Part shown: positions 1 through 64,000 of the stretch, piece after piece
How positions within the stretch are numbered: position 1 is the stretch's first letter
Layout of the letters: each line of letters opens with the position of its first letter
Assembly: GCA_002897115.2 (NCBI GenBank)
Contig: BCIH01000013.1
Location: 67,852 to 131,851 of the forward strand
From: Prototheca cutis
Taxonomy: Eukaryota > Chlorophyta > Trebouxiophyceae > Chlorellales > Chlorellaceae
Direction: 5' to 3'
DNA: 64,000 nucleotides
Translations under genes and position numbers: made by a program
Notes under the pieces: generated by a model
What the model saw: only the letters and a program-made list of their open reading frames with translations
What the model was told of the DNA's origin: nothing
The model's database searches: none

Positions 1-103
1 CCCCCCCCCCCCCCCCCCCAAAAAAAATAAATAAATAAATAAAATAAACAAATAATAACAATAAACAAATAAATAAATAAGAATTCTTCTCTCTAACCTT
101 GAG
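1..103. repeat. Poly-C tract followed by AT-rich TAAA-type repeat in an intron
   Basis: The window opens with 19 C, then A/T-rich TAAA-like repeats to about 80. It lies just past the last visible insulysin exon, so it is probably intronic. On the gene's sense strand it reads as a T-rich stretch running into a G run, a pattern that recurs in other introns here. Confidence 0.7.
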
Positions 104-2738
104 CAGGGCAAACTCCGAGGGGATGTAGGGGTTTGGTGGGGTCAGGCCAAGGATGACATCATCAGTTCCAGGACAGACCCCTTCCCTCCAGGCTTCCAGC
201 CAGTCTTGTGGCATGGGCTGCACGTGGAACGCGGTGCCGTACCAGGGCTCGCGGTCGGGGCAGTCGGAGCCTGGGTCAAACTCGCTCGAACCCCAGAGTA
301 TGCGCGCGGTCTCGGGGGTCAGGCGGCTCAGCACGGCCTTGATGGCGGCCACATCATACACCTGGGGCACGTGGTGCAAAGCCAGCAAAAGGTCCTCCTG
401 GCCGTACACCTGCATGCCGCCGGCCAGCTGACTTGCTAGAGCGCACGCGGGCATCCGCTCCGCAAAGTCAAACCGAAGCTTTGCCAGTGCCCGGGAGTCC
501 TCCCACAGCTCCTGCGACACGCCGCCTTCCTTTCGCAGCAGGTCCAAGTACCTGCTTTACAATAGGGAGTGGGGAGGTCCTTTTGAACTGTTCTCTTGTC
601 ATTGTTGTTGATCCAGAGAGATAAGCAAGGTTCAGGGCCTGGCCTCCCCCCAACACCCCCCCATGACCCACCCAACACACGCACCTGAACACCAGTGTTG
701 TGACTTCTTTGACGTGCTCCTGGCCTGCGTCTGTGAGCTCAATCCTGACCATGAAAAAAGACGTGGCAGAAAAGGACGTGCCAGCTTCGCCCGCACACAG
801 ACTGGACGCCCAGCCTTTGGCCTTGAGTGCCAGGAACAGTGAGCCCACACCCTCATCCCTGGAGGATTGTAGTATGTACAAAGAGATGATGTCATCCAGG
901 TCTGTGGTGAGTGCGAGCCTGTTGGCAAGGCAATTACCATGCTCCCTGATGCCTTGCACCCTATCCGCGCTGGCACCACTGATTGCCCAGCCTCATCCGC
1001 AGACCCCAGCAAACCCCCCCTTTCCCACTGTTTCACAAAAATATTACCCGATGAGGTGGGACAGGTATTGGCAGGGTCCCGCCTTGTAGTGCTGAATCTC
1101 CGACGGTACTCGCCACTGCAATTCTAGGACGTGCCCGGCCCGTTCGGGCACCGCCTTGATCATCAGGCCTCCCGTGTGTGTGGCATGCTCGGAAAACTGG
1201 GGTGGCGCCAGACCCTGCGAGGGCACCGCAGAGAAGGCTCCCCGGGCCATGCGTTCCAGCTCATCCAGCCCATGCCTCCCAATGATCACGGCACGCATCA
1301 CACCCGCGCAGTAGTGCGCCCGGTAAAATTCCAGCAGCCTGAGGTTTTTTTGCAAGACACAGCATGGGGTGGGACATTGAGAGGCAGGGCTGGGACATTG
1401 GAGTTGGGCATGGGCATGGAGCGCAGCGCGTGACTGCGACACCAGCCACGCCTGCCATCCGAAAACCTGACCCCTCCCCTGACAATTCATTACTGCCATT
1501 GAAACTCTGCAAACACACACTCGAGGCATGTACCCGCCCGTGACATAACCGACGTCTGCACCTTGCACGGATGTCGATGCCCTGCTTGCCCGGGGTCGTG
1601 ATCAGCGTGTCCAGACTTCCCGTGGAAAAGTGGCTGCAAAGGGTATTTGAGAACAGGGATCGGCGATCCATGCCAGGATTCCGCATGGATGCATGCATGC
1701 AGCCAGGTCCAGGCACCACCGCTGCCCTTCGGCTGCCAACGGCACCGCAGCTGCATCCAGGGCCCTCCACAACAGCACCTAAAGGGGTGGTCCTGGTTGG
1801 CAGTGTGCTTCCACAGCTGCAGCGCCTTCCATGCATCGTTGTTCAGGTTCTTGCCGTGTCTGTGTGGCCGGGGCCAGGGTCGTTGCAGGTGTTTCGGCCA
1901 TGGTGCGGGTGAGTGAGCCCTCACCTCTCATCCACATACACAGCATAGACTGTATGCACCGACAGAAAACTCCGGCCATGCTCTGACCCCCCGTTCATCC
2001 AACGCACTCAGAGTCGACGGCATGAGCTTCGCGTTCGACGCCATCGCTCGAAACCAACGGCGCAATGAAGAACTGGGCAAACCTGCACGGGGAATGGTGG
2101 TATGGGGGGGTGTTTGCTCGGTGGGCTACAGGATGAGGTGATCACCAGGTCGCTCGGCAGGTGCCTGGAAGCTGCTGCCAAAAGGTCCCAGACACGCACG
2201 CCACTCCCACCCCCGACCCTTACCTGTCCAGCGTTGGCTCCAGCGCGTCCCAGTTCACGTCAAAGTGGTAATTCGTCGACTCCATGGACGTAAAGGCGTT
2301 TGTGGCGCCACCGTGCTCTGCGACAAACTTGCTGTACTCGTCCTCCACGGGGTACTTTTCGCTGCTGTAAAAGAGCATGTGCTCCAAGAAATGGGCCAGT
2401 CCAGGGATGTCCTTGGGATCCGACAGGCTGCCCACGCGGACCTGCAGTCGGTTGCGTGGGGCGAGGAAGGATGACCGAGCAGGGGAAGAGTCCCGTGGAG
2501 CGGGGACTCCCAGGTTGCCACCGATGTCGGGACCCAAACCACGCTCCACTGCCCCACGTACATCGCACGCTGCCGCGGCCTTGTCGGCTTTTGGGTCGTG
2601 GACAAGTAAAATCTGCAGCCCGTTGTCCAGTGTGATGAACCTGTACTCATTCTCATCGGCGATCGGTCGCAGCATTGGTCCTGCCTGGGCCGGAGTCCCG
2701 TCCAGCGCAGTCGACTCCCGGTCCCCTGGCCCTGCCAT
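104..2738 (-). CDS. Insulysin-like M16 zinc metallopeptidase (3' end beyond window)
   Basis: Insulin-degrading-enzyme family peptidase that would cleave short peptides. The start ATG is at 2738. Exon 1 (2738-2224) carries the inverted zinc motif HFLEH in the context GLAHFLEHMLFYSSEKYP and ends at a GTAAGG donor. Later exons at roughly 2085-2007 (holding VEREAHAVDSEC, the expected downstream glutamate ligand), 1860-1782, 1643-1557, 1353-1049 (LLEFYRAHY), 950-688 (GVGSLFLALKAKGWASSL) and 556-104 follow the insulysin domain order. The last visible exon ends NPYIPSEFALLK before a GT donor, so the C-terminal third lies left of the window, past a poly-C/AT-rich intron. There is no clear signal peptide; some insulysins are peroxisomal, mitochondrial or cytosolic. 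Exon edges other than exon 1 are approximate. The family call is very secure; the precise subfamily (insulysin versus nardilysin) is less so. Confidence 0.9.
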
Positions 2739-3109
2739 GGTTTCAATTGCAATGGCAGATTAATCACATGCTCTGGCTTTGAAAATGCATGTCTACGACA
2801 CGGGTATGAAAGGCAACTTCGGCTGGACTGTGTACGAGACCCGTATGTGAACATTTTAATGTGGGGATCGCACCCTGTCCGTACTCTGAATCTGGCGGAT
2901 CTCAAAACGACAACCAGCATGTTTTATAAAAGCTTACATCACCTGCTGGCATTTCACTCATGGGCAAATGGCACAGGGTGGGTCACGGGTCCTCTTATTT
3001 GCTTTAAAGGGACTGGATTTTTTCTTGGAAACACGACGCATGGTGGACATGACTCCACCTTGCTCCAGTCCACTGCCTTGCAGCGGCAGCACAGAAAGGA
3101 CAAGCATGC
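2739..3109. other. Intergenic: insulysin promoter side and fasciclin gene 3' side
   Basis: This stretch contains the upstream region of the minus-strand insulysin gene and the 3' flank of the minus-strand fasciclin gene. I see no further coding signal or repeat in it. Confidence 0.5.
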
Positions 3110-3369
3110 TCAGTCCAGCGACAGGGGCCGCAGGACGCGGTCGATGGAGTAGAGGGTGGGCCCATCTGGCACCGTCGCATGCTGCCACTTGTGCAGCGTG
3201 GAGCCCACACCCTTGGGGGTCCGCACCTTGTACGAGGTCGTCCGGCCGCGGTACGTCAGCTCCAGATGGGAGCCATCCCCAGTCAGCGTCTCCACGAGCA
3301 GGCCACGGCTCCCGGCTTTGCGGATGTCCTTGAGCTGCACCACAGGAGGTTGTTTGCTTGGGGGATTCG

Positions 3370-3402
<33 letters not shown>

Positions 3403-4502
3403 GGCGACGGGACTGGGGGGATGACAGAGTGAAGAAAAGACAGAAAACCGGACTCTTCCCTCCATTGACTGGTCGGGAACGAGTACACGACATGCGCCTG
3501 CTACATGTGCGCACATTTGCCCCCGAATTTAATCCACTCCCCACCCACCGTCACAGCCTCAGTGGCAGCGTTGTACAGGACGATGTACAGCACCTCCTCG
3601 NGGCCGAGCACATCAATGGCATCAGTCAGCCTGCAGGACATGTGCGTGTGTGGGGTGCGGGGTGTTCAGGGCAGGCACGCAGGCAGCAAGGCGCTGTCCT
3701 GCACTCGACATCTGACCCCAGTTCAAGGCCACAAAATGAAGTGCTGCAACCGCAATCAAACTCGCCATCAACCACCACCACCACCACCATTGTTATCAAA
3801 CAAACAACAATCAAGTAACATAGCGTACGTCCGGACATCGGGGACGTTGCGCCTGAGCTCGGCGATGGCAGAGCGGACGGCGGCATTGGTGGGCAAGAAA
3901 ACCGNCACCGTGTCGTTCGAGAGGCCTGGAAGGTATGTTTTAAAGGTGGTGTGGGGTGTTGAGGTCATCATCAGCGCTGATCACATCCGGCAGGCCGGAG
4001 GTGCGCAGCGGCACCCATCCACACGTTGGGTTGGCGTGATGCTGACAGGACAAAGGTCTAAACCCCGGTGCATGATGCAGCACCTNCTCCCTCAACATTG
4101 GTGTCCAAGAATCCCTCCATAACAAACACACACAAAAACCTGAGTAACTTTACTCACGGTTGAACTCGTCGACGAGATCGGCTTCCTGGATCAGTTTGGC
4201 CCACAGCCCGTGGCGGGAAGAGGATGCCACGGCATCCAGCAGTGTGCTGACCTCCTTGGTGGTCTTCTTGTGCGTGTCANTCACCGACTTGTGAGTGTCA
4301 ATGACTGGCTCGGCATGGCTGCCGCCTGCGCCAGGGAGGGAGGGGGGCCAGGGGCAATCATCCAGGGTCAATGGTGGAGTGGCGGCTGAAACCCTGGCGG
4401 CTTCCGCTGAACTGCGCACTGGCATATTCCCGCCGCACCATGCGCGGCCACCAGGGGGCCAGACACTGCCAGCAGGGCCAACGCGAGGGTGACGAACTTC
4501 AT
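3110..4502 (-). CDS. Secreted fasciclin (FAS1) domain protein
   Basis: The start ATG at 4502 begins MKFVTLALALLAVSGPLVAAHG, a clear signal peptide. A second exon (about 4331-4150) holds DTHKKTTKEVSTLLDAVASSSRHG, and the third (about 3945-3825) holds LSNDTV.VFLPTNAAV, the FAS1 'T.F.PTN.A' motif. A fourth exon (about 3636-3485) holds EEVLYIVLYNAATEAV, and the last (about 3341-3110) ends YSIDRVLRPLSLD, matching the closing 'IDRVLLP' strand of FAS1. One FAS1 domain is therefore complete; the protein is likely exported to the wall or surface, where FAS1 proteins serve in adhesion. No GPI signal is evident at the C-terminus. The exon 1/2 junction (donor near 4442, acceptor near 4333) is inferred from frame. 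Three Ns fall within or beside exons. Confidence 0.8.
3370..3402. repeat. (GT)n dinucleotide repeat in fasciclin intron
   Basis: About 16 GT units lie in the last intron of the fasciclin gene. It is an ordinary microsatellite. Confidence 0.9.
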
Positions 4503-5306
4503 TGTGGCGATGCTCTGCGTTGATGGGAAGGAGGGAGTGCGCCCTGGATGGAAAAGGGTCATGGGCGTGGCCGGTCCCTGCTGGTACCCCGGGCTAGCTG
4601 TGCACATCGAAGCAAGCTCAGCGGGACAACGGGCCCATCAGAGGCGATAACACGGCAACCAAATCCATTCGAGTATTCAGATCACTCTCGCATGGTGCAA
4701 TGCACTTTGAACATGGTGATCGAACGGAGGGGCGGCGACCACCCCTTCAGGCAAGCAAGGTATGATGATCGGGTTCCTCCCAATGTAGGCTGAGATCTTC
4801 GCCTCCAATACAATGCATACGCACCTGGATGCTATGATTGTGACGTCCAGAATGCCTGAGAACTTTTGTATGAAAGCGCCATGGCCCGGTTCTTATCAGC
4901 TGCCGAACGCGGTGCCAGTCCGACCGCTCGAAGGGCACGTGGCGCTGAGTTCCCCGCGGCCCGATTCTGATTTTGACTCTGATCTCGGCGTCAAAATCTC
5001 GGCACCACACTGCAGAGTTGCGAAAAACAAGATCTCCAGCGCGCAATCAACCAAAGGCATCAAAAATGGAATGGAGCAGGAGATCAGGGCTCCTATTTTT
5101 TATTTGAGGAAGCATCACATTGGTCTTGTTGTGGGGCGCTGGCGGATGAATAGTATCAAAACTTCCCTCTTGTGGACAGGACGCAACAGATGCAACAGTG
5201 GCATTCTTTCCTGTTGTGGGAATATGCATGGGGTCCTCCAAAACCCAAAAAAACGGTTCCACTCGCACTGCAAAGCGAGCAGTGCCTTAGGCACATGATC
5301 GCTTGC
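4503..5306. other. Intergenic: fasciclin 5' region
   Basis: About 800 bases between the start of the fasciclin gene and the stop of the membrane-protein gene. The open frames here are short and show no family signature. The stretch 4780-5280 is less GC-rich than the coding regions. I see nothing else in it. Confidence 0.5.
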
Positions 5307-6137
5307 TCACAGTGTATGACCCGCGGCGGGCGCAGCCAACCCCGCGAGGGCGGCCAAGGTCTTGACCCCGGCGGCCGCGAGCACGAGAGGCAGGTAGCCG
5401 CCACCGCCGCCGTCTGCGGCCAGCGGTGCGAGCGTGGCGAGCTGCGTTACCCCCANGGCCAGCAGCCCGGCGTTGAGCAGGCGAGGCTGGAGCTCTCCCA
5501 GCTCGTCGTTGTCGGCGCGGTCCTTGAGGGCCAGGGCCATGGCCGGGACCATTGTCAGGATGGCCCCCCCCGCCTGGCGCCAAAAGTACAGCGCGGCACT
5601 GCCCTGCAGCGCAGACCCCAGCGTCGCCTCCATGACGGGGGCCGGCGCCGCGAGCATGGCCGCGCCGCCGGCGATGCCCGCGGGGACGAGCAGCGTATAC
5701 AGTGCCGAGGTCAGGCGCCAGCCGCCCCTCTTCGGCGGGGCCAGCACGCGACAGAGCGCGTCGCCAAAGGACCGCAGTCGCGCACCCAGGCTCCGCGGAC
5801 CCGAGGCCGTGGCCAACAGCCGCGCCGCGGGCACGGCGACCGTCAGCGCTGCAGCTGCCACGCCGCTGGCCAGGCCATTGGTCGTGAGGTCCTCGGCGTG
5901 CACCAGTTTCAGCGCCAGGCCCACTGTCCCAAAGGCCACCAGACCGAGCTGCAGCGCCTCGCTGGCACCGAGGTCCAGCTCTCGCCGCTCCGCGTCGCTC
6001 TTGAGCGCCAGGGATGAGGCACTAACGCCCAGCAGACCTGCCGCAAACAGGCCCATCACCCGATCCTGGTCCACGCCCCCGAGCAGGGACCCAGCGCCCA
6101 GCATCATCTCCGCCACCCGCCCAGGCTGGAGCAGCAT
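5307..6137 (-). CDS. Uncharacterised multi-pass membrane protein
   Basis: A single long exon of 276 codons. The protein is rich in Ala, Leu and Gly, with about six or seven hydrophobic stretches (for example MGLFAAGLLGVSASSLAL, ALQLGLVAFGTVGLALKLV and YLPLVLAAAGVKTLAALAGL). Conserved-looking polar patches such as ALYFWRQAGGAILTM separate them, so it should be an integral membrane protein. I do not recognise the family. ATG at 6137 is taken as start. An acceptor-like AG lies just upstream (near 6148) and the frame stays open above it, so an extra 5' exon with a transit peptide is possible. Antisense frames are also open, as expected for GC-rich coding DNA; the hydrophobic periodicity favours this strand. 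One N falls in codon space. Confidence 0.55.
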   Translation of the reverse strand: MLLQPGRVAEMMLGAGSLLGGVDQDRVMGLFAAGLLGVSASSLALKSDAERRELDLGASEALQLGLVAFGTVGLALKLVHAEDLTTNGLASGVAAAALTVAVPAARLLATASGPRSLGARLRSFGDALCRVLAPPKRGGWRLTSALYTLLVPAGIAGGAAMLAAPAPVMEATLGSALQGSAALYFWRQAGGAILTMVPAMALALKDRADNDELGELQPRLLNAGLLAXGVTQLATLAPLAADGGGGGYLPLVLAAAGVKTLAALAGLAAPAAGHTL

Positions 6138-6921
6138 CGGGATCGCCAGACCTGTTTTCGAGGTTTTGGGGGAGGATTGTTTGTCTGAAGCAAGAACACN
6201 AAGGGGATTCTGGTGTTGAAGAGCGGAATGGGAGGCAAGAGATCCTAGAGTTGACTATTGAAGGGAATGCATCCCCGAAGCCATGAGCCCATGAGGCCAC
6301 CACGTGACCCAGCCATCCCGATATCCCGACTCTCATCTCACCAGCCGTGGCGGCGGCCACTGCAGCAAACCCTAGTGCATAATTCTCCTGATCATTGCTC
6401 CCGCCTGCTTGGGAACCGGTGGGGACGGAGTGACACCGTGCATTTCGACACCCAGCGGCAGTCCATCACCCAATGCCGACGAGCGCGATCGGGCACACAG
6501 GGTGGCCGAAAGCCTGGATCCCATGCACCGGATAGTAGTAAACCATGCAATGACCGGCTATCGACAGGAAATAACGCCGTCTGTCACTTCTCGCGCCTGC
6601 CGAAGGTGCCGGCACCTGCTCTCCGACACGATACTCACCTCGTTCGTCGCGGGACCCTGACGGACGCGGTGGTGGTGGGACAGACGTCATGTCGAACGCG
6701 CTTGAGCGAGATGTCGAGACGAGGGAAACGATCTGGCTGACGATCGGCAAAGTCCCAAACGGTTTCGTTTCAGGAGGAGGCAATGCGGCCCAACGAGAAA
6801 AATATTCGGCCGACGTCTTCCCCGTGGCTTCCCAATGCTTCCCCGTCACATCCTTCTCAGCGGTCGTGAGCCTTGCTGCTCCGAGGCAGGACTGGTTGGC
6901 ACGGTTCCTCGGTGAGGACGC
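6138..6921. other. Intergenic or 5' region of the membrane-protein gene
   Basis: About 780 bases. Part (6150-6360, minus) could be a 5' exon plus intron of the membrane-protein gene, because a GTGAGA donor near 6341 joins in frame to an acceptor near 6149, but no in-frame ATG was found. Nothing else is supported. Confidence 0.4.
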
Positions 6922-7253
6922 TTACTCATCAAAATCGACCATGAATGCATCGCTGGCAGGAGGTTGCTGTCCTTCCAAAGGCCCGTCGTGGCTTGCCGGC
7001 TCGGCCTCGGGCTCGATGGCCTGCGGCTTGGTTTCTGTCCCTTGGGCCGCCTGGGCCGTGGCAGCAGCCGGCCCTGACCCGGCCTCCGCCAGCAGCTTGC
7101 CGTCCAATCGCAGCATTCTGACGCTGTACCGGGACAGCAGCTGCGGGATGGCGGCGATCACGGTGCCATACCGCTGCACATGGTCGTACACCTCGAACAG
7201 CGGCACCGCCAATAGCTTTTGGTTCTTAGGCACCTGCGCACAAGCAAGGAAGA

Positions 7254-7301
<48 letters not shown>

Positions 7302-8474
7302 CTGTTGCGGGGTGTTGTCGGCTGCAGTGACACGTCAAACACGAAACCCATTCCCAGTTTCTTGACCCTCACCAGACCAAAACATTGTCATACCGAGAAA
7401 AAACACTTTTCCGGCAAGTTGAGCAGGAAGACACGACGGATTTCCTTGGGCCGCTCCACGTGGGGGGGGCAGTACGGGTACAGAAAGTTCTCAAAGTTGG
7501 GCCTGGCATCACAGAGGGTGGGAATGAAGAGGGGAACCTTCTTTCTTTCCAGTGCTCCCAATGCTGTCAGGGTTCTAAGGGGAGAGAGAGAACACAATGC
7601 AGGTTGGTGGCGGGATCAGACCCGTCTAGAGCTGCCCCACAGCAGGCCCGCTCCCTCACATCTCGTCTCAAACCCCGTGAGCCACTTGAGGCGCACCCAG
7701 AATGGATCCCTTCACTCCCCCAATCCCACGCCAGCAACACACACACCTGTAATAGGTCGCGAGCAGGTCTCCAACTTTCCAGTTTGGCCGCATGGCATCG
7801 CTCTCGGGCGCTAGGGCCTTGGTCAGTTTCCTCAAAAGCCCCGCCTCCTCTGTTTTTAGTGGAACAGGGGTGGTGGTGTGCAGCGGCGAGTAGTATGCAC
7901 GGAAATCGACTGCGTGCCACCGACGCAATCAGCCAGTTTCTGCGAGACCAATCCCATAACTGTGCGCCCAGGCAAACACCGAACCCTAGGGCCATCAGGA
8001 ACATCAACTGGGCCCATGCAACGCTATGCACGGCCTTCCCGCAGGCATCCCCAGATCTCGCACCGTCTTCCCCTGGGCGTAGACGACCACCGGGCAGCTT
8101 GAAGAATGTGGAGCCCAGTTGGAGGAGGAGGACGTGCAAATGGTTGTGCACATGGACCAAGATCACCGCGTCCACCGACCTCCGCACGCCCTCCTGGGCA
8201 TACCTGCAAAGAGGACCGGTCATGGAGACATCGAGGTGGTGGTGTGCATTGCGCGTAGACACGGCAAGCACCATCCTTTCATCGTCCTCAGGCCCCACAC
8301 TGTAGCATTGCCAAAGGCTCCAGCACCCCAATCCCTGCCTGCGCACTTTTCCTTGAGCCGCTCCATGCGGAGTGGCACGGTGCCATGCTTTTCTGTAACC
8401 GCCGCCTTCTGTCCAAAAGTATACGCGCTCAGGGGATAGACCGACAGCACGGCCTGGCTGCCCGGGCCCGACAT
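6922..8474 (-). CDS. NUDT21: Cleavage factor Im 25-kDa subunit (CPSF5/CFIm25), Nudix-fold
   Basis: Subunit of the pre-mRNA 3'-end cleavage and polyadenylation machinery; its Nudix fold binds UGUA RNA. Five exons join in phase: 8474-8347, 8203-8064, 7849-7747, 7502-7394 and 7233-6922, giving 263 aa. Family landmarks in order are VYPLSAYTFGQK at the N-terminus, HVLLLQLGSTFFKLPGGRL in the Nudix core, WKVGDLLATYYRPNFENFLY across an exon junction, and VPKNQKLLAVPLFEVYDHVQ and PQLLSRYSVRML near the end. The animal protein stops at about this last motif (227 aa); here there is an extra Ala/Pro/Glu-rich tail of about 50 residues ending DAFMVDFDE. The start is the ATG giving MSGPGSQAV; an upstream GTG is not used. 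Intron 4 contains a 46-base homopolymer. Confidence 0.95.
7256..7301. repeat. Poly-G tract in NUDT21 intron 4
   Basis: 46 consecutive G on the plus strand, read as poly-C in the sense direction of the gene, ending about 20 bases from the exon-5 acceptor. The true length is probably uncertain in the assembly. Confidence 0.95.
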
Positions 8475-8947
8475 TGCGACGGCACTGCCCGCAGGCACAG
8501 GACACGGCCTTTCAATGTCGAGCTCGCGCAGACGTATTTGCTTCCCTCAGTGCATCGAATTACATAAAATGGCATAATAAGATATAGCATCTGTATAGAG
8601 TAGCTCCGTTGGGCTTTCGGAGGAAGAATTCTTCGTGCCATGGCGATGGACATGGCGATCGGCTCGGGCAGACAGGGGGAAGGCACACCCAGTGCAGCAT
8701 TCGAAAGCCAGAGCATCACCCTCAGAAGCGTCATCCTCGCTCCCAATGCTCAGCAATAGTATGCACGGTCATTAAATTTGGATGAAATCCATGTGCATCG
8801 GTGCAGCGCTGGTTCGTGCCGGCTAGCACGGCAGGCCATCTGCCACGACCGGGCCCAGTTGACCGAGGCCGAACAGGGCTGGGGCCCAGCTGTTCCCAAC
8901 CCTTGTGGCCCATTTGACATTCAGTCATCTGCTAAGCCGAGTGAGGC
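8475..8947. promoter_or_regulatory. Divergent intergenic region between NUDT21 and the TPR/beta-helix gene
   Basis: The 473 bases separate two divergent start codons (8474 minus, 8948 plus), so both core promoters must be here or in unseen 5' introns. No TATA box or other motif can be assigned with confidence. Confidence 0.5.
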
Positions 8948-11520
8948 ATGTCGGTTTGCGGCGAGGGCGAGGATGACATCAAGGAAGTGGAGTTGTCCTT
9001 CTCAGAGGACGAGGAGCTGTCCACCAGCACAGTCTATGATGAAGACGAGGCCCAGTTGGAAGTTGCTGCCGAGAAATCGAGAGAGGGGCCCGAACCCGAG
9101 CATTTCATAGGCTGGGATTCCAGCACCGGCACCCGAGCCAACCGAGGGCAAGGGCCGACTACCTTCGGGCCGCAGCCTGCCTCGCTGAGTCAGCACCGGC
9201 TGGAAGGCAACGAGGCCTTCAAGAACGGCGAGTATGCAAAGGCTCTGGAGCACTATGCCCGCGGCCTGGCCTGTCCAGATGTACAGCCGGAAGAGGCCGC
9301 TGCATTGCACAGCAACATGGCCGCATGCCACCTGCGCTTGGATGCCGCCGAAAAGGTGAGCGAGGAAGTTTCTTTGTTCCGGGTTTACTTTTCCCAGAAA
9401 AGGGTGCAGCAGCAAGTTGGTGCATGTGTGCATGCATCTGTGCATGCCCTCATGCATGACTGGCTGGGTCCGGGCAGCGAACCAGCTCTCAGCTGGTGCT
9501 TGACCTGGTTCCTACAGCCCTCAGCACGTCAACTGCCTGACAACAAATCCACCCTACTCTGCCACCACCACCCCCGCCACAGGCGGTAGATGCGGCAAGC
9601 AAGGCCACGACTCTGCTGCCAAAGTGGTGGAAACCGTGGGCGCACCTGGTCCGGGCTCACATGGCGCAACACCGATGGAAGCAGGCGGCCGATGCGTCTG
9701 GCCGGGCAGGAGCCCTGGATGCCGGGACGGCTGTCGGCCAGGTCCGGGCCTTGGCCGACGAATTGGCCGTCCAAGCTTTCCAGGCCGGGAGCCTGGCCGG
9801 ATTNGACGGTCTGCGGCTGGAGGTGAGGGGTTTCGGGACTTGACATCACATCACACGCGAGACACAGTAATAGAAATTAACACACCGCTGTCATCCCACC
9901 TGCCGGCCCTCACTGCCCCCAGCGCACACATACACCTGCCCCTCCCCCACAACCCACACGCACGAAACAGGTCAGGAGTGCTGGGGAGGAGGCATGGCTG
10001 GGTCGGGCCAGTCCATACGATCCCGAACTCGACGGCCCCGAACCCACGGAGCCGGGGCAGGTGGTGACACATCTGCCGGCAAGGGCGCAGCCAGCGCAGC
10101 TCGAGCATGCGCCGCGGCACGCCGGGGTCCCCAGCNCGAGCCCCCAGTCCAATAACCAGCTCGCGCTGGCGGGGTCGGGAGGCAACACAGCGGGTGATGC
10201 GCTGGTCTCGTGGAGTGTCCCACAAGGACCCAGGAGGACATCCTTTCGGAGTCTGCATGAGGCCATCAAGGCAGCGCAGGACGGGGACGTCATCACACTT
10301 CTCCGCGGGACCCACAATGGCCTCGGGTGCGGGGTCTCGCCGGGTTGTTCCCAGGGCGGAAGTGGGAGGGCCGTGGGAGGGAATGTTTGACAGGGAATCA
10401 AGGAACGCTGGCATGCATGCCCGACGATGCTGCGATTGCTAGACTACTGTCCAATGCCTAGGGCATCCATCCATTCATCGACCAATGCCACAATCCTCGA
10501 CATTCATAGGGAGGCTGTGGTGGTCGACAAGCGGGTGCTGATTCAAGGGGAAGGACTGCTGGGTGAGACGGTCATTGATCAGCGGGCCAACAGCCCCACG
10601 CTGCGGCTGACCAGGTCTGTCGACCGTGGGTTGCGTGGGAGTCGTGGGGAGCTTGGGCCTGCCTTGGATGGATTTGACGGGCAGGATGGGATGGGCCCAT
10701 GGCTTTGATGAAACCCAACCCCAGGAATCGCCGATGCCAGGTTCCTTTGACCACATCACAGCACCCTGCCTGCACCTCGACGTCAGTCAATCCTCGCGTG
10801 CATTGCTTTTTAGGCACACATTTGGCTGCTCCCTCTCAACACATACATACCAGGCAAGGCGTCGTCGTCCGCAACCTTGTTCTGGACCACACGGGGTTCA
10901 AAGAAGCGGTGCACTGCTCGTTTGCGAGCCCCCCCACAATGCCTTCGGCGCCGCTGCTCCGGGGTCTTGAGATCAAGTGCTCCGGTGACGACGGCGTCAA
11001 TGCAGCCGGGCACGGTCGACTGACCCTGGTGGACTGCAGACTGAGGGCAAAAAAATCGGCGCTGCGAGCGTACGGCCACGCGCGAATCGCCGCGGATGAC
11101 TGCGTGGTGGAGGCCTGCGGCGAGTCCGGGGTCAAAGTCATGGACCGCGGGAGCATCGTCTGCGAGCGCTGTGTCATCACCAAGTGCCAGGAGGAAGGGG
11201 CGGTGGTGATGGACTCGGGGACACTGAGCTGCCGCGACTGCAGCTTGCATGGCTGCAAGGGGCCTGGGGTGGATGTCAGCGGCTCGGGACGTGTGCAGTT
11301 GACGCAGACTGAGGTCCAGGACAACGTCGGTGGGGTCTGGCTCTGGGATGCAGCAGGCGTCGAGGCCACGCACTGCAAGCTGGAGGGCGGACCCTCCTTT
11401 GCCGTCCTGGCCGACACCGATGCCCGAGCCAAGGCAACAGTCACGCTCAAGGTGAATGACCAAGAGAGGCTGGGTCGGGTCAGGGATTCCCAGAACCTGG
11501 TCATCACTGACTGCCTGTGA
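8948..11520 (+). CDS. TPR-like plus right-handed beta-helix repeat protein
   Basis: Five exons join in phase: 8948-9355, 9583-9822, 9971-10326, 10510-10614 and 10854-11520 (591 aa). An acidic N-terminus (EVELSFSEDEELSTSTVYDEDE) is followed by a TPR-like helical region (HRLEGNEAFKNGEYAKALEHYARGL ... AALHSNMAACHLRL ... LLPKWWKPWAHLVRAHMAQHRW). The C-terminal half starts FRSLHEAIKAAQDGDVITLL, then VDKRVLIQGEG, and continues as parallel beta-helix coils with repeated G-V/A-x-V-x-D/G-x-G turns (GESGVKVMDRGSIVCERC, EEGAVVMDSGTLSCRDC). These resemble the 'periplasmic copper-binding/NosD' or SHCBP1-type beta-helix. No catalytic residues of pectate lyases are apparent. It is probably a cytosolic scaffold; the exact role is unknown. 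Confidence 0.8.
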
Positions 11521-12356
11521 CCACTCCTCTCCTGTTGAAGCATCTCCACCCACACTGGTCTTGTTTGAGTGCCTTGTATGAAATGCATGTGGGGGTGTGT
11601 CGGCAAGAAAACTCGGTCTCGCACTACACCCCCTCAAGTTGCAGTCAGCCTATAATGAAACATTACCACTCTGTACCAACCAACCGCAGCGCTGTCACAT
11701 CGTGGGCAAGGTGCACGCCCCAGCAACGATCGCCGACACGCTCGGCAAGGGCAACCGTGTCACGGCGGCCACTCGTCACATCGGCTGGCCATTAGAAGAC
11801 GGACCCTTTCAATTCATCCCAAACCCCTACACCCGCAAGCAGTGAACAGGTGCCGCTCTGTTTGTTTGCGTGTGCATGGGGGGAGTGGTTGATTGGTCGG
11901 TCTCTGCTCACTACACTTGGTCTTTGATTTCTGTTGCATGCACCACACACTCGGTTGCACATCAAGCAAAAGCCAGAGGTGCAGCCACTCCTTTGTGAGG
12001 TACCTGGGTCACAGGCACCAGATCAAGTGGCACAGGGGTTTCCTCTTCTCGGGGATCCCAATGCCAGGCAGGGGTGCGGGCCTGCGCGCCGCCGGGCGGG
12101 CGCGGCGCCGTCGCTTGCGATGGGCCTCGTGGGGAGTGGAATGTGCAGTGGGGGGTGGCAGGGCCCGGACCCAAGGTCTTCTCTGTGTCCTACAAACAGA
12201 AGACATGTACAGAGCACGGGGGAGTAGTTCCAGTCTGGCCACGCAGATGCTGGGCGCGCCCTGATGGGCTGATCTGAGACATGTCGTTCCATAGAGGGAA
12301 AGGCCCGGCGTCTGTAGGAGCCACTGCCGGCACCACCGAAAAATCCAAATCCTCTT
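11521..12356. other. Convergent intergenic region (3' ends)
   Basis: About 835 bases between the stop of the TPR/beta-helix gene and the stop of COG7, so it holds two 3' UTRs. Short frames around 11600-11845 and 11930-12290 lack family signatures. I see no gene here. Confidence 0.5.
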
Positions 12357-15300
12357 CTAGCCAGAAACGCCGGCGATGCCGCGCAGACGCGCAACAGCAA
12401 CTACTGCCTTTCTCGCCGCGGGCTCTGCGGCTGGCTGCTCGGCGGCAAGAGCTTCAAAAGCCGCGACTTCACGTGGGGCGGCAGCCGCAGCGGCCCATGC
12501 CGCTAGTGCCGCCGAAGGCTCGACGCCGAGACTGCCCAGCACGTTGCAGAAATAATCTAGGTCGGCGGCCAGCTGAGCCGTGCCCGGCACGGACAGCGTG
12601 CTCAGCATGCCCAGCGTGCCGAGCAGCTCGGCGCCAGCCGCCCGGGCCACGCGCGCAGTCCAGTCTGACACGCGCGCCAGCGCCTCGTCGGTGCCCGGGC
12701 CGGGACTGGCCGGCCCATCGGGCCCATCCTCACGCAGCAGCGCCGTCTCCAGCAGCTGCGGCAGCAGCAGCAAGTGCTCACCTGCTGCAGTCATGGCGGG
12801 GAGTGGGATGGCCGAGAACGATGGCAGCGTCACGCCTGCAACCACCTTGTCTGGCGCTGCATATTCGGGAGACGCCACCAGTGCCTGCGTGCGCGTGCGT
12901 GCGTGGTGGTGGGGCATTTTCCCGTGGATGACACGTCTGCATTGAAGTGTTTTGCATTTCCATTCAGCACCCAGGGCCCGTCACAGCCAGCGCCCACAGA
13001 CGGGCCATTCCCACCATCGACACCACCACTTCCCAAAATGAAATTCGGCAACAACGAACGCGCCTGGAACAGCACCCGCGGCCGCGCAAGCGAGGTGGAA
13101 AGCACGGCATCGGCGACTACGACGTCCAACGCCTGCAGGCCCTGCCGCGCTTGAGGCAGCGCGGTGCCCCCCCGCGCAGCGCACGCCGCACGAAATTCCT
13201 CCACCACTGCAGGAGGACTGGTGGAAGGCAAGGGGTCCAATCCGCCTTTTTCAGCAGAAGCCTCCTGGTCCCCAGAACCCACCACACCAGCAACAACAGC
13301 AGCGGCTTCGTCTGCAGCACGGCACACGTCAGCGTCGCATGCTGCAAACCACGCGGCGGCCGCAGCGGCTGCCAGCAGGAGTGGGGCAGCGGCGGCCAGG
13401 GCGGCGGCTGCACCGGCCTCCCCCGCGCCCGCCGCAGCCGCGAGGGCGCTGCCCGGTCCCAGCCGCGCGGCCAGCGTCCCACGGCACCCCACCAGCCACA
13501 GTCGCGCGGCTTCGTCAACTGCCGCCGCCAGCGCAGGCAGCAGCTGGCCGCCGGGCGCCAGTGCCTGCGCTCGCCCCAGTGCGGCCATGCACGCCTCGGT
13601 CAGCGCCGACGCCGAAGACTCCACTGCGATTGCCAGCGAGCCGGCCGCAGATGCGCTTGGCAAGGAGGCAGCGGCCGACGGGGCATCCACGGGTGCCCCA
13701 GATGCCGACGTCGCAGCGCTGGCCAGGGGAAAGGCTTCGGCGGCCGAAGCCAGTGTGGCCAGACCAGCCCGCGCCGCGCTTTCCAGCACGTCACCTTCCA
13801 GCCCCCCATACCGGCGCTCCATGGCATCGCGGGCCGCCGTCGCCACACCGCCCAAAGCCGCCGCGGCATGCAGCGTGCCTGCCTGACGAGCGGATGGTTT
13901 TGCGAGCAGCGCAGCGACAGCGGGATTGGTTCCTAACCTCAACCCCTCGCCCGCCGTCGTTCTCTCTTGTTCTCCCCCCGCCGCCACCCCATGATGACCA
14001 GCCACAACCACTTGGCCCTCCAGCTCGTCCAGACGAGCCAGAAAATCCTGCACGGCATCGCGCACAGCGACCAGGCAGTCGAGCGGTGCGGGCGAGCCGC
14101 GGGGCGCCTCCAGCGCCGCCGCCAGTCGCGTGGCAGCTTCCCCACGGAGAGCGACAGATGCCTCGCCCAGCGCCGCCGCCACGAGCTCCAGTGCCCGGGC
14201 AGGCAGCGTCTCAAGCAGCCAAGCCACCTCTGCCGCCAGAATGCCCATCACCTTTTGGTAGTGGTGGCGATGGGGAGGAATCAGCGTAAAGGTATACCAG
14301 AATCGTTGTCGGTGGCGCCCATGGTGAAACAGAGACGTGCATGCACCAGGTTCAATCGACGAAATATTTATTTATTTACCTTTTTTCCGTGCCAACATCC
14401 CCCCGACCCTAACATGCATACCTCATCGTAGTACTGAGGCAGCCACCCCACAAACTGCGTGGTCCCAGGCACGAAGCTCTTCCACGCGGCGCGCAGCTTC
14501 TCGCCAGCTGCCGTGCAGTATGCCTCTTCCAGCAACGACCCATCCCCAGCCGTGTCCAGCATCCCCACCAGCGCCCGCACCTGCTGACCTGCATGCAAGG
14601 TACATTTTTTTGGGAGGGGGCGGGGGTAGGAGGTGAAAAGGATGTATATGCGTGTGTCAGGACCAACCCACTTCATCACACCATGCAGCAATCCCCCCAA
14701 AGAGCATACCCTGGCGGTCTCGAACAGCACTAAGGAGTTGCGGCCTGACGAGGTCTCGGAAACGGGCTCGGAGCGTGGCACAGCGTTCGGCCCCGCCATC
14801 CAGGCCCGGCACAGCCCCCCCGACGATGGCTAGACCCCGGGTCATGCCGCCCAGGGCCGCCGCGATGGCCTGAAGATCCCGTTCTTCAAACAGCGAGTCC
14901 ACACTGTGGAACAGTGTCGCCAAGCCATTGGCCTCCTGCAGGTGTTATGGAGGGTTGTTTTCCCAGGGATGTGGAGGTCCTAGTTCTCTGTTCTCCATGC
15001 ATCCGAGCAGTGTGAGGGACAAGGCTTGGCAACCCTGACCCAGACGACGTGAGGTCTCGGCCCTCTCCCAACAAAATACACAAAAACAGGCATGCCTCTA
15101 GCGTGCGTGCTGCATCTTGCATGCGCCCCCGGACTCGCAACATCGAGCTCAACGTGTCGACGGCTTCGGCCTGCCGACCCCTGCTGCTGCCATCGGTGCG
15201 CTGCTGCAGGTCACCCACCGCAAGCTTCAGCGAGCTCAGCTCACCCTGATGACATGAGGTGAGAATGGGCAGCGCTTCTTCAGAATGGGCTGGTGTCTTG

Positions 15301-15794
15301 AAATGGACTTCCAGAACTCTCGCTCGGCCACAGGGCACAGAGACCAGCATTGGTACCAGTCCCTGTATCATGTACGCCTGATACTGCTCCCCCCCACCCC
15401 AAACAAAGCAAAACAAAAACAAGAGTAGTCTGAATTGCCTGGATGCGGANCAGCTCCTGCAGAGCGGCGGGGATGCGCAGGGCAGCACGGGCAGTGGCAT
15501 CTTCCAACCGCCCGCTCACATCCTCGCTGGACAGCTGCAGGCGCAGCTCCAGCTCCGTGAGGTACCTGCAGGAATGAGACAGATAAGGCGCGTGGTGTGG
15601 GAGTGGGCGCCGCAGGCGGTGCTGCCCCAGCCCTGAGCCGGGACATGTGTGCGCATGATCCACCTCTGTCGGGGCCACACCCCGCAATGATCGTACCTCT
15701 CCACAGGCTGATCATGTGGCTTCTGCTGACATGCCTCGTTCACATAGGTCACGGGGTCAAAATCTGGGGACGCAAACGCATCCAGATCTATCAT
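12357..15794 (-). CDS. COG7: Conserved oligomeric Golgi complex subunit 7
   Basis: Subunit of the COG tethering complex for retrograde vesicles at the Golgi. The start ATG at 15794 gives MIDLDAFASPDFDPVTYVNEA, matching the COG7 N-terminus (D..F...DFD...W/YIN.A). Following exons, approximate edges: 15566-15449 (YLTELELRLQLSSEDVSGRL), 15247-15095 (QAEAVDTLSSMLRVRGRMQDAA), 14938-14715 (LFHSVDSLFEERDLQAIAAAL), 14592-14425 (AAWKSFVPGTTQFVGWLPQYYDE), a very long Ala-rich exon from about 14254 to 13000, and a final exon about 12850-12357 with GEHLLLLPQLLETALL and AADLDYFCNVLGSLGV. The N-terminal coiled coil and the C-terminal helical bundle are both represented. The long exon is unusually Ala-rich and low-complexity compared with animal COG7. 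The last intron boundary is not certain. Confidence 0.88.
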
Positions 15795-16409
15795 GGCGAA
15801 GCAGCTGGGTCGGGCGCGGTGGGTACGCTCTGGTGACCGCCCGGGAGCCTTTCCTCAACGACTGTACTGGTGCATGGTGTCTTCCGTCATTTATATCATG
15901 TCAATCCAGCAACAATTAAATGCAGATGCTCAGAACACTCCTCAGTCTGACCCATGGGTGCGGAACGCCAATATCCCCCTTCATCTGATCTCGCAGCTGG
16001 TTGCTCATTTCCCTTGCCCTGGAGCCCAAAACTCAGGCACCCGCTGCAGACCTGGGGCCCCACAAGGGGCGTTGCACGTTGGTCCTGGTTTATGACAACA
16101 ACTGCAGACGGGCTGTCACTGTCATTGCTTGCGATCAGCGAAAGAAAGCGGGTGTGGGAGGGCGGATGATATCGTGGAACTGGGTCGCAGAGCGGGGCGG
16201 CGGGAGCGCGGGGAGCCAGGTGGCAGGGCAGGGAGGGCCCACGGGCAGGTTCGGTTCGGACCCCGCAAGCGCTCGGCGCCGGCACGCCTCGCGATGCCGT
16301 GGCAATGCGTGGGGAATGCAGGGATACAAAGGCACAAACAAACGTGTGGTGCTGCACACTGATGGCCGGGCGGGGCCTGGCAGCGGCAGCGAATGCCACG
16401 CACGCGTGC
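15795..16409. other. Intergenic: COG7 5' region
   Basis: About 615 bases upstream of COG7 and downstream of the 177-aa gene, both on the minus strand. The open frames in 16120-16400 are short and overlap on both strands without homology that I can recognise. Confidence 0.5.
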
Positions 16410-17510
16410 TCACTTGATGGGTTGCATCATGCTGTTCATGAAACCGCCCCGGGCAGCGGCGATGGTGTTGCGGATGTGCTCCGCATCGTAGTTGGGGTCA
16501 GCTGCCGCCGACGCGGCCGTCACACGGCCGGAGTCCTGCGTGTGAGGAGGAGCCAATGGCGACGGGAAACGTTTCGGCCTTGCTTTCAAGAACAAGGGGA
16601 CCAAAAAGCGCAAGCTTGCTTGGTGGGCTTGGCCGTCAGACCTGAAGTCATCATGGTAAACCCCCCCCCCCCCCCCNATTCCCCAATGAGTTGGTATCCC
16701 AAGTTTGCAGTGGCCAGGCCCTGCCAACGCCGGTGCCGACAGAAAGGCAGGGCACAGGGGCGCCTCCAGCCCCTGACGTCCCTCCCACCCACCCCAGCAC
16801 ACATCACGACGAGCCAACCCACCAGGGTGTACAGGTAGCTGACGTCATCAGTGAGCGCAGCAGTAGGGTTGACGGCGCGCAGGCGCGGGGAGCGGTAGAT
16901 CACCGTGGTGTTGACCATGTTCTCAAAACCTGGGTTGGGGAATGAAGGGGGGGTGGGGGAACACGATGATGCCGATGCTGGCTGGAGCTTGCACTTGTGC
17001 TTGAGCTGCACGGTGCCGACTCGAGAAACCCATTTCCACAACAGACCGTGCAAACTGCTTATAAACTCGGTAGACGACATCACGGCTCCATGGACAACCA
17101 ATACTATTCATGACCGGGCGAGCACCCCGCAAAGCATCGATCCCCCCGCTGATTGGACCGAGAATCGTCCCGATGTCGCTGGGCCCGCCTTCCCAGAGCT
17201 GCTGCGTACCTGCGGCAAACGGCATGAACTTGTTGCCAAAGGTCCTCAGGCCCCTGATGTGCGGCCGCTCGGGGATGGCAATCTCCTCGGAGAGTCCTGG
17301 GTACTCGGGCTCCTCGGCGATGTCCTCGTCCTCCGGGTCTGCTCGCCGCTGCTCCGCCTCTGGAGCCTTCTCAGGCGTCGGAATATTGTTCCCAAACCCT
17401 CCGGTAGACCAGAGCGGGGTCTCCTCGTTTTCGCCTCCATCTGTCGGCTTGGCCTTGGGCTTGGGGGTGAGGTCGGGTGCTCCCGTGGAGTCTTGGGCAA
17501 CCGAAGTCAT
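16410..17510 (-). CDS. Uncharacterised 177-aa acidic protein
   Basis: Three exons join in phase: 17510-17210, 16929-16823 and 16535-16410 (177 aa), with good GT-AG sites. The first half is hydrophilic and rich in Pro, Glu and Asp (KAPEAEQRRADPEDEDIAEEP), likely disordered. The second half has conserved-looking segments IAIPERPHIRGLRTFGNKFMP and GFENMVNTTVIYRSPRLRAV, and ends GGFMNSMMQPIK. There is no signal peptide or membrane segment. I do not recognise the family, and the exon phasing is the main evidence that it is real. Intron 2 contains a 17-base poly-C run with an N. Confidence 0.6.
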
Positions 17511-18029
17511 GATTCCCTGTCTCTACCGTCACCGGGGGTGCAAACTGACTTATAATGGGCGGTTAATAATGGGGAGCAAAGGGTTCTGGGTGCTCGAGAA
17601 GGAAGNGACGGGCTCCGAGGACGGCAAGAAATCAGCGAAAGCCCTCTTCTCGCGCGCGCGAGCGATTCGCAGCTTCGTAGTAAGATCGGCATGGCATCTC
17701 ACCCCCCCCGAGGCACGAGCAAGCTGCCCTGTGACATCCGTTTGGACTCGACTCCATCACGCCCCTTACATTGCAAACTGCACGAAAAACAATCCAACCT
17801 TCTCTGCTAGACTTTCAACTACTACCTGGGATGACCAGACAGTTACAGACAGCGCACAAGTTGTTGTCGAGGCCAGGGAGAATCCACACAGGGACCCCGC
17901 GCCGGACAGGAGCGATCACCCAGAAGGGCCAGATGGCCCCTCTGTGCACCCGGTCAAGCACAGCAAGGGGGCCCAGGACATGCGACCACCCCTGACCCTA
18001 CAAAACAAATTTGACACGGTCTGAGACGT
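17511..18029. other. Intergenic: between EFL 3' end and the 177-aa gene
   Basis: About 520 bases holding the 3' flank of EFL and the promoter of the 177-aa gene. Two TTACA strings (TGTAA on the transcribed sense strand, the usual green-algal polyadenylation signal) lie near 17768 and 17842 and could serve EFL; this is inference. Confidence 0.4.
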
Positions 18030-19791
18030 CTACTTGGCGCTGGTGGCGACCACCTTGCCCAGCATCACGGCGGTGTTGCCGTCCAGGAAGGCAATGCGGG
18101 ACAGACCCTCGCAGTTCTTGAAGGAGTCGACGACCAGGGGCTGGACGGGCTCAAACACGACCTCAGCCATCTCGTTGGCCTTCAGGCTGTGGGGCTCCTC
18201 CAGCTTCTTGCCACCGGTCTCCTTGCCGACCTTCCAGTTGATGCCCTTGATGCGGCAGGCGGAGCGACCGCACCGCACGAAGCCGATGGGGGAGTATCCG
18301 GCCTTGACCTCGCCGGGGATGTCCAGGGTCTGGATCTGGGCGGTGAAGTCCTTGACGGGCTTCAGGGTGGCGTCAGACTTCAGGATCATGACGTCGCCGG
18401 TGCGGGGCAGGTTGTTCTTGTCCAGGCCCTTGATGTTCATGCCGACGTTGTCGCCGGGGCCAGCCTTATCCACGCGCTTGTGGTGCATCTCGACGGTGAA
18501 GACCTTGCCGGTGCACGGGTTGGCGGTGGTGTGGGTGGGCATGAAGACGACCTCATCGCCGGGCTTGACGATGCCCTGCTCGACGCGGCCGGCCAGCACA
18601 TCACCGACACCCTTGATCTTGTAGGCGCCGGAGATGGGCAGACGCAGGGGAGCGTCGGTCTTGCGGTCGGGCAGGTCGACCATGTCGTTCAGGGCGTCCA
18701 GCAGGGTGTGGACGTGCACCTTGCGGCCCTTGCCGGCCTCGACGTCGACGCCGGACCACCAGGTCATGTTGGTGGACTTGGTGATCAGGTTGTCGCCCAT
18801 CCAGCCGGAGATGGGGATGATGGGCACGGACTTGGTGACGAAGTCCGGCTTCCAGCCCACGCGGGCCAGCATGTGGCGCATCTCGTTGGAGATCTCCTTG
18901 TAGCGGTCCTCGGAGTACTTGGCGACATCGGAGTCCATCTTGTTCACACCGACGATCAGCTGCTTGACACCCAGCAGGTTCAGCAGGCGAGCGTGCTGGC
19001 GGGTCTGGCCCTGGATCTCACCGGCCTTGTGGTCACCCTTCTGGATGGCGGTGGTGAAGTTACCGTCGGCGGGCACCATCAGCAGGCACACGTCGGCCTG
19101 GGCGGCACCGGAAATCATGTTCTTGATGAAATCCCTGTGGCCTGCGGGCGTGGGGTGCAGGCCAGGCAGACAGGTGAAAAGGACGCGTGACAGGGGGATG
19201 ACATCATCCACTGCTCATCTCCAGGCCATCCTCTTCCCAAAGGCCAAGACCGTTGCTCACCAGGGGCATCAATGATGGTGTAGTGCCAGCGGTCCGTGAA
19301 GAACTCCTTGGTGGTGCAGGCGATGGTCACACCGCGCTCGCGCTCCTCCTTCTGGCGATCCATGTAGAAGGCGAAGGCGAAGGAAGACTTGCCCAGGGCA
19401 GAGGCCTCCTCCTTCAGCTTCTCCAGCTCACGCTCGGGGATACCGCCCAGCTCGAAGAGCAGGCGACCCGTGGTCGTGGACTTGCCGGAATCGACATGTC
19501 CGCACTGCACAACGTGGAAAGAAGATTGAACATGTTAGATGCGCACAGAGGGAGGCTCTTACCGCGCTCTGCCTTAGGTCATGCCTCTCCGCAGGCGATC
19601 GCTCGCAACGGCCAACGCCGCCCGGTCCGCGATGCACCTCTCCACTCACAATGACGATGGACAGATGCTGCAGGTGGGAGAGAAGGTTATGTTAGTGCAG
19701 GTCTCGGCGTGGCAGTGGACCAAGGCTCGGGCGGCTTCCTACCCGCGACTCCAGTTCCACCCCCAAGACTCACATCCTTGCCCTCAGCCAT
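18030..19791 (-). CDS. EFL: Elongation factor-like GTPase (EFL), replacing EF-1alpha
   Basis: Translation GTPase delivering aminoacyl-tRNA to the ribosome. Four exons join in phase: 19791-19774 (MAEGKD), 19667-19650 (HLSIVI), 19504-19261 and 19141-18030 (463 aa). The G1 motif GHVDSGKS, the switch-II motif DAPGH (split by an intron) and NKMD are all intact. It is EFL, not EF-1alpha, on diagnostic stretches: [57 protein letters not shown] and [12 protein letters not shown]. Two exons of only 18 nt each open the gene. There is no N-terminal targeting peptide, so it is cytosolic. The codons are strongly biased to G/C third positions, as expected for a highly expressed gene. Confidence 0.97.
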
Positions 19792-20186
19792 TGTGGTGTG
19801 TTGCTCGAGAGACACTGGAGAGAGACGGTGTACCTNTGGGGTGTAAAAGGAAAGATTCCGGAGAGCCGAGGGTCTTTGTGTGGCATGGCCCCTGATTCCG
19901 GCGCTAGGAAGAAAGTTCTGGAGCGCGGGAAAATCTTCCACCGTTGACAAGGAGACCCCTCTGGGAGTCCCTTGATCACTTCGCCCCTCCCATCATGAAT
20001 CCAGCGCATTCGAGACACCCACCAAAGTCTTGCGTACAATTGCTTGTCAAACGCTATTTTTTTTATTTTTTCCCAAGGAGCAAATCTGGTGTTTTCGTCT
20101 GGAACAGAGAGTTGCGCGGGTCACTGGGAGCCCCTTCCCGACACGGTCTGCACCCAGGAACCGCGTCGCGCGCGGGGCCAGGCGGG
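19792..20186. promoter_or_regulatory. Divergent intergenic region between EFL and VPS60
   Basis: The 395 bases separate the start of EFL (minus) from the start of VPS60 (plus) and must hold the EFL promoter, presumably a strong one. A T-rich run is present near 20057-20075. No specific element can be named. Confidence 0.5.
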
Positions 20187-21312
20187 ATGAAGCGAATCTT
20201 CGGCAGGAAGGAGAAGGTGCCTCCTCCAACTCTAGATCAGGCCACTGACAAGCTCAACACGCGAGGAGACACGTGAGCAAGGCAGTTCTGGGAGGCAGGG
20301 GGTGGTCACAGCCCTGCGGCTGGCTCTCAGCAGGGGCCTTCCCTCCCTACAGCACAGGCTAGATGAGAAGATCCGGAAGCTGGACGCGGAGCTGGCCAAG
20401 CACCGGGACACCATTCGCCGCGCCCGGCCCGGCCCCGCCCAGGAGGCGGCCAAGCGCCGAGCGCTGACCGTGCTCAAGCAGAAGCGGCTGTACGAGAGCC
20501 AGCGCGACCAGCTGTACAACCAGCAGTACAACATCGAGCAGGCCAGCTTTGCGGTGCAGTCCATGCAGGACAGCGTGCACACCGTGCAAGCCATGGCGGT
20601 GAGTCATGTAGCTACGGGGGTGGCAGCTGCTGCATTGCTTCTACTCGCTTACATCAGCATTAGCATCATCATCATCATCAGGGATGTGCCATGCACATCA
20701 ATGGATGTGCTGTCGCCATGCACTCATGATGTGAGCCCTCATGANCCCNCCCTCCTGACCCCGCCACACAACGCCTGCAACAGGCGGCCGGCAAAGAGCT
20801 GAAGCAGGTCATGAAGCACAAGGACCTCCGCATCGAGAACATCGAGGCCATGCAGGACAGCATGCAGGACCTCTTGGTAAGGTTGACGGCAGAGAATCTG
20901 TTTTGGGGGGGGAAGCACGGCAGGGTCAAGGTTCCCACTCCCATGCAGGCTGCCGTGGCCCCCTGTCCCTGATTGGCTACTGCACAATTACGTTGACCTT
21001 CTCTCAAACACCCCACCCTCCAACACACACCCATCTTCTGCCCCTCGACTCCTGCAGGACATGCAGAACGAGATCACCGAGGCACTGGGCGCCAGCTACG
21101 CGACCCCGGACGACATCGACGAGGCCGAGCTCATGGGCGAGCTGGATGCTCTGGAGGACGAGCTGGTGGCGGACACAGAAAGCGGGCAGGGCCTGCCGGC
21201 ATACCTACAGGAGCCGGAGCTCCCGGCCGCACCCACGGCACACGCCGCCGAGCCCCAGCCCGCCGATGACTTTGGCCTGCCCGCCGTCCCGGCTGTGCCG
21301 CAACGGTCATGA
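20187..21312 (+). CDS. VPS60: ESCRT-III associated protein VPS60/CHMP5
   Basis: SNF7-family protein that works with Vta1/Vps4 in ESCRT-III disassembly on endosomes. Four exons join in phase: 20187-20272, 20358-20598, 20784-20876 and 21058-21312 (224 aa). It opens MKRIFGRKEKVPPPTLDQA, typical of CHMP5, then the charged alpha-1/alpha-2 hairpin (LDEKIRKLDAELAKHRDTIR and ALTVLKQKRLYESQRDQL), QASFAVQSMQDS, and the acidic C-terminal helix ELMGELDALEDELVAD. It closes with DDFGLPAVPAVP, matching the CHMP5 ending (DEFGLPQIP). Two Ns fall in intron 2. The length is normal for the family (about 220 aa). Confidence 0.95.
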
Positions 21313-21929
21313 GCTTGGAAGGTCCAGTGCCGGCAGATGGCTCGAGGCCCGGCAGGATGGTCGAGCTTCACAGTTATGTGAGTGAATCTGCCAGTAAGAA
21401 TGCGGCAACAGCAGCGGGCACATGAACCTTTCCGTCCGCTCTGGATCCAGGAAGGGCGCCAGCTGCGCACACGGTTAGGCAAGGTACCCGCTGTCCCCTG
21501 CATGGTAGGCAGCAGCAAACAGCCTCGAGCGCACTCCATTCAATTCGAATCCCCTGTACACCTAAACTTTGTTGCCGCCCCGCAAAGGAATGTCTTCCCT
21601 TTTTGTCACGTTTGGCCCCTTGACGCTCCGTCCGGTCCAGTGTTGCTCGCTGACGCGGATTCCGACCTGGATCTGGATCGGGTGGATCGGTTCAACAAAC
21701 ATTACAAATGGGATGAACCGGGCCATCTCCGAAAAGGACCCGGGCTTGCCGCGCACACGCGCCAGAAGCACATGAGGCCAACGCACCCAATTTCCAATTC
21801 AGCAAAACCTGCGAGACGGTGCGAGTGCACCTTTCTGTCAGTGCAGGGCCAGGCAGGGAGCGCGGTGTGGGAGGACCGCGCCCAGCCTTGCTGTGCCGTC
21901 CGGGTGTGGGGGGTGGCGGTACGCGCTGC
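21313..21929. other. Intergenic
   Basis: About 615 bases between VPS60 and the Nudix gene, both on the plus strand. I see no coding or structural signal; it should hold the Nudix gene promoter. Confidence 0.5.
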
Positions 21930-23128
21930 ATGCCCATCTCCCTATTGAAACTCCTGCCACGTTCCGTGAGTCGTCGCTGGGCGTTGAGCACCGAGCGCCA
22001 AGTGGCTGCCGCCCGAGTGGTGCTGCCGGCAGACATGGTGGCCAATGCTAGGGAGCCTGGCTCCGGGCATGACCTTCCCTTCCCCGCTGCAATCCGCAAC
22101 CTGGAAGTGGCCGTGTCCAGCCTATCCCCCGTTACCCCCGTGAGTACTGTAATGTGTATTTTTAATCGCTCGTAAGTATGGATGGAGTCCACGCGCAACC
22201 CCAACACCCATCGAGTTGGTCACACCCCACCAAAACAGTCTGCCCCTACACCTGTCCGACAACACACCCCGCCAAAACACATTGCCAGGTGAGCGAGCGG
22301 CGTGCGGCGGTGCTGGTGCCACTGTTTGAGGACACGGTCACGGGCACGACGCACGTCATCCTGACGCAGCGCTCGTCCGGCCTGAGGACGCACGCGGGGG
22401 AGGTGAGCTTCCCAGGAGGGAAGCGCGATCGCAACGATGCGGACGACGTGGCCACCGCGCTGCGGGAGGCGCAGGAGGAGCTGGGATTGGACCCCAAGCA
22501 CGTGCGCGTGCTTGGCTGTCTGCCGCCCGTGCTGTCCAAGCACCTGCTGTCCGTCACACCCGTCCTGGGGACCATCCACGCCCGGCAGGCCTTCCAGCCA
22601 AACCCTGAGGAAGTGGCGCGAGTGTTTGCCTGCCCCCTCCGCATGTTCCTCGAAGCGGGGCCGCATCACAGCTGTCACGACACCAAGTTTGCGGAGACCC
22701 TGCCCTTTCGGTACGTGCAGCAGAGGGTGGTGCCCCCCTTTTTTTGTGTGTGTGTGTGTGTGNNNNNGGGGGGGGGGGGGGGGGGCTGTCATGGTTGTGC
22801 TTGTTTCATGATAGCCCGGATGGAAGCAGGGCCTGCGACCACCCGTTCCCTCCAACATCTCTCCTGACGTGCGACACACGAATACCAAAGAAATAAAGAA
22901 ACAACCAGCACTTGGCAATAACAATAAGTTCCCAACCACACGCCCTTCAGGATACACTACTTCCATCACAAGACCGGGGGTCAGGAGTACTGCATCTGGG
23001 GCCTCACGGCGGCCATGCTCATAGACGTCGCTTCCAAGGCCTACGGCGTGCCGCCCGAATTCGAGGCATTCCCGCCGGGGTTCCAGCCCATGGACGCCAG
23101 CATGTTCCCCCATCGGCAAATGCGATGA
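21930..23128 (+). CDS. Nudix hydrolase, CoA pyrophosphatase-like (NUDT7/8 group)
   Basis: Likely hydrolyses CoA or acyl-CoA to 4'-phosphopantetheine and 3',5'-ADP. Three exons join in phase: 21930-22139, 22289-22710 and 22951-23128 (269 aa). The Nudix box is intact (GGKRDRNDADDVATALREAQ continuing EELG), preceded by the CoA-hydrolase signature LTQRSSGLRTHAGEVSFPGG. The N-terminus MPISLLKLLPRSVSRRWALS is basic and hydroxylated, compatible with a mitochondrial transit peptide; no peroxisomal SKL-type ending is present (ends RQMR). The last exon holds EYCIWGLTAAMLIDV, typical of the NUDT7/8 C-terminus. Intron 2 contains T, GT and G runs with five Ns. Confidence 0.9.
22737..22786. repeat. T/GT/G simple tract with Ns in Nudix intron 2
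   Basis: A T run, then about ten GT units, five Ns and then about 17 G. It is an unresolved low-complexity intron segment. Confidence 0.9.
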
Positions 23129-24001
23129 GCATGCCCTGCGGTGGGCGAGGAGCGTGCTATCACATGATGCGTGGCTGGCCCCCAAGTCATGGCCCTTGAC
23201 TAGCTCGTCACAGAGCACCGCCCACGGCGCCGGTCTGCTGCCTGTGTGTCATAAGCTGCCTCCGTTCTGATGCGCAGTCGGCATGTCCTCAAGCTCGAAA
23301 TTCTTGTCCCTAACGCACCGCCGCCAGGTGTAATCATCCTGATGGCGGCCTGGCACCCCATTTTTATTGGCGCAGTGGGGACAGCCCTGTTCTCTGAAGG
23401 AAGCGATCCACCCAAACCAAAGTTGAGACATGCCGCGAGCACACGTGTAACCCTCATTGATCGCATCAGCGGAGAAAGGGCACTCCAGTTTCATGGCTGC
23501 TTATGCGTAATTGCCAGTGCTCGATCTGAAGCGTACGCCTGAGCGTCTCCCTTGTGTCGGGCTCCCGGCACTCCCGGGCCGACGACATTGGCTGGAGGTG
23601 TCGGGGTGCCCTCTGCTGTGCACCCGCCTCCATTATCTGATCATAATGGCATTTGCCGTCAAGCTGTGGTTCATGCCGTGACATCACGCGGAATCCTGGT
23701 GTGCCCCGGGGGCCATCATCCTGCCACCCCCATGCACATTGGGCAATGGCCGAGGGTTGCATGCCGCAATGGGTGGCACGCCCCGCCTCATGGAAGCAGC
23801 ACGGGCGTCCCTGTACATGCGCCAGCCCCATCTAGGTAGGCATGTAGGCACGGTCCCACAACAATGGCAATTCTTCAAGGAATGGCAGGCATTCAGGGTC
23901 CGCTCCATTGTGAGATCCGTTCATGCATCCATGTGACTTGTTGGACAAATGGGAAGTAATGCTCGCCCTTATGATGCACCCCTTGCAGGAGCCTAGCTTC
24001 C
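23129..24001. other. Intergenic
   Basis: About 870 bases between the Nudix gene and the transporter gene. A first exon of the transporter may lie here, since no in-frame ATG precedes its first clear exon. Nothing else is recognised. Confidence 0.4.
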
Positions 24002-25630
24002 TTGCTGGCATGCCGGGCCCTACCTGGCAGCAGTTACAGCAGGCAACAGCGCTCTCAGGGATTCCATCATCCCCAGGCAAAGCTGCCACGCCTCAGCCTT
24101 CTCGCCTCTGCAGCACATGGGGCCGAACCCTCCGCACCCTGTCCCAGCAACCCAGAACACCTGAAACCCAACTCGCACACGCAACCTGAGCTGTGGCGTG
24201 TGGCAGCCCCCCTCGGCCTGGCCATGGCGCTGTCCAGCATCAATCGCATCAGCCTGTCGGTGGCGGTGATGCCGCTGGCAGAGGCGCTGGGCTGGTCCAC
24301 CGCCATGCAAGGCTCCGTGCAGGCGGCATTTCTCTACGGCTACATGGCCACACAACTGGCCGGAGGCTGGGCAGCCGACCGCTTCGGAGGTGCTGTTTTT
24401 GATTTGCTTCTTTAGATTTTTTATTCTTTGTTTCTTTTTCGAGGGGGAATTGTCGACGGTGGGTTGGGTGGGCATTTGGATGGACGGGTGGCCAATGGGA
24501 TGCGACAAACACATAATGAAGCATACAAACAGAACCCCGAAATACCCCCACCGCACACCTTAGGCAAGGCCGTGCTCGAGTGTGGCGTGGCGGTGTTTAG
24601 CCTGGCCAGCGCATTACTGCCCCCTGCAGCAGGCTCGGGTGCGCTCCCAGCCGTGCTGACCAGCCGGGTTTTGCTGGGCCTGGGCGCCGGCCTGGCCATG
24701 CCGGCGGTGCAGAGCCTGGCGCAGGGCGGCGGTGCAGGTGCGGCCCGGCGCGGCGCCGCACTCGCCGTGATGTACCTGGGTTCCCACGTGGGAAACCTTG
24801 TGGGTCTGGCCGCCACGCCGGTCCTGGTGGCCGCCCATGGCTGGCCCATGCCTTTTCTAGTGTTTGGCGGCCTGGGCATTCCTGTGCTCATGGTCTGCCA
24901 CTGGCTCATACCCCCGAAAGCGACGACGGGGCCGTCAGCAAAGGCAAAGGAGCAAGCAGGGGCGCAGGCAGCATTGCACGCTTCTTCACTGTCATCGCCG
25001 CCACACCACCGGGAAACCTGGCACGCTATCGTCACCAATCGCTCAGTTTGGGCAATCGCTGCAGCGACGACTGTCAACCACTGGGGTTACTTTATTTACC
25101 TAACCTGGATGCCCACCTACTTTCACACAGCGCTGGGCATGGACATGGCCCACTCCGCGGCGGCGGCAGCGCTGCCATGGGCCGCCATGGCCCTCGGCTC
25201 GGCCACCGCTGCAGGTGCAGCCGAGGCGCTGCTCGCCCTCGGTTGGCCGCTGCGCCGCGTGCGCTGCGGCATCCAGGCCGTGGCGTTCCTCGTGCCGCTG
25301 GCAGCGCTGATGACGCTTGCGGCAGCCGGACCCCGGCTACCACCCACCGCTGCAGTCGCGCTCGTGACACTGGCTTTGGGTATAACTTCGCTGGGGCAAG
25401 CCGGCTTTGTCGCGGCGGTGGGCGACGTGGCGCCGGGCATGCCGGGCCGGGTGTTTGGACTGTGTTCCACGCTCGGCTGCGTCGCGGGGATCGCGGGGGT
25501 CCAGGCGGCGGGGTGCCTGCTGGGCGCCACTGGAAATTTTGCCGCCCTTTTTGCAGTCACGGGCGGGCTCTACATTGCGGGGACTCTCGTATTTACGTTG
25601 CTCCTGGACACCAGGCCCCAAATTTTGTAG
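24002..25630 (+). CDS. MFS transporter, SLC17/PHT4 anion transporter-like
   Basis: Twelve-helix major facilitator, most like the plant PHT4/ANTR (Na+/phosphate or organic anion) group. Two clear exons: about 24002-24389 and 24564-25630, joined in phase through a GGTGCTG donor. TM1 begins ELWRVAAPLGLAMALSSINRI; the motif between TM2 and TM3 is GGWAADRFGGK (MFS loop 2-3). TM4 is LTSRVLLGLGAGLAMPAVQSL, and TM7 is WAIAAATTVNHWGYFIYLTW followed by MPTYF, typical of SLC17. The segment before TM1 is hydroxyl-rich and hydrophilic (SSYSRQQRSQGFHHPQAK), possibly a chloroplast transit peptide. No in-frame ATG is seen before TM1 apart from an internal one, so the true start probably lies in an upstream exon. 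The C-terminus ends LLLDTRPQIL. Confidence 0.82.
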
Positions 25631-26488
25631 CTCGGCCCTTTTCTTTATCAAGGGTCTCCTAGGCTTCCGTGCCGACGGAGGGAGCTTGGCCACCGAGCCA
25701 CAGCTATGCAGTCAGTGCGGCGGGTGTGTTGCCCCAGCAACAAAAAAAAGGGGAAACCGCGCATGCTCGGTTGGAGATCCCCTTGCCGGCGGCTGGTAGT
25801 TTGGGTGCAATGAATCATGATGACATGGATGCAGGCATGCAACAGTTACTGCCATCCCTCTGGCATTGACCCTGTCCACACTTGAATGACAACCATCATC
25901 CTTCACTATCACACCCTGATCCTTGCGTCGTGCATCACTGTGTATGCTACAAATTGCCAGACCAAGAGCAAAGTGCAAGTGACGGTCTGAATCTTCACTG
26001 GTGTGGCTGCACCTATCCCTTGCTCAGCATGACCCATCGCAGGTCTTACAACACACGCCCACAGATCAGCAATCCATCCTCATTCATTGGCCTGGGCGCC
26101 TCCCGTGGCTGTCTCGATCTGACGAGGTCCCGGAACTAGGCCGATGTCCCCTGCTGTCCCGCCGCTCGTCATTGCCATGGTATCTGGATGAGCTTCGGTG
26201 CTCACCCAGGNGGGAATGGGCCCGCTCATGTACATCTGTCCACCGGCCCCGCTCGGCGACCCTGGGACCAGAGGAGGTGGCGGCCTCCCGCTCTCCCTGC
26301 GCCGATGGCTCCCTCCGGTGTGGTGGTGCCTGGGTGCCTGCCTGGCTCCTGGACGATGCAAGCCTGCAGTGCAAAGAGGGGAATCCAGGTGATGGGAGTC
26401 TGCTGTGAACGGCCCCCAAACTCGAGGTGAGCAGCATCCCACAGGGCCCCATCCACCTGACCAGCAACCCCGTTGCATCAGCAGTGAC
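25631..26488. other. Convergent intergenic region
   Basis: About 860 bases between the transporter stop and the stop of the FLASH-like gene. Frames around 26080-26480 are open on both strands but show no family signature. I see no gene here. Confidence 0.45.
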
Positions 26489-27039
26489 TCACTCGGCTCG
26501 CAGCTCTTTTATCTCGTCCACACGGCGCTGCAGCTCCAGTTTTGCAGTGTTGTAAAGGACAGAAATGTTTTGTAAGAGGACGTCCCGCTCCTCAACCACT
26601 TTGGCATGCTCCGTTGTGAGTCCCTCGTGCCTGTGCTTCAGCTCATCCAACTGCCGCTCCAGCATGCCTGCCCGTGTCCTCTCCTGGTCAGGTATTGGTC
26701 GCATGTGACGCATTGAGGTGGGAACACTACTTCCCCGGCGCTTACCACACCCGCCCGGCGGCCAGCGGACACTGGTCAGGTCTGCCGTGGCAATGATCCC
26801 AACATCCCCAATCACTGCAAAAAGAATATCCGGTCCCCACCCACCTGGTCCAGTTGCATGAAAACCAGTGTCCCTGCACCGCTGTTGTCAGGCTGCTCCA
26901 GGAGATCGCCATAGATGTCGTGGGCGTCCAGAGCCCGATCGTCTACACGGACCACTGGCGGCGCAGGAATCTCCTTGTCAGAAGAAGTCGGTCCCACAGC
27001 AGCTCCAAACTCGGCGTCCACATCAATGGTATCCACCAT
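26489..27039 (-). CDS. Small coiled-coil protein resembling the N-terminus of FLASH/CASP8AP2
   Basis: Two exons join in phase: 27039-26845 and 26683-26489 (129 aa). The start ATG gives MVDTIDVDAEFGAAVG. Exon 1 includes LDAHDIYGDLLEQPDNSG. Exon 2 is a continuous amphipathic coiled coil, MLERQLDELKHRHEGLTTEH followed by VLLQNISVLYNTAKLELQRR. The pair 'DIY.DL' followed by a coiled coil with 'NIS.L..TA+.E..R+..EI..L' also occurs at the N-terminus of animal FLASH, where it works with Lsm11 in histone pre-mRNA 3' processing. The similarity is short, so the functional link is inference; it could equally be another coiled-coil nuclear protein. The algal protein lacks the long disordered body of FLASH. 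Confidence 0.6.
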
Positions 27040-27494
27040 TACGGGCAGCAAATGCACGCAGAGTCGCCTGTCTCGTGGAATGCGCGAGAATCGGGGTTCT
27101 GGGCCACTGCTTCAAAATGGGTGCTGAATGTAGCGATCAGGGTCCCGAGTTCGCGATCAGGCCTTCCATTCCCGTGTTAAGTACTCAATATCAGATGTTA
27201 TGTGTGTTTTAGTTTTCAGGATATTGTCGCGTTTGTGCTGCCGTGACATCGCACTTCATCGTGCCCTGTCCGGACCGCCCTGACACTGCTGCTGAACCTT
27301 GGGCTCGCCCACATGAAATGTCCAAACACAGGTATTGTTGGGTCGCCCTTGCGCCAACTCTGCACAGACACCTTGATCAGCCGGCTGGCCAGCGCTTTCC
27401 CCTCTTTCCCACCAGATACTTTCCAGTGCAGTAACAAAATTCATGCAGCTCCCAGGCCCTGCTAACGTCATGGACCCAGCTCCAGCATGCTCAG
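27040..27494. other. Intergenic
   Basis: About 455 bases between the FLASH-like gene start and the PAS2 stop, both on the minus strand. I see nothing further in it. Confidence 0.5.
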
Positions 27495-27731
27495 CTACTG
27501 CCGCTTCTTTGCCGGTGCGGCGGCACTGCCAAGGACCTTGCGCCGCTGCTTGAGCATGTACCCATAGAGCTGGGGGAAAACTGCAGCACGAATTTGGGAG
27601 AGGGGGTTATTGTGTTGACGGATGACAAAAGGGTGAGTCATGGACGAGTTTTGAAGCATCCACTCAACCAATAGCCCCCCCCATTCTCACCCCACCCTGA
27701 CAAAAAGCCACAAAGAACAATAAAATACGTT

Positions 27732-27765
<34 letters not shown>

Positions 27766-29113
27766 AGCATCACTCTCCAAGTACCTGGGACATAGACCAG
27801 GACGATGAGGATGCAGACAAGGGCATAGTCCACGGCAAAGTTGACGGCGTTGGGCATGGTCAGGCTGAGCAGGCCCCGGCGCTTGATGGTGCCGTAGGCC
27901 AGGTAGACCATGGCCAGCTCGCTAGATACGCCCACAGGGTAGAGCACGATGAAACCAGTGTACCGCAGCCAGACCAGCGGCTTGGCGTTGATACCGGCCT
28001 CCTGTTGTGTTTGGTGTTGCCCGTCGTTTGAAAGAGAGTTGATGGGTTTCGCGATAAAGGTGTGTGTTATGTGTGGGTGTGGGTGTGCATGTGTGTGGGG
28101 GGGGGGGGGGGCCTAGGTAAATCCGAACTGATGACCTACATGCAAGATGGACACCACCCGCAAACTTCCTCACAAAACCCTAAAACACCCCCCCAAGCTC
28201 AAAACCAAAAACAAAAGCGTCTGACCTTGGCGGCAAAATGACCGTAGCGCAGGATCTCCGAGCAGGCCCAGATGGCGCAGAGGCTGACCAGGGAAACACC
28301 AATCGGGCCCCAGGGCGTGGGGATGGGCGCAACCTGGCGCGACGTGACGGCTTCGGGGCACAGGTGCACCACGCCCCACAGGATCCACAGCCTCGATGCC
28401 ACTTGCATACCTGGGGAGAGGAATTTTTAATTTATTTATTCAATTTTTTGGGAGGTTGGGGGGGGGGGGGGTAATAAATCCAGGCCCGCGTTCTGTCCAC
28501 CCATACAATGTATAACAAGTAACCACCCATATCCATCCACCATCGCACCGGTCACAAACACGGGTGACCGCACGACGCCTGTCGCCGCGTGCACCACTTC
28601 AGCCACGGCAGCGGTCTGTGCAATCTCCAGAGGCACCTCCACTGCCTGCATATTGGTTGCAATGTTAGGGAGGCTTTTGTGGAGCTGCCAAGCTCGTGCA
28701 AGGAATGACGGCTGGTGCTGCGTGGAGGGACTCCTCCCCCATCGCATACAGAAATCTGCCTGTTGCACCTAGCTCTGTGAATCACACTCAGCACAAGACA
28801 AGAAACTCTGGCTACAGGTCTCAGGTGCATTGCATGAGCTTTAAAGCCATTGCACAGCTTGCCCGAGCAACGCACCTTCCACACATCCCACAGGTTGCCC
28901 GTCGCAGCATAGGCGCTCAGCGTCACATACAGCACGTACGACCTGCATACGATCACGGGAATCATGCGCCATTACATGACAGTATTCGCACGTATCTGCG
29001 AACGCAGCTATCTTTGGAGCCATATCGGAGCCAAGTCGCGGCCAACTCCGGTCTCACCATGCGCCGGCCAGGGCCGCATTGTAGCCTAGCAAGTACAAGC
29101 TACGCCCAGCCAT
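27495..29113 (-). CDS. PAS2: Very-long-chain 3-hydroxyacyl-CoA dehydratase (PAS2/HACD)
   Basis: Third step of the ER fatty-acid elongation cycle, dehydrating 3-hydroxyacyl-CoA to trans-2-enoyl-CoA. Six exons join in phase: 29113-29058, 28942-28876, 28645-28549, 28410-28226, 28001-27785 and 27580-27495 (235 aa). Family landmarks: LEIAQTAAVAEVVHAATGVV followed by RSPV, SRLWILWGVV, IWACSEILRYGHF, and GFIVLYPVGVSSELAMVYLA, which holds the catalytic Tyr and Glu of the PHS1/HACD active site. The C-terminus FPQLYGYMLKQRRKVLGSAA ends in KKRQ, a dilysine (KKxx) ER-retrieval signal. Length and hydrophobic profile match plant PAS2 (about 220 aa). Intron 5 carries a 33-base poly-C run and intron 3 a T/G tract. 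Confidence 0.96.
27733..27765. repeat. Poly-C tract in PAS2 intron 5
   Basis: 33 consecutive C on the plus strand (poly-G on the sense strand), starting 20 bases past the exon-5 donor. Confidence 0.95.
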
Positions 29114-29583
29114 CCTGCTCGTCCTGGCTCGTCCAATATGCTGGAGAAAAGGGTAAAGAAATGCAATGTATCATAAGCACGACATATCGGGTGAATGCAT
29201 GCCGGTCCAGATTGGGAGATTGAGATTTTGAAGCGGTCACCAAAGGTTCACGAATGGGGCACCCACGACTGCCGCCCCGTCAGCCTGATCGCTTCCCCCG
29301 CATTGCGATCCACCGGCATTGCGATCCAGTGCATGTGCGCGGGATTGCCAGATCAGTAATGTCACGGTCAAGCCACTTTGATGGATTCTTTTATTCATGT
29401 ATTAAACTGCATGCAATTGTCGAGCGCATGTGGCGTTGAGTGCGACCGACCCAGAGCCGAGGCACCCAGATTGATAGGGGGATTGGCCAGCCTGTTTGTA
29501 GCTCCTGTGGACTGCAGCGTGCATTGGAACCCTGGATCAGCTTGGCATCGATTGGAAGCGTGAGAGGTCTGCAGGAGCGCGCC
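29114..29583. promoter_or_regulatory. Divergent intergenic region between PAS2 and a SET-domain gene
   Basis: 470 bases between divergent start codons (29113 minus, 29584 plus). Both promoters are presumably here. No motif can be assigned. Confidence 0.45.
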
Positions 29584-31696
29584 ATGCGCGGCCGACTGCA
29601 ACAGGCTTTCTTGGGTCTCTGCGGCGGTAGGGGNGGGAGAGCCCCGCCGCTATGCAGTGGCCCGTGGGAAGAGAGGACGCAGCATCAGGCATTGGTATTG
29701 GCCACCCACCAATGGCACGGACCATGCAACAACAGGGCCTTCTCGACAGACATCGCTGCCGACGCAAGTTCCTCGACCCCCGACGCCCGCGCCGCTACTC
29801 TCAGGGACTGGGTGGCTGCTCGGTTTGGCAGCGTGCACAGCGCGCTGAGAGTGGCACCCAGTGCGGAAGGTGGCGTGGGTCTGGAGGCGGGAGCGGATAT
29901 CCCCGGGGGCACGGTGCTCGTGTCGCTGCCCAAGCAGGCGCAGTTGGGGGCTGCGGCCGCCAGTCGGTGCCAGGACCTGGCTCGGTTGCTGTCCGCCGTC
30001 CCGGATGGTCTGCCCACGGCCAAGACCGCCCTGTGTTTGCTGCACGAACGTGCGGCGCCACCGGGCAAGTCGGCCTTTGAACCGTACCTGGACGTGCTGC
30101 CGGGGAACTTTCCAACCTGCCCGCTGTTTTATAGCCCAGCAGTAGCAGCCAAGATGGAGTACTTGCCGGCGACACACCAGGCGAGAGGCTGTGTGGGTGA
30201 TTTTCTTCTAAAAGCCTGCATGCACACATGCATGATTGCATGCATGCATGCATGCATGCATGAACGTTGCGGGCTGACCCAGGACTCGGCCTGAGCCTTC
30301 CACCCAGAACCTTCAACCCCAACAAGCTCTCAATCCATTTCATAAGCCCAAGGCTTCCTGTGAGCAACACCGCCAGCACAGACTGACCAACACACATGCA
30401 GCTCAACATGCGGTTGGAGTGGATGCGCGAATTTGTTGCCACAGAGCTCGCCTCTCCCCGGGCTGCCTTTCACGGCACGCCCGTAACTGAGCGTGACCTG
30501 GCATGGGCATGGACGGTCGTGACGAGCAGGGCATTTGGTTTGACCCCGGGGGCGCCACACATCCTGCTGCCTTTTATCGACTTTGCCAACCATGCGCCTG
30601 CCGCGCCTGCCGCACAAGTGGCAATGTCTAAGGACAGCGGCGGCGAGATTGGGCTGCTCACACTCCGGGACGTGCGGCATGGGGAGCCCATCTGCATCAG
30701 CTATGGAGAGCTCCCAAACGATCTCCTGCTACTTGGATATGGTGTGTAGGTCTTGGCTGTGTGATTTTTATTTATTTTATTTTATTTTTTTTGGGGGGGG
30801 GGGNGGGGGTTGGAAAGGGTTTTGTGGGGCAATCGAGGGAATGAAATGCAGGCAAATTGGGTCCGGCGTTTCACAACCCCTGTTGCATTTCCCACAATGA
30901 CAAAACACGAGTCGAGCAATATCCGCACACAAAATGTTGACCATTTCTTTTGTAAGCAGGTTTTGTCGTGGATGACAACCCGCACGAGTCAGTGGAGCTG
31001 CAGTTTAACTTGGGACTCATCGCTCGGGCGCAGGCCGCGCTGGGCCTGGGTGGGTCGGTCTCAACTCCCAACGCAATGCAGGACGCTGCGCTACGCGCGC
31101 TGCGCCTTGCCGGCTCCGGTGCGGACCCGCGAGCCCGAGTTCGACGCGAGCTGGCGGGTCAGGGCTTTGTCGAGCCGCGGCTGTTGGCGGGCGTGCGGGC
31201 GCTGTGCGCCAGCCCCGGGCTGCAGTGCACGCTGCGCGCGCTGGGAAGCTGGGCGGAAGCTGTTGACCCCGGGACCGAGGAGCGGGCCATGCTCACGCTC
31301 ATGGGCATGTACACCATGGCACTGGACACCTTTTCCGATCGAGATCCTGGAGCTGATACGGCAGCACTGGCGANGATTGCCAATAAAGACTCGCCCGAGG
31401 GTTTAGTCATCCGCATGCGCAGGGGGAAGAAGCAACTTTTAACGGATGCCTTGCACGCGTGCCTCCAACGCATCGAGGTGTGTGGTGGGTTTTTCNTGTG
31501 TGTGTGGGGGGGGAGGGGATTTAGGAAAGGACCTTGAGGTGGCTGGAGTGTCCGGGGCCCTTGGAAAGGGTGCCTGTGCCGCTCGGGCCATGCTAGCAAT
31601 TCACACGATTGCAAACAACAGAAATCAATGCGGCACAGCGCAGGAAGTACGAAAGCAATGACGATGCCTGCTCAAAAGGGGCTTGAAGACTCATGA
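29584..31696 (+). CDS. SET-domain, Rubisco-LSMT-like protein methyltransferase (organellar?)
   Basis: Lysine methyltransferase of the SETD3/SETD6/LSMT group. Exons: 29584-30180, 30402-30741, 30960-31477 and a short last exon within about 31622-31696; the first three join in phase. MRGRLQQAFLGLCGG with following basic residues looks like an organelle-targeting peptide. SET landmarks: GVGLEAGADIPGGTVLVSLP, then LPFIDFANHAPA (N-H motif) and GEPICISYGELPNDLLLLGY (ISYG catalytic tyrosine). The substrate-binding domain starts HESVELQFNLG and includes TLMGMYTMALDTF. Intron 1 appears to begin GC (CACCAG then GCGAGA) rather than GT, because only that choice keeps frame and homology. Two phase solutions exist for the last exon (donor at 31478 or a few bases on). 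The substrate is not predictable. Confidence 0.85.
30236..30263. repeat. CATG/TGCA tetranucleotide repeat in SET-gene intron 1
   Basis: About seven perfect CATG-type units, self-complementary; related ATGCATGCATG strings occur in other non-coding stretches here. Confidence 0.85.
30777..30812. repeat. T-run abutting G-run in SET-gene intron 2
   Basis: A TTTTATTTTATTTTTTTT-like stretch runs directly into about 17 G interrupted by one N. It is one of several such compound tracts in introns. Confidence 0.85.
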
Positions 31697-31991
31697 CCGG
31701 ATACTCTATGCCATGTGACTCCTCGCTGTTGCGCTGCAAAGTGCTTCAGCACACAGCTGATGCGTGGCCATTATGGCATTTTGGAAAGCATGCCAACGAT
31801 GCTGGGCATTGGCCGATTGATTGTCGAATCTTCTCAGGGGCACCACCCTATGTGAGGCTGTAAGCTTCTTCATATGCCCATACCGATTTCGACTGGGTCT
31901 GTACACGACAACGCGTCAATCACGCAAGGGAATGGGCAAGCGTCAGAGGAGGGGGTGGGTCAGCGCAGGCAAGGACGCAATGAAATGGATC

Positions 31992-33796
31992 TCATGGAGC
32001 ATGGGACTCGTGAAAATTGGTCTTTTTGCTCCAGGGAGCACATGGTTCGTCGTAGCGCCTCACCCATCGGCGCTCTTGCTTTGTCATAAAGCGCATGATG
32101 CTGCGCTGCTTGGGCTGAAGTCCTGAGCTGACCGCCGGCGCCTGCTCACGACCCTGTTTTCGTGCTGGTTGCTCATTACTGCCCTGCCTCTTGGATCCAG
32201 GGGAGGGTGTAATGGGTGAGGCCATAGCACCTTCACGACCAGATTTGCTGCCCTCTGACTGAGGGGAGCCTGAGTCGACAGGCTCCCTCTCGACAGTGTC
32301 CTCGGGCCCTTCCTTGACGATGTGCTCTGGCAGCTCCTTAATGCTTGCCATGTCCCCATCAGCTCCTGCGTCATGTCCAGCATCAGTTCCATGCTTACTC
32401 CCCTTCAGTACCACCACTGCTGCCTTTCCAAAAAACTGTGTGATGCTCGGGCGTTTGAACTCGGCGCAACATTCGGGGCCCTGCAGCTTTGCACTGCCCA
32501 TTTCGGGCTTTACCTGGTGCCACACCAGGTCCCTCCCAGTGTATGGGCCACAGAGCTTTGTCCAGGACCTGAGTCATCAGCATGAGATGGGAAGCTGTTG
32601 CTCATGTTCGTATGGTGCCACGGACAGGAGTGAGACTGTGATTCTTGGCCATGGCCAGCCCAAGCATCCCGGCTCATGCACACAGACCCCATTTTTGGTG
32701 CATACTGGGGCAGCGCCGGCCAGCGAGGCCCACATCCATCCAGTCGCCGGCAATTCCCAGCGCATTCAAGCCCTCACCCGCCAACGACACCGTCTGCAGC
32801 CGCGTTGAGCCAATGGTCTTGACTCTCAGCGCTCCGCAGCAGCACCAGCATGCGGTCGTGAAGCCAGCCCACCCGTGGCCCAGAATCTGTGTGTGTGGTT
32901 GTGATGGGGACAACGCTTCGTGATCGATGGAGCAGTCAATCCCCGCATGGCCCTCGACAGGTCGCCCGTCCACAGGGTACAGAAATTCCCTCCCTCCCAA
33001 TGACCAACTCCCTTTAAAAAAGGACACCCCAAGAAACCTTCCCACCGTTGTGAGGATGGTGCAGGTGTGCATGAGGCCTTCGCCTGCACTGGCCCAGGTA
33101 TCTCAGAGCCCAGCCATGATCATCGGGGTATCATCCTCCATGTGCATGTAGCGGGACTGCTCGCCGTCCTCGCCCTCCTTTCTCCACTCGTAAAAGCCGG
33201 CCACCAGGACCAGGCACCGGCACCGTTGCAACATGCGCTGGAACGCCGGCCGCTCCGCCACCGTCTTGCTCCGGGCATTAAACATGCGCCAGAAATCAGG
33301 CGTCTCCTCTGGCTTGGTATAGGAAGGCACCAGGCCCCACCTGGCATTAGATTGGCGGTGGGGNTTGGGGCGTGTCAGAGCGTTCCCCCACCAACGCAGG
33401 AGCTTGAAATACATGACCATGAACGGGGTGAGTATGCGTCATCATGAAGTATGCGTCATCATGAGGAATGCCCACCGCCCTTGGCCATCTACCCGCAGCA
33501 CCGAAAACACACACCCCTCATCGTGCGGATCTCCCGCTGCCCGTTCTCCGACATGCGCACAGCCGGCGACCGCGTGCTGCCGGGAGCGGCATTGTATCTC
33601 GGATTGTATGCATCCTCATCGATCCAGCGGGAAGTGCGAGCAGCCTGGATCACCTGTGCGGACGCGCGTGGGGTGAAAGCCGCCGGGATCAGGGTTTGTT
33701 GCAGCCCGTGTCGGCGTCACTCCGAGGGGCGGCTGCTTCTCATGAGATCAACCACACCTGCTCGCGCCGCAGCGTGGTCTTCGTCCTGTCGCACAT
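31992..33796 (-). pseudogene. HMCES: HMCES/SRAP-domain abasic-site DNA-protein crosslinker, interrupted by an in-frame TGA
   Basis: SRAP proteins crosslink abasic sites in single-stranded DNA through Cys2. Exon 1 (33796-33758) reads MCDRTKTTLRREQ with Cys2 present. Exon 2 (about 33653-33511) holds WIDEDAYNPRYNAAPGS, and exon 3 (33340-33046) holds WGLVPSY, FNARSKTVAERPAF (catalytic Asn) and LVAGFYEWRKEG (catalytic Glu). Exon 4 (about 32889-32778) holds WLHDRMLVLL (catalytic His), and exon 5 runs to 31992 (PYTGRDLVWHQV, QGPECCAEFKRP). All catalytic residues are intact. In exon 3, codon 33105-33103 is TGA where the family has Trp (AGL-W-D); translation after it continues correctly (DTWASAGEGL, then CTILTT). 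The exon 3/4 join is also one base out of frame with canonical sites. This is either a decayed gene or assembly error. Confidence 0.85.
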
Positions 33797-34428
33797 TGTC
33801 GAGAAATTATTGCGGCAATGTGGACTGGGCCAGGGGCGAGAGATTTTTGACGGCCAGGCTGGCACGCGCAGAGGACGGGATTGGTTAAGGTGCATAGCAA
33901 ATATTCGACAATCCCCTCCAGAACCCAGCCAGCCATGAGCAAGCCATCCCCTCTGATTGCCTGTGGAGCAAGCCTGGCATCACACCCAGCCGGGCATCAT
34001 GTCGGGCATTCAGGGGACCACGCAAATCGCAGCTCAAGGCTACCAAGAATGACAGATGTATGTTGAGAGAGGGCGCGCTGGGGAAGAATCCAAGTTATCT
34101 CGAGCAAGACAGAGGGGATTGCCTGGCCGAGCTCGGCCGAGGGTGATGAGTGGCATTCACAAGTGGAGCTTGGGCTAGGCCCACGCTGCCAAGTCACGTG
34201 CCCGCGTCGCGTGGGATCGGTCTGACAAGAAAGCAAGAATGCGACCGAGTCGGGTGGGGGTGCGGTCCAGCTGTCCAAAGGACTGCCGGGCGGCAAGCAT
34301 GCCGCTACCACCCGGTCCCAACCGTCAAATCGTCTCTGCTGGTCATTCAATTGTGCAAGGGAGAAAACGCGTGCCGCAGCGGTGCCGCAGTCGTGATGAG
34401 AGCACAGGGCAATGAAACCCAGACGAGC
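33797..34428. other. Intergenic: HMCES 5' region and VAC14 3' region
   Basis: About 630 bases between the HMCES start and the VAC14 stop (both minus). Short frames only; nothing recognised. Confidence 0.5.
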
Positions 34429-37400
34429 TCACTGCCAAAAGTCCCTGGCCTGGGACGACATAAGCGGCTGNGCGGCAGCTGCCTCCGCCAGCTCCTCCTG
34501 GACCTGGCGGAAATTGACCAGCAGGGTATCCTCTGGCAGCGCGGTGCTGCGTCCGCCATCAGCTGGCACGCCAGAGCCGCCGGCGTCCACTGATCGCCGC
34601 GCAGACTTGCGGCCGATGAAGGCTGACAGGGCCCCTGAAGTCCCGGTGGCGGAGGAGACTGCAGGCGGCATGGTTGTGCCGGTGGAAGCATTGCTCTGCT
34701 GCTGTGTTGAGATCGCTGCGTTGGACGGTGCCGTGGCGCCCTGGGATGTGGTCAGCTGCGCGCTGCCTGGACCGCCGCCGCCGCCGCCATTGGCAAGACC
34801 TGGCACCCCGCCCACGTGAAGTGGGGCCACTCCCGCCACCGGGCCCGGCCATGCACGGGGCAGCGCTGCGAGGCGCGTGGCGAGCGTGGCAAAGGCATCG
34901 CCCTGGGGCAGCAGCATGAGCAGCGCATGGGCAGCATGGTGCAATGCCGGGTACTGCGCCGGCGCCAGCAGCCGCAGTCGCAGCCCCGCAAATGCAGGGG
35001 ACTCCAGCAGGCTGACCAACTGGCACGCTTCGATCGCCGTTTCCGCGCGCAGTGCCACGGCCGGCGACGCCATCACCTCCAGCATTCCCACCGCAAGCTC
35101 ATACGCCTGTTTTTTTGGTTAGCAAGGGAAGCTTTTCCTGCTTGTCGCGGTTGAATTGGAGGGCAGGTAGGAACATCCACGAAAAGTGGGGATGCCCACA
35201 ACTTCAACCCCCCCAAAAAGGGCACAAGCCCACCAACATGGTATACCTGTGCAAGGAACGTCAAAGAAAGTGCGGCGGCGCAGGAGCGTGCCCAGACGCG
35301 ATGGAGGGAGGAAAGCACCGNGGCTGCTTCGGCGTCGTAGCGTGCCTGCGTCAGCATCGCGCGCACCGATTTCAGCGCAGGGTTTGCCAGCAGCAGCAGG
35401 TTCAGCGCCTGGATGATGGCCGCGCCAAAGGCAGTGTCGGAGTCCTCGGCCGCCAACTCCGACAGAGCAGTGAGCACCGGCAATCCTCCCAACCTCTCAG
35501 CCAGTCCTTGGATGATGAGCACGCCCCGGCGTTGAAGCAGCTTGGCGCCCGCGGGCCCGCGGAAGGAGGCCAGCACCTCGACCAGCACGGCACGCTGTGC
35601 ACGCTGGCCCCGGCGCGCAATGTCGCCAAGGACGCGCAGCGCGCGAGCGGCAACCGAAGCGCTGCCGGCACCGAGCGCGTCGGTCAGGGCCCGGAGCAGC
35701 GGCTCGCCGACGTCGGCGGGACTGGCCCGAAGAAGCACGGGCAGCCACTGCAACGCCGCCAGCTTCACCGCCTCGCTGCTCGACTCCAAAGCGCCGATGG
35801 CCGAAGCCAGCAGCGCCCCGGCGTCCAGCGCCGCTGCAGCGTTGGCTAAAGCCGTCTGGGAGGCAGTAGGCGTGGCTCCGCCGCTGCCAATCTGCACAGG
35901 TCTCGCACCCTCGGAAGGTGCCGGCCGGGTCGAGGACGAAGGGGCCCCCACACCACCACCGGCCGTGCTTGGCGCAGAAGCACCGCCCGTGGACGATGAT
36001 GCCATCGCCGTATTCGTGGTCGGTCCGCCGGCCCGGCCGGCACTGCCCCCAGCAACAGCTCCAACAGGACTGGTCCCAAGCGCAGGGCTCGGCATGCCGC
36101 CAGGCGAGCCGGACCCCGAAGCCGACCAGCCCCCCGTGAAAGCCCAGCGCGCAGCACCGCCGCGGCCCATGGGGCCAGAGCCCGCAGCGGGGGAACCCAC
36201 GCTCGTCGGCGTGCCAATAGTGCTACCGCCAGCAGCTGCCACCCCACCACCCCCGCCGCCGCCAGCAGTGAAAAATGCATGCGCCGCGGCTCGGGCCGGC
36301 ATTGGCATGGCGGGCAGGCTTCGTGAGACGACACGCAGCAGCTCGTCATTTAATGACCGGGCCTGCGCCAGGATTTCGCTGAATGGCGAGCCCAGGGTCA
36401 GGAGCACCGCCTCCAGCATCGCAGGGAACTGTGTCAGCAGGGATGCCGGCAGTCGCGATGGCACGGACGTGGCGACACTGCCGGCCGCAAGCACCGGGGC
36501 TGATGCTGATGCACCCAGAGCCCGATGGTTTGTGGAGGCAACGCTGTTCGACACGGTACCACTGCCCTCGCCAGGCTCCAAGGACCCCGCAGTGGCCTGT
36601 CTGGGGCTGGTGCCAAGCGGCACAGCATTCGGAGGTGCGGTCATAGCGGACCCCAGCGGGGAAGTGACGCCAGAACCACCAGCGACCCGCCCAGTCCGCC
36701 CAAGCAGGTTTGATTGCTGCGCCGGGGTGGCAGCTGACTGGCCCTGGGGTACTACAGCATCCGCGGTACCGCCACCACTACCCACGTCGGCGTACATTGC
36801 CAGCAGCCGGTTGAGCCATCGCAGCGCCGCCAGGGCCACAGCAATGGCACCCGGCATGCGCTCGGCGGTGGCCCCCAGTCCCGCTCCCGCCCCGGCGCCA
36901 ATTGCTGGGCCTGAGCCGCATGCACTGGCCAGCACTCGGGCCAGCGCCCCAGCGACCTCGCCGTCCACGCTCGCAGCAGTCCGCCGGGGTGCAGCTTGGG
37001 CTGCGGCGCTGGACGCCCTCGGCGGCTGGGCTCCGGAAGTAGGAGTCGTGGCAAGATCAGATGTGCCACTCAGCGGTGCTGCTGTCGCGCTACCACTACC
37101 ACCAGGGACAATAGCAGCTGGCCCCCTTCCCACAGCCATCATCTCCGGGAAATAGTCAGCTTCGAGGTCGGCCAAAATCCGCGCGGCGGTGGCGGCAATC
37201 TCCGGCGCGGGGTCGGCCAACATGACCATGATCCCGGGCAAGAGGAGCGGCAGGTGTCGCGTGAGGTCCTGGCCCGGCAGCCCATCCAGCAGCGCCACCC
37301 AGCCCAGCAAAAATTGACGGGTATGCGGCGACTCGTCAACGCCCAAGCACGCCGCCAGCTGAGGCACAAAGGGTGTCAACTCGAACCCGTCGCCCTCGGC

Positions 37401-38267
37401 CACGACATCCTTGACGAGATTGTTGCAAAACGCCGCTGCATTCTGCACGCTGGGGTCGGCGTCGGAACAGACCCGGAAAAGCGCATCGAAAACCTCGGGA
37501 AAGGCGCCTAGCAGCGCTCCCCGGGCAGATTTCGCCACGTTGTACAATGCCTCCAGCGCATAGTACCGCAGCCGAGGGTCTGGATCGGTGAACGAACGGA
37601 GAATCGGAGGGACCAGGCGAGGGACCAATACAGGCGCCAGGCCCGCACCGGCATCGCCGGGAGCACTCGCCAGCCCCACCGCCGCTGCCGCCAGGCACAG
37701 CAGCCCGCCCTTGCGCGCATTAGACTGCAGCGGGAGTGCATGACCGACCATAGAGTTCTTGGAATGTCTTTTTTTGAGGTTTTATTTGCCAAAAACGCAT
37801 CCGAGAATGTCGGCACGCGGATGCTGGCGTCTCCTAGGCCCCCCCAAGTCACTCACTGGCGCAACCAGTCAATCCACCATTCCACCCAGGGACAAACTAC
37901 CCAACCCCCCAGCAAGCACTCGAGGGATACAACCAGCGCACCTTGGCTGAGAGGGCGTAGCTGCCTGCCAGCGTGTCCACAAGGTCAGCGATGGCGTCGC
38001 GGTCGCCAGATACGCACAGGCTCCTCACCATCTGCTCCACCTCCAGTGCCGCCACCTTGCGCCGATCATAAAACTGCGAAATGCAAGGGCAAAGGGTGTG
38101 ATTGCTCGGCACAGGCCCAACCGGCCCAGGACCCCAGACGCCCCATGCCACCCTTCAAAACTGAGGCNCCACAGCCCGAACCGGTTCAAGAGCCCCGGAG
38201 CCTTGTCCAGGGCCCTGCGCACCTTGTCGGCAATGTTCTTGGTCACTGCTGGTGGCAGCAGNGCCAT
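34429..38267 (-). CDS. VAC14: VAC14, scaffold of the PIKfyve/FAB1 kinase complex
   Basis: HEAT-repeat scaffold that holds the PI(3)P 5-kinase Fab1/PIKfyve and the phosphatase Fig4 on endosomes and vacuoles. Exons: 38267-38202, 38073-37942, 37724-35247 and 35106-34429; all are whole-codon lengths, giving 1117 aa. Family landmarks: KNIADKVRRALDK then FYDRRKVAALEVEQMVRSL, SNARKGGLLCLAAAAVGL, DPDPRLRYYALEALYNVAKS, QRRGVLIIQGLAERLGGLPV, FGAAIIQALNLLLLANP, LALLPPAV-type start, and YPALHHAAHALLMLLPQGDA near the end. Animal VAC14 is about 780 aa; the extra length is Ala/Ser/Gly/Pro-rich insertion, mainly in the middle (about residues 280-650). Intron 1 seems to start with GC (AAG then GCTCCG), since that gives the expected RALDK-FYDRRK junction. 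Confidence 0.93.
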
Positions 38268-38812
38268 GCCACCTTCAATGTGCGCCATGGCCGCCGCGGC
38301 GCTAGAAGATCGCCAGGCTCTGCGCTGCCAGCAGACTTGGTGGCGAAACCTGTGCGCAGCTGCGAATGGCGTGGACCATGTCGGTCCAGCGCGGGGTCCT
38401 GCCAGAAACAATGGCAATGCAAACGTTTGCAATCTCTGCACGTTGCGAATCGGGATGGCTCCTTGGGCCGGTGACAAGCTCGTGCGTCAGATGGCACTCT
38501 CGTCTCTCTTGCTTGCCGACACGTGGGCAGTACGTGGGTGCGGCCCCCCCCATGTGCTCCCCATGCACTTCCCCGCTGTACCCTGCACGGGCCCCCAATC
38601 ACTCCAGCTTGCAGTGCATGTTTCAGAGAACCACGTGTGAAAGTGCGCCACAGGAAAACATTGTCAAATTCGTAAGAGCTGCCGCAAGCAGTCCGTCAGT
38701 GTCTCAGCCAGCCACTCAAGCTGAGCAGACCAGACGGCCACGACCAGACGGCCACGACCAACCATTCACGCCTCAATCAATCATCCACAAAAGGAAACAA
38801 CGAAACAACAGA
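38268..38812. other. Intergenic: VAC14 5' region and VPS10-receptor 3' region
   Basis: About 545 bases between two minus-strand genes. A short tandem CAGACGGCCACGAC duplication occurs near 38730-38760. Nothing else seen. Confidence 0.5.
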
Positions 38813-41800
38813 TCAGTTGTCCGTGGAGGTGAACACAGGGGGGGAGCGGTGGTCCTCCGGATCGACATCCAAGCGGTCCGTTAAAGGCTCAAAGTACGCC
38901 TCCCGCGCCGCGCCGCGGTGTGTCACTTCCGCCCACTTGAACCGTGTCCAGTCCCAGGCCGCGATGATGGCGTCCAGCACCGCAAAGCCCGCGGCGGACA
39001 GTACGCCCACCACTGGCGCGGCCTTGTCGGCCAGCGCCTCCCGAGCCTGCGGGCCCAGGCACTGCGTCCACACCAGGCCCGCGCACACCAGTGCAATGCC
39101 CGTGAGGAGCAGGGTGACAAACACCAGGTAGACGACGCGGCGCCACCCAGACTTGCCCGTCCCACCACCGCCGCAGTCGGCGCCGTGCCGGCCGCCGCCC
39201 GAGCCGCCCTTGCCGTCCGTGTCCGGGATGACGGTCTTGGAGTTTTCACAGACATCGGCGTGCACGAGGCGCAGGTGCGTCTGCGAGGGGCGGTAGACGT
39301 CGTTGCCCCAGCGAGGGCACGACTGGCCCTCCAGCCCCGGGATACGCTCGCAGCCAGGACCCTCCTCGGCGCGCTGGAACCCGTACTCGCACTCCGTGTC
39401 GGCCTCGGCCACGCACGCGCAGCGCTCGCCCAGTTGCGGCACGGAGCGCGTCGCGGCCGCCACGGGCGGTGAATAGCAGACCACGTCGGGGCGCCGACGG
39501 CGATAGCTGACGTGCTGGCCTAGCAGGCAGGCTCCAGCAGTGGGCGCCTCCCACACCTCATAGTCCCCATCCGTGCACGCCTGGGAAGGTGGGTTTTTTC
39601 TTGTGGGGCTGAGAAGTTCATGACCCACGTTTCGATTTGTCCATGCCAACCCCAGTACCCGGAAACCGCCAGCGCCTACCCTGAGGTCTGTGCCGACGAG
39701 CTGGGGAATATCGATGACAAACATCTTGCCCGGGGGCCGCGCGCCGCCCTGGAACGTGCAGTCTGGGTGACGCTCCGTCTTGAGGCAGGCTGTGCCNTGG
39801 ACGAGGAACACCGTGCCCCCCTCCCCCGCTGCGGTGCGGATGTTGTCCACCAGGATGGCCTCGGGCAGCGTGATGTCATGCCAGCACCCGCCGGCGTCGG
39901 AGCTGAACCGCACCGTCTTTGTGGGGCCGTCGCTCGCATGCCCTGCGGCAACGACGATGTCACCTGCTGCGCCGACTTCATAGATCAGGGGCCGATCAGC
40001 GACGTCCGACCAGGTCAGTCCGCCGTCGGTGCTGGCCCATGTGCATGCCGCGCCCGCGGGACCCACGTCCAAATGCACGCCGGTGTTACCCGTTGCCAGC
40101 AACAGGCCCGGGGCGCTGGGAGGGCTGTACAGATTAGGCCGGGGTGCGGAGTTCGACGCCCAGCTGGTAGGGCCATGCAAATGCAGCGCGCATGCTGCAC
40201 GGTCAGATCCAGAAGGGCAGGCGTTGCACTGCGCGTAGCGAAATGCAGATGGCAACGCCAACGGCGCCCAGTCCGCCCCGCCGTTGCGACTGGCCCGCGT
40301 TTGGAGGTACTGGCCGTAGCGTGATGGAGAGCCGCCGCCAATTTGCTCGGGGTCGACGCGGTTGGCGACATACGCGCCGGGCAGACCTTCGATCCTCACA
40401 AAATCTGCCAAATAATCGCGTCGATACACGTTGGCAAGGCTCAGCGTGTGGTACGACGCGTTGTAGGCCGGCGCGTACGCGTCTGAGGTAGGCGAATCCG
40501 AGGTCGGACCCCGGGACCCTGGTTCGGCGTGGTCGGCCAGGACAAACGCCGCCTCACGGTCGTGGGTGTGCACCATGTTGTACCCGTCATCCTCAAGGTT
40601 GCTGGGCAGGCAAACCTCGGTGAAATCATCACCGTCCCAGTCGGAGACATACAGCGTCACGGTCCGTCCCGCCACCGCACGCTTGGGCACGGTGCGGCCC
40701 TTGCCGTCGGCGCCCAGCGGGCAGTCGGAGGGCACAGCCAGGTAGACTTTAGCTGCTACGATCTCAAACAGGTTGCCGCAGGGCACCATGCGCGCCACGG
40801 GCGCCGTGAAAAAGTCCAGACTCACGACGTAGTGAAGATCCTTGTCCCAGCCGGGGTACAGCGACTTGGCGCCGGCATCGCCCGCAAACACCGTCGCAAA
40901 AATCGTCTCGTCGGGTGTCGGCTTGCCCGCGTACCTATCGGAGTGGTAGGGATGGTGGCGGCGATACTAGCATTAAGCTGACTCAGGATGCTTGCGTGTT
41001 TTGACTGTTTGCTGGCTTGTTCATGCGCTTGGGCACCGGCCGACAGAGGGACAGACCACCACCACCACTGCAACTGCCCCCCCCCCCCCCCCCCAAACAC
41101 CAAAAAAAGCCACCGCATACATGGGCATCTTGGCGCCCCACTCAAAGTCGCGGAAGGAAGACACGTGGCCCTTGGATGCCGCCGTGAGGTTGCGCCACGA
41201 CGCACCAAAGTCCTGAGGGTTTGGACCAGCCAATTGGGTGTTTGCTTGCTGGTACAAGCGACAATCCCCAAAGAAACACAAGCAACATCAAAGCCAACAA
41301 CAATGAGCCACCTGCGTGACAAAGAGGTCGTAGCCGCAGTTGCTGCTGCGCTCGTACCACATACAGGACGGCCGCCGGGCCTTGGCCAGGATCCATTCGG
41401 GCTGCCGCGGGTGGAACCGGATCTCCTGTGTGCGTGCGGGGCAGGGAGGGGGGTGGTTGATCAGAGGGGTGGTCAGGTCTGTCGTGCAGCACCTGGGACC
41501 AAGCGCCCGGCCCAACACGATCTCACCTCCACGCACGCCGACCCACCTGATCAAAGCCCGTGGTGTTGCCTGGGGATCCAATAGCCGTAAAGGACTTGCC
41601 GCCGTCACGCGAGGCAAAGTGGTAGTTGCCGCGCCCCTGGGCCAGTAGGTGCTGCGGCAGCGCCGGCGACACATGGACGGCGGTGATGCCGAAATAGGGA
41701 AAGGAGCGGTCCGGCACCAGGTCGCGCAGCGTGTCGGTGATGTCATGCCAGCTGTCGGCACGGGAAGGGTCCTCTGTGCGCCAGAGCGGGCCGCCGAGAA

Positions 41801-42113
41801 AGCCGGACCTGTCCTCGGTCACGGCGTAGATGTTCTGCTGGGAACCGTCTGCGCTGACGTTGACCCACTTCAGGTCCAGGATGCGGGTGTCCAGGGTGAT
41901 GGGCAGCAGGGAGCCGGTGCTTGGGTAGGTGCGGGGCTGGCAAAAGCCCAGGTTGACAGACTGGGAAGCTGACCCCAGCAGGCCAGCTGCTCGGGCATCC
42001 GCGCTCTGCTCCGCACAAGAGTCGTTCTGGCACGTGGCAAGCGCCATCACAACCATGCCCATCAAAATGAGACCGCGCATGGCCAGGCGGGGCCCGCAGC
42101 CGCGCGCGGCCAT
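38813..42113 (-). CDS. VPS10/sortilin-like vacuolar sorting receptor
   Basis: Type-I membrane receptor for sorting hydrolases between Golgi and endosome/vacuole. Five exons join in phase: 42113-41547, 41425-41312, 41212-41121, 40934-39680 and 39580-38813 (931 aa). Signal sequence: a hydrophobic stretch LAMRGLILMGMVVMALA near the start. The VPS10 beta-propeller carries Asp-boxes (FASRDGGKSF, ASTDGGLTW, SSDAGGCW). A Cys-rich 10CC-type region follows (ACTDGDYEVWEAPTAGACLL ... GERCACVAEADTECEYGFQR ... SCPRWGNDVY). One transmembrane helix (VVYLVFVTLLLTGIALVCAG) precedes a tail of about 80 residues ending EDHRSPPVFTSTDN. Acidic and Tyr-based elements (EAYFEPL) in the tail could bind adaptors. Intron 3 has a 17-base poly-C run. 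Confidence 0.93.
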
Positions 42114-42523
42114 GCTGGCAAGGGGGCTGTGACCAAGAGATCGCTTCCGGGTTGCACGCGCCGGTCTACGACACGGGGACCATGTCAGGGACCCCAGGCT
42201 TGCAATATTTATCTCGAAGCGAGAAAGATGTGGGTCGATGTGCCCGTGGTGTCTCTTCCTGCGTGAAACCTCTTAGCCTGGGGATCCATCCACCCCAAAG
42301 GGAAGCCGTGCCCTGGGTGCCTGGTGTTGATCGCGGCCCGAGTGGGCAATCCCCTCCCCCCCAGCACGGGAACCCCAAGGCGCCAATGACTGTCATGCAA
42401 TGATCCACGACTCGCATTGGGCATACCCCATGCCGGAATGCACACGCATTTTATGCACCAAACAATTTTGGAATTCTGTTTGCCGCGTACAGACCGCGCT
42501 GTGCTTACCATCGGCGAGTGGAC
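42114..42523. promoter_or_regulatory. Divergent intergenic region between VPS10 receptor and bL25 gene
   Basis: 410 bases between start codons 42113 (minus) and 42524 (plus); should contain both promoters. No motif assigned. Confidence 0.45.
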
Positions 42524-44310
42524 ATGGCCAGCCGGGGCCTCTTCCGGCTGTGCTCTGACCTGATTGGTCAGGCGAGCAGCCTCAGTCCACTTGCGCAGTC
42601 GCTTAGGCACCAGGCATTGTATAGCACGGCTCCAGCGGTTCAAAGTAGGTGAATGGTGGGTGGAGGTGCGCCACAGGACCCCGAGCACCCTGTGACGGTG
42701 GTGGGGTGGCAGCACTGTCGTTGCCAGAGGCGGACGGGAATACCCACGCCTAAGCCCGCCAACTCGCTCCTGCAACAGGTGGCCTCAAGCTCAAGGCAAC
42801 GGTGCGGGACGGATCTGGCAAGAAGAGCAGCAAGGCAGTGAGGAAGGCACGTCGGTGGGGTGGCGAAGGGAAGTGCTGGAGCCTTTCCTGTGATGTTCGT
42901 CCAAGAGGGGATTGGTGTCAATATGTTGCACTGCACCGTCTTTGCGAGGTGGCGTCCGCCTAGCAAATGCTGTTCCATGAACGTTGGCACATTCATGACG
43001 CAGGAGGGGAAGGTTCCTGGCGTCATCTTCTCGCTGGACGGGGAGCAGAAGGTCCTGGTCTCCTTCCCGGCCAAGGAGGTCGAGCAACTGGTGAGCTGGT
43101 GGGCAGAAATGCAATGTGCAGGATGCCAAACAGGATTTGCAACCACAAAATCATCGCCATCGCTGGGCCTGCCCTAGAACAGTCCATCCTCCCCATGACA
43201 ACACAGTTCTCAAGCTTGGGTCGGTTTGGCTGGGCCTGCCAGCTGTTTGATGTGGAGGTTGCAGGCCAACAAGCACAGCAGCCGTCACGCAAGATCAGGG
43301 CACTGGTACGATTTCTGTTGTCTTTCTTTTTATGTTGCATAGAAGCAGGGAAGGGAATACTGTGTGGCTGCCTGCTGTCTGGCCAGGAGGACGACGGTGC
43401 TGCACTGGGTGCTGCGCTGGGTACAATGCCGGGCAGCGCCATAGTACAAGGGCACTGCAACCCGCAACCTGGTCACGTTGTCCTGCTGCAGGGCCGACAG
43501 GTGCACGTCACCGCGGACACTGACAAGATTGAAAATGTAACCATGATTGAGTGCTCCCCGAGCCGGACGGTCAAAGTGTTTGTGCCCATCACGGTCAGTC
43601 ACTTGTGCCTGGTGAAAGTTTTTTTTTTTTTTTTTTTTTATTTTGATTTTTTTTTTTTGGGGGGGGGGGGATTTGAACTTGCTTGTTAATTTATTTTCTA
43701 TTAATGTATTTGTTTTGGGGGGAGGATTCGCGCACGCAGGGAGGAAGTGATGCACGTGATGGGGCGGTCTGGGTCGAATGACCAGCATCAATCCATCCGG
43801 GGTCCCATTCTAACAACAACTAACACCCCCCCCCTCTCTTTCTACAGGTCTTTGGAAACGAGTCGTGCCCTGGTATCAAGGCCGGCGGACGGGTCAACCA
43901 CATTGCGTGGGGTGCCCACGTGCTTGCTCAGGGTAGCACCATCCCCACCTCTTTCGAGCTCGACATCAGGTCAGCGAGCACACTGGGGGTTTTACGTTGG
44001 TGTCAGATGAGGGCGGCACCAGGCATTCTGTGCTGCAAGTCATCCTTGGAACCGTAATGGACATGGCAATGGATCTCGCACGGGTTGGATGCATGAGGGA
44101 GGTTGAAGGGGNGAGAGAGAGAGAGAGAAAGAGAGCACCGACCAATGAACGGCTCACCAAAGGTTCCCCTTCCCGCTCCTGTATAAATCCCTGTGATGCA
44201 GCGAGCTGAGCGTTGGTGACAAGCTTCATTTTTCCGATATCAAGGTGCCCGAGGGCGTAACGCTGCTGGAGGACCCCGAAGCCCCCGCGCTGAAGATCAT
44301 GCGCAAGTGA
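42524..44310 (+). CDS. bL25-family (TL5/CTC) ribosomal protein, probably mitochondrial
   Basis: Large-subunit ribosomal protein binding 5S rRNA or its mitochondrial substitute. The first exon at 42524 encodes MASRGLFRLCSDLIGQASSL and, further on, HQALYSTAP, a typical Arg/Ser-rich mitochondrial presequence. Following exons: about 42788-42850 (GSGKKSSKAVRKARR), 43006-43090 (EGKVPGVIFSLDGEQKVLVS), about 43240-43306 (DVEVAGQQ), about 43495-43593 (DKIENVTMIECSPSRTVKVF followed by VPIT), 43849-43970 (VFGNESCPGIKAGGRVNHIA) and about 44203-44310 (LSVGDKLHFSDIKVPEGVTL). These follow the bL25 N-domain and the TL5-type C-domain. A few junction phases, notably exon 2/3, were not resolved. Intron tracts include T/G homopolymers and (GA)n. 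Confidence 0.8.
43620..43671. repeat. Poly-T then poly-G compound tract in bL25 intron
   Basis: About 19 T, a TATTTTGA interruption, 12 T and then 11 G, sense orientation. Confidence 0.9.
44113..44137. repeat. (GA)n repeat in the last bL25 intron
   Basis: A short GA-rich microsatellite next to one N. Confidence 0.85.
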
Positions 44311-44559
44311 TGCAGTGTGGTGTCTGCAAGTTGACCGGTATTTCTGCCGATTGGTTTACTGGGCTTGTCATTGTTTCTTCCACGCTCCGGGCTACGCACA
44401 TGCTGGCTGCTGAAAGAACAATAACAGAGATGGAGTGTGGGGTCAAGAGAGGGAGAGAGGTATTGGAGTAGAGCAATGGAGAAGAGCAATGGAGAGAGCA
44501 AACAAGAGATTCGAGTTTGAGAGACAATAAATATGACAGGGTTGTGTGCTTGCTCATCA

Positions 44560-46227
44560 TCAGGGCTCTTTATCAGCAAGCCCAGCTACGACGGCCAGAG
44601 CATCGGCCGCTTGCCCTGCAGCGGCCGCGGCACCCCAATGCTGGTCATGCCAATAATTGACAGCCAGCGTGCGGGGGCCCTGGGCCACGCAGTGCCACCA
44701 GCCCGCTGGCAGGTAGAGCGTCTGGCCGGGCCGCACGCTCACGTGAATGGGACCGGGCAAGTCTTTTGTGGAAAAGTATCGTGGAATGGTAGCGCCCGTA
44801 AACATGGCGGCGGTGCTTGTTTTTGTCGTGGTAGGTCCACTGGAAGTATCTTCCCCCTGGTCCATTGGAGGAGCATCATCAGCACATGCTGCTTCAGGGC
44901 CCAACGCCTTGAAAGCGGCTGGGGCAGTGGACCAGAGCACAGTCTCGTCCAATACCTTCAGCTCCAGCCCTCCTCCCGAGGCCGTCTCCGTCCAGCGGGC
45001 TGACGAGAAGCGGCGCATGCCCATGCGCCAGCTGTCGGCAGGCGGCATGAGGGCAAAGTGTTTGACCCCGGTGATCACAACGTACATGTTTTCATAATGG
45101 TCCCGGTGCCAGCTGGTCACGCTCCGGTCGTCGCCCATCCACAGATTGACCGCCTCGGGAGGGCCACCTGCCGTTTTTGGGTTGGTCGGGGGAGGAAGCC
45201 TAGTTGGTGATCCATGCCAGACCAACGCAGGTCCGACATCTGTTCCCCTCCACACCACACGCACTACACACAACACAGACATACTGCCTGCTCCAAACTC
45301 CGCCATACACCAAAAAAAAAAAAATTATCCTCACCCTAAGCCCACCCCCTCACCAAAGGCTTCGCTGGCCCATTCCAGCTCCGGAGCCACGTCGCTCAAA
45401 AGCTGCGGCGCTTCCACGGTCAGGGACGAATTTTGATACTGCATGTACGGCACGGGGGTACTGCGCGCGGCAAGCAGCCTCAAAAATCCAGTAGCCGACA
45501 TCCGGCGCTCTGCCGGCAACGCAAACACGTGGGCAGCGCCGGCACCGGGTGGCGCGGGCTCCAGGGCGTCCGCCCGGCCGCCAGGTGTCAGCGCCACAGT
45601 CAGCGGTGCGTCACCGAGCGTCCGGGCCAGGTACTCGTCCTCCTGCCATCTGTCCAGGGCAGGCCACCCAGACACCGCACCTGGGTGGGCAAGTGATTGG
45701 GTAACAGCAGGTGGATGGCGTGAGCAGGGTTATTGGCGTTGGATGTGGGCGGTGCAGCCACAGGCTGGGGCGCCGGATGCTCACCACCAGCTGTACATGC
45801 ATCAGCCAAGGCCTCTGCATACACCCTCCCTTTCAAAACAACACCCCCCTGGCATGTAAAATTCTCGGTGTCAACCCCAACCCACCACACCTTCAATCAT
45901 GACCGGCCTGTTTCGGCCAACATAGTCGCGGCTAAACTCGAGCGCCGATGGCGGCTTTGATATAGTCTCCACAAAACTGTACAAATCGTACTCTGCAACA
46001 GCAAGTGAAGGCCAAATGACAAGGAGGCATACATGAAGGAGAGAAAATACTGGGCACTGGGATGGGCACTGCCGAGCTTTCCACACCAGTGGGTTGGACA
46101 CTCCAACAGGCAGACCTCAACCTGCCACCCTCACACTCTTACCTCTGGTGTTACGTGACCAAGTCTGCAATGTGGCTATCAGCTGGGAGGTCTCCTCATA
46201 GTGCAGGTCCTGAGCAGTAGGAGCCAT
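44560..46227 (-). CDS. JMJD7: JMJD7-like JmjC-domain lysyl hydroxylase
   Basis: Fe(II)/2-oxoglutarate oxygenase; animal JMJD7 hydroxylates lysine in the translation-factor-like GTPases DRG1/2. Four exons join in phase: 46227-46143, 45992-45891, 45680-45354 and 45167-44560 (373 aa). Landmarks: FSRDYVGRNRPVMIEGAVSG (start of the JmjC fold), VPYMQYQNSSL, PEAVNLWMGDDRSVTSWHRD followed by HYENMYVVITG (H-x-D iron ligands in WHRDHYEN), and PGQTLYLPAGWWHCVAQGPR (distal His). AVNYWHDQHWG matches the family's 'AVNFWYD' end. It is about 55 residues longer than the human protein, owing to an insertion between the two metal-ligand blocks (roughly residues 240-300). There is no targeting signal. Intron 3 holds a poly-A run. 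Confidence 0.93.
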
Positions 46228-47524
46228 GGCATCGGGCTCCACCCATATGACGCCGGTCACGGATTCTCTGACGAGACGTGGCGTGAGATGTCAGGAGCCA
46301 TGGTGCCCGCACCCCCTATGCGGCGACGGCAGCCTCGCAATGAATTCCCGTTTCAGCCCTTCCGGCCCTCCCGTGCCGCACCACCCACTTTGTCCCGCCC
46401 CACGAAAATGCTTAGTCGACACCCAGACAACAGTGTATGATCAGTATCTCTCCATCATAACGGAGCGTACTTGCGGGCAATCACTCTTCGAAGTTTGCGG
46501 CGGGGGGGACCGACGGAGGTCGCGCCCACTAGACGGCGCGTACAGGCTTTTACAGTGCTTGCTAACTACAGAAATAAATATGATAGACCTTCTTATATGA
46601 TGTATTATACAAGTTGGGGCTGTATATGTGCAGTTACCTAGGTTTCCCGGCAGGCCGCCGCAAGGCCTTGGCCGTGACGGCGGAGGTGCCTAAGAGGAGG
46701 TGAATGGGAGCCCTGGTCACACCCAGTCTGGAGCTCCTGAACAACCGCTTCCAGGGGGGTGTATTCCACAAGACAGCCTCCCAACCATGCCTACACATAC
46801 AAATTAAATGGTGCCTAGTCAGGGCTAGGGAAGCAATGAGCAGTCAATGGCTTGTTGGCAGCTCAGTCTGGGAGCCAGCTTCANGGTCCACAGTGGGCAG
46901 TGCACGGGCCACCGTTTGTTTGGGNCTCCNNTGTNGCACCGCATGACTGCATGGTCCATGTGGATGCACGCTCGGCCGGTCTGACTTGGCGCGGAGTTGC
47001 CGCGTGGAAGCAGGCGAGCCACCCAGGTCTGGAAAACCTGGGGCTGCCAACTCTCAAGGACCACGAAAGTGCTGTCCATGTTCAGGTGGTGCTACCACGN
47101 GGNCCCATGACGGGCTAAGACCCANGNGGTAGTTTNGGTGCAGAACTACCACGTGGGTGCCCGTGGGGCGCCCCTGTAGGAGTTTGGGCCACGTCCCTGG
47201 ACGGACTGGGTCCCTGAAATCCCCGTCGATCAAGCGGGCGTGGGCATCGTGAGTAGGGCCTGGCGGCCTGAATTCATTGTGAGGGTGCCCNCCCCCCCCC
47301 CCTATGCCATCGAACGCATGCGCAAAAATGGAACAGCAGTTCTCTGCACATATAAAAAAGCTCTGAAAACGCGATCGTTGATGAATATGGACTCAAAGAA
47401 AACCATGCACAATGCATGCACTCCCGTCGCCGGCAGGTTGTAACCCGCTGGCCCGGGCCTTCTTTTGGGGGGTGTCACAGGTTGCGGGCAAGCCATGGTA
47501 CCGGCAACCGTTCCCAAAACGGGT

Positions 47525-47555
<31 letters not shown>

Positions 47556-47820
47556 ACAAACGTGCCCGACCGGGCCCCCCCCCCCCCCCCGCGGGAAAAA
47601 AGAAGAAACGTGCATGGGAAATTCTTACAAGGCTACTTGAGCAACACAGCGTACAAGGTCTGACAGCTTTCTCTTCCCATCACGGACCTGATAAAGCCAC
47701 AAATGAAAGCATACAGCTGGCCAGGGCAGCATTCTACGGGGGTTTTGGAGCCAGGAACCTCGTCAAGAAGACACGTCAGCCACCTGGCAAGCCGATCAAT
47801 GCGTTGCCCTGCACAATTAC
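46228..47820. other. Gene-poor, poorly resolved stretch with poly-C runs and Ns
   Basis: About 1.6 kb without a recognisable gene. It holds an AT-rich patch at about 46555-46640, many Ns around 46884-47137, and poly-C runs at about 47292-47302, 47527-47556 and 47577-47590. Frames near 46700-47110 and 47465-47902 do not match a family. The region may be partly misassembled. Confidence 0.6.
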
Positions 47821-48968
47821 TCAGCGAGCGGTCCTTCCCTCGGCCAGACGCTGCCGGATGTCTGCGTTGACGCGCTCCACATCCGCGGCGGTGATTACAT
47901 AATCTGCCCCGCGCGTGCGAGACAGGTCGCCGATGCCTTGGACCAGCGCGTCCGTGAACTCGCGAAATCCAGCCGCGACATCGCGCTGCTGCGTGGCCGG
48001 CAGTGCTGCCAGCGCCGCGGCGCAGTCCTCGTCCACCGTGGTGCCGCAGAGTCGCTCCCGCTCCCTGATTGCCGCGGCAATGTCCCGCAGCCGCACCACG
48101 TGGTCTTCTCTGGCTGCGCCGGGCCCACCATCCGGTGCACCGTCAAGGATCCCGCCGTCGTCCCCGGCGACAGCATCCTCATCTTCCTCCTCTGCAGGTG
48201 GTTCCCAGGCCTGTCCCTCCAGACGCCAGTACAGATGCTCAGGCACAAGGTCCACCGCGCCCGACCTGGGGTCACACCCGCCCAGACTTACCACCTCGTC
48301 TGCATGGAGCTGGAAAAAAGGGTTGTTACCAGCTGAGACGGATCTCGTCACAGCACACACCACACCAGCTAGTCGAATTGGTTCAGCATCCATTCACAGC
48401 AGTGATATGCCCGGTCCCAACTCAACAATCACACGTTCGGAGGGGAAGCAGACAAACGCCAGCTCAGCTTCCTCGAAACCATCCTCGCCGCTGGGGTCGT
48501 ATCTGCATGTTCAGAGTAGGAAAGCAAGNAATATGCCCTGAGGAATGATGACTGGCTGNACAGAGACATGTCCGTGTCCCCCATGCAGGGAGGATCAACC
48601 TCCCAACAGGAACCCATTCACGCGCCGAACCTCAGGGTGTGCAGGGGCTCCTCCACGCCCTGGAGCGTCCTGGTTGCAACGTTTTCGACTGTGGCCGGCC
48701 ACCACTGCAGTTCCAGGGGTCATGGGATGCGGGCATGCTCAGGCAAGGTCCCGGATCACCAACCCACCCCTTGCCAATGATCACGCCAGCGCCCCAAACC
48801 CACCTTGAGCCTGGGCTCTGCTCCTTCCTCGTCATCGAGCTGCCAGAGGACCTCTATTCTTGTCCCCACATCCAATCGGATGCTCGCGCTGGCGTCGGCA
48901 GGAACCTGGCTCTCTGGAGCCCGATTGGCCCAGGGCAGCGCCGGGGACTCAAGTTTGTGCTCGCCCAT
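47821..48968 (-). CDS. Uncharacterised protein with a WWPA-type (Tudor/PWWP-like) N-terminal domain
   Basis: Start ATG at 48968. Exon 1 (to about 48803) holds LDVGTRIEVLWQLDDEEG; a second (about 48697-48606) holds WWPATVENVATRTLQGVEEP; a third (about 48505-48415) holds YDPSGEDGFEEAELAFVCFP; and the last (about 48330-47821) holds LHADEVVSLGGCDPRSGAVD and a helical C-terminus (RLRDIAAAIRERERLCGTTV ... ADVERVNADIRQRLAEGRTAR). 'VG.RIEVLW...WWPATV' followed by 'Y....GFEEAEL.FV.F' looks like a small Tudor/Agenet-type beta-barrel, which in other proteins reads histone or nucleic-acid marks. I do not know the family as a whole. Some exon edges are approximate, and Ns occur around the third intron. 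Confidence 0.6.
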
Positions 48969-49399
48969 TGTTTCGCTGGGCTTTTCAATCGCCTGCGCCG
49001 AGCGCGATGTCGGGATCCAAAAATCCTTTCGACAATTTCAAACTCGATCTTGCGCGCTCCTCAGGGAAGGCGCGAGTACACTCATTCTACCTGGCGCCGG
49101 GCTCCGGAAGGAAATTTTCGTGCTGTTCACGCCGATCGGGCACACCGAAATCCAGAGGGCCTGCGCCAGCATAGGCAGGGCTTACTGTGCATGAAAGCGT
49201 ACGATTTTGCCTGAAAACAATGCAAGCGGTTTACCCAGGACCTTTGGTGGATCCTGATCGGCTCCCAGCCGTGCCGGTGTCGGCCTTCTCCCGGCTGCCC
49301 GGTCCCAGCTCCCTCGGCAACCGATCCAGAAAAGCACCGGCGCTCTGCGCGCCCTGGGCACACGTGCACTGGCGGATCGAGAGGTTTTAGGCAGCCATC
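48969..49399. promoter_or_regulatory. Divergent intergenic region between the WWPA gene and TMEM115-like gene
   Basis: 431 bases between start codons 48968 (minus) and 49400 (plus). No element is recognisable. Confidence 0.45.
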
Positions 49400-50167
49400 A
49401 TGCGGGCGAGATTGCAGGCCCTGGCAGCGACGGTCCCTAGCGTGACCAGGGCCCTGCTAGCGGTTCTGGGATCCAGCTACCTGCTCCAGCTGGTCTTTCC
49501 GGGGGCGCGCTCGTTCCTGGGCCTGGTCGTTGCCAAAGCCCTCATGCAGCCCTGGACGTTCTTGACCTCCACATTCGTCATCGACTCCATCGTGGAGGTG
49601 GGAGATTGAAGGCGATGGAGCAGGGTTGTCCGGCGGCTGACTTGCGGGGTACATGGGGCTTGGTGGCCCTTGAAGGACCTGGGACTTGACCAGCTGCGGC
49701 ATGACCAGAGAATCGTTGATTCTGATGTTAATGCACGGAAACAGATCATGGCCCCCTAGAAACCCCCGCCCATGCATCACACCCCTGCAACAACCTCATG
49801 GCGTGCATGCAGCTGGTGCTGACGCTTGTGGCGGCGGCGGTGCTGGGTCGTGCGGTGGAGACGCATTTGGGCGGCCGGGAGATGCTCAAGGTGGTTCTTG
49901 CCGCGGGCCTGGCAGGCAGTGTGGCAGCCTTTGTCGGCGTCACCGCAGGCTACGCAATCGCCGTGGCCCGAGCCGCCGCCAAGGCTGGTACGGGCCTGTA
50001 CCAGCCAATCACTGGTTTCCACACGGGCATCGCAGCACTGCTGGTGGCCCTCAAGCTCACCATCCCGGAGAGTGAAGTCACCCTCCTCTCCCATTTTCCC
50101 TTCCGAATCAAGGTATATTCTGTTCATTTTTTAGGGGCGCATTTGGAGATTTTTCTTTTTTTCTTTT

Positions 50168-50198
<31 letters not shown>

Positions 50199-51123
50199 GG
50201 CAGTGAAGGGGAAAACAACTTTGAGGGACACAGCTTGGGATGAGAACAAGACAAGGTGTCTCATGAAGACCTTAGCCATGTTACTAGGCCCCCCACCTCA
50301 ACAGCACACTCACCTCCAACCCCCTAAAATACACCTCCCACGACAACCGACTCAAAGGTGCTTCCGGGCGTGTATGTGGTGATTATGGCGCTGGCTGGCT
50401 TGTTATCCGGCAGACTCGTCGCGCTGGGTTCGTTGGCCGTGGGCGGCACCTACGGCGCCTGGCTGTACCTTCGTTTTTTCCAGCCCCAGCCTGGTGGCGG
50501 CCGTGGCTGCCCCGAGGACGACTTCTCGATGGCTTCCTTCTTCCCGGGTCCGCTCGTACCACTGGTCGACCGCGTGGCCACGGCTTGCAGCCGGATGACG
50601 GGGCTCGCTCCCGTGGCGCCTGACGCGCACAGCGTGCCAGGGCTCGGTCTCGGGGGGGCAGTGCTCCCGGGGACGGGTGCCGCCGATGCCGCCCGCCGCA
50701 GGTATGCATGTGGTGTGTATGTTTCATTGATTTGTTCCTTTCTTATTTTTAGGGTGGTTGTGTGTAGTGGGCGTATTGTCCGTGTGGGGAGAAGGGGGGG
50801 GGTCCCCAGGGACTGCACAACTTGAGAGCCAGCACTGACAAGCGGTGATGCAGGCATGCCCGTGACATGCAATGCCTGAATGCATTGTCGTGATCACCCT
50901 CCATCGCTCGCAAGCAAACAACAGGGAACGTGGACAGAGGGCGCTGGAGGAGCGGCTCGGGCTCGTGGAAGATGGGCAGCGGCGACTCCCCCTCTCCAGC
51001 AGTGGCTCTGCGAGGAGCCTTGCTGCCATGCAACACCAGCAGCAGCAGCAGAAAGAAACCACGGAGCACAGCGTCGACATGTCCAGTGGGCAGGGCATGC
51101 CCCACCCGGCCGAAACAGAATGA
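49400..51123 (+). CDS. TMEM115-like rhomboid-fold pseudoprotease (Golgi)
   Basis: TMEM115 (DUF1751) is a catalytically inactive rhomboid-like Golgi protein linked to COG-dependent retrograde traffic. Four exons join in phase: 49400-49597, 49813-50112, 50358-50701 and 50940-51123 (341 aa). Family landmarks: YLLQLVFPGARSFLGLVVAK then QPWTFLTSTFV, VLGRAVETHLGGREMLK, ITGFHTGIAALLVALKLTIP, YGAWLYLRFFQ, and the cytosolic tail DDFSMASFFPGPLVPLVDRV ... GTGAADAARRRALEERLGLV. No Ser-His dyad of active rhomboids is seen. Intron 2 contains a T run abutting a G run of about 25. The tail has a Gln-rich stretch (QHQQQQQKETTE). Confidence 0.92.
50158..50200. repeat. Poly-T/poly-G compound tract in TMEM115 intron 2
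   Basis: A T-rich stretch (interrupted by C) directly followed by about 25 G in sense orientation. Confidence 0.9.
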
Positions 51124-51625
51124 TATGGAAGTGAACCGTGTTTCATGGCCCTGGCAGCAAGGATTCAGGCGGTGTTACACACATACGGCCTCTCTTCTAT
51201 GCATTCAACTGTACACTATGCGCGACGAGAGGGGCGACGGCCATTCCCGGGTGGGCAGGCAGGCTCCCTGCTGCAGTCTTTTTGATCCATGGTTGAAATT
51301 CCAGGGGTCGTTCCGTCCACGGCTGGGCGTGATCAACCGAGGATGTGCGCACCTCAACGCCATGGTTCGACGAAAGACAACGCTCCATGGGAACAACAGG
51401 TCGTGAAGAAGCACATAAATTGACGTGGTATGCTGTTTGAGCGTGTGCCAGGAGCATTCGCCCTATCGCGCTGTGCCCATTACGAGCCCAGTCAGGCAAC
51501 TCTTTGCTGGGTTTGTGGTGCTCGCTCAGCAGGGCCGTGGCAATCTCTGCGAAGACGATGATTCAATTGCGTTGTGAAATTATCTAAAAAGTCCATCTGG
51601 ACGGCTAGAAGTGTGCCTTCGGGAG
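51124..51625. other. Intergenic
   Basis: About 500 bases between two plus-strand genes; should contain the promoter of the CHERP-like gene. Nothing else seen. Confidence 0.5.
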
Positions 51626-54029
51626 ATGGCCGAGGGGCCTGCAGGCCCGCAGGCCTTTGGTCCCTGGGACATACCAACCCCCTTTGCCGTGCCACCCTCT
51701 GACGCGGCCCTGGCACAGCGCATAAGCAAGCTCGTTGAGTTTGCCGTGCGAAATGGTACGTCTGGTTGAAGGAGTTGGGTGATCATGTCTCCGGTGCCAG
51801 GTGCTGTGGGTGTGGACTGTCGATGGTGGTGCGGAGGTGCACACGGGAGGCAGGCAGGATGGTTCAGAGTGATTGATTGACGTTCTCAGTGTCATTGTTT
51901 GCTTTTCTTCTGAAAGGTGTACGCTGCATGTCTGATACTGTGAGAAGAGTGGTTCCCATGAGTGAGAATGCTCTGCAATCTCTATTGCAGGCCCGAGTTT
52001 TGTGACCCTGGCCCGGCAGCGAATGGGTGGCAACCCCGAGTATGCTTTCTTGTTTGGAGGCGTGGGNGTCGAGTATTTCAACTGGCTGCTCTACGCCGAG
52101 GTCAACCGCCTACCGGCCGATCAACCCCCGGCAGCCCAGGAGCGTGTCAGCGGTGCGCCGTGGCAGCAGGGCCAAGGGGCTTATGGCCGTGCACATGGAC
52201 AGCAGCCCCACCAGCGACAGCTATCCATGTCCGCCGGCGGTCCAGGGTTTTCGCAATCTCCAGCGCCGAACCCGGCACAGGAGCCTGGACCGCCGGCCGA
52301 GATCGCAGCCCAATGGACCCAGATCCTGACCCAGCTCTCTGGCTCGCGCGACTCTGTGAGGACAGGGCAAAAATGGTTTGCAGCGCACAGGGGCCATGCT
52401 CCCGCGCTGCTGACGATGCTCAGCCGTTCCTGCCTGGAATCCCTCGATCCAGTACGGCCGCTGCATCTTCTATATCTTGTCAACGACATCCTGTTCAAGG
52501 AGAAAGCAGACCAGCAGCCACCGGAGGCGAATGCCACCCCAGGTCCCCTGGCAGCGGCGCTGCGGCCACGACTGGGTGCCCTGCTACGGCACGCCTCGGT
52601 GGTCCGTGGAGACAGTGAAGAATCCAGGGCGCCTTTGCTACGCATGCTCAATTTTTGGGCAGAGCGTCACGTGTTTGATCAGGAGAGCGTGGAACAGTTG
52701 ACCATGGAGCTCCTGGGCGTCCGTTCCAGCACGCCGACTGGTGGGGACCATGGGGTGATGAATCCAGTTGCAGGAGCGACAGCTGTCGGATCTGTCAATG
52801 CACCCGCTGCTTCCTCGGTTCCTTGGCACGCGCAGCCTCCACCACAGCAGCAGCGGCAGCCTACCTGGGCAGCTGGCAGCCAAGCGGGGAGTGGCCTGGC
52901 GGCGCAGCGTACAGGAGCACCGGTGCCTCCGCCATGGGGCCAAGTGGCCCAACAACCTGCAGCACCAGCTGCCATTCCACCTCACCCAGCTCCACCAGGG
53001 GGCCAGGCGACACCGCTGTCGGCGCCCTGGGTGAACCAAGGACACCCGTCTCTACCGGAGCAGGCTTCTGCTGGCATGCAGGGGCCCAGCCCCTACCCGC
53101 CGCCTGGACCGCAAGGCGGTTGGGCGCAACCTCCATCTGCTGGCAGTCAGGCACCCCCGCCATGGCAACAGCAGCAGCAGCAGCCGCAGGAAGAGCCAGC
53201 TATGCCCGAGGAAGAGAGGCCACCGCCGTTCGACCCCATGTCCTTCCCGCCAGGTAAATGGCCATATTGAGAAAGAATGAGATTCCACCCTTCCTTTCCT
53301 TCCTCGGAAAAGAAGCATCTCCAGCACCACTTGAACCACAACTCTCCATGCAGGCTTGATCCCAAAGCTTGTGGATGATGCGATGCAGACGGCGGGGCCT
53401 TACACGCCGCTGGCCGTTTCGGCGGTCGAGGAGGCAGGTGTGCCGCCGCCGCCAGAACTGGACTCGTATCTCCAAGCCCGTTTGGCCAAGTTTTACGCCC
53501 AAGTCGCGGTGCGATTTTGGGGTTGATTCATTCGCTTGGTTTAAGGTTGTTCTTGACTGTTTGTGTGGAAGTGGATGGTGTGCAGAGGAGGGTGGTGGAT
53601 GCCGGTGTCCTGCCTTGATGTAGCACAGTTGGCCCTGACCAAACCCCAGTCAAAAAAGTGTCAGCATCATCAACATACTTTCATTCATTCATTCATTCAA
53701 GCAAACGAGACTCTTGATTCCTCCAAATGAACGTGTAGGATTACCATGCGGGCGCGCAGTATGCGGACGTGGAGACTGCGCTCCCTCGGCGTCGGACCTT
53801 CAACGACCAGCCGCGGGAGAAGATGGCCCCGGCGGCACCTCAGGGGCCCGTGGACGATGGCAGTGGGCCCCGTGGGACGGGCCCTGCAGCAGGGCTCGGC
53901 TGGTCCGAGGAAAAACCGGTCATCGCCGGGGACAAACTGGATGTGTTCCAAAAGTACCGGCAGATGCGATCGGGCGTATATTTCGAGCAGATCCACCGTT
54001 CGCTCGCCAAACGTGGCGGTGCAGGGTGA
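51626..54029 (+). CDS. CHERP-like SURP + CID domain RNA-processing protein
   Basis: U2-snRNP-associated splicing factor of the CHERP/SR140 kind. Four exons join in phase: 51626-51755, 51991-53253, 53354-53508 and 53739-54029 (612 aa). A SURP module opens the protein (ALAQRISKLVEFAVRNGPSF ... NPEYAFLFGGVG). A CID follows (WTQILTQLSGSRDSVRTGQK then RPLHLLYLVNDILFKEK). A long Pro/Gln-rich linker comes next (roughly residues 250-440). The C-terminal block FDPMSFPPGLIPKLV ... YTPLAVSAVEEAGVPPPPEL then LAKFYAQV matches the conserved CHERP segment. It ends with a helix FQKYRQMRSGVYFEQIHRSL. The RS-rich and G-patch tail of animal CHERP is absent. Nuclear location is inferred. Confidence 0.9.
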
Positions 54030-54287
54030 AGGGTGTCCGCGGGGTTTTTGCGACCGATGATGGGTGCATGCAAGCTCCCAGGACACTCATGGTTTCGGGG
54101 ATGTCCCCTGCACAAGATGTAAAATGCGCCCTGCTGCGGACAGCCAAAGGATGTAACGGCTTGCCGGGGGTTGCAATGACCAGGCACTGCCCAAAACTTG
54201 ACAAGGTCACAGATCCCCTCCCGTCGTGACAGTCCCCCCCCCAATACGTAGCAAAAAGTCTGCGACCCCAAAATGGGGAAAATGGAA
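54030..54287. other. Intergenic
   Basis: Short stretch between the CHERP-like stop and the first permuted tRNA gene. The minus-strand TTTT at 54282-54279 within it is the likely pol III terminator of copy 1. Confidence 0.6.
54279..54282 (-). terminator. Pol III terminator of permuted tRNA copy 1
   Basis: TTTT on the minus strand, five bases past the pairing trailer of copy 1, in the position expected for RNA polymerase III termination. Confidence 0.65.
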
Positions 54288-54380
54288 TCAGCTGGCAGGG
54301 ACCTATTCTACCACTAGACCACCAGCGCTGTTAAGAGTTGCGCTGGCCGGGAATCGAACCCGGGTCTGGTCCGAAGCTGA
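54288..54380 (-). tRNA. Circularly permuted tRNA-Gly(GCC) gene, copy 1
   Basis: On the minus strand the 3' half of the tRNA comes first and the 5' half second. The 3' half (54373-54340, 34 nt) runs from position 38 through anticodon-stem GGACC, variable loop, T-arm CCGGG-TTCGATT-CCCGG and acceptor CCAGCGC. An 11-nt linker (54339-54329) starting with A (discriminator 73) leads into the 5' half (54328-54293, 36 nt): acceptor GCGCTGG, D-arm GTCTAGTGGTAGAAT, anticodon stem GGTCC and CTGCCA, which ends just after anticodon GCC. Acceptor (7 bp), anticodon (5 bp) and T (5 bp) stems pair perfectly. The flanks TCAGC (54380-54376) and GCTGA (54292-54288) are complementary, giving a bulge-helix-bulge-like site for splicing endonuclease at 37/38. 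Rejoining the ends and opening the linker yields a normal tRNA-Gly. CCA is not encoded. Confidence 0.95.
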
Positions 54381-54604
54381 GAGTGAGAAGCGAAGACAAC
54401 TCGATGCCACCGCATTACAAAAATGCCGGTCATAGCCAGCTAGGGCGGGNGGGTTGGGGGGGCGTCGGCACTCGGGATCGACGTTGCATGGCACCAAAAC
54501 GAGACAATACAGCGGCTCGAATGAGCAAAGTCCCCGAAATAAACACACAGGGTTCAGTAAAAACTGCGTAATGTGACAAAATTTGGGCAGGGACAAAATG
54601 TAAA
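54381..54604. other. Spacer between the two permuted tRNA genes
   Basis: About 220 bases without coding signal, one N. It must hold any upstream sequence of copy 1 and the terminator of copy 2. Apart from the tRNA parts and the pairing flank (GCTG), I see no extended similarity between the flanks of the two copies. Confidence 0.5.
54595..54598 (-). terminator. Pol III terminator of permuted tRNA copy 2
   Basis: TTTT on the minus strand, six bases past the pairing trailer of copy 2. Confidence 0.65.
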
Positions 54605-54694
54605 CAGCTGGCAGGGACCTATTCTACCACTAGACCACCAGCGCTCAGTGAGCTGCGCTGGCCGGGAATCGAACCCGGGTCTGGTCCGAAGCTG
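54605..54694 (-). tRNA. Circularly permuted tRNA-Gly(GCC) gene, copy 2
   Basis: Same arrangement as copy 1, 316 bases to the right and on the same strand. The 3' half is 54688-54655, the linker is 10 nt (54654-54645), and the 5' half is 54644-54609. The mature halves are identical to copy 1 base for base, whereas linkers and outer flanks differ. Here the leader CAGC (54694-54691) pairs with the trailer GCTG (54608-54605), a 4-bp helix next to the anticodon stem. The anticodon is GCC and the discriminator is A. The T-loop and D-loop sequences that form the B and A boxes are intact but in reversed order. Confidence 0.95.
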
Positions 54695-54983
54695 CGAATT
54701 GATCGATGACTTCCGTCATTTTTCTCTCTAGATATTTGACCCCGACTGGTTTCAACCATGACGTGTAACAACAGTGCTGCGGTCTTGAAACCAACATCCA
54801 GCTCTGGTGCTTTCTCTTCTGCGGACTTTGGGCATACATGCTTTACAAAGGGGATAGAACAGTTGCACGTTGCCATCCAGGGGATGATGGCTGCCATCAG
54901 AGCCGCTTCGGGACCCAGCCCAGCCAAACCAAGTGCGGCTTGGGGTGTTCATGCGTGGAAGCCGGCATGCCGGGAGCAGCACC
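54695..54983. other. Gap between permuted tRNA copy 2 and TFB1 stop
   Basis: About 290 bases, upstream flank of tRNA copy 2 and 3' flank of TFB1. No separate feature is seen. Confidence 0.5.
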
Positions 54984-57276
54984 TCATCCCTCGACAGGCC
55001 GCTTGCCACCCCCAGCAGCAACCAGCGTCTCTGTCCGCTGTCGAGCCATGGCTGCCTCGATCGACTCACGCAGTGGTTCGAGCAGCACCGTGGTGTAAAA
55101 GCGTTCGAGGGTGTCTTCGGCGTGTGCGGCGGCGTGCGCCTCCAGGCGCGCTGCCTGCGCATGCAGCGCCCGGACCAGCCCCTCGGCCCGGGATTGCCGC
55201 GCACCGTCGCCCGCCCAAGGCACTGCACTCCAGAAAGCACGCAAGAGCTCGTTGCACCGCAGGGCTTCGGCTCTAAGGACGCCCAGCAGCGCGGGCAGCA
55301 GCACATCATCCGCCCCGCGGCCCGAGCTGCCGGCGGCCAGGGCGCCAAACCGCGCCGCCAGGGCCGGGTCGCCGCTGGCGCTCAGCTGCACCGTGACTTC
55401 CGCGGCCAGCCCGGGGTCGCACAGGAGGCCACCGCCACCTCCGGATGACGACAGCTGGCGTGTGTCGATGGATGCCAGCACGGCGTATGGGGAAGCATGG
55501 CTGTGGTCCCTGTGGCTAGGACCACCACCATCAGACAGGTCCAGCTCCTCCTTCTTCACGCCTGCAGCACCAGGTCCGGGGCCTGCCCCCCCAGCAAAGT
55601 ATGCTCCAGGGTTTTGGATCGTCAGTGGCACGCCCTCGTCCTGTGCAGTTGGAGGAGGCTTTTGTTGTTCTGTTGCCGTGACAACCAAACGCCACCCGGC
55701 AATCGAGCCACCTGTGAACGTGCTCTTCCAGAACAACAAACACAGAAGAAGCCTCCCTAAAAACTCAAACCTCTGCACCTGCTGCCGCCCGCGCAAGTCT
55801 TCGAGCCCTGGCGACCCCGGCCGCTCCAGGCTATCGACGCCCTCTCGCCTCGCACCGTCCCCGACACTCGGTCCCGCGTCGGCGTTCCTACTCTGAGCAA
55901 CGGCGGCCTGGGAGGCCGCCAGCTGGCGCGCTATGGCGGCTGTGTCGGTCGCGCCAGAGTCCAGCGCGGCCGCGCCCGCGGGCGGGCCCCCAAGGACGAG
56001 GGCCCCGTGTCGGTTGACGTCATGTGCGATGTGTGCGGCGGCCGAGTGCCGGGCCATCGGCTGGCCGCCTCGCTGGAGCAGCCGGTACTGTTCGCCATCG
56101 GCTGCCTGAAGATTCACCCGGGGGTCCACCCTCTCCATCCGCCGCCGCGCCCGAGTCGCCTCCTGGAGACGGCGGGTTTCAGAGGGCTTTCCCTCTGTTC
56201 CAATTAAAAAATCACGCGCAAAAGGAGGACGGAAGGAAAATCTCATGCAGCATCCAGGGAAACAGGCAAACTCGGTCAGCCACAAAGATCATCGTCAAAG
56301 GCCACAGGGAGGCACACCTGAGCGGCGACTTGGCGCCGAAAGGGTCCAAACAGTTCGTCCTCGTAGTCCTCTTCATCTGCACCCATTCCCTTTTTCCTGT
56401 TGGGATTGTTGAGAGCAAAGGCGTGTCGTGACCAAGGCAGCAGTGGGATGTGAGGTGTGTGGCGTGCGACCAAGCCATCTGAGACTGTTTTGGCTGTTTC
56501 AGCCTGGTGCTGGTGCGGGCAGACTGTGAGGTGTCCCCCAACACTGCCCACCCATCACGCTACAAGCCCAGAGCCATGACGCACTCCGTCGTTCGTTCCA
56601 ACCCTGCGCCCACCCCCCTTACCTCAAGGCGATGCGCTTGTACTGTTCCTTGAAGTAGGCAGTCCAAAACTCCTTCTCGGAGAGCTCGTGGGGCACTTTG
56701 GCAAGAAAGGCTCGGTGGACCTCTGGCTTTTCCGTGAAAATCTGCGACAGGCGTCCAAGGCATCCCGGGTGGAGGTGCCGTGCACTGGAATGTGACATGC
56801 CTGCACGACACTATCATCAATCTGCGGCAGCTGCCAAGCACCGCGCCATCATGTCTTTCACACGCGACTGGACCAACACCTCAGCCCAAACGAGCTCCAT
56901 GCCTGTGCAATGATTTCGGGTGTCAATGAAAAGTGGATGGCGTCTGTCTGGCCATCGGCTGTTGGCATGACGTCGGCGGCCATGGCATTGGACAGGCCCC
57001 GAAGCTGCCGGGAAGCTGGTCGCCGCTGCTGCTGCTGCTGCGCCGCGGGCGAGGCCTGCGAGTTGCTCTCCAGTCGCGCGAGGTCCGCTTGCCGCGCTTT
57101 CCAAAACTCGGCCGCTGTGACGGCCCCACTCCGGATGAGCTCATGGTACACCCGCTCCAGATCCCTTGGTGATGAATGATGTATGGGTCACTTGGTTGCA
57201 TGGCCCTTCCTCGGAAAGCAGGGGAGTTCCACCATCCAGGGTGGTGCCTGCCTGCCTGACTGCGGGATTCTTCCCC

Positions 57277-57350
<74 letters not shown>

Positions 57351-58060
57351 ACACGCAATACACCCACCACAACCACCACCATGCAGCCAGCATGCCCAGT
57401 GTGCCTTTTATAATCCTCTCCATCAATAGCCATTAGTCGGAAGCAAGAACCGACGCCAACAATGGCCTCACTTGTCTTTGGCAAAGTAGGCCGCCATGAC
57501 CTCTGGCGGCGGCGCCCCAGCCTGCTGCGCATCGGAGTCATCGCTCTGCGTCAGCCGTGCCTGTGTCAGCGGTAAGATGGTTGGTCGAATTGGTTCTTTT
57601 AATTGAATGGCTCAATATAATCATGTCCTGCAGGATCCCTGCTCATAGCAATTGGCANCCCCTCCATCGACTGACCCGCTGCTGCTTGACCAGCTCGACG
57701 GCCTGGTCTCGGGCAGCGACATCCTGGAACCCCAGAATCAGATTCCCTGTCGGGACCTCGAGCCGGATGAAGGGTTTGCCAGGGGCCTGCTGCGTCTCTG
57801 CAGAGAGCTGTCGGGGCGGAGTTGGCCAGAGCGGTGATGCCACAGCGGCAATGTCACCACCATTGCACCTGCTCCTTTCACAGCCCAACGTTCGGTCCAA
57901 ACAGCAGATTATGCCGTAGCACGCCTGCTCACATTTTTGCATCGTTATCTCTCAGGCAGGGCAGGGCAGGGCAGGGCAGGGCAGGGCAGGGCCAGAGAGC
58001 ACACAGGCTTACTGGTGACGGAGGCCAGGTCCACATGAGCAGGTGCTGCCTCCGATCGAT
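54984..58060 (-). CDS. TFB1: TFIIH core subunit p62/TFB1 (GTF2H1), 5' end unresolved
   Basis: TFIIH subunit for transcription initiation and nucleotide-excision repair. Exons on the minus strand, approximate: 58050-58010 (AHVDLASVTS) and 57825-57680 (GKPFIRLEVPTGNLILGFQD then ARDQAVELVKQQR), together the end of the PH domain; 57553-57475 (QSDDSDAQQAGAPPPEVMAA). Then 57160-56908 (BSD1: ELIRSGAVTAAEFWKARQAD; FSLTPEIIAQ), 56752-56628 (BSD2: IFTEKPEVHRAFLAKVPHEL then SEKEFWTAYF), 56405-56315 (ADEEDYEDELFGPFRRQ), about 56180-55780 (RVDPRVNLQAADGE; DVNRHGALVLGG) and 55645-54984 (VPLTIQNPGAYFAGG; CNELLRAFWSAVPW; DTLERFYTTVLLEPLRESIE). The C-terminal helix bundle that contacts other core subunits is complete. 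The first exon with the start of the PH domain was not found; it should lie to the right of 58060. Confidence 0.88.
57278..57350. repeat. Poly-C tract in TFB1 intron
   Basis: 73 bases of C with a single G at 57316 on the plus strand (poly-G in sense). Longest homopolymer of the window. Confidence 0.95.
57955..57993. repeat. GGGCA pentamer tandem repeat in TFB1 intron
   Basis: About seven perfect GGGCA units on the plus strand, next to a TFB1 exon. Each unit contributes a G3 run, so the plus strand could form a G-quadruplex. Confidence 0.9.
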
Positions 58061-58579
58061 CATCGGGCTGCCACGTCAATCGCGTGATATATATGCAGAG
58101 GGTTCCATTCGGAGACGTGGGGCTGGTCCCACGCCGCGCAGGGCAGCTGAACAGGCATGGATCGGTGGCCATGTTCTTTGCGTTCATCCCCTGGCAATCC
58201 AGGCAGGCATGGAGCCGTCTCACGCTGCGAACAGCGCCTACAAGCCCATCGATCAGGGGCTCGATGCAATATTTGCGTAGCAAGAATAAACTGTAATGCA
58301 ATCGCACCCCCCTTTTGTCCGATCGGTCGGCGGGTCGTGCCACAATCATTTTTTTTTGCTATTTTCATGGAGGGGTGCCCCCCCCCAGGTGGGGTACGAT
58401 CCCAGAGAACCTGGGCCCGCACCCCACAAGAGATCCGCGAGGGTAATCCAGAAAAAACTGGCCTCACAACACGTGTTCAATGGTGCTGTTCCGCAGGCCA
58501 ACGCCAGCGGAGTATCTTGGTGATGAAATCATATCAGGTGGAGCGCCTGGGAGGGGGACATGCAAGGGGGGTGAGCTTG

Positions 58580-59060
58580 GTTTTGCGAGCAAAAGGCGGT
58601 GGTCTTTTGCCGGTCAGGACCAGTCTCTCGCCCAGGTGACGGATGTTCCATGCCATGTTGATGTCGCGGTTCTACACCACACCACAGCTCTGGCATGTGA
58701 GGATGGCGTACTTGTTCCGGGCGGTGCTGCTGTTTGGGTTGCCCGCAGTGCTGCTGGGAAGGCCACTGTCAACCGCGGGGCGTCACGTCCACCGGCCTCG
58801 TCCCGGCCTGGAGCACCTGTTGCGCTTGATGCCGGCGTGCCCCCTGGGTGGGTGTCTTCTCTTCCGACCCACGCCGCATCAAGAAGGCATGCCTCTTGTG
58901 CGTGCTTGACAACCTCAATGCCACCCCTGCAGTGTGCACGTCCCAGGACAGCCGCCGATGCAGCCCTCCCTTCGAGGCTGTGCTCACACGGCAGCAATGC
59001 GTCGTGNGGGGCGGCCCGGTGTCGACCAGGGTGCTGTGTCCGATGCTGCGACAGCTGGCG
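58580..59060 (-). pseudogene. Decayed Fanzor/TnpB-like C-terminal zinc-ribbon remnant
   Basis: On the minus strand at about 58725-58605 one frame reads RNKYAILTCQSCGVV, stop (TAG), then NRDINMAWNIRHLGERLVLT followed by GKRPPPF. 'C..CG....NRD-N-A-NI' followed by a short basic helix and 'TG.RP..F' is the C-terminal zinc ribbon plus last RuvC motif of Fanzor/TnpB proteins, the aspartate of NRD being catalytic. The stop replaces the residue before N, often Trp. Upstream (about 59030-58970), in another frame, VDTGPP.TTHCCR resembles the 'VDE..T...CC' first knuckle. Frames are broken between these pieces, one N is present, and no intact RuvC-I/II region was found. It is best seen as an old inactive copy. 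Confidence 0.5.
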
Positions 59061-60231
59061 CATCGACCAGACAGATGCAGTGGCTGCAGTATCCATCCCC
59101 GTGGTCTGGCTTCAACGCAGGATGAGGAGAAGGCGTTTTTACTGCAGACATCAACCGGCACCAGGCACTACAGCTCTTCAGCCAGACGATGAATCCTAGT
59201 ACATGGAGGACTGGCACGATCCAAACCAGCAGGCGGTCGGCTGTCGGATCAGCCACTGGCAGCGCCGGCCCAACCCCCGCTATGCTGCGCAGGATTCACC
59301 GCGAGACATCCATGCTACCAGATCCAAGCTGGCTGTCGTGGACAGCCAGCTGGTCTTGTTGACCCCATGCGTGGCACCCCAAGTGGGGACGACGCTGGAC
59401 CTTCAACCCCGGTCCCTCGCCACCCCCTGCAAGATTTTGTCATCAACGGCATGGTGCAGTACCGCATGCTAAAGAACCCACATGCACCGAAGGATGACCT
59501 TCTTCGATTCACTTGCAAGTGCTGGGCACCCGCTCCCCGGAACCCGTCGACAAGTGGGCGGCAGAGCTGGAAGAAGAAGTGCTCTGGGCTGAAATGCCTC
59601 CCAACTCAGGCTCTGGATCCAAGAAGCGAAAGATCGGGTGGCAGGCAGAACCGAAGCTGCCAGAAGTACAGGCGGAGGACCACAGCGAGGCCAGACGCAG
59701 CTGCAGAGGCCCAGAAAACGGTGGCCACGACATTGCCTGTTGCTGAACTTGAACCTGATCCCTAGATAGATTGACCTGTCTTTGTCTGCACAGTACTCCC
59801 CTTGATTTGGCAACAATGGGAAGTTTAATGAGGATATGGAGGCATAAGAAGAGATTTTCTTGTGGAATCAGCCCAACAGCACCTGCTCTGGGGCCCAAAC
59901 AGGTGTAGGACTCTTTGGTTCTTGCCAATCCTAAAGACTGCTTCCTGGTGGCGCGTTCGAAGAATGCCAAGGGCCGCCGAGCGAGAAACCGACATAATCG
60001 CAACTCCCATCTGCACCCGCAATCCTTTCACTATCTTGATTTCTGGGGTAACAGGCGTTGCAGGGGGCCTACACGCGTGGCTTGGTGGCCCCGCCCCCTG
60101 CAGCCGCGCAGGCCTCGAACGTTGAAGGGCGATTGCCCACGAGCGCGCTCCTTCCTGGCCCCGCCCTGTTCTGAGACTAATCTTTGGTGCGGAATAAACA
60201 TCATCGTGCAGTCGTACAAGGGGATGTTCGC

Positions 60232-60268
60232 ACGGGAGCTGCACGGGAGCTGCACGGGAGGGCCTGGA
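60232..60268. repeat. Short direct repeat, GGGAGCTGCAC unit
   Basis: The 11-base unit GGGAGCTGCAC occurs in tandem, with a third partial unit. No function is suggested. Confidence 0.7.
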
Positions 60269-60507
60269 AGGGATTGTCGAATGTTGTGCTGTTCACGCCA
60301 CGGGTGCCCCGGCCGCTCCTGACGATCCCCCGCCCACGCCCTGCTCCCTTCCATTTCTCACACCATTGCCTTGTTTTGACAGCTGGTCTGTCCTGACGAC
60401 TAAAAGCTGGCCACTGTCTGGCAGAACGAGCAGGGAGTGCAGGGCATGCTCTGCCCGGCATGTTTGATCGGCAGTGTAACATGGTTTGTGTTTGACCACT
60501 CGCTCGC

Positions 60508-63037
60508 TCACAGCGCAGCCAACAGCGCAGCGCACTCCTCCACCGCGCTCCGAACAATCTTGAGCTGCCCGCGGACATAGTCCCTGCATGCCTGCGCACT
60601 CGCCTGCCATTCAGCATCCAGCCCATTCTCATTCAACTCTGGCTGTGCTTGACATGCTGGGTCGTCCTTGCTGGCGGCGGGCCGATCGTCACTCTGCTGC
60701 GCAGCCCCCATGGCGCCAACCGCACCGCTCCCTGCCGCCGCACCCCTGGCAATGATGTCGATCAGTCCGGCATCAGAACAAAGCAGCGGGCTGACTTCCA
60801 GGGGGTCGAGCAGCCCCCGCAGCGCGACATCCAGCGTCCGAAGTGCCTGACGCTCGTTATCGGGATTCAACGCTTCGGCACAGGGATCCCGCCCCTCAAC
60901 CTCCAGCGCCTTGAGCTCTGCCTCCGTGGCCACGACAACGCGCAGCGTGCCCAGCAGGCGCCGGGACAGCCGTCCCACACGCAGGCTGTGCTCCGGGGTC
61001 AAGCCGTGCGCGGCCAGGACGGCGTCGGCCCCGGCGGCGCGGCGGGTGGGCCACTCCAGTGTGAGCGGCACGACATCGTGTGGGTTGTCGGGGATGACAA
61101 ATCCGTAGTAGCACAGCAGCTTCAGGTTGGGCACGGGGCCGTACGAAATGAACACCTGTTCCCCCGGGGTGCACGGCCGGAAAGCGGGGAAATCCAGCGT
61201 CCCCTCGGCGCCCACACGCCCGTACCGCACAACATGCGGTGCGGTGGAATGGTTCACGTGGCACGCAAAGGGGACCATCACGGGCGTCGATGTTGCTGCT
61301 GGTGGTGTGGGCGTTTGAGGTTGTCTTGCTGATGCGGGCGTGGATGGCAAAGCGGTGGGCGGCAGTGGTGATGTGGCCGCATTGTTACCATCACCACCAC
61401 TGGCCACAGTCGCAGAGGATGCCCCATGACCAACGGCTGCCTCGTCGCCCACGCCCCCATGTTCCGGGGGAAACTCGATTTCAAAGGCGTACGAATACCA
61501 GAGCTCTGCTGCCCAGAGGTAGCTGTCCCAGTCGAGCCACTCGGGGCGCAGGAGGTCTGGATAGGCCGCCAGCAGCATCCCCAGCAGCGGCTGCGTTGCC
61601 TCAAACTGGCAGCGGAGGTGCGCCTCGGCTCGNGCCAGCTCCAGCGCCCCGGCTGTGCCGGCCAGTGCGCGGATGAGAGCCGGCGGGAAACTGAGCCCCG
61701 TGCGGAAGACAGCGGGAAGACNGGCCCAGTAGGGAGCCCAGGTGCTGTCGACGTCGCGGCGGTCCAGCATCGTAAACAGGATGAGCAGGTTATCCGTTGT
61801 CAGACCGGGGATCGCCGATAGCATCCGGCCCTAATTTTTTGTTTATGAATGGATGACAGAATGGGGGATGTTGGCCCACGGATTGGTGACGGTGCGCACT
61901 ACATCAAATTCGGCATCAACTGCGTCCCAATTCCTAAGAACTGCAGCAGCTGCCGGTACTGACCGTGCTTGGCCAAAACTAGCCCCCCCCCCCCCCCCCC
62001 CAAAAAAAAAAAAAAAGAAAAGAAGGAAAAAACCCACGTACAACATCGGTGNGGTGGACGGTGTCCTCGTAGATGAGGGCGTGTTTTGGGATGCGGAGCA
62101 GCAGCTCGCCTGGCGCAATTGCCCGAGCGGCGGCGCAGCCACGCAACACGCCGAATTGCGCGATGCGAATGCTGGACTGGATGCCCTGATCTGATGCCCA
62201 CCTGCCAGGGATGTAGTTGTAGCGCTGGTGGTGGTGAGTCTAGGGGCGAGGAGGGGCCGGTTGCGTGCCGTGGCAACTGACGATGCGTTTCAGTGAGGGC
62301 ACAGGTTGGGAACCCCGGGTTTTGCTCGTGCCATATTCGAACCATTACGCGGCCGCAGCGGCCTGCAACGAGCACACATCTGTATCTCGAATCCAACGCA
62401 ACACATCCCCAGGGAATGCAAATGCATTCACTGCGCATGAACCNCCCCCCCCCCCCCTTTTCCCTCAGCCGACGTACCCAGGCCAACTCACCTCTCAAAG
62501 GCCACGGCCGGAGCGTTTTGGTCTGGGTAGTGCGTGGTTCCTGCTAGGAGGGCCGCGCCCTCCCGTGCAAAGCTGGGCCACAGGGTGTCGCAGTGCTCCA
62601 GGAGTGCCGCCCGCACCTGGGCGCAGCCCGGGTCCTCCACGGCGCCTGGCCCCACGCCGGGGAGGTAGGACAGCAGCAGGGACACCGCCGCGGCCTCATT
62701 CCGCAGATTCAGTGGTGAAAGAAGTTCATCCGTAGATTGGAGAAAATAGCACTCAATCTGCGAGACAGAAAAGGGTGGCGCACGCTGAGCGTTTGGTGGC
62801 CGGCTNGGCGGCCGGACCAGGCTACGGGACACCTGCGCCAGCCATTGGATCCGGCAGGGCAGCCACTGGGGCTTGCACCTTGCTCAAGCAATGAACACGA
62901 GCGGCAATGAGGAGTTTGGCAACATTGGCGCCGCAGGCATGGATGTGCAGCCGACCGTCGGGGCTCTCGACGTTGAAGCCGGTCGCCGCCAGTAGGGATC
63001 GCTTCGATGCATCCTGCAACTCGAAATTGACGTCCAT
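60508..63037 (-). CDS. Second SET-domain, LSMT-like protein methyltransferase
   Basis: Exons: 63037-62879 (MDVNFELQDASKRSLLAATG), about 62760-62496 (SPLNLRNEAAAVSLLLSYLP; HCDTLWPSFAREGAALLAG), about 62200-62045 (QGIQSSIRIAQFGVLRGCAA then PGELLLRIPKHALIYEDT), and a long exon about 61830-60508. The SET N-half is in exon 3, and the catalytic half is in the last exon: HVNHSTAPHVVRYG (N-H motif) and GEQVFISYGPVPNLKLLCYY. A substrate-binding domain follows (GADAVLAAHGLTPEHSLRVG), with helices to the end. A low-complexity Ser/Thr/Pro insertion (ALPSTPASARQPQTPTPPAA) splits the SET domain. No transit peptide is evident. It differs from the other SET gene in this window, which has an organelle-like leader. 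Ns occur in exons 2-4. Confidence 0.8.
61981..62015. repeat. Poly-C then poly-A tract in SET-gene intron
   Basis: 21 C followed by 14 A and an AG-rich tail on the plus strand; sense orientation of the gene is T-run then G-run, next to the exon-3 donor. Confidence 0.9.
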
Positions 63038-63418
63038 TCAGGCAATCAACGCGCCCATGATACGCTTTCAAATCAAATAAAATGAAGAATATTTGGGTAG
63101 CTGTATTACTGGATTCCGGGCTAGGCGCCCGGGCAAACTCCATGGCTAGCTCTGCAGAAACCTGGACACGCGCGGCATGTGCTCGCCCGTGCCCATCCGC
63201 TGACGGCGCGTGGGCCCCGCTTGCTCCTCCCACCTCCCACCTGGGCCAGCCAGCCTTGAATCTCATGCACAGTTACATGCGGGGCAGACACGAAGAGCTG
63301 ACTGGATAAGAAAAAATGCACAAGGGAGCCTGACAAGTAAGCATCATCAGCGGAATATAATAGGAGCACATATGGCGACGGATGCAACCAGAAAAAAAAT
63401 CGAGCGAGTCTGCAAAGC
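63038..63418. other. Intergenic
   Basis: About 380 bases upstream of the second SET gene and downstream of the edge gene. No coding or structural signal seen. Confidence 0.45.
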
Positions 63419-64000
63419 TCACGCAAGAAAGAAGCGTTTCTGACAATAGCTCATGATGATGTCAAGGTTGGTGGAGCCCCTCCTGCAGAAGAGGATTGGG
63501 ATGGGTTGGTCCCAGTCGACAAGTCCCTCCGGTTTGGAGGCCTGCAGCCGAGCTGTCACCATTTTTACCGTCCCACTCCCGGGAGTAGGCGCACACGATC
63601 GACACACACACCTGTGGCTGCCATGGCGCGCCATGTACCGGGCATCCCATTCCTTCAACTCCCGCTCGACCTCCTTTTGGTCATCCATGGGGTCTTGCGT
63701 CTGGTTCGTCTGGTGGATGAGCCAGAAGAAGGCCGCGCAGGAGACGAGGGCGACGCCATGCACGGCGACAGACTGCTGCCGGGAAGGGAGCGTCGCCTGA
63801 ACGCGGCAGGCTCGCATGGGCCGTACACATGCTGCTGCACAGCGACCAGGAGCTCTGATTTGATGTCGAAATGGCGTCGATGTGTGGATCATGATTCGGG
63901 CCTGGGGTAGGTGACAGCAGGCAGGCCCGTCCTTCGTCCGGCCCTGGGAAGCGAGCCAATGCCCAAGCCCCTCAGAAAATTGCAATAGATGATGCCCCAC
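63419..64000 (-). CDS. Small single-pass membrane protein, partial at window edge
   Basis: A frame open to the window's right edge. The best-supported exon is about 63807-63612: acceptor after GTTCAG, then ATLPSRQQSVAVHGVALVSC followed by AAFFWLIHQ, which forms one transmembrane helix, then a charged helix KEVERELKEWDARYMARHGS, ending at a GTGTGT donor. The layout (short N-terminus, one membrane helix, acidic/basic soluble tail) resembles small subunits of organellar membrane complexes, but I do not recognise it. The region right of 63807 is probably intron or 5' exon, and the reading frame below 63612 may be read-through of an intron to a stop at 63419. Confidence 0.4.
   Translation of the reverse strand: MGHHLLQFSEGLGHWLASQGRTKDGPACCHLPQARIMIHTSTPFRHQIRAPGRCAAACVRPMRACRVQATLPSRQQSVAVHGVALVSCAAFFWLIHQTNQTQDPMDDQKEVERELKEWDARYMARHGSHRCVCRSCAPTPGSGTVKMVTARLQASKPEGLVDWDQPIPILFCRRGSTNLDIIMSYCQKRFFLA

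Follow-up and report, generated by a model that had tools for sequence, protein, structure and literature searches.

Circularly permuted tRNA-Gly(GCC) genes and a large set of permuted tRNA genes in the genome of Prototheca cutis

Results

We analysed a stretch of 64,000 nucleotides from a contig of Prototheca cutis (the window; position 1 is its first letter), the minus strand of which carries two loci (copy A, 54688-54609; copy B, 54373-54293) where tRNA-Gly(GCC) is encoded with its 3′ half first and its 5′ half second. Judging from sequence, we put the probability at roughly 0.95 that both are functional nuclear tRNA-Gly(GCC) genes of the circularly permuted kind (type II, 37/38), accounting for two of the genome's four and belonging to a group of no fewer than 38 permuted tRNA genes. 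The Gly pair is one case of a genome-wide gene architecture. Each copy reads CGGACC..CCAGCGC (positions 38-72), then A73 and a linker, then GCGCTGG..CTGCCA (positions 1-37), and the parts are as follows.

54689-54694, minus: copy A leader cagctt, the CAGC of which is able to pair with the trailer GCUG
54655-54688, minus: copy A 3′ half of tRNA-Gly(GCC), positions 38-72 (sequence and R1 match)
54654, minus: copy A putative discriminator A73 (A in all four Gly(GCC) copies)
54645-54653, minus: copy A linker, 9 nt, predicted to be excised from a circular RNA
54609-54644, minus: copy A 5′ half, positions 1-37, anticodon GCC (sequence and R1 match)
54605-54608, minus: copy A trailer gctg, the leader's partner
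54595-54598, minus: copy A TTTT, probable Pol III terminator
54374-54379, minus: copy B leader cagctt
54340-54373, minus: copy B 3′ half of tRNA-Gly(GCC), positions 38-72 (sequence and R1 match)
54339, minus: copy B putative discriminator A73
54329-54338, minus: copy B linker, 10 nt, presumably removed
54293-54328, minus: copy B 5′ half, positions 1-37, anticodon GCC (sequence and R1 match)
54289-54292, minus: copy B trailer gctg
54279-54282, minus: copy B TTTT, probable Pol III terminator

The first-pass annotation had placed the 3′ half (38-72) before the 5′ half (1-37) on the minus strand within 54288-54694, and both the sequence and the permuted-tRNA covariance model described below (R1) bear this out. 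Its perfect stems after reordering are found in both copies (7/7 pairs in the acceptor stem and 5/5 each in the T and anticodon stems), and it was right about the tRNA-Gly(GCC) identity, ARAGORN naming the reordered copies with the expected anticodon, and about the 37/38 junction, which comes from alignment to tRNA positions, cleavage itself being a prediction. The linker of 10-11 nt that it described does join the halves through the acceptor ends, but the first of these bases occupies the discriminator position (A73), which leaves linkers of 9 nt (gctcactga, copy A) and 10 nt (actcttaaca, copy B). The copies, called identical, are so in their exons; linkers and flanks differ except for short boundary elements, with no longer flank in common within the 30 nt examined on each side, and the starts lie 315 bp apart rather than the 316 bp first given. 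Neither copy has TTTT between its halves; it is located 3′ of the 5′ half. GC content along the window is 0.59-0.64. An open frame at 38813-40891 (minus strand), the relatives of which carry sortilin/VPS10 domains, has its closest named match in Auxenochlorella (67% identity), and such a best match of a window protein supports the trebouxiophyte source proposed earlier.

No tRNA was reported anywhere in the 64-kb window by ARAGORN without introns or by Rfam at gathering thresholds, and ARAGORN with introns allowed returned nothing in the 3.5 kb around the Gly pair. For R1, seven conventional tRNAs from this genome were artificially permuted at 37/38 and used as the training set, which held no Gly exons. 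The linkers used for training came, unchanged or adapted, from natural permuted Gly genes, one of them copy A; this biases the score in favour of copy A, and linker agreement in R1 matches is therefore not independent. On both strands of the 64 kb, R1 returned the two copies (E = 5.2e-13 and 1.5e-10) and no further match at E <= 10; the covariance-model check proposed in the first-pass annotation thus finds exactly these two window loci.

The four Gly(GCC) genes of the genome

The genome searched is an assembly of 23 contigs totalling 19,886,974 bases, probably a draft, in which N positions occur. With up to three mismatches allowed, the 33-nt 3′ half occurs at four sites genome-wide and a 30-nt stretch of the 5′ half also at four, the same four loci, and at each of them the halves stand in reversed order, so that all four Gly(GCC) loci are permuted. 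Whether the genome has a conventional tRNA-Gly(GCC) gene had been posed as a check, and none was found in half-sequence, motif, and tRNA family searches, the family search having scored 63 of 246 candidates.

Exons are identical in all four copies, as is the A at the discriminator place, whereas linkers and flanks have diverged. Among the last 30 leader positions only -1, -2, -4, -5, -6, and -11 are invariant, and among the first 30 trailer positions +1 to +4, +6, +12, and +13, the last two falling inside a T run in all four copies. The leader CAGC (CAGU in one copy) is able to pair with the trailer GCUG; the one change within this element, at leader -3, is C to U, and pairing with G+1 is still possible. 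This conserved junction footprint fits a processing signal. When the four precursors are folded at minimum energy, the outer helix, the acceptor stem, and the T stem form but the anticodon stem does not, and the folds are only modestly better than those of shuffled sequences (z = -1.8 to -2.6; Gly(TCC), z = -0.6). The outer leader-trailer helix is present in all four copies; a strict bulge-helix-bulge at the junction was not among the structures obtained.

A genome-wide census

We scanned the genome with motifs independent of gene order, and fetched stretches were judged by a structure finder, by R1, and by eye, the exon ends of all 38 permuted genes being set by hand. Junctions inside the T arm or the D arm would be missed, because the scans need one of these arms intact. 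This partial census yielded at least 38 permuted genes covering 25 isoacceptors and 18 conventional genes covering 11 further isoacceptors, so that permuted genes account for 38 of the 56 genes and 25 of the 36 isoacceptors found, no isoacceptor being in both sets. All 38 permuted genes read as junction 37/38:

Gly: GCC (four), TCC, CCC
Pro: TGG
Ala: AGC (three), TGC, CGC (two)
Cys: GCA
Ser: TGA, CGA
Gln: CTG (two), TTG
Leu: TAA, AAG
Arg: TCG, TCT, CCG
Ile: AAT (two), TAT
His: GTG
Val: TAC (anticodon stem 4/5)
Glu: CTC (four)
Asn: GTT (two)
Thr: AGT (two)
Tyr: GTA

Only permuted genes were found for Gly, Ala, Ile, Asn, Thr, Tyr, His, Gln, Glu, Cys, Ser, and Val. R1 matched 34 of the 38 at E <= 1e-7 (E-values are relative to the bases of each search), Pro TGG being near-identical to an R1 training sequence. 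For the remaining four (Leu AAG, Leu TAA, Ser TGA, and one Gln CTG; E = 1.6e-5 to 0.0045), the R1 scores overlap those of some conventional genes, and the assignment comes from structure and reordering.

The conventional set consists of 17 genes from the RF00005 family model and one read by eye:

RF00005: Lys CTT (two), Arg ACG (two), Phe, Arg CCT, Met CAT
RF00005: Leu CAG (three), Leu CAA, Asp (three), Pro AGG (two), Pro CGG
By eye: intron-containing Leu TAG (L105; named Phe by ARAGORN)

We take the Met CAT gene to be initiator-like, judging by its T loop. Conventional genes may be undercounted, because RF00005 scored 63 of the 246 first-look candidates, and permuted genes may be undercounted too. 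The conventional Asp, Pro, and Leu genes carry introns in the anticodon region, which suggests that tRNA splicing is in use.

Yields differed among motifs. GGTTCRAWYCC had 76 sites (39 in the control), all of them looked at: 22 are permuted genes, 10 conventional genes, and one is tRNA-like (L111), the remainder being taken as chance. GGTTCRASYCC had 108 sites (112 in the control); of the 100 listed, 70 and one known Arg gene were examined, the 29 others being all of the A57 type. The D-arm word gave 16 sites (six in the control), of which seven are permuted genes, five conventional genes, and the remaining four 3-mismatch sites. Five tRNA genes (three permuted, two conventional) are among the seven sites of AGTTCGAWYCT (16 in the control), and its sites L164 and L166 had no R1 match. 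Two of the 40 TGTTCRAWYCA sites (18 in the control) are the Thr genes, and none of 12 others fetched had an R1 match; CGTTCRAWYCG had 34 sites, compared with 99 in the control. In these motif and family scans, which did not search by name, no gene was met for Trp, Lys(TTT), elongator Met, Val(AAC, CAC), Ser(AGA, GCT), Thr(TGT, CGT), or Glu(TTC).

Controls and flanking signals

ARAGORN returned the expected anticodon for all 38 permuted genes when reordered, both window copies included, and for none as encoded; it also accepted 8 of 38 chimeras made of halves from different amino acids, and the reordering result is partly by construction because exon ends were set by hand. The structure finder gave 30 distinct matches on the fetched stretches and none on reversed sequences or on three dinucleotide-shuffle sets, a shuffle control that is lenient because the stretches were picked by a tRNA motif that shuffling destroys.

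A TTTT starts 4-19 nt 3′ of the 5′ half in all 38 permuted genes, and TTTTT occurs within 40 nt in 32. By comparison, TTTT lies in the last 40 nt before the gene in 7 of 38 (TTTTT in two) and inside the gene in one (Arg TCG). Upstream AT content climbs to 0.57-0.61 between -48 and -37; no convincing common motif emerged there.

Leaders pair more strongly on average with their own trailers than with swapped ones (z = -2.59, -3.25, and -3.53 for 10, 12, and 15 nt), and the observed duplex mean over the 25 isoacceptors was reached by 1, 10, and 40 of 5000 shuffles for 15-, 12-, and 10-nt arms, respectively. Gene by gene, at most two foreign trailers pair as well in 14 of 38, and more than half do in 15 of 38, namely GlyCCC, ProTGG, AlaTGC, both AlaCGC, SerTGA, LeuTAA, both IleAAT, HisGTG, GluCTC_1, both AsnGTT, and both ThrAGT. 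The trailers of the two Gln(CTG) copies differ, and each pairs with its own leader better than any of 36 foreign trailers does.

Discussion

Alternative readings of the loci

One alternative is that the loci are dead, rearranged pieces of conventional tRNA genes, with the tRNA supplied by a normal gene elsewhere. A sequence like a tRNA-Phe 3′ half, located close to a permuted Glu gene, would agree with this, and a conventional copy could sit in a gap of an assembly that holds N positions and is possibly incomplete. We nevertheless regard this as very improbable, since the searches made found no conventional Gly(GCC) gene, the exons of the four copies have stayed identical while their linkers diverged, the 38 permuted and 18 conventional genes have no isoacceptor in common, and T runs follow all 38. 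An assembly artefact is about equally improbable: one N position does lie between copies A and B, but the same order recurs at 38 places with different flanks and on many contigs, and the related Auxenochlorella has been reported with permuted tRNA genes in a section headed telomere-to-telomere assembly (PMC12636532, as excerpted).

The least probable reading, with hardly any weight in our estimate, is that tandem conventional tRNAs were misread, so that each locus would combine the 3′ half of an upstream gene with the 5′ half of a downstream gene. A 2014 review (PMC3978253) gives tandem repeats of intron-containing tRNA genes as proposed ancestors of permuted genes, yet there are exactly four 3′ and four 5′ halves (at up to three mismatches), paired at the same loci, which refutes the misreading unless the assembly lost the outer halves, and the Gly copies have their TTTT 3′ of the 5′ half and not between the halves.

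On a broader reading, the tRNA genes of this nuclear genome are probably permuted as a rule, with at least 25 isoacceptors coming from permuted genes only, and most translation would then depend on RNA circles and on Pol III working with a B box before the A box.

Predicted processing

Algal permuted tRNAs are described as arising from one precursor that is cleaved at 37/38, closed into a circle by ligation, freed of the linker, probably by RNase P and tRNase Z, and given CCA (PMC3978253, in the text available). By analogy, this known pathway of permuted tRNAs is the most likely route here, and the anatomy of the loci fits it as described for red and green algae. RNA polymerase III would transcribe the 3′ half, linker, and 5′ half as a single RNA, and the leader-trailer helix beside the anticodon stem may aid the splicing endonuclease in cutting at 37/38. 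The cut ends would be ligated into a circular RNA, from which RNase P and tRNase Z would remove the linker, CCA being added afterward. The genome holds PF01974 (splicing endonuclease) at two loci and an RtcB ligase in four pieces at one locus.

Relation to known permuted genes

Permuted tRNA genes are a known family, even among trebouxiophytes. The first-pass annotation had suggested that the loci would extend the known range to that group; this is largely pre-empted, because permuted tRNA genes were reported in 2025 in Auxenochlorella, a trebouxiophyte (PMC12636532; preprint PMC12633428; both as excerpted). The related trebouxiophyte Auxenochlorella UTEX 250-A offers a close parallel, in that its tRNAscan-SE set was incomplete and permuted genes were then detected (PMC12636532); on the excerpted text, our comparison covers the presence of permuted genes, with counts, isoacceptors, and junctions outside it. 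Titles and abstract beginnings in the open-licence literature gave no report of permuted tRNAs for Prototheca and, among the matches listed, no trebouxiophyte besides Auxenochlorella.

Going by the available part of the 2014 review, 34 permuted tRNA genes were then known in seven species, with a maximum of 11 per species (PMC3978253). The type II genes of Ostreococcus and Micromonas resemble those described here in belonging to green algae, in their short intervening sequence, and in having the 37/38 junction (18 of 19), but a genome there has three to six of them (Ser, Leu, Cys, Arg, Asn, and iMet, with Gly absent from that account), against at least 38 here (PMC3978253). Cyanidioschyzon merolae likewise carries permuted tRNA genes in its nucleus, two of them Gly(CCC) genes whose linker has 7 nt and whose junction is 37/38, but in this red alga permuted genes make up 11 of 43 and their junctions fall at several positions, whereas here 38 of the 56 genes found are permuted and all read as 37/38 (PMC3978253). 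Chlorarachniophyte nucleomorphs have two permuted tRNA genes or none (PMC4494063, as excerpted). The scale, at least 38 in one genome, appears to be new, exceeding the 11 of 43 in C. merolae, unless Auxenochlorella, seen through the excerpt, shows the same.

The P. wickerhamii genome is said, from tRNAscan, to encode all tRNAs except Sec, and likewise those of A. protothecoides and Helicosporidium (PMC7941945, in the passages available). Such full sets are hard to square with many conventional genes being missing throughout the lineage.

Permuted tRNA genes have so far been treated as rarities; here one genome has at least 38, and for 25 isoacceptors no conventional gene was found. If the reading is true, Pol III recognition of inverted internal boxes, circularisation as a limit on tRNA supply, and the origin of permuted genes become testable, and standard annotation can overlook much of the tRNA set in such genomes.

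Further observations on individual genes

A near-transition pair for the origin of permutation is offered by the permuted Pro(TGG) gene (L035) and the intron-containing conventional Pro(CGG) gene (L020), the mature tRNAs of which score 98.6% alike, with the intron ends of Pro(CGG) chosen by hand. Their likeness perhaps reflects a recent switch of architecture or gene conversion. We considered whether permuted Pro(TGG) arose from the intron of Pro(CGG) and dropped the idea, since the two showed no likeness by eye. Two permuted Ala(CGC) genes (L054 and L087) have similar long linkers (46 and 44 nt), unlike the diverged Gly(GCC) linkers, and this similarity suggests a recent duplication. The four permuted Glu(CTC) genes (L061, L130, L141, and L150) have a long leader that is similar among them (CGAGGATCC..), the CGAGG of which could, by eye, pair with a trailer CCTCG. 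Upstream of the permuted Glu gene in L141, at about 329-391 on the minus strand, the stretch resembling a tRNA-Phe 3′ half may be either a lone fragment or an intron-containing gene. The tRNA-like sequence in L111 (about 180-248) is odd in that its acceptor arms match and ARAGORN gives it no name.
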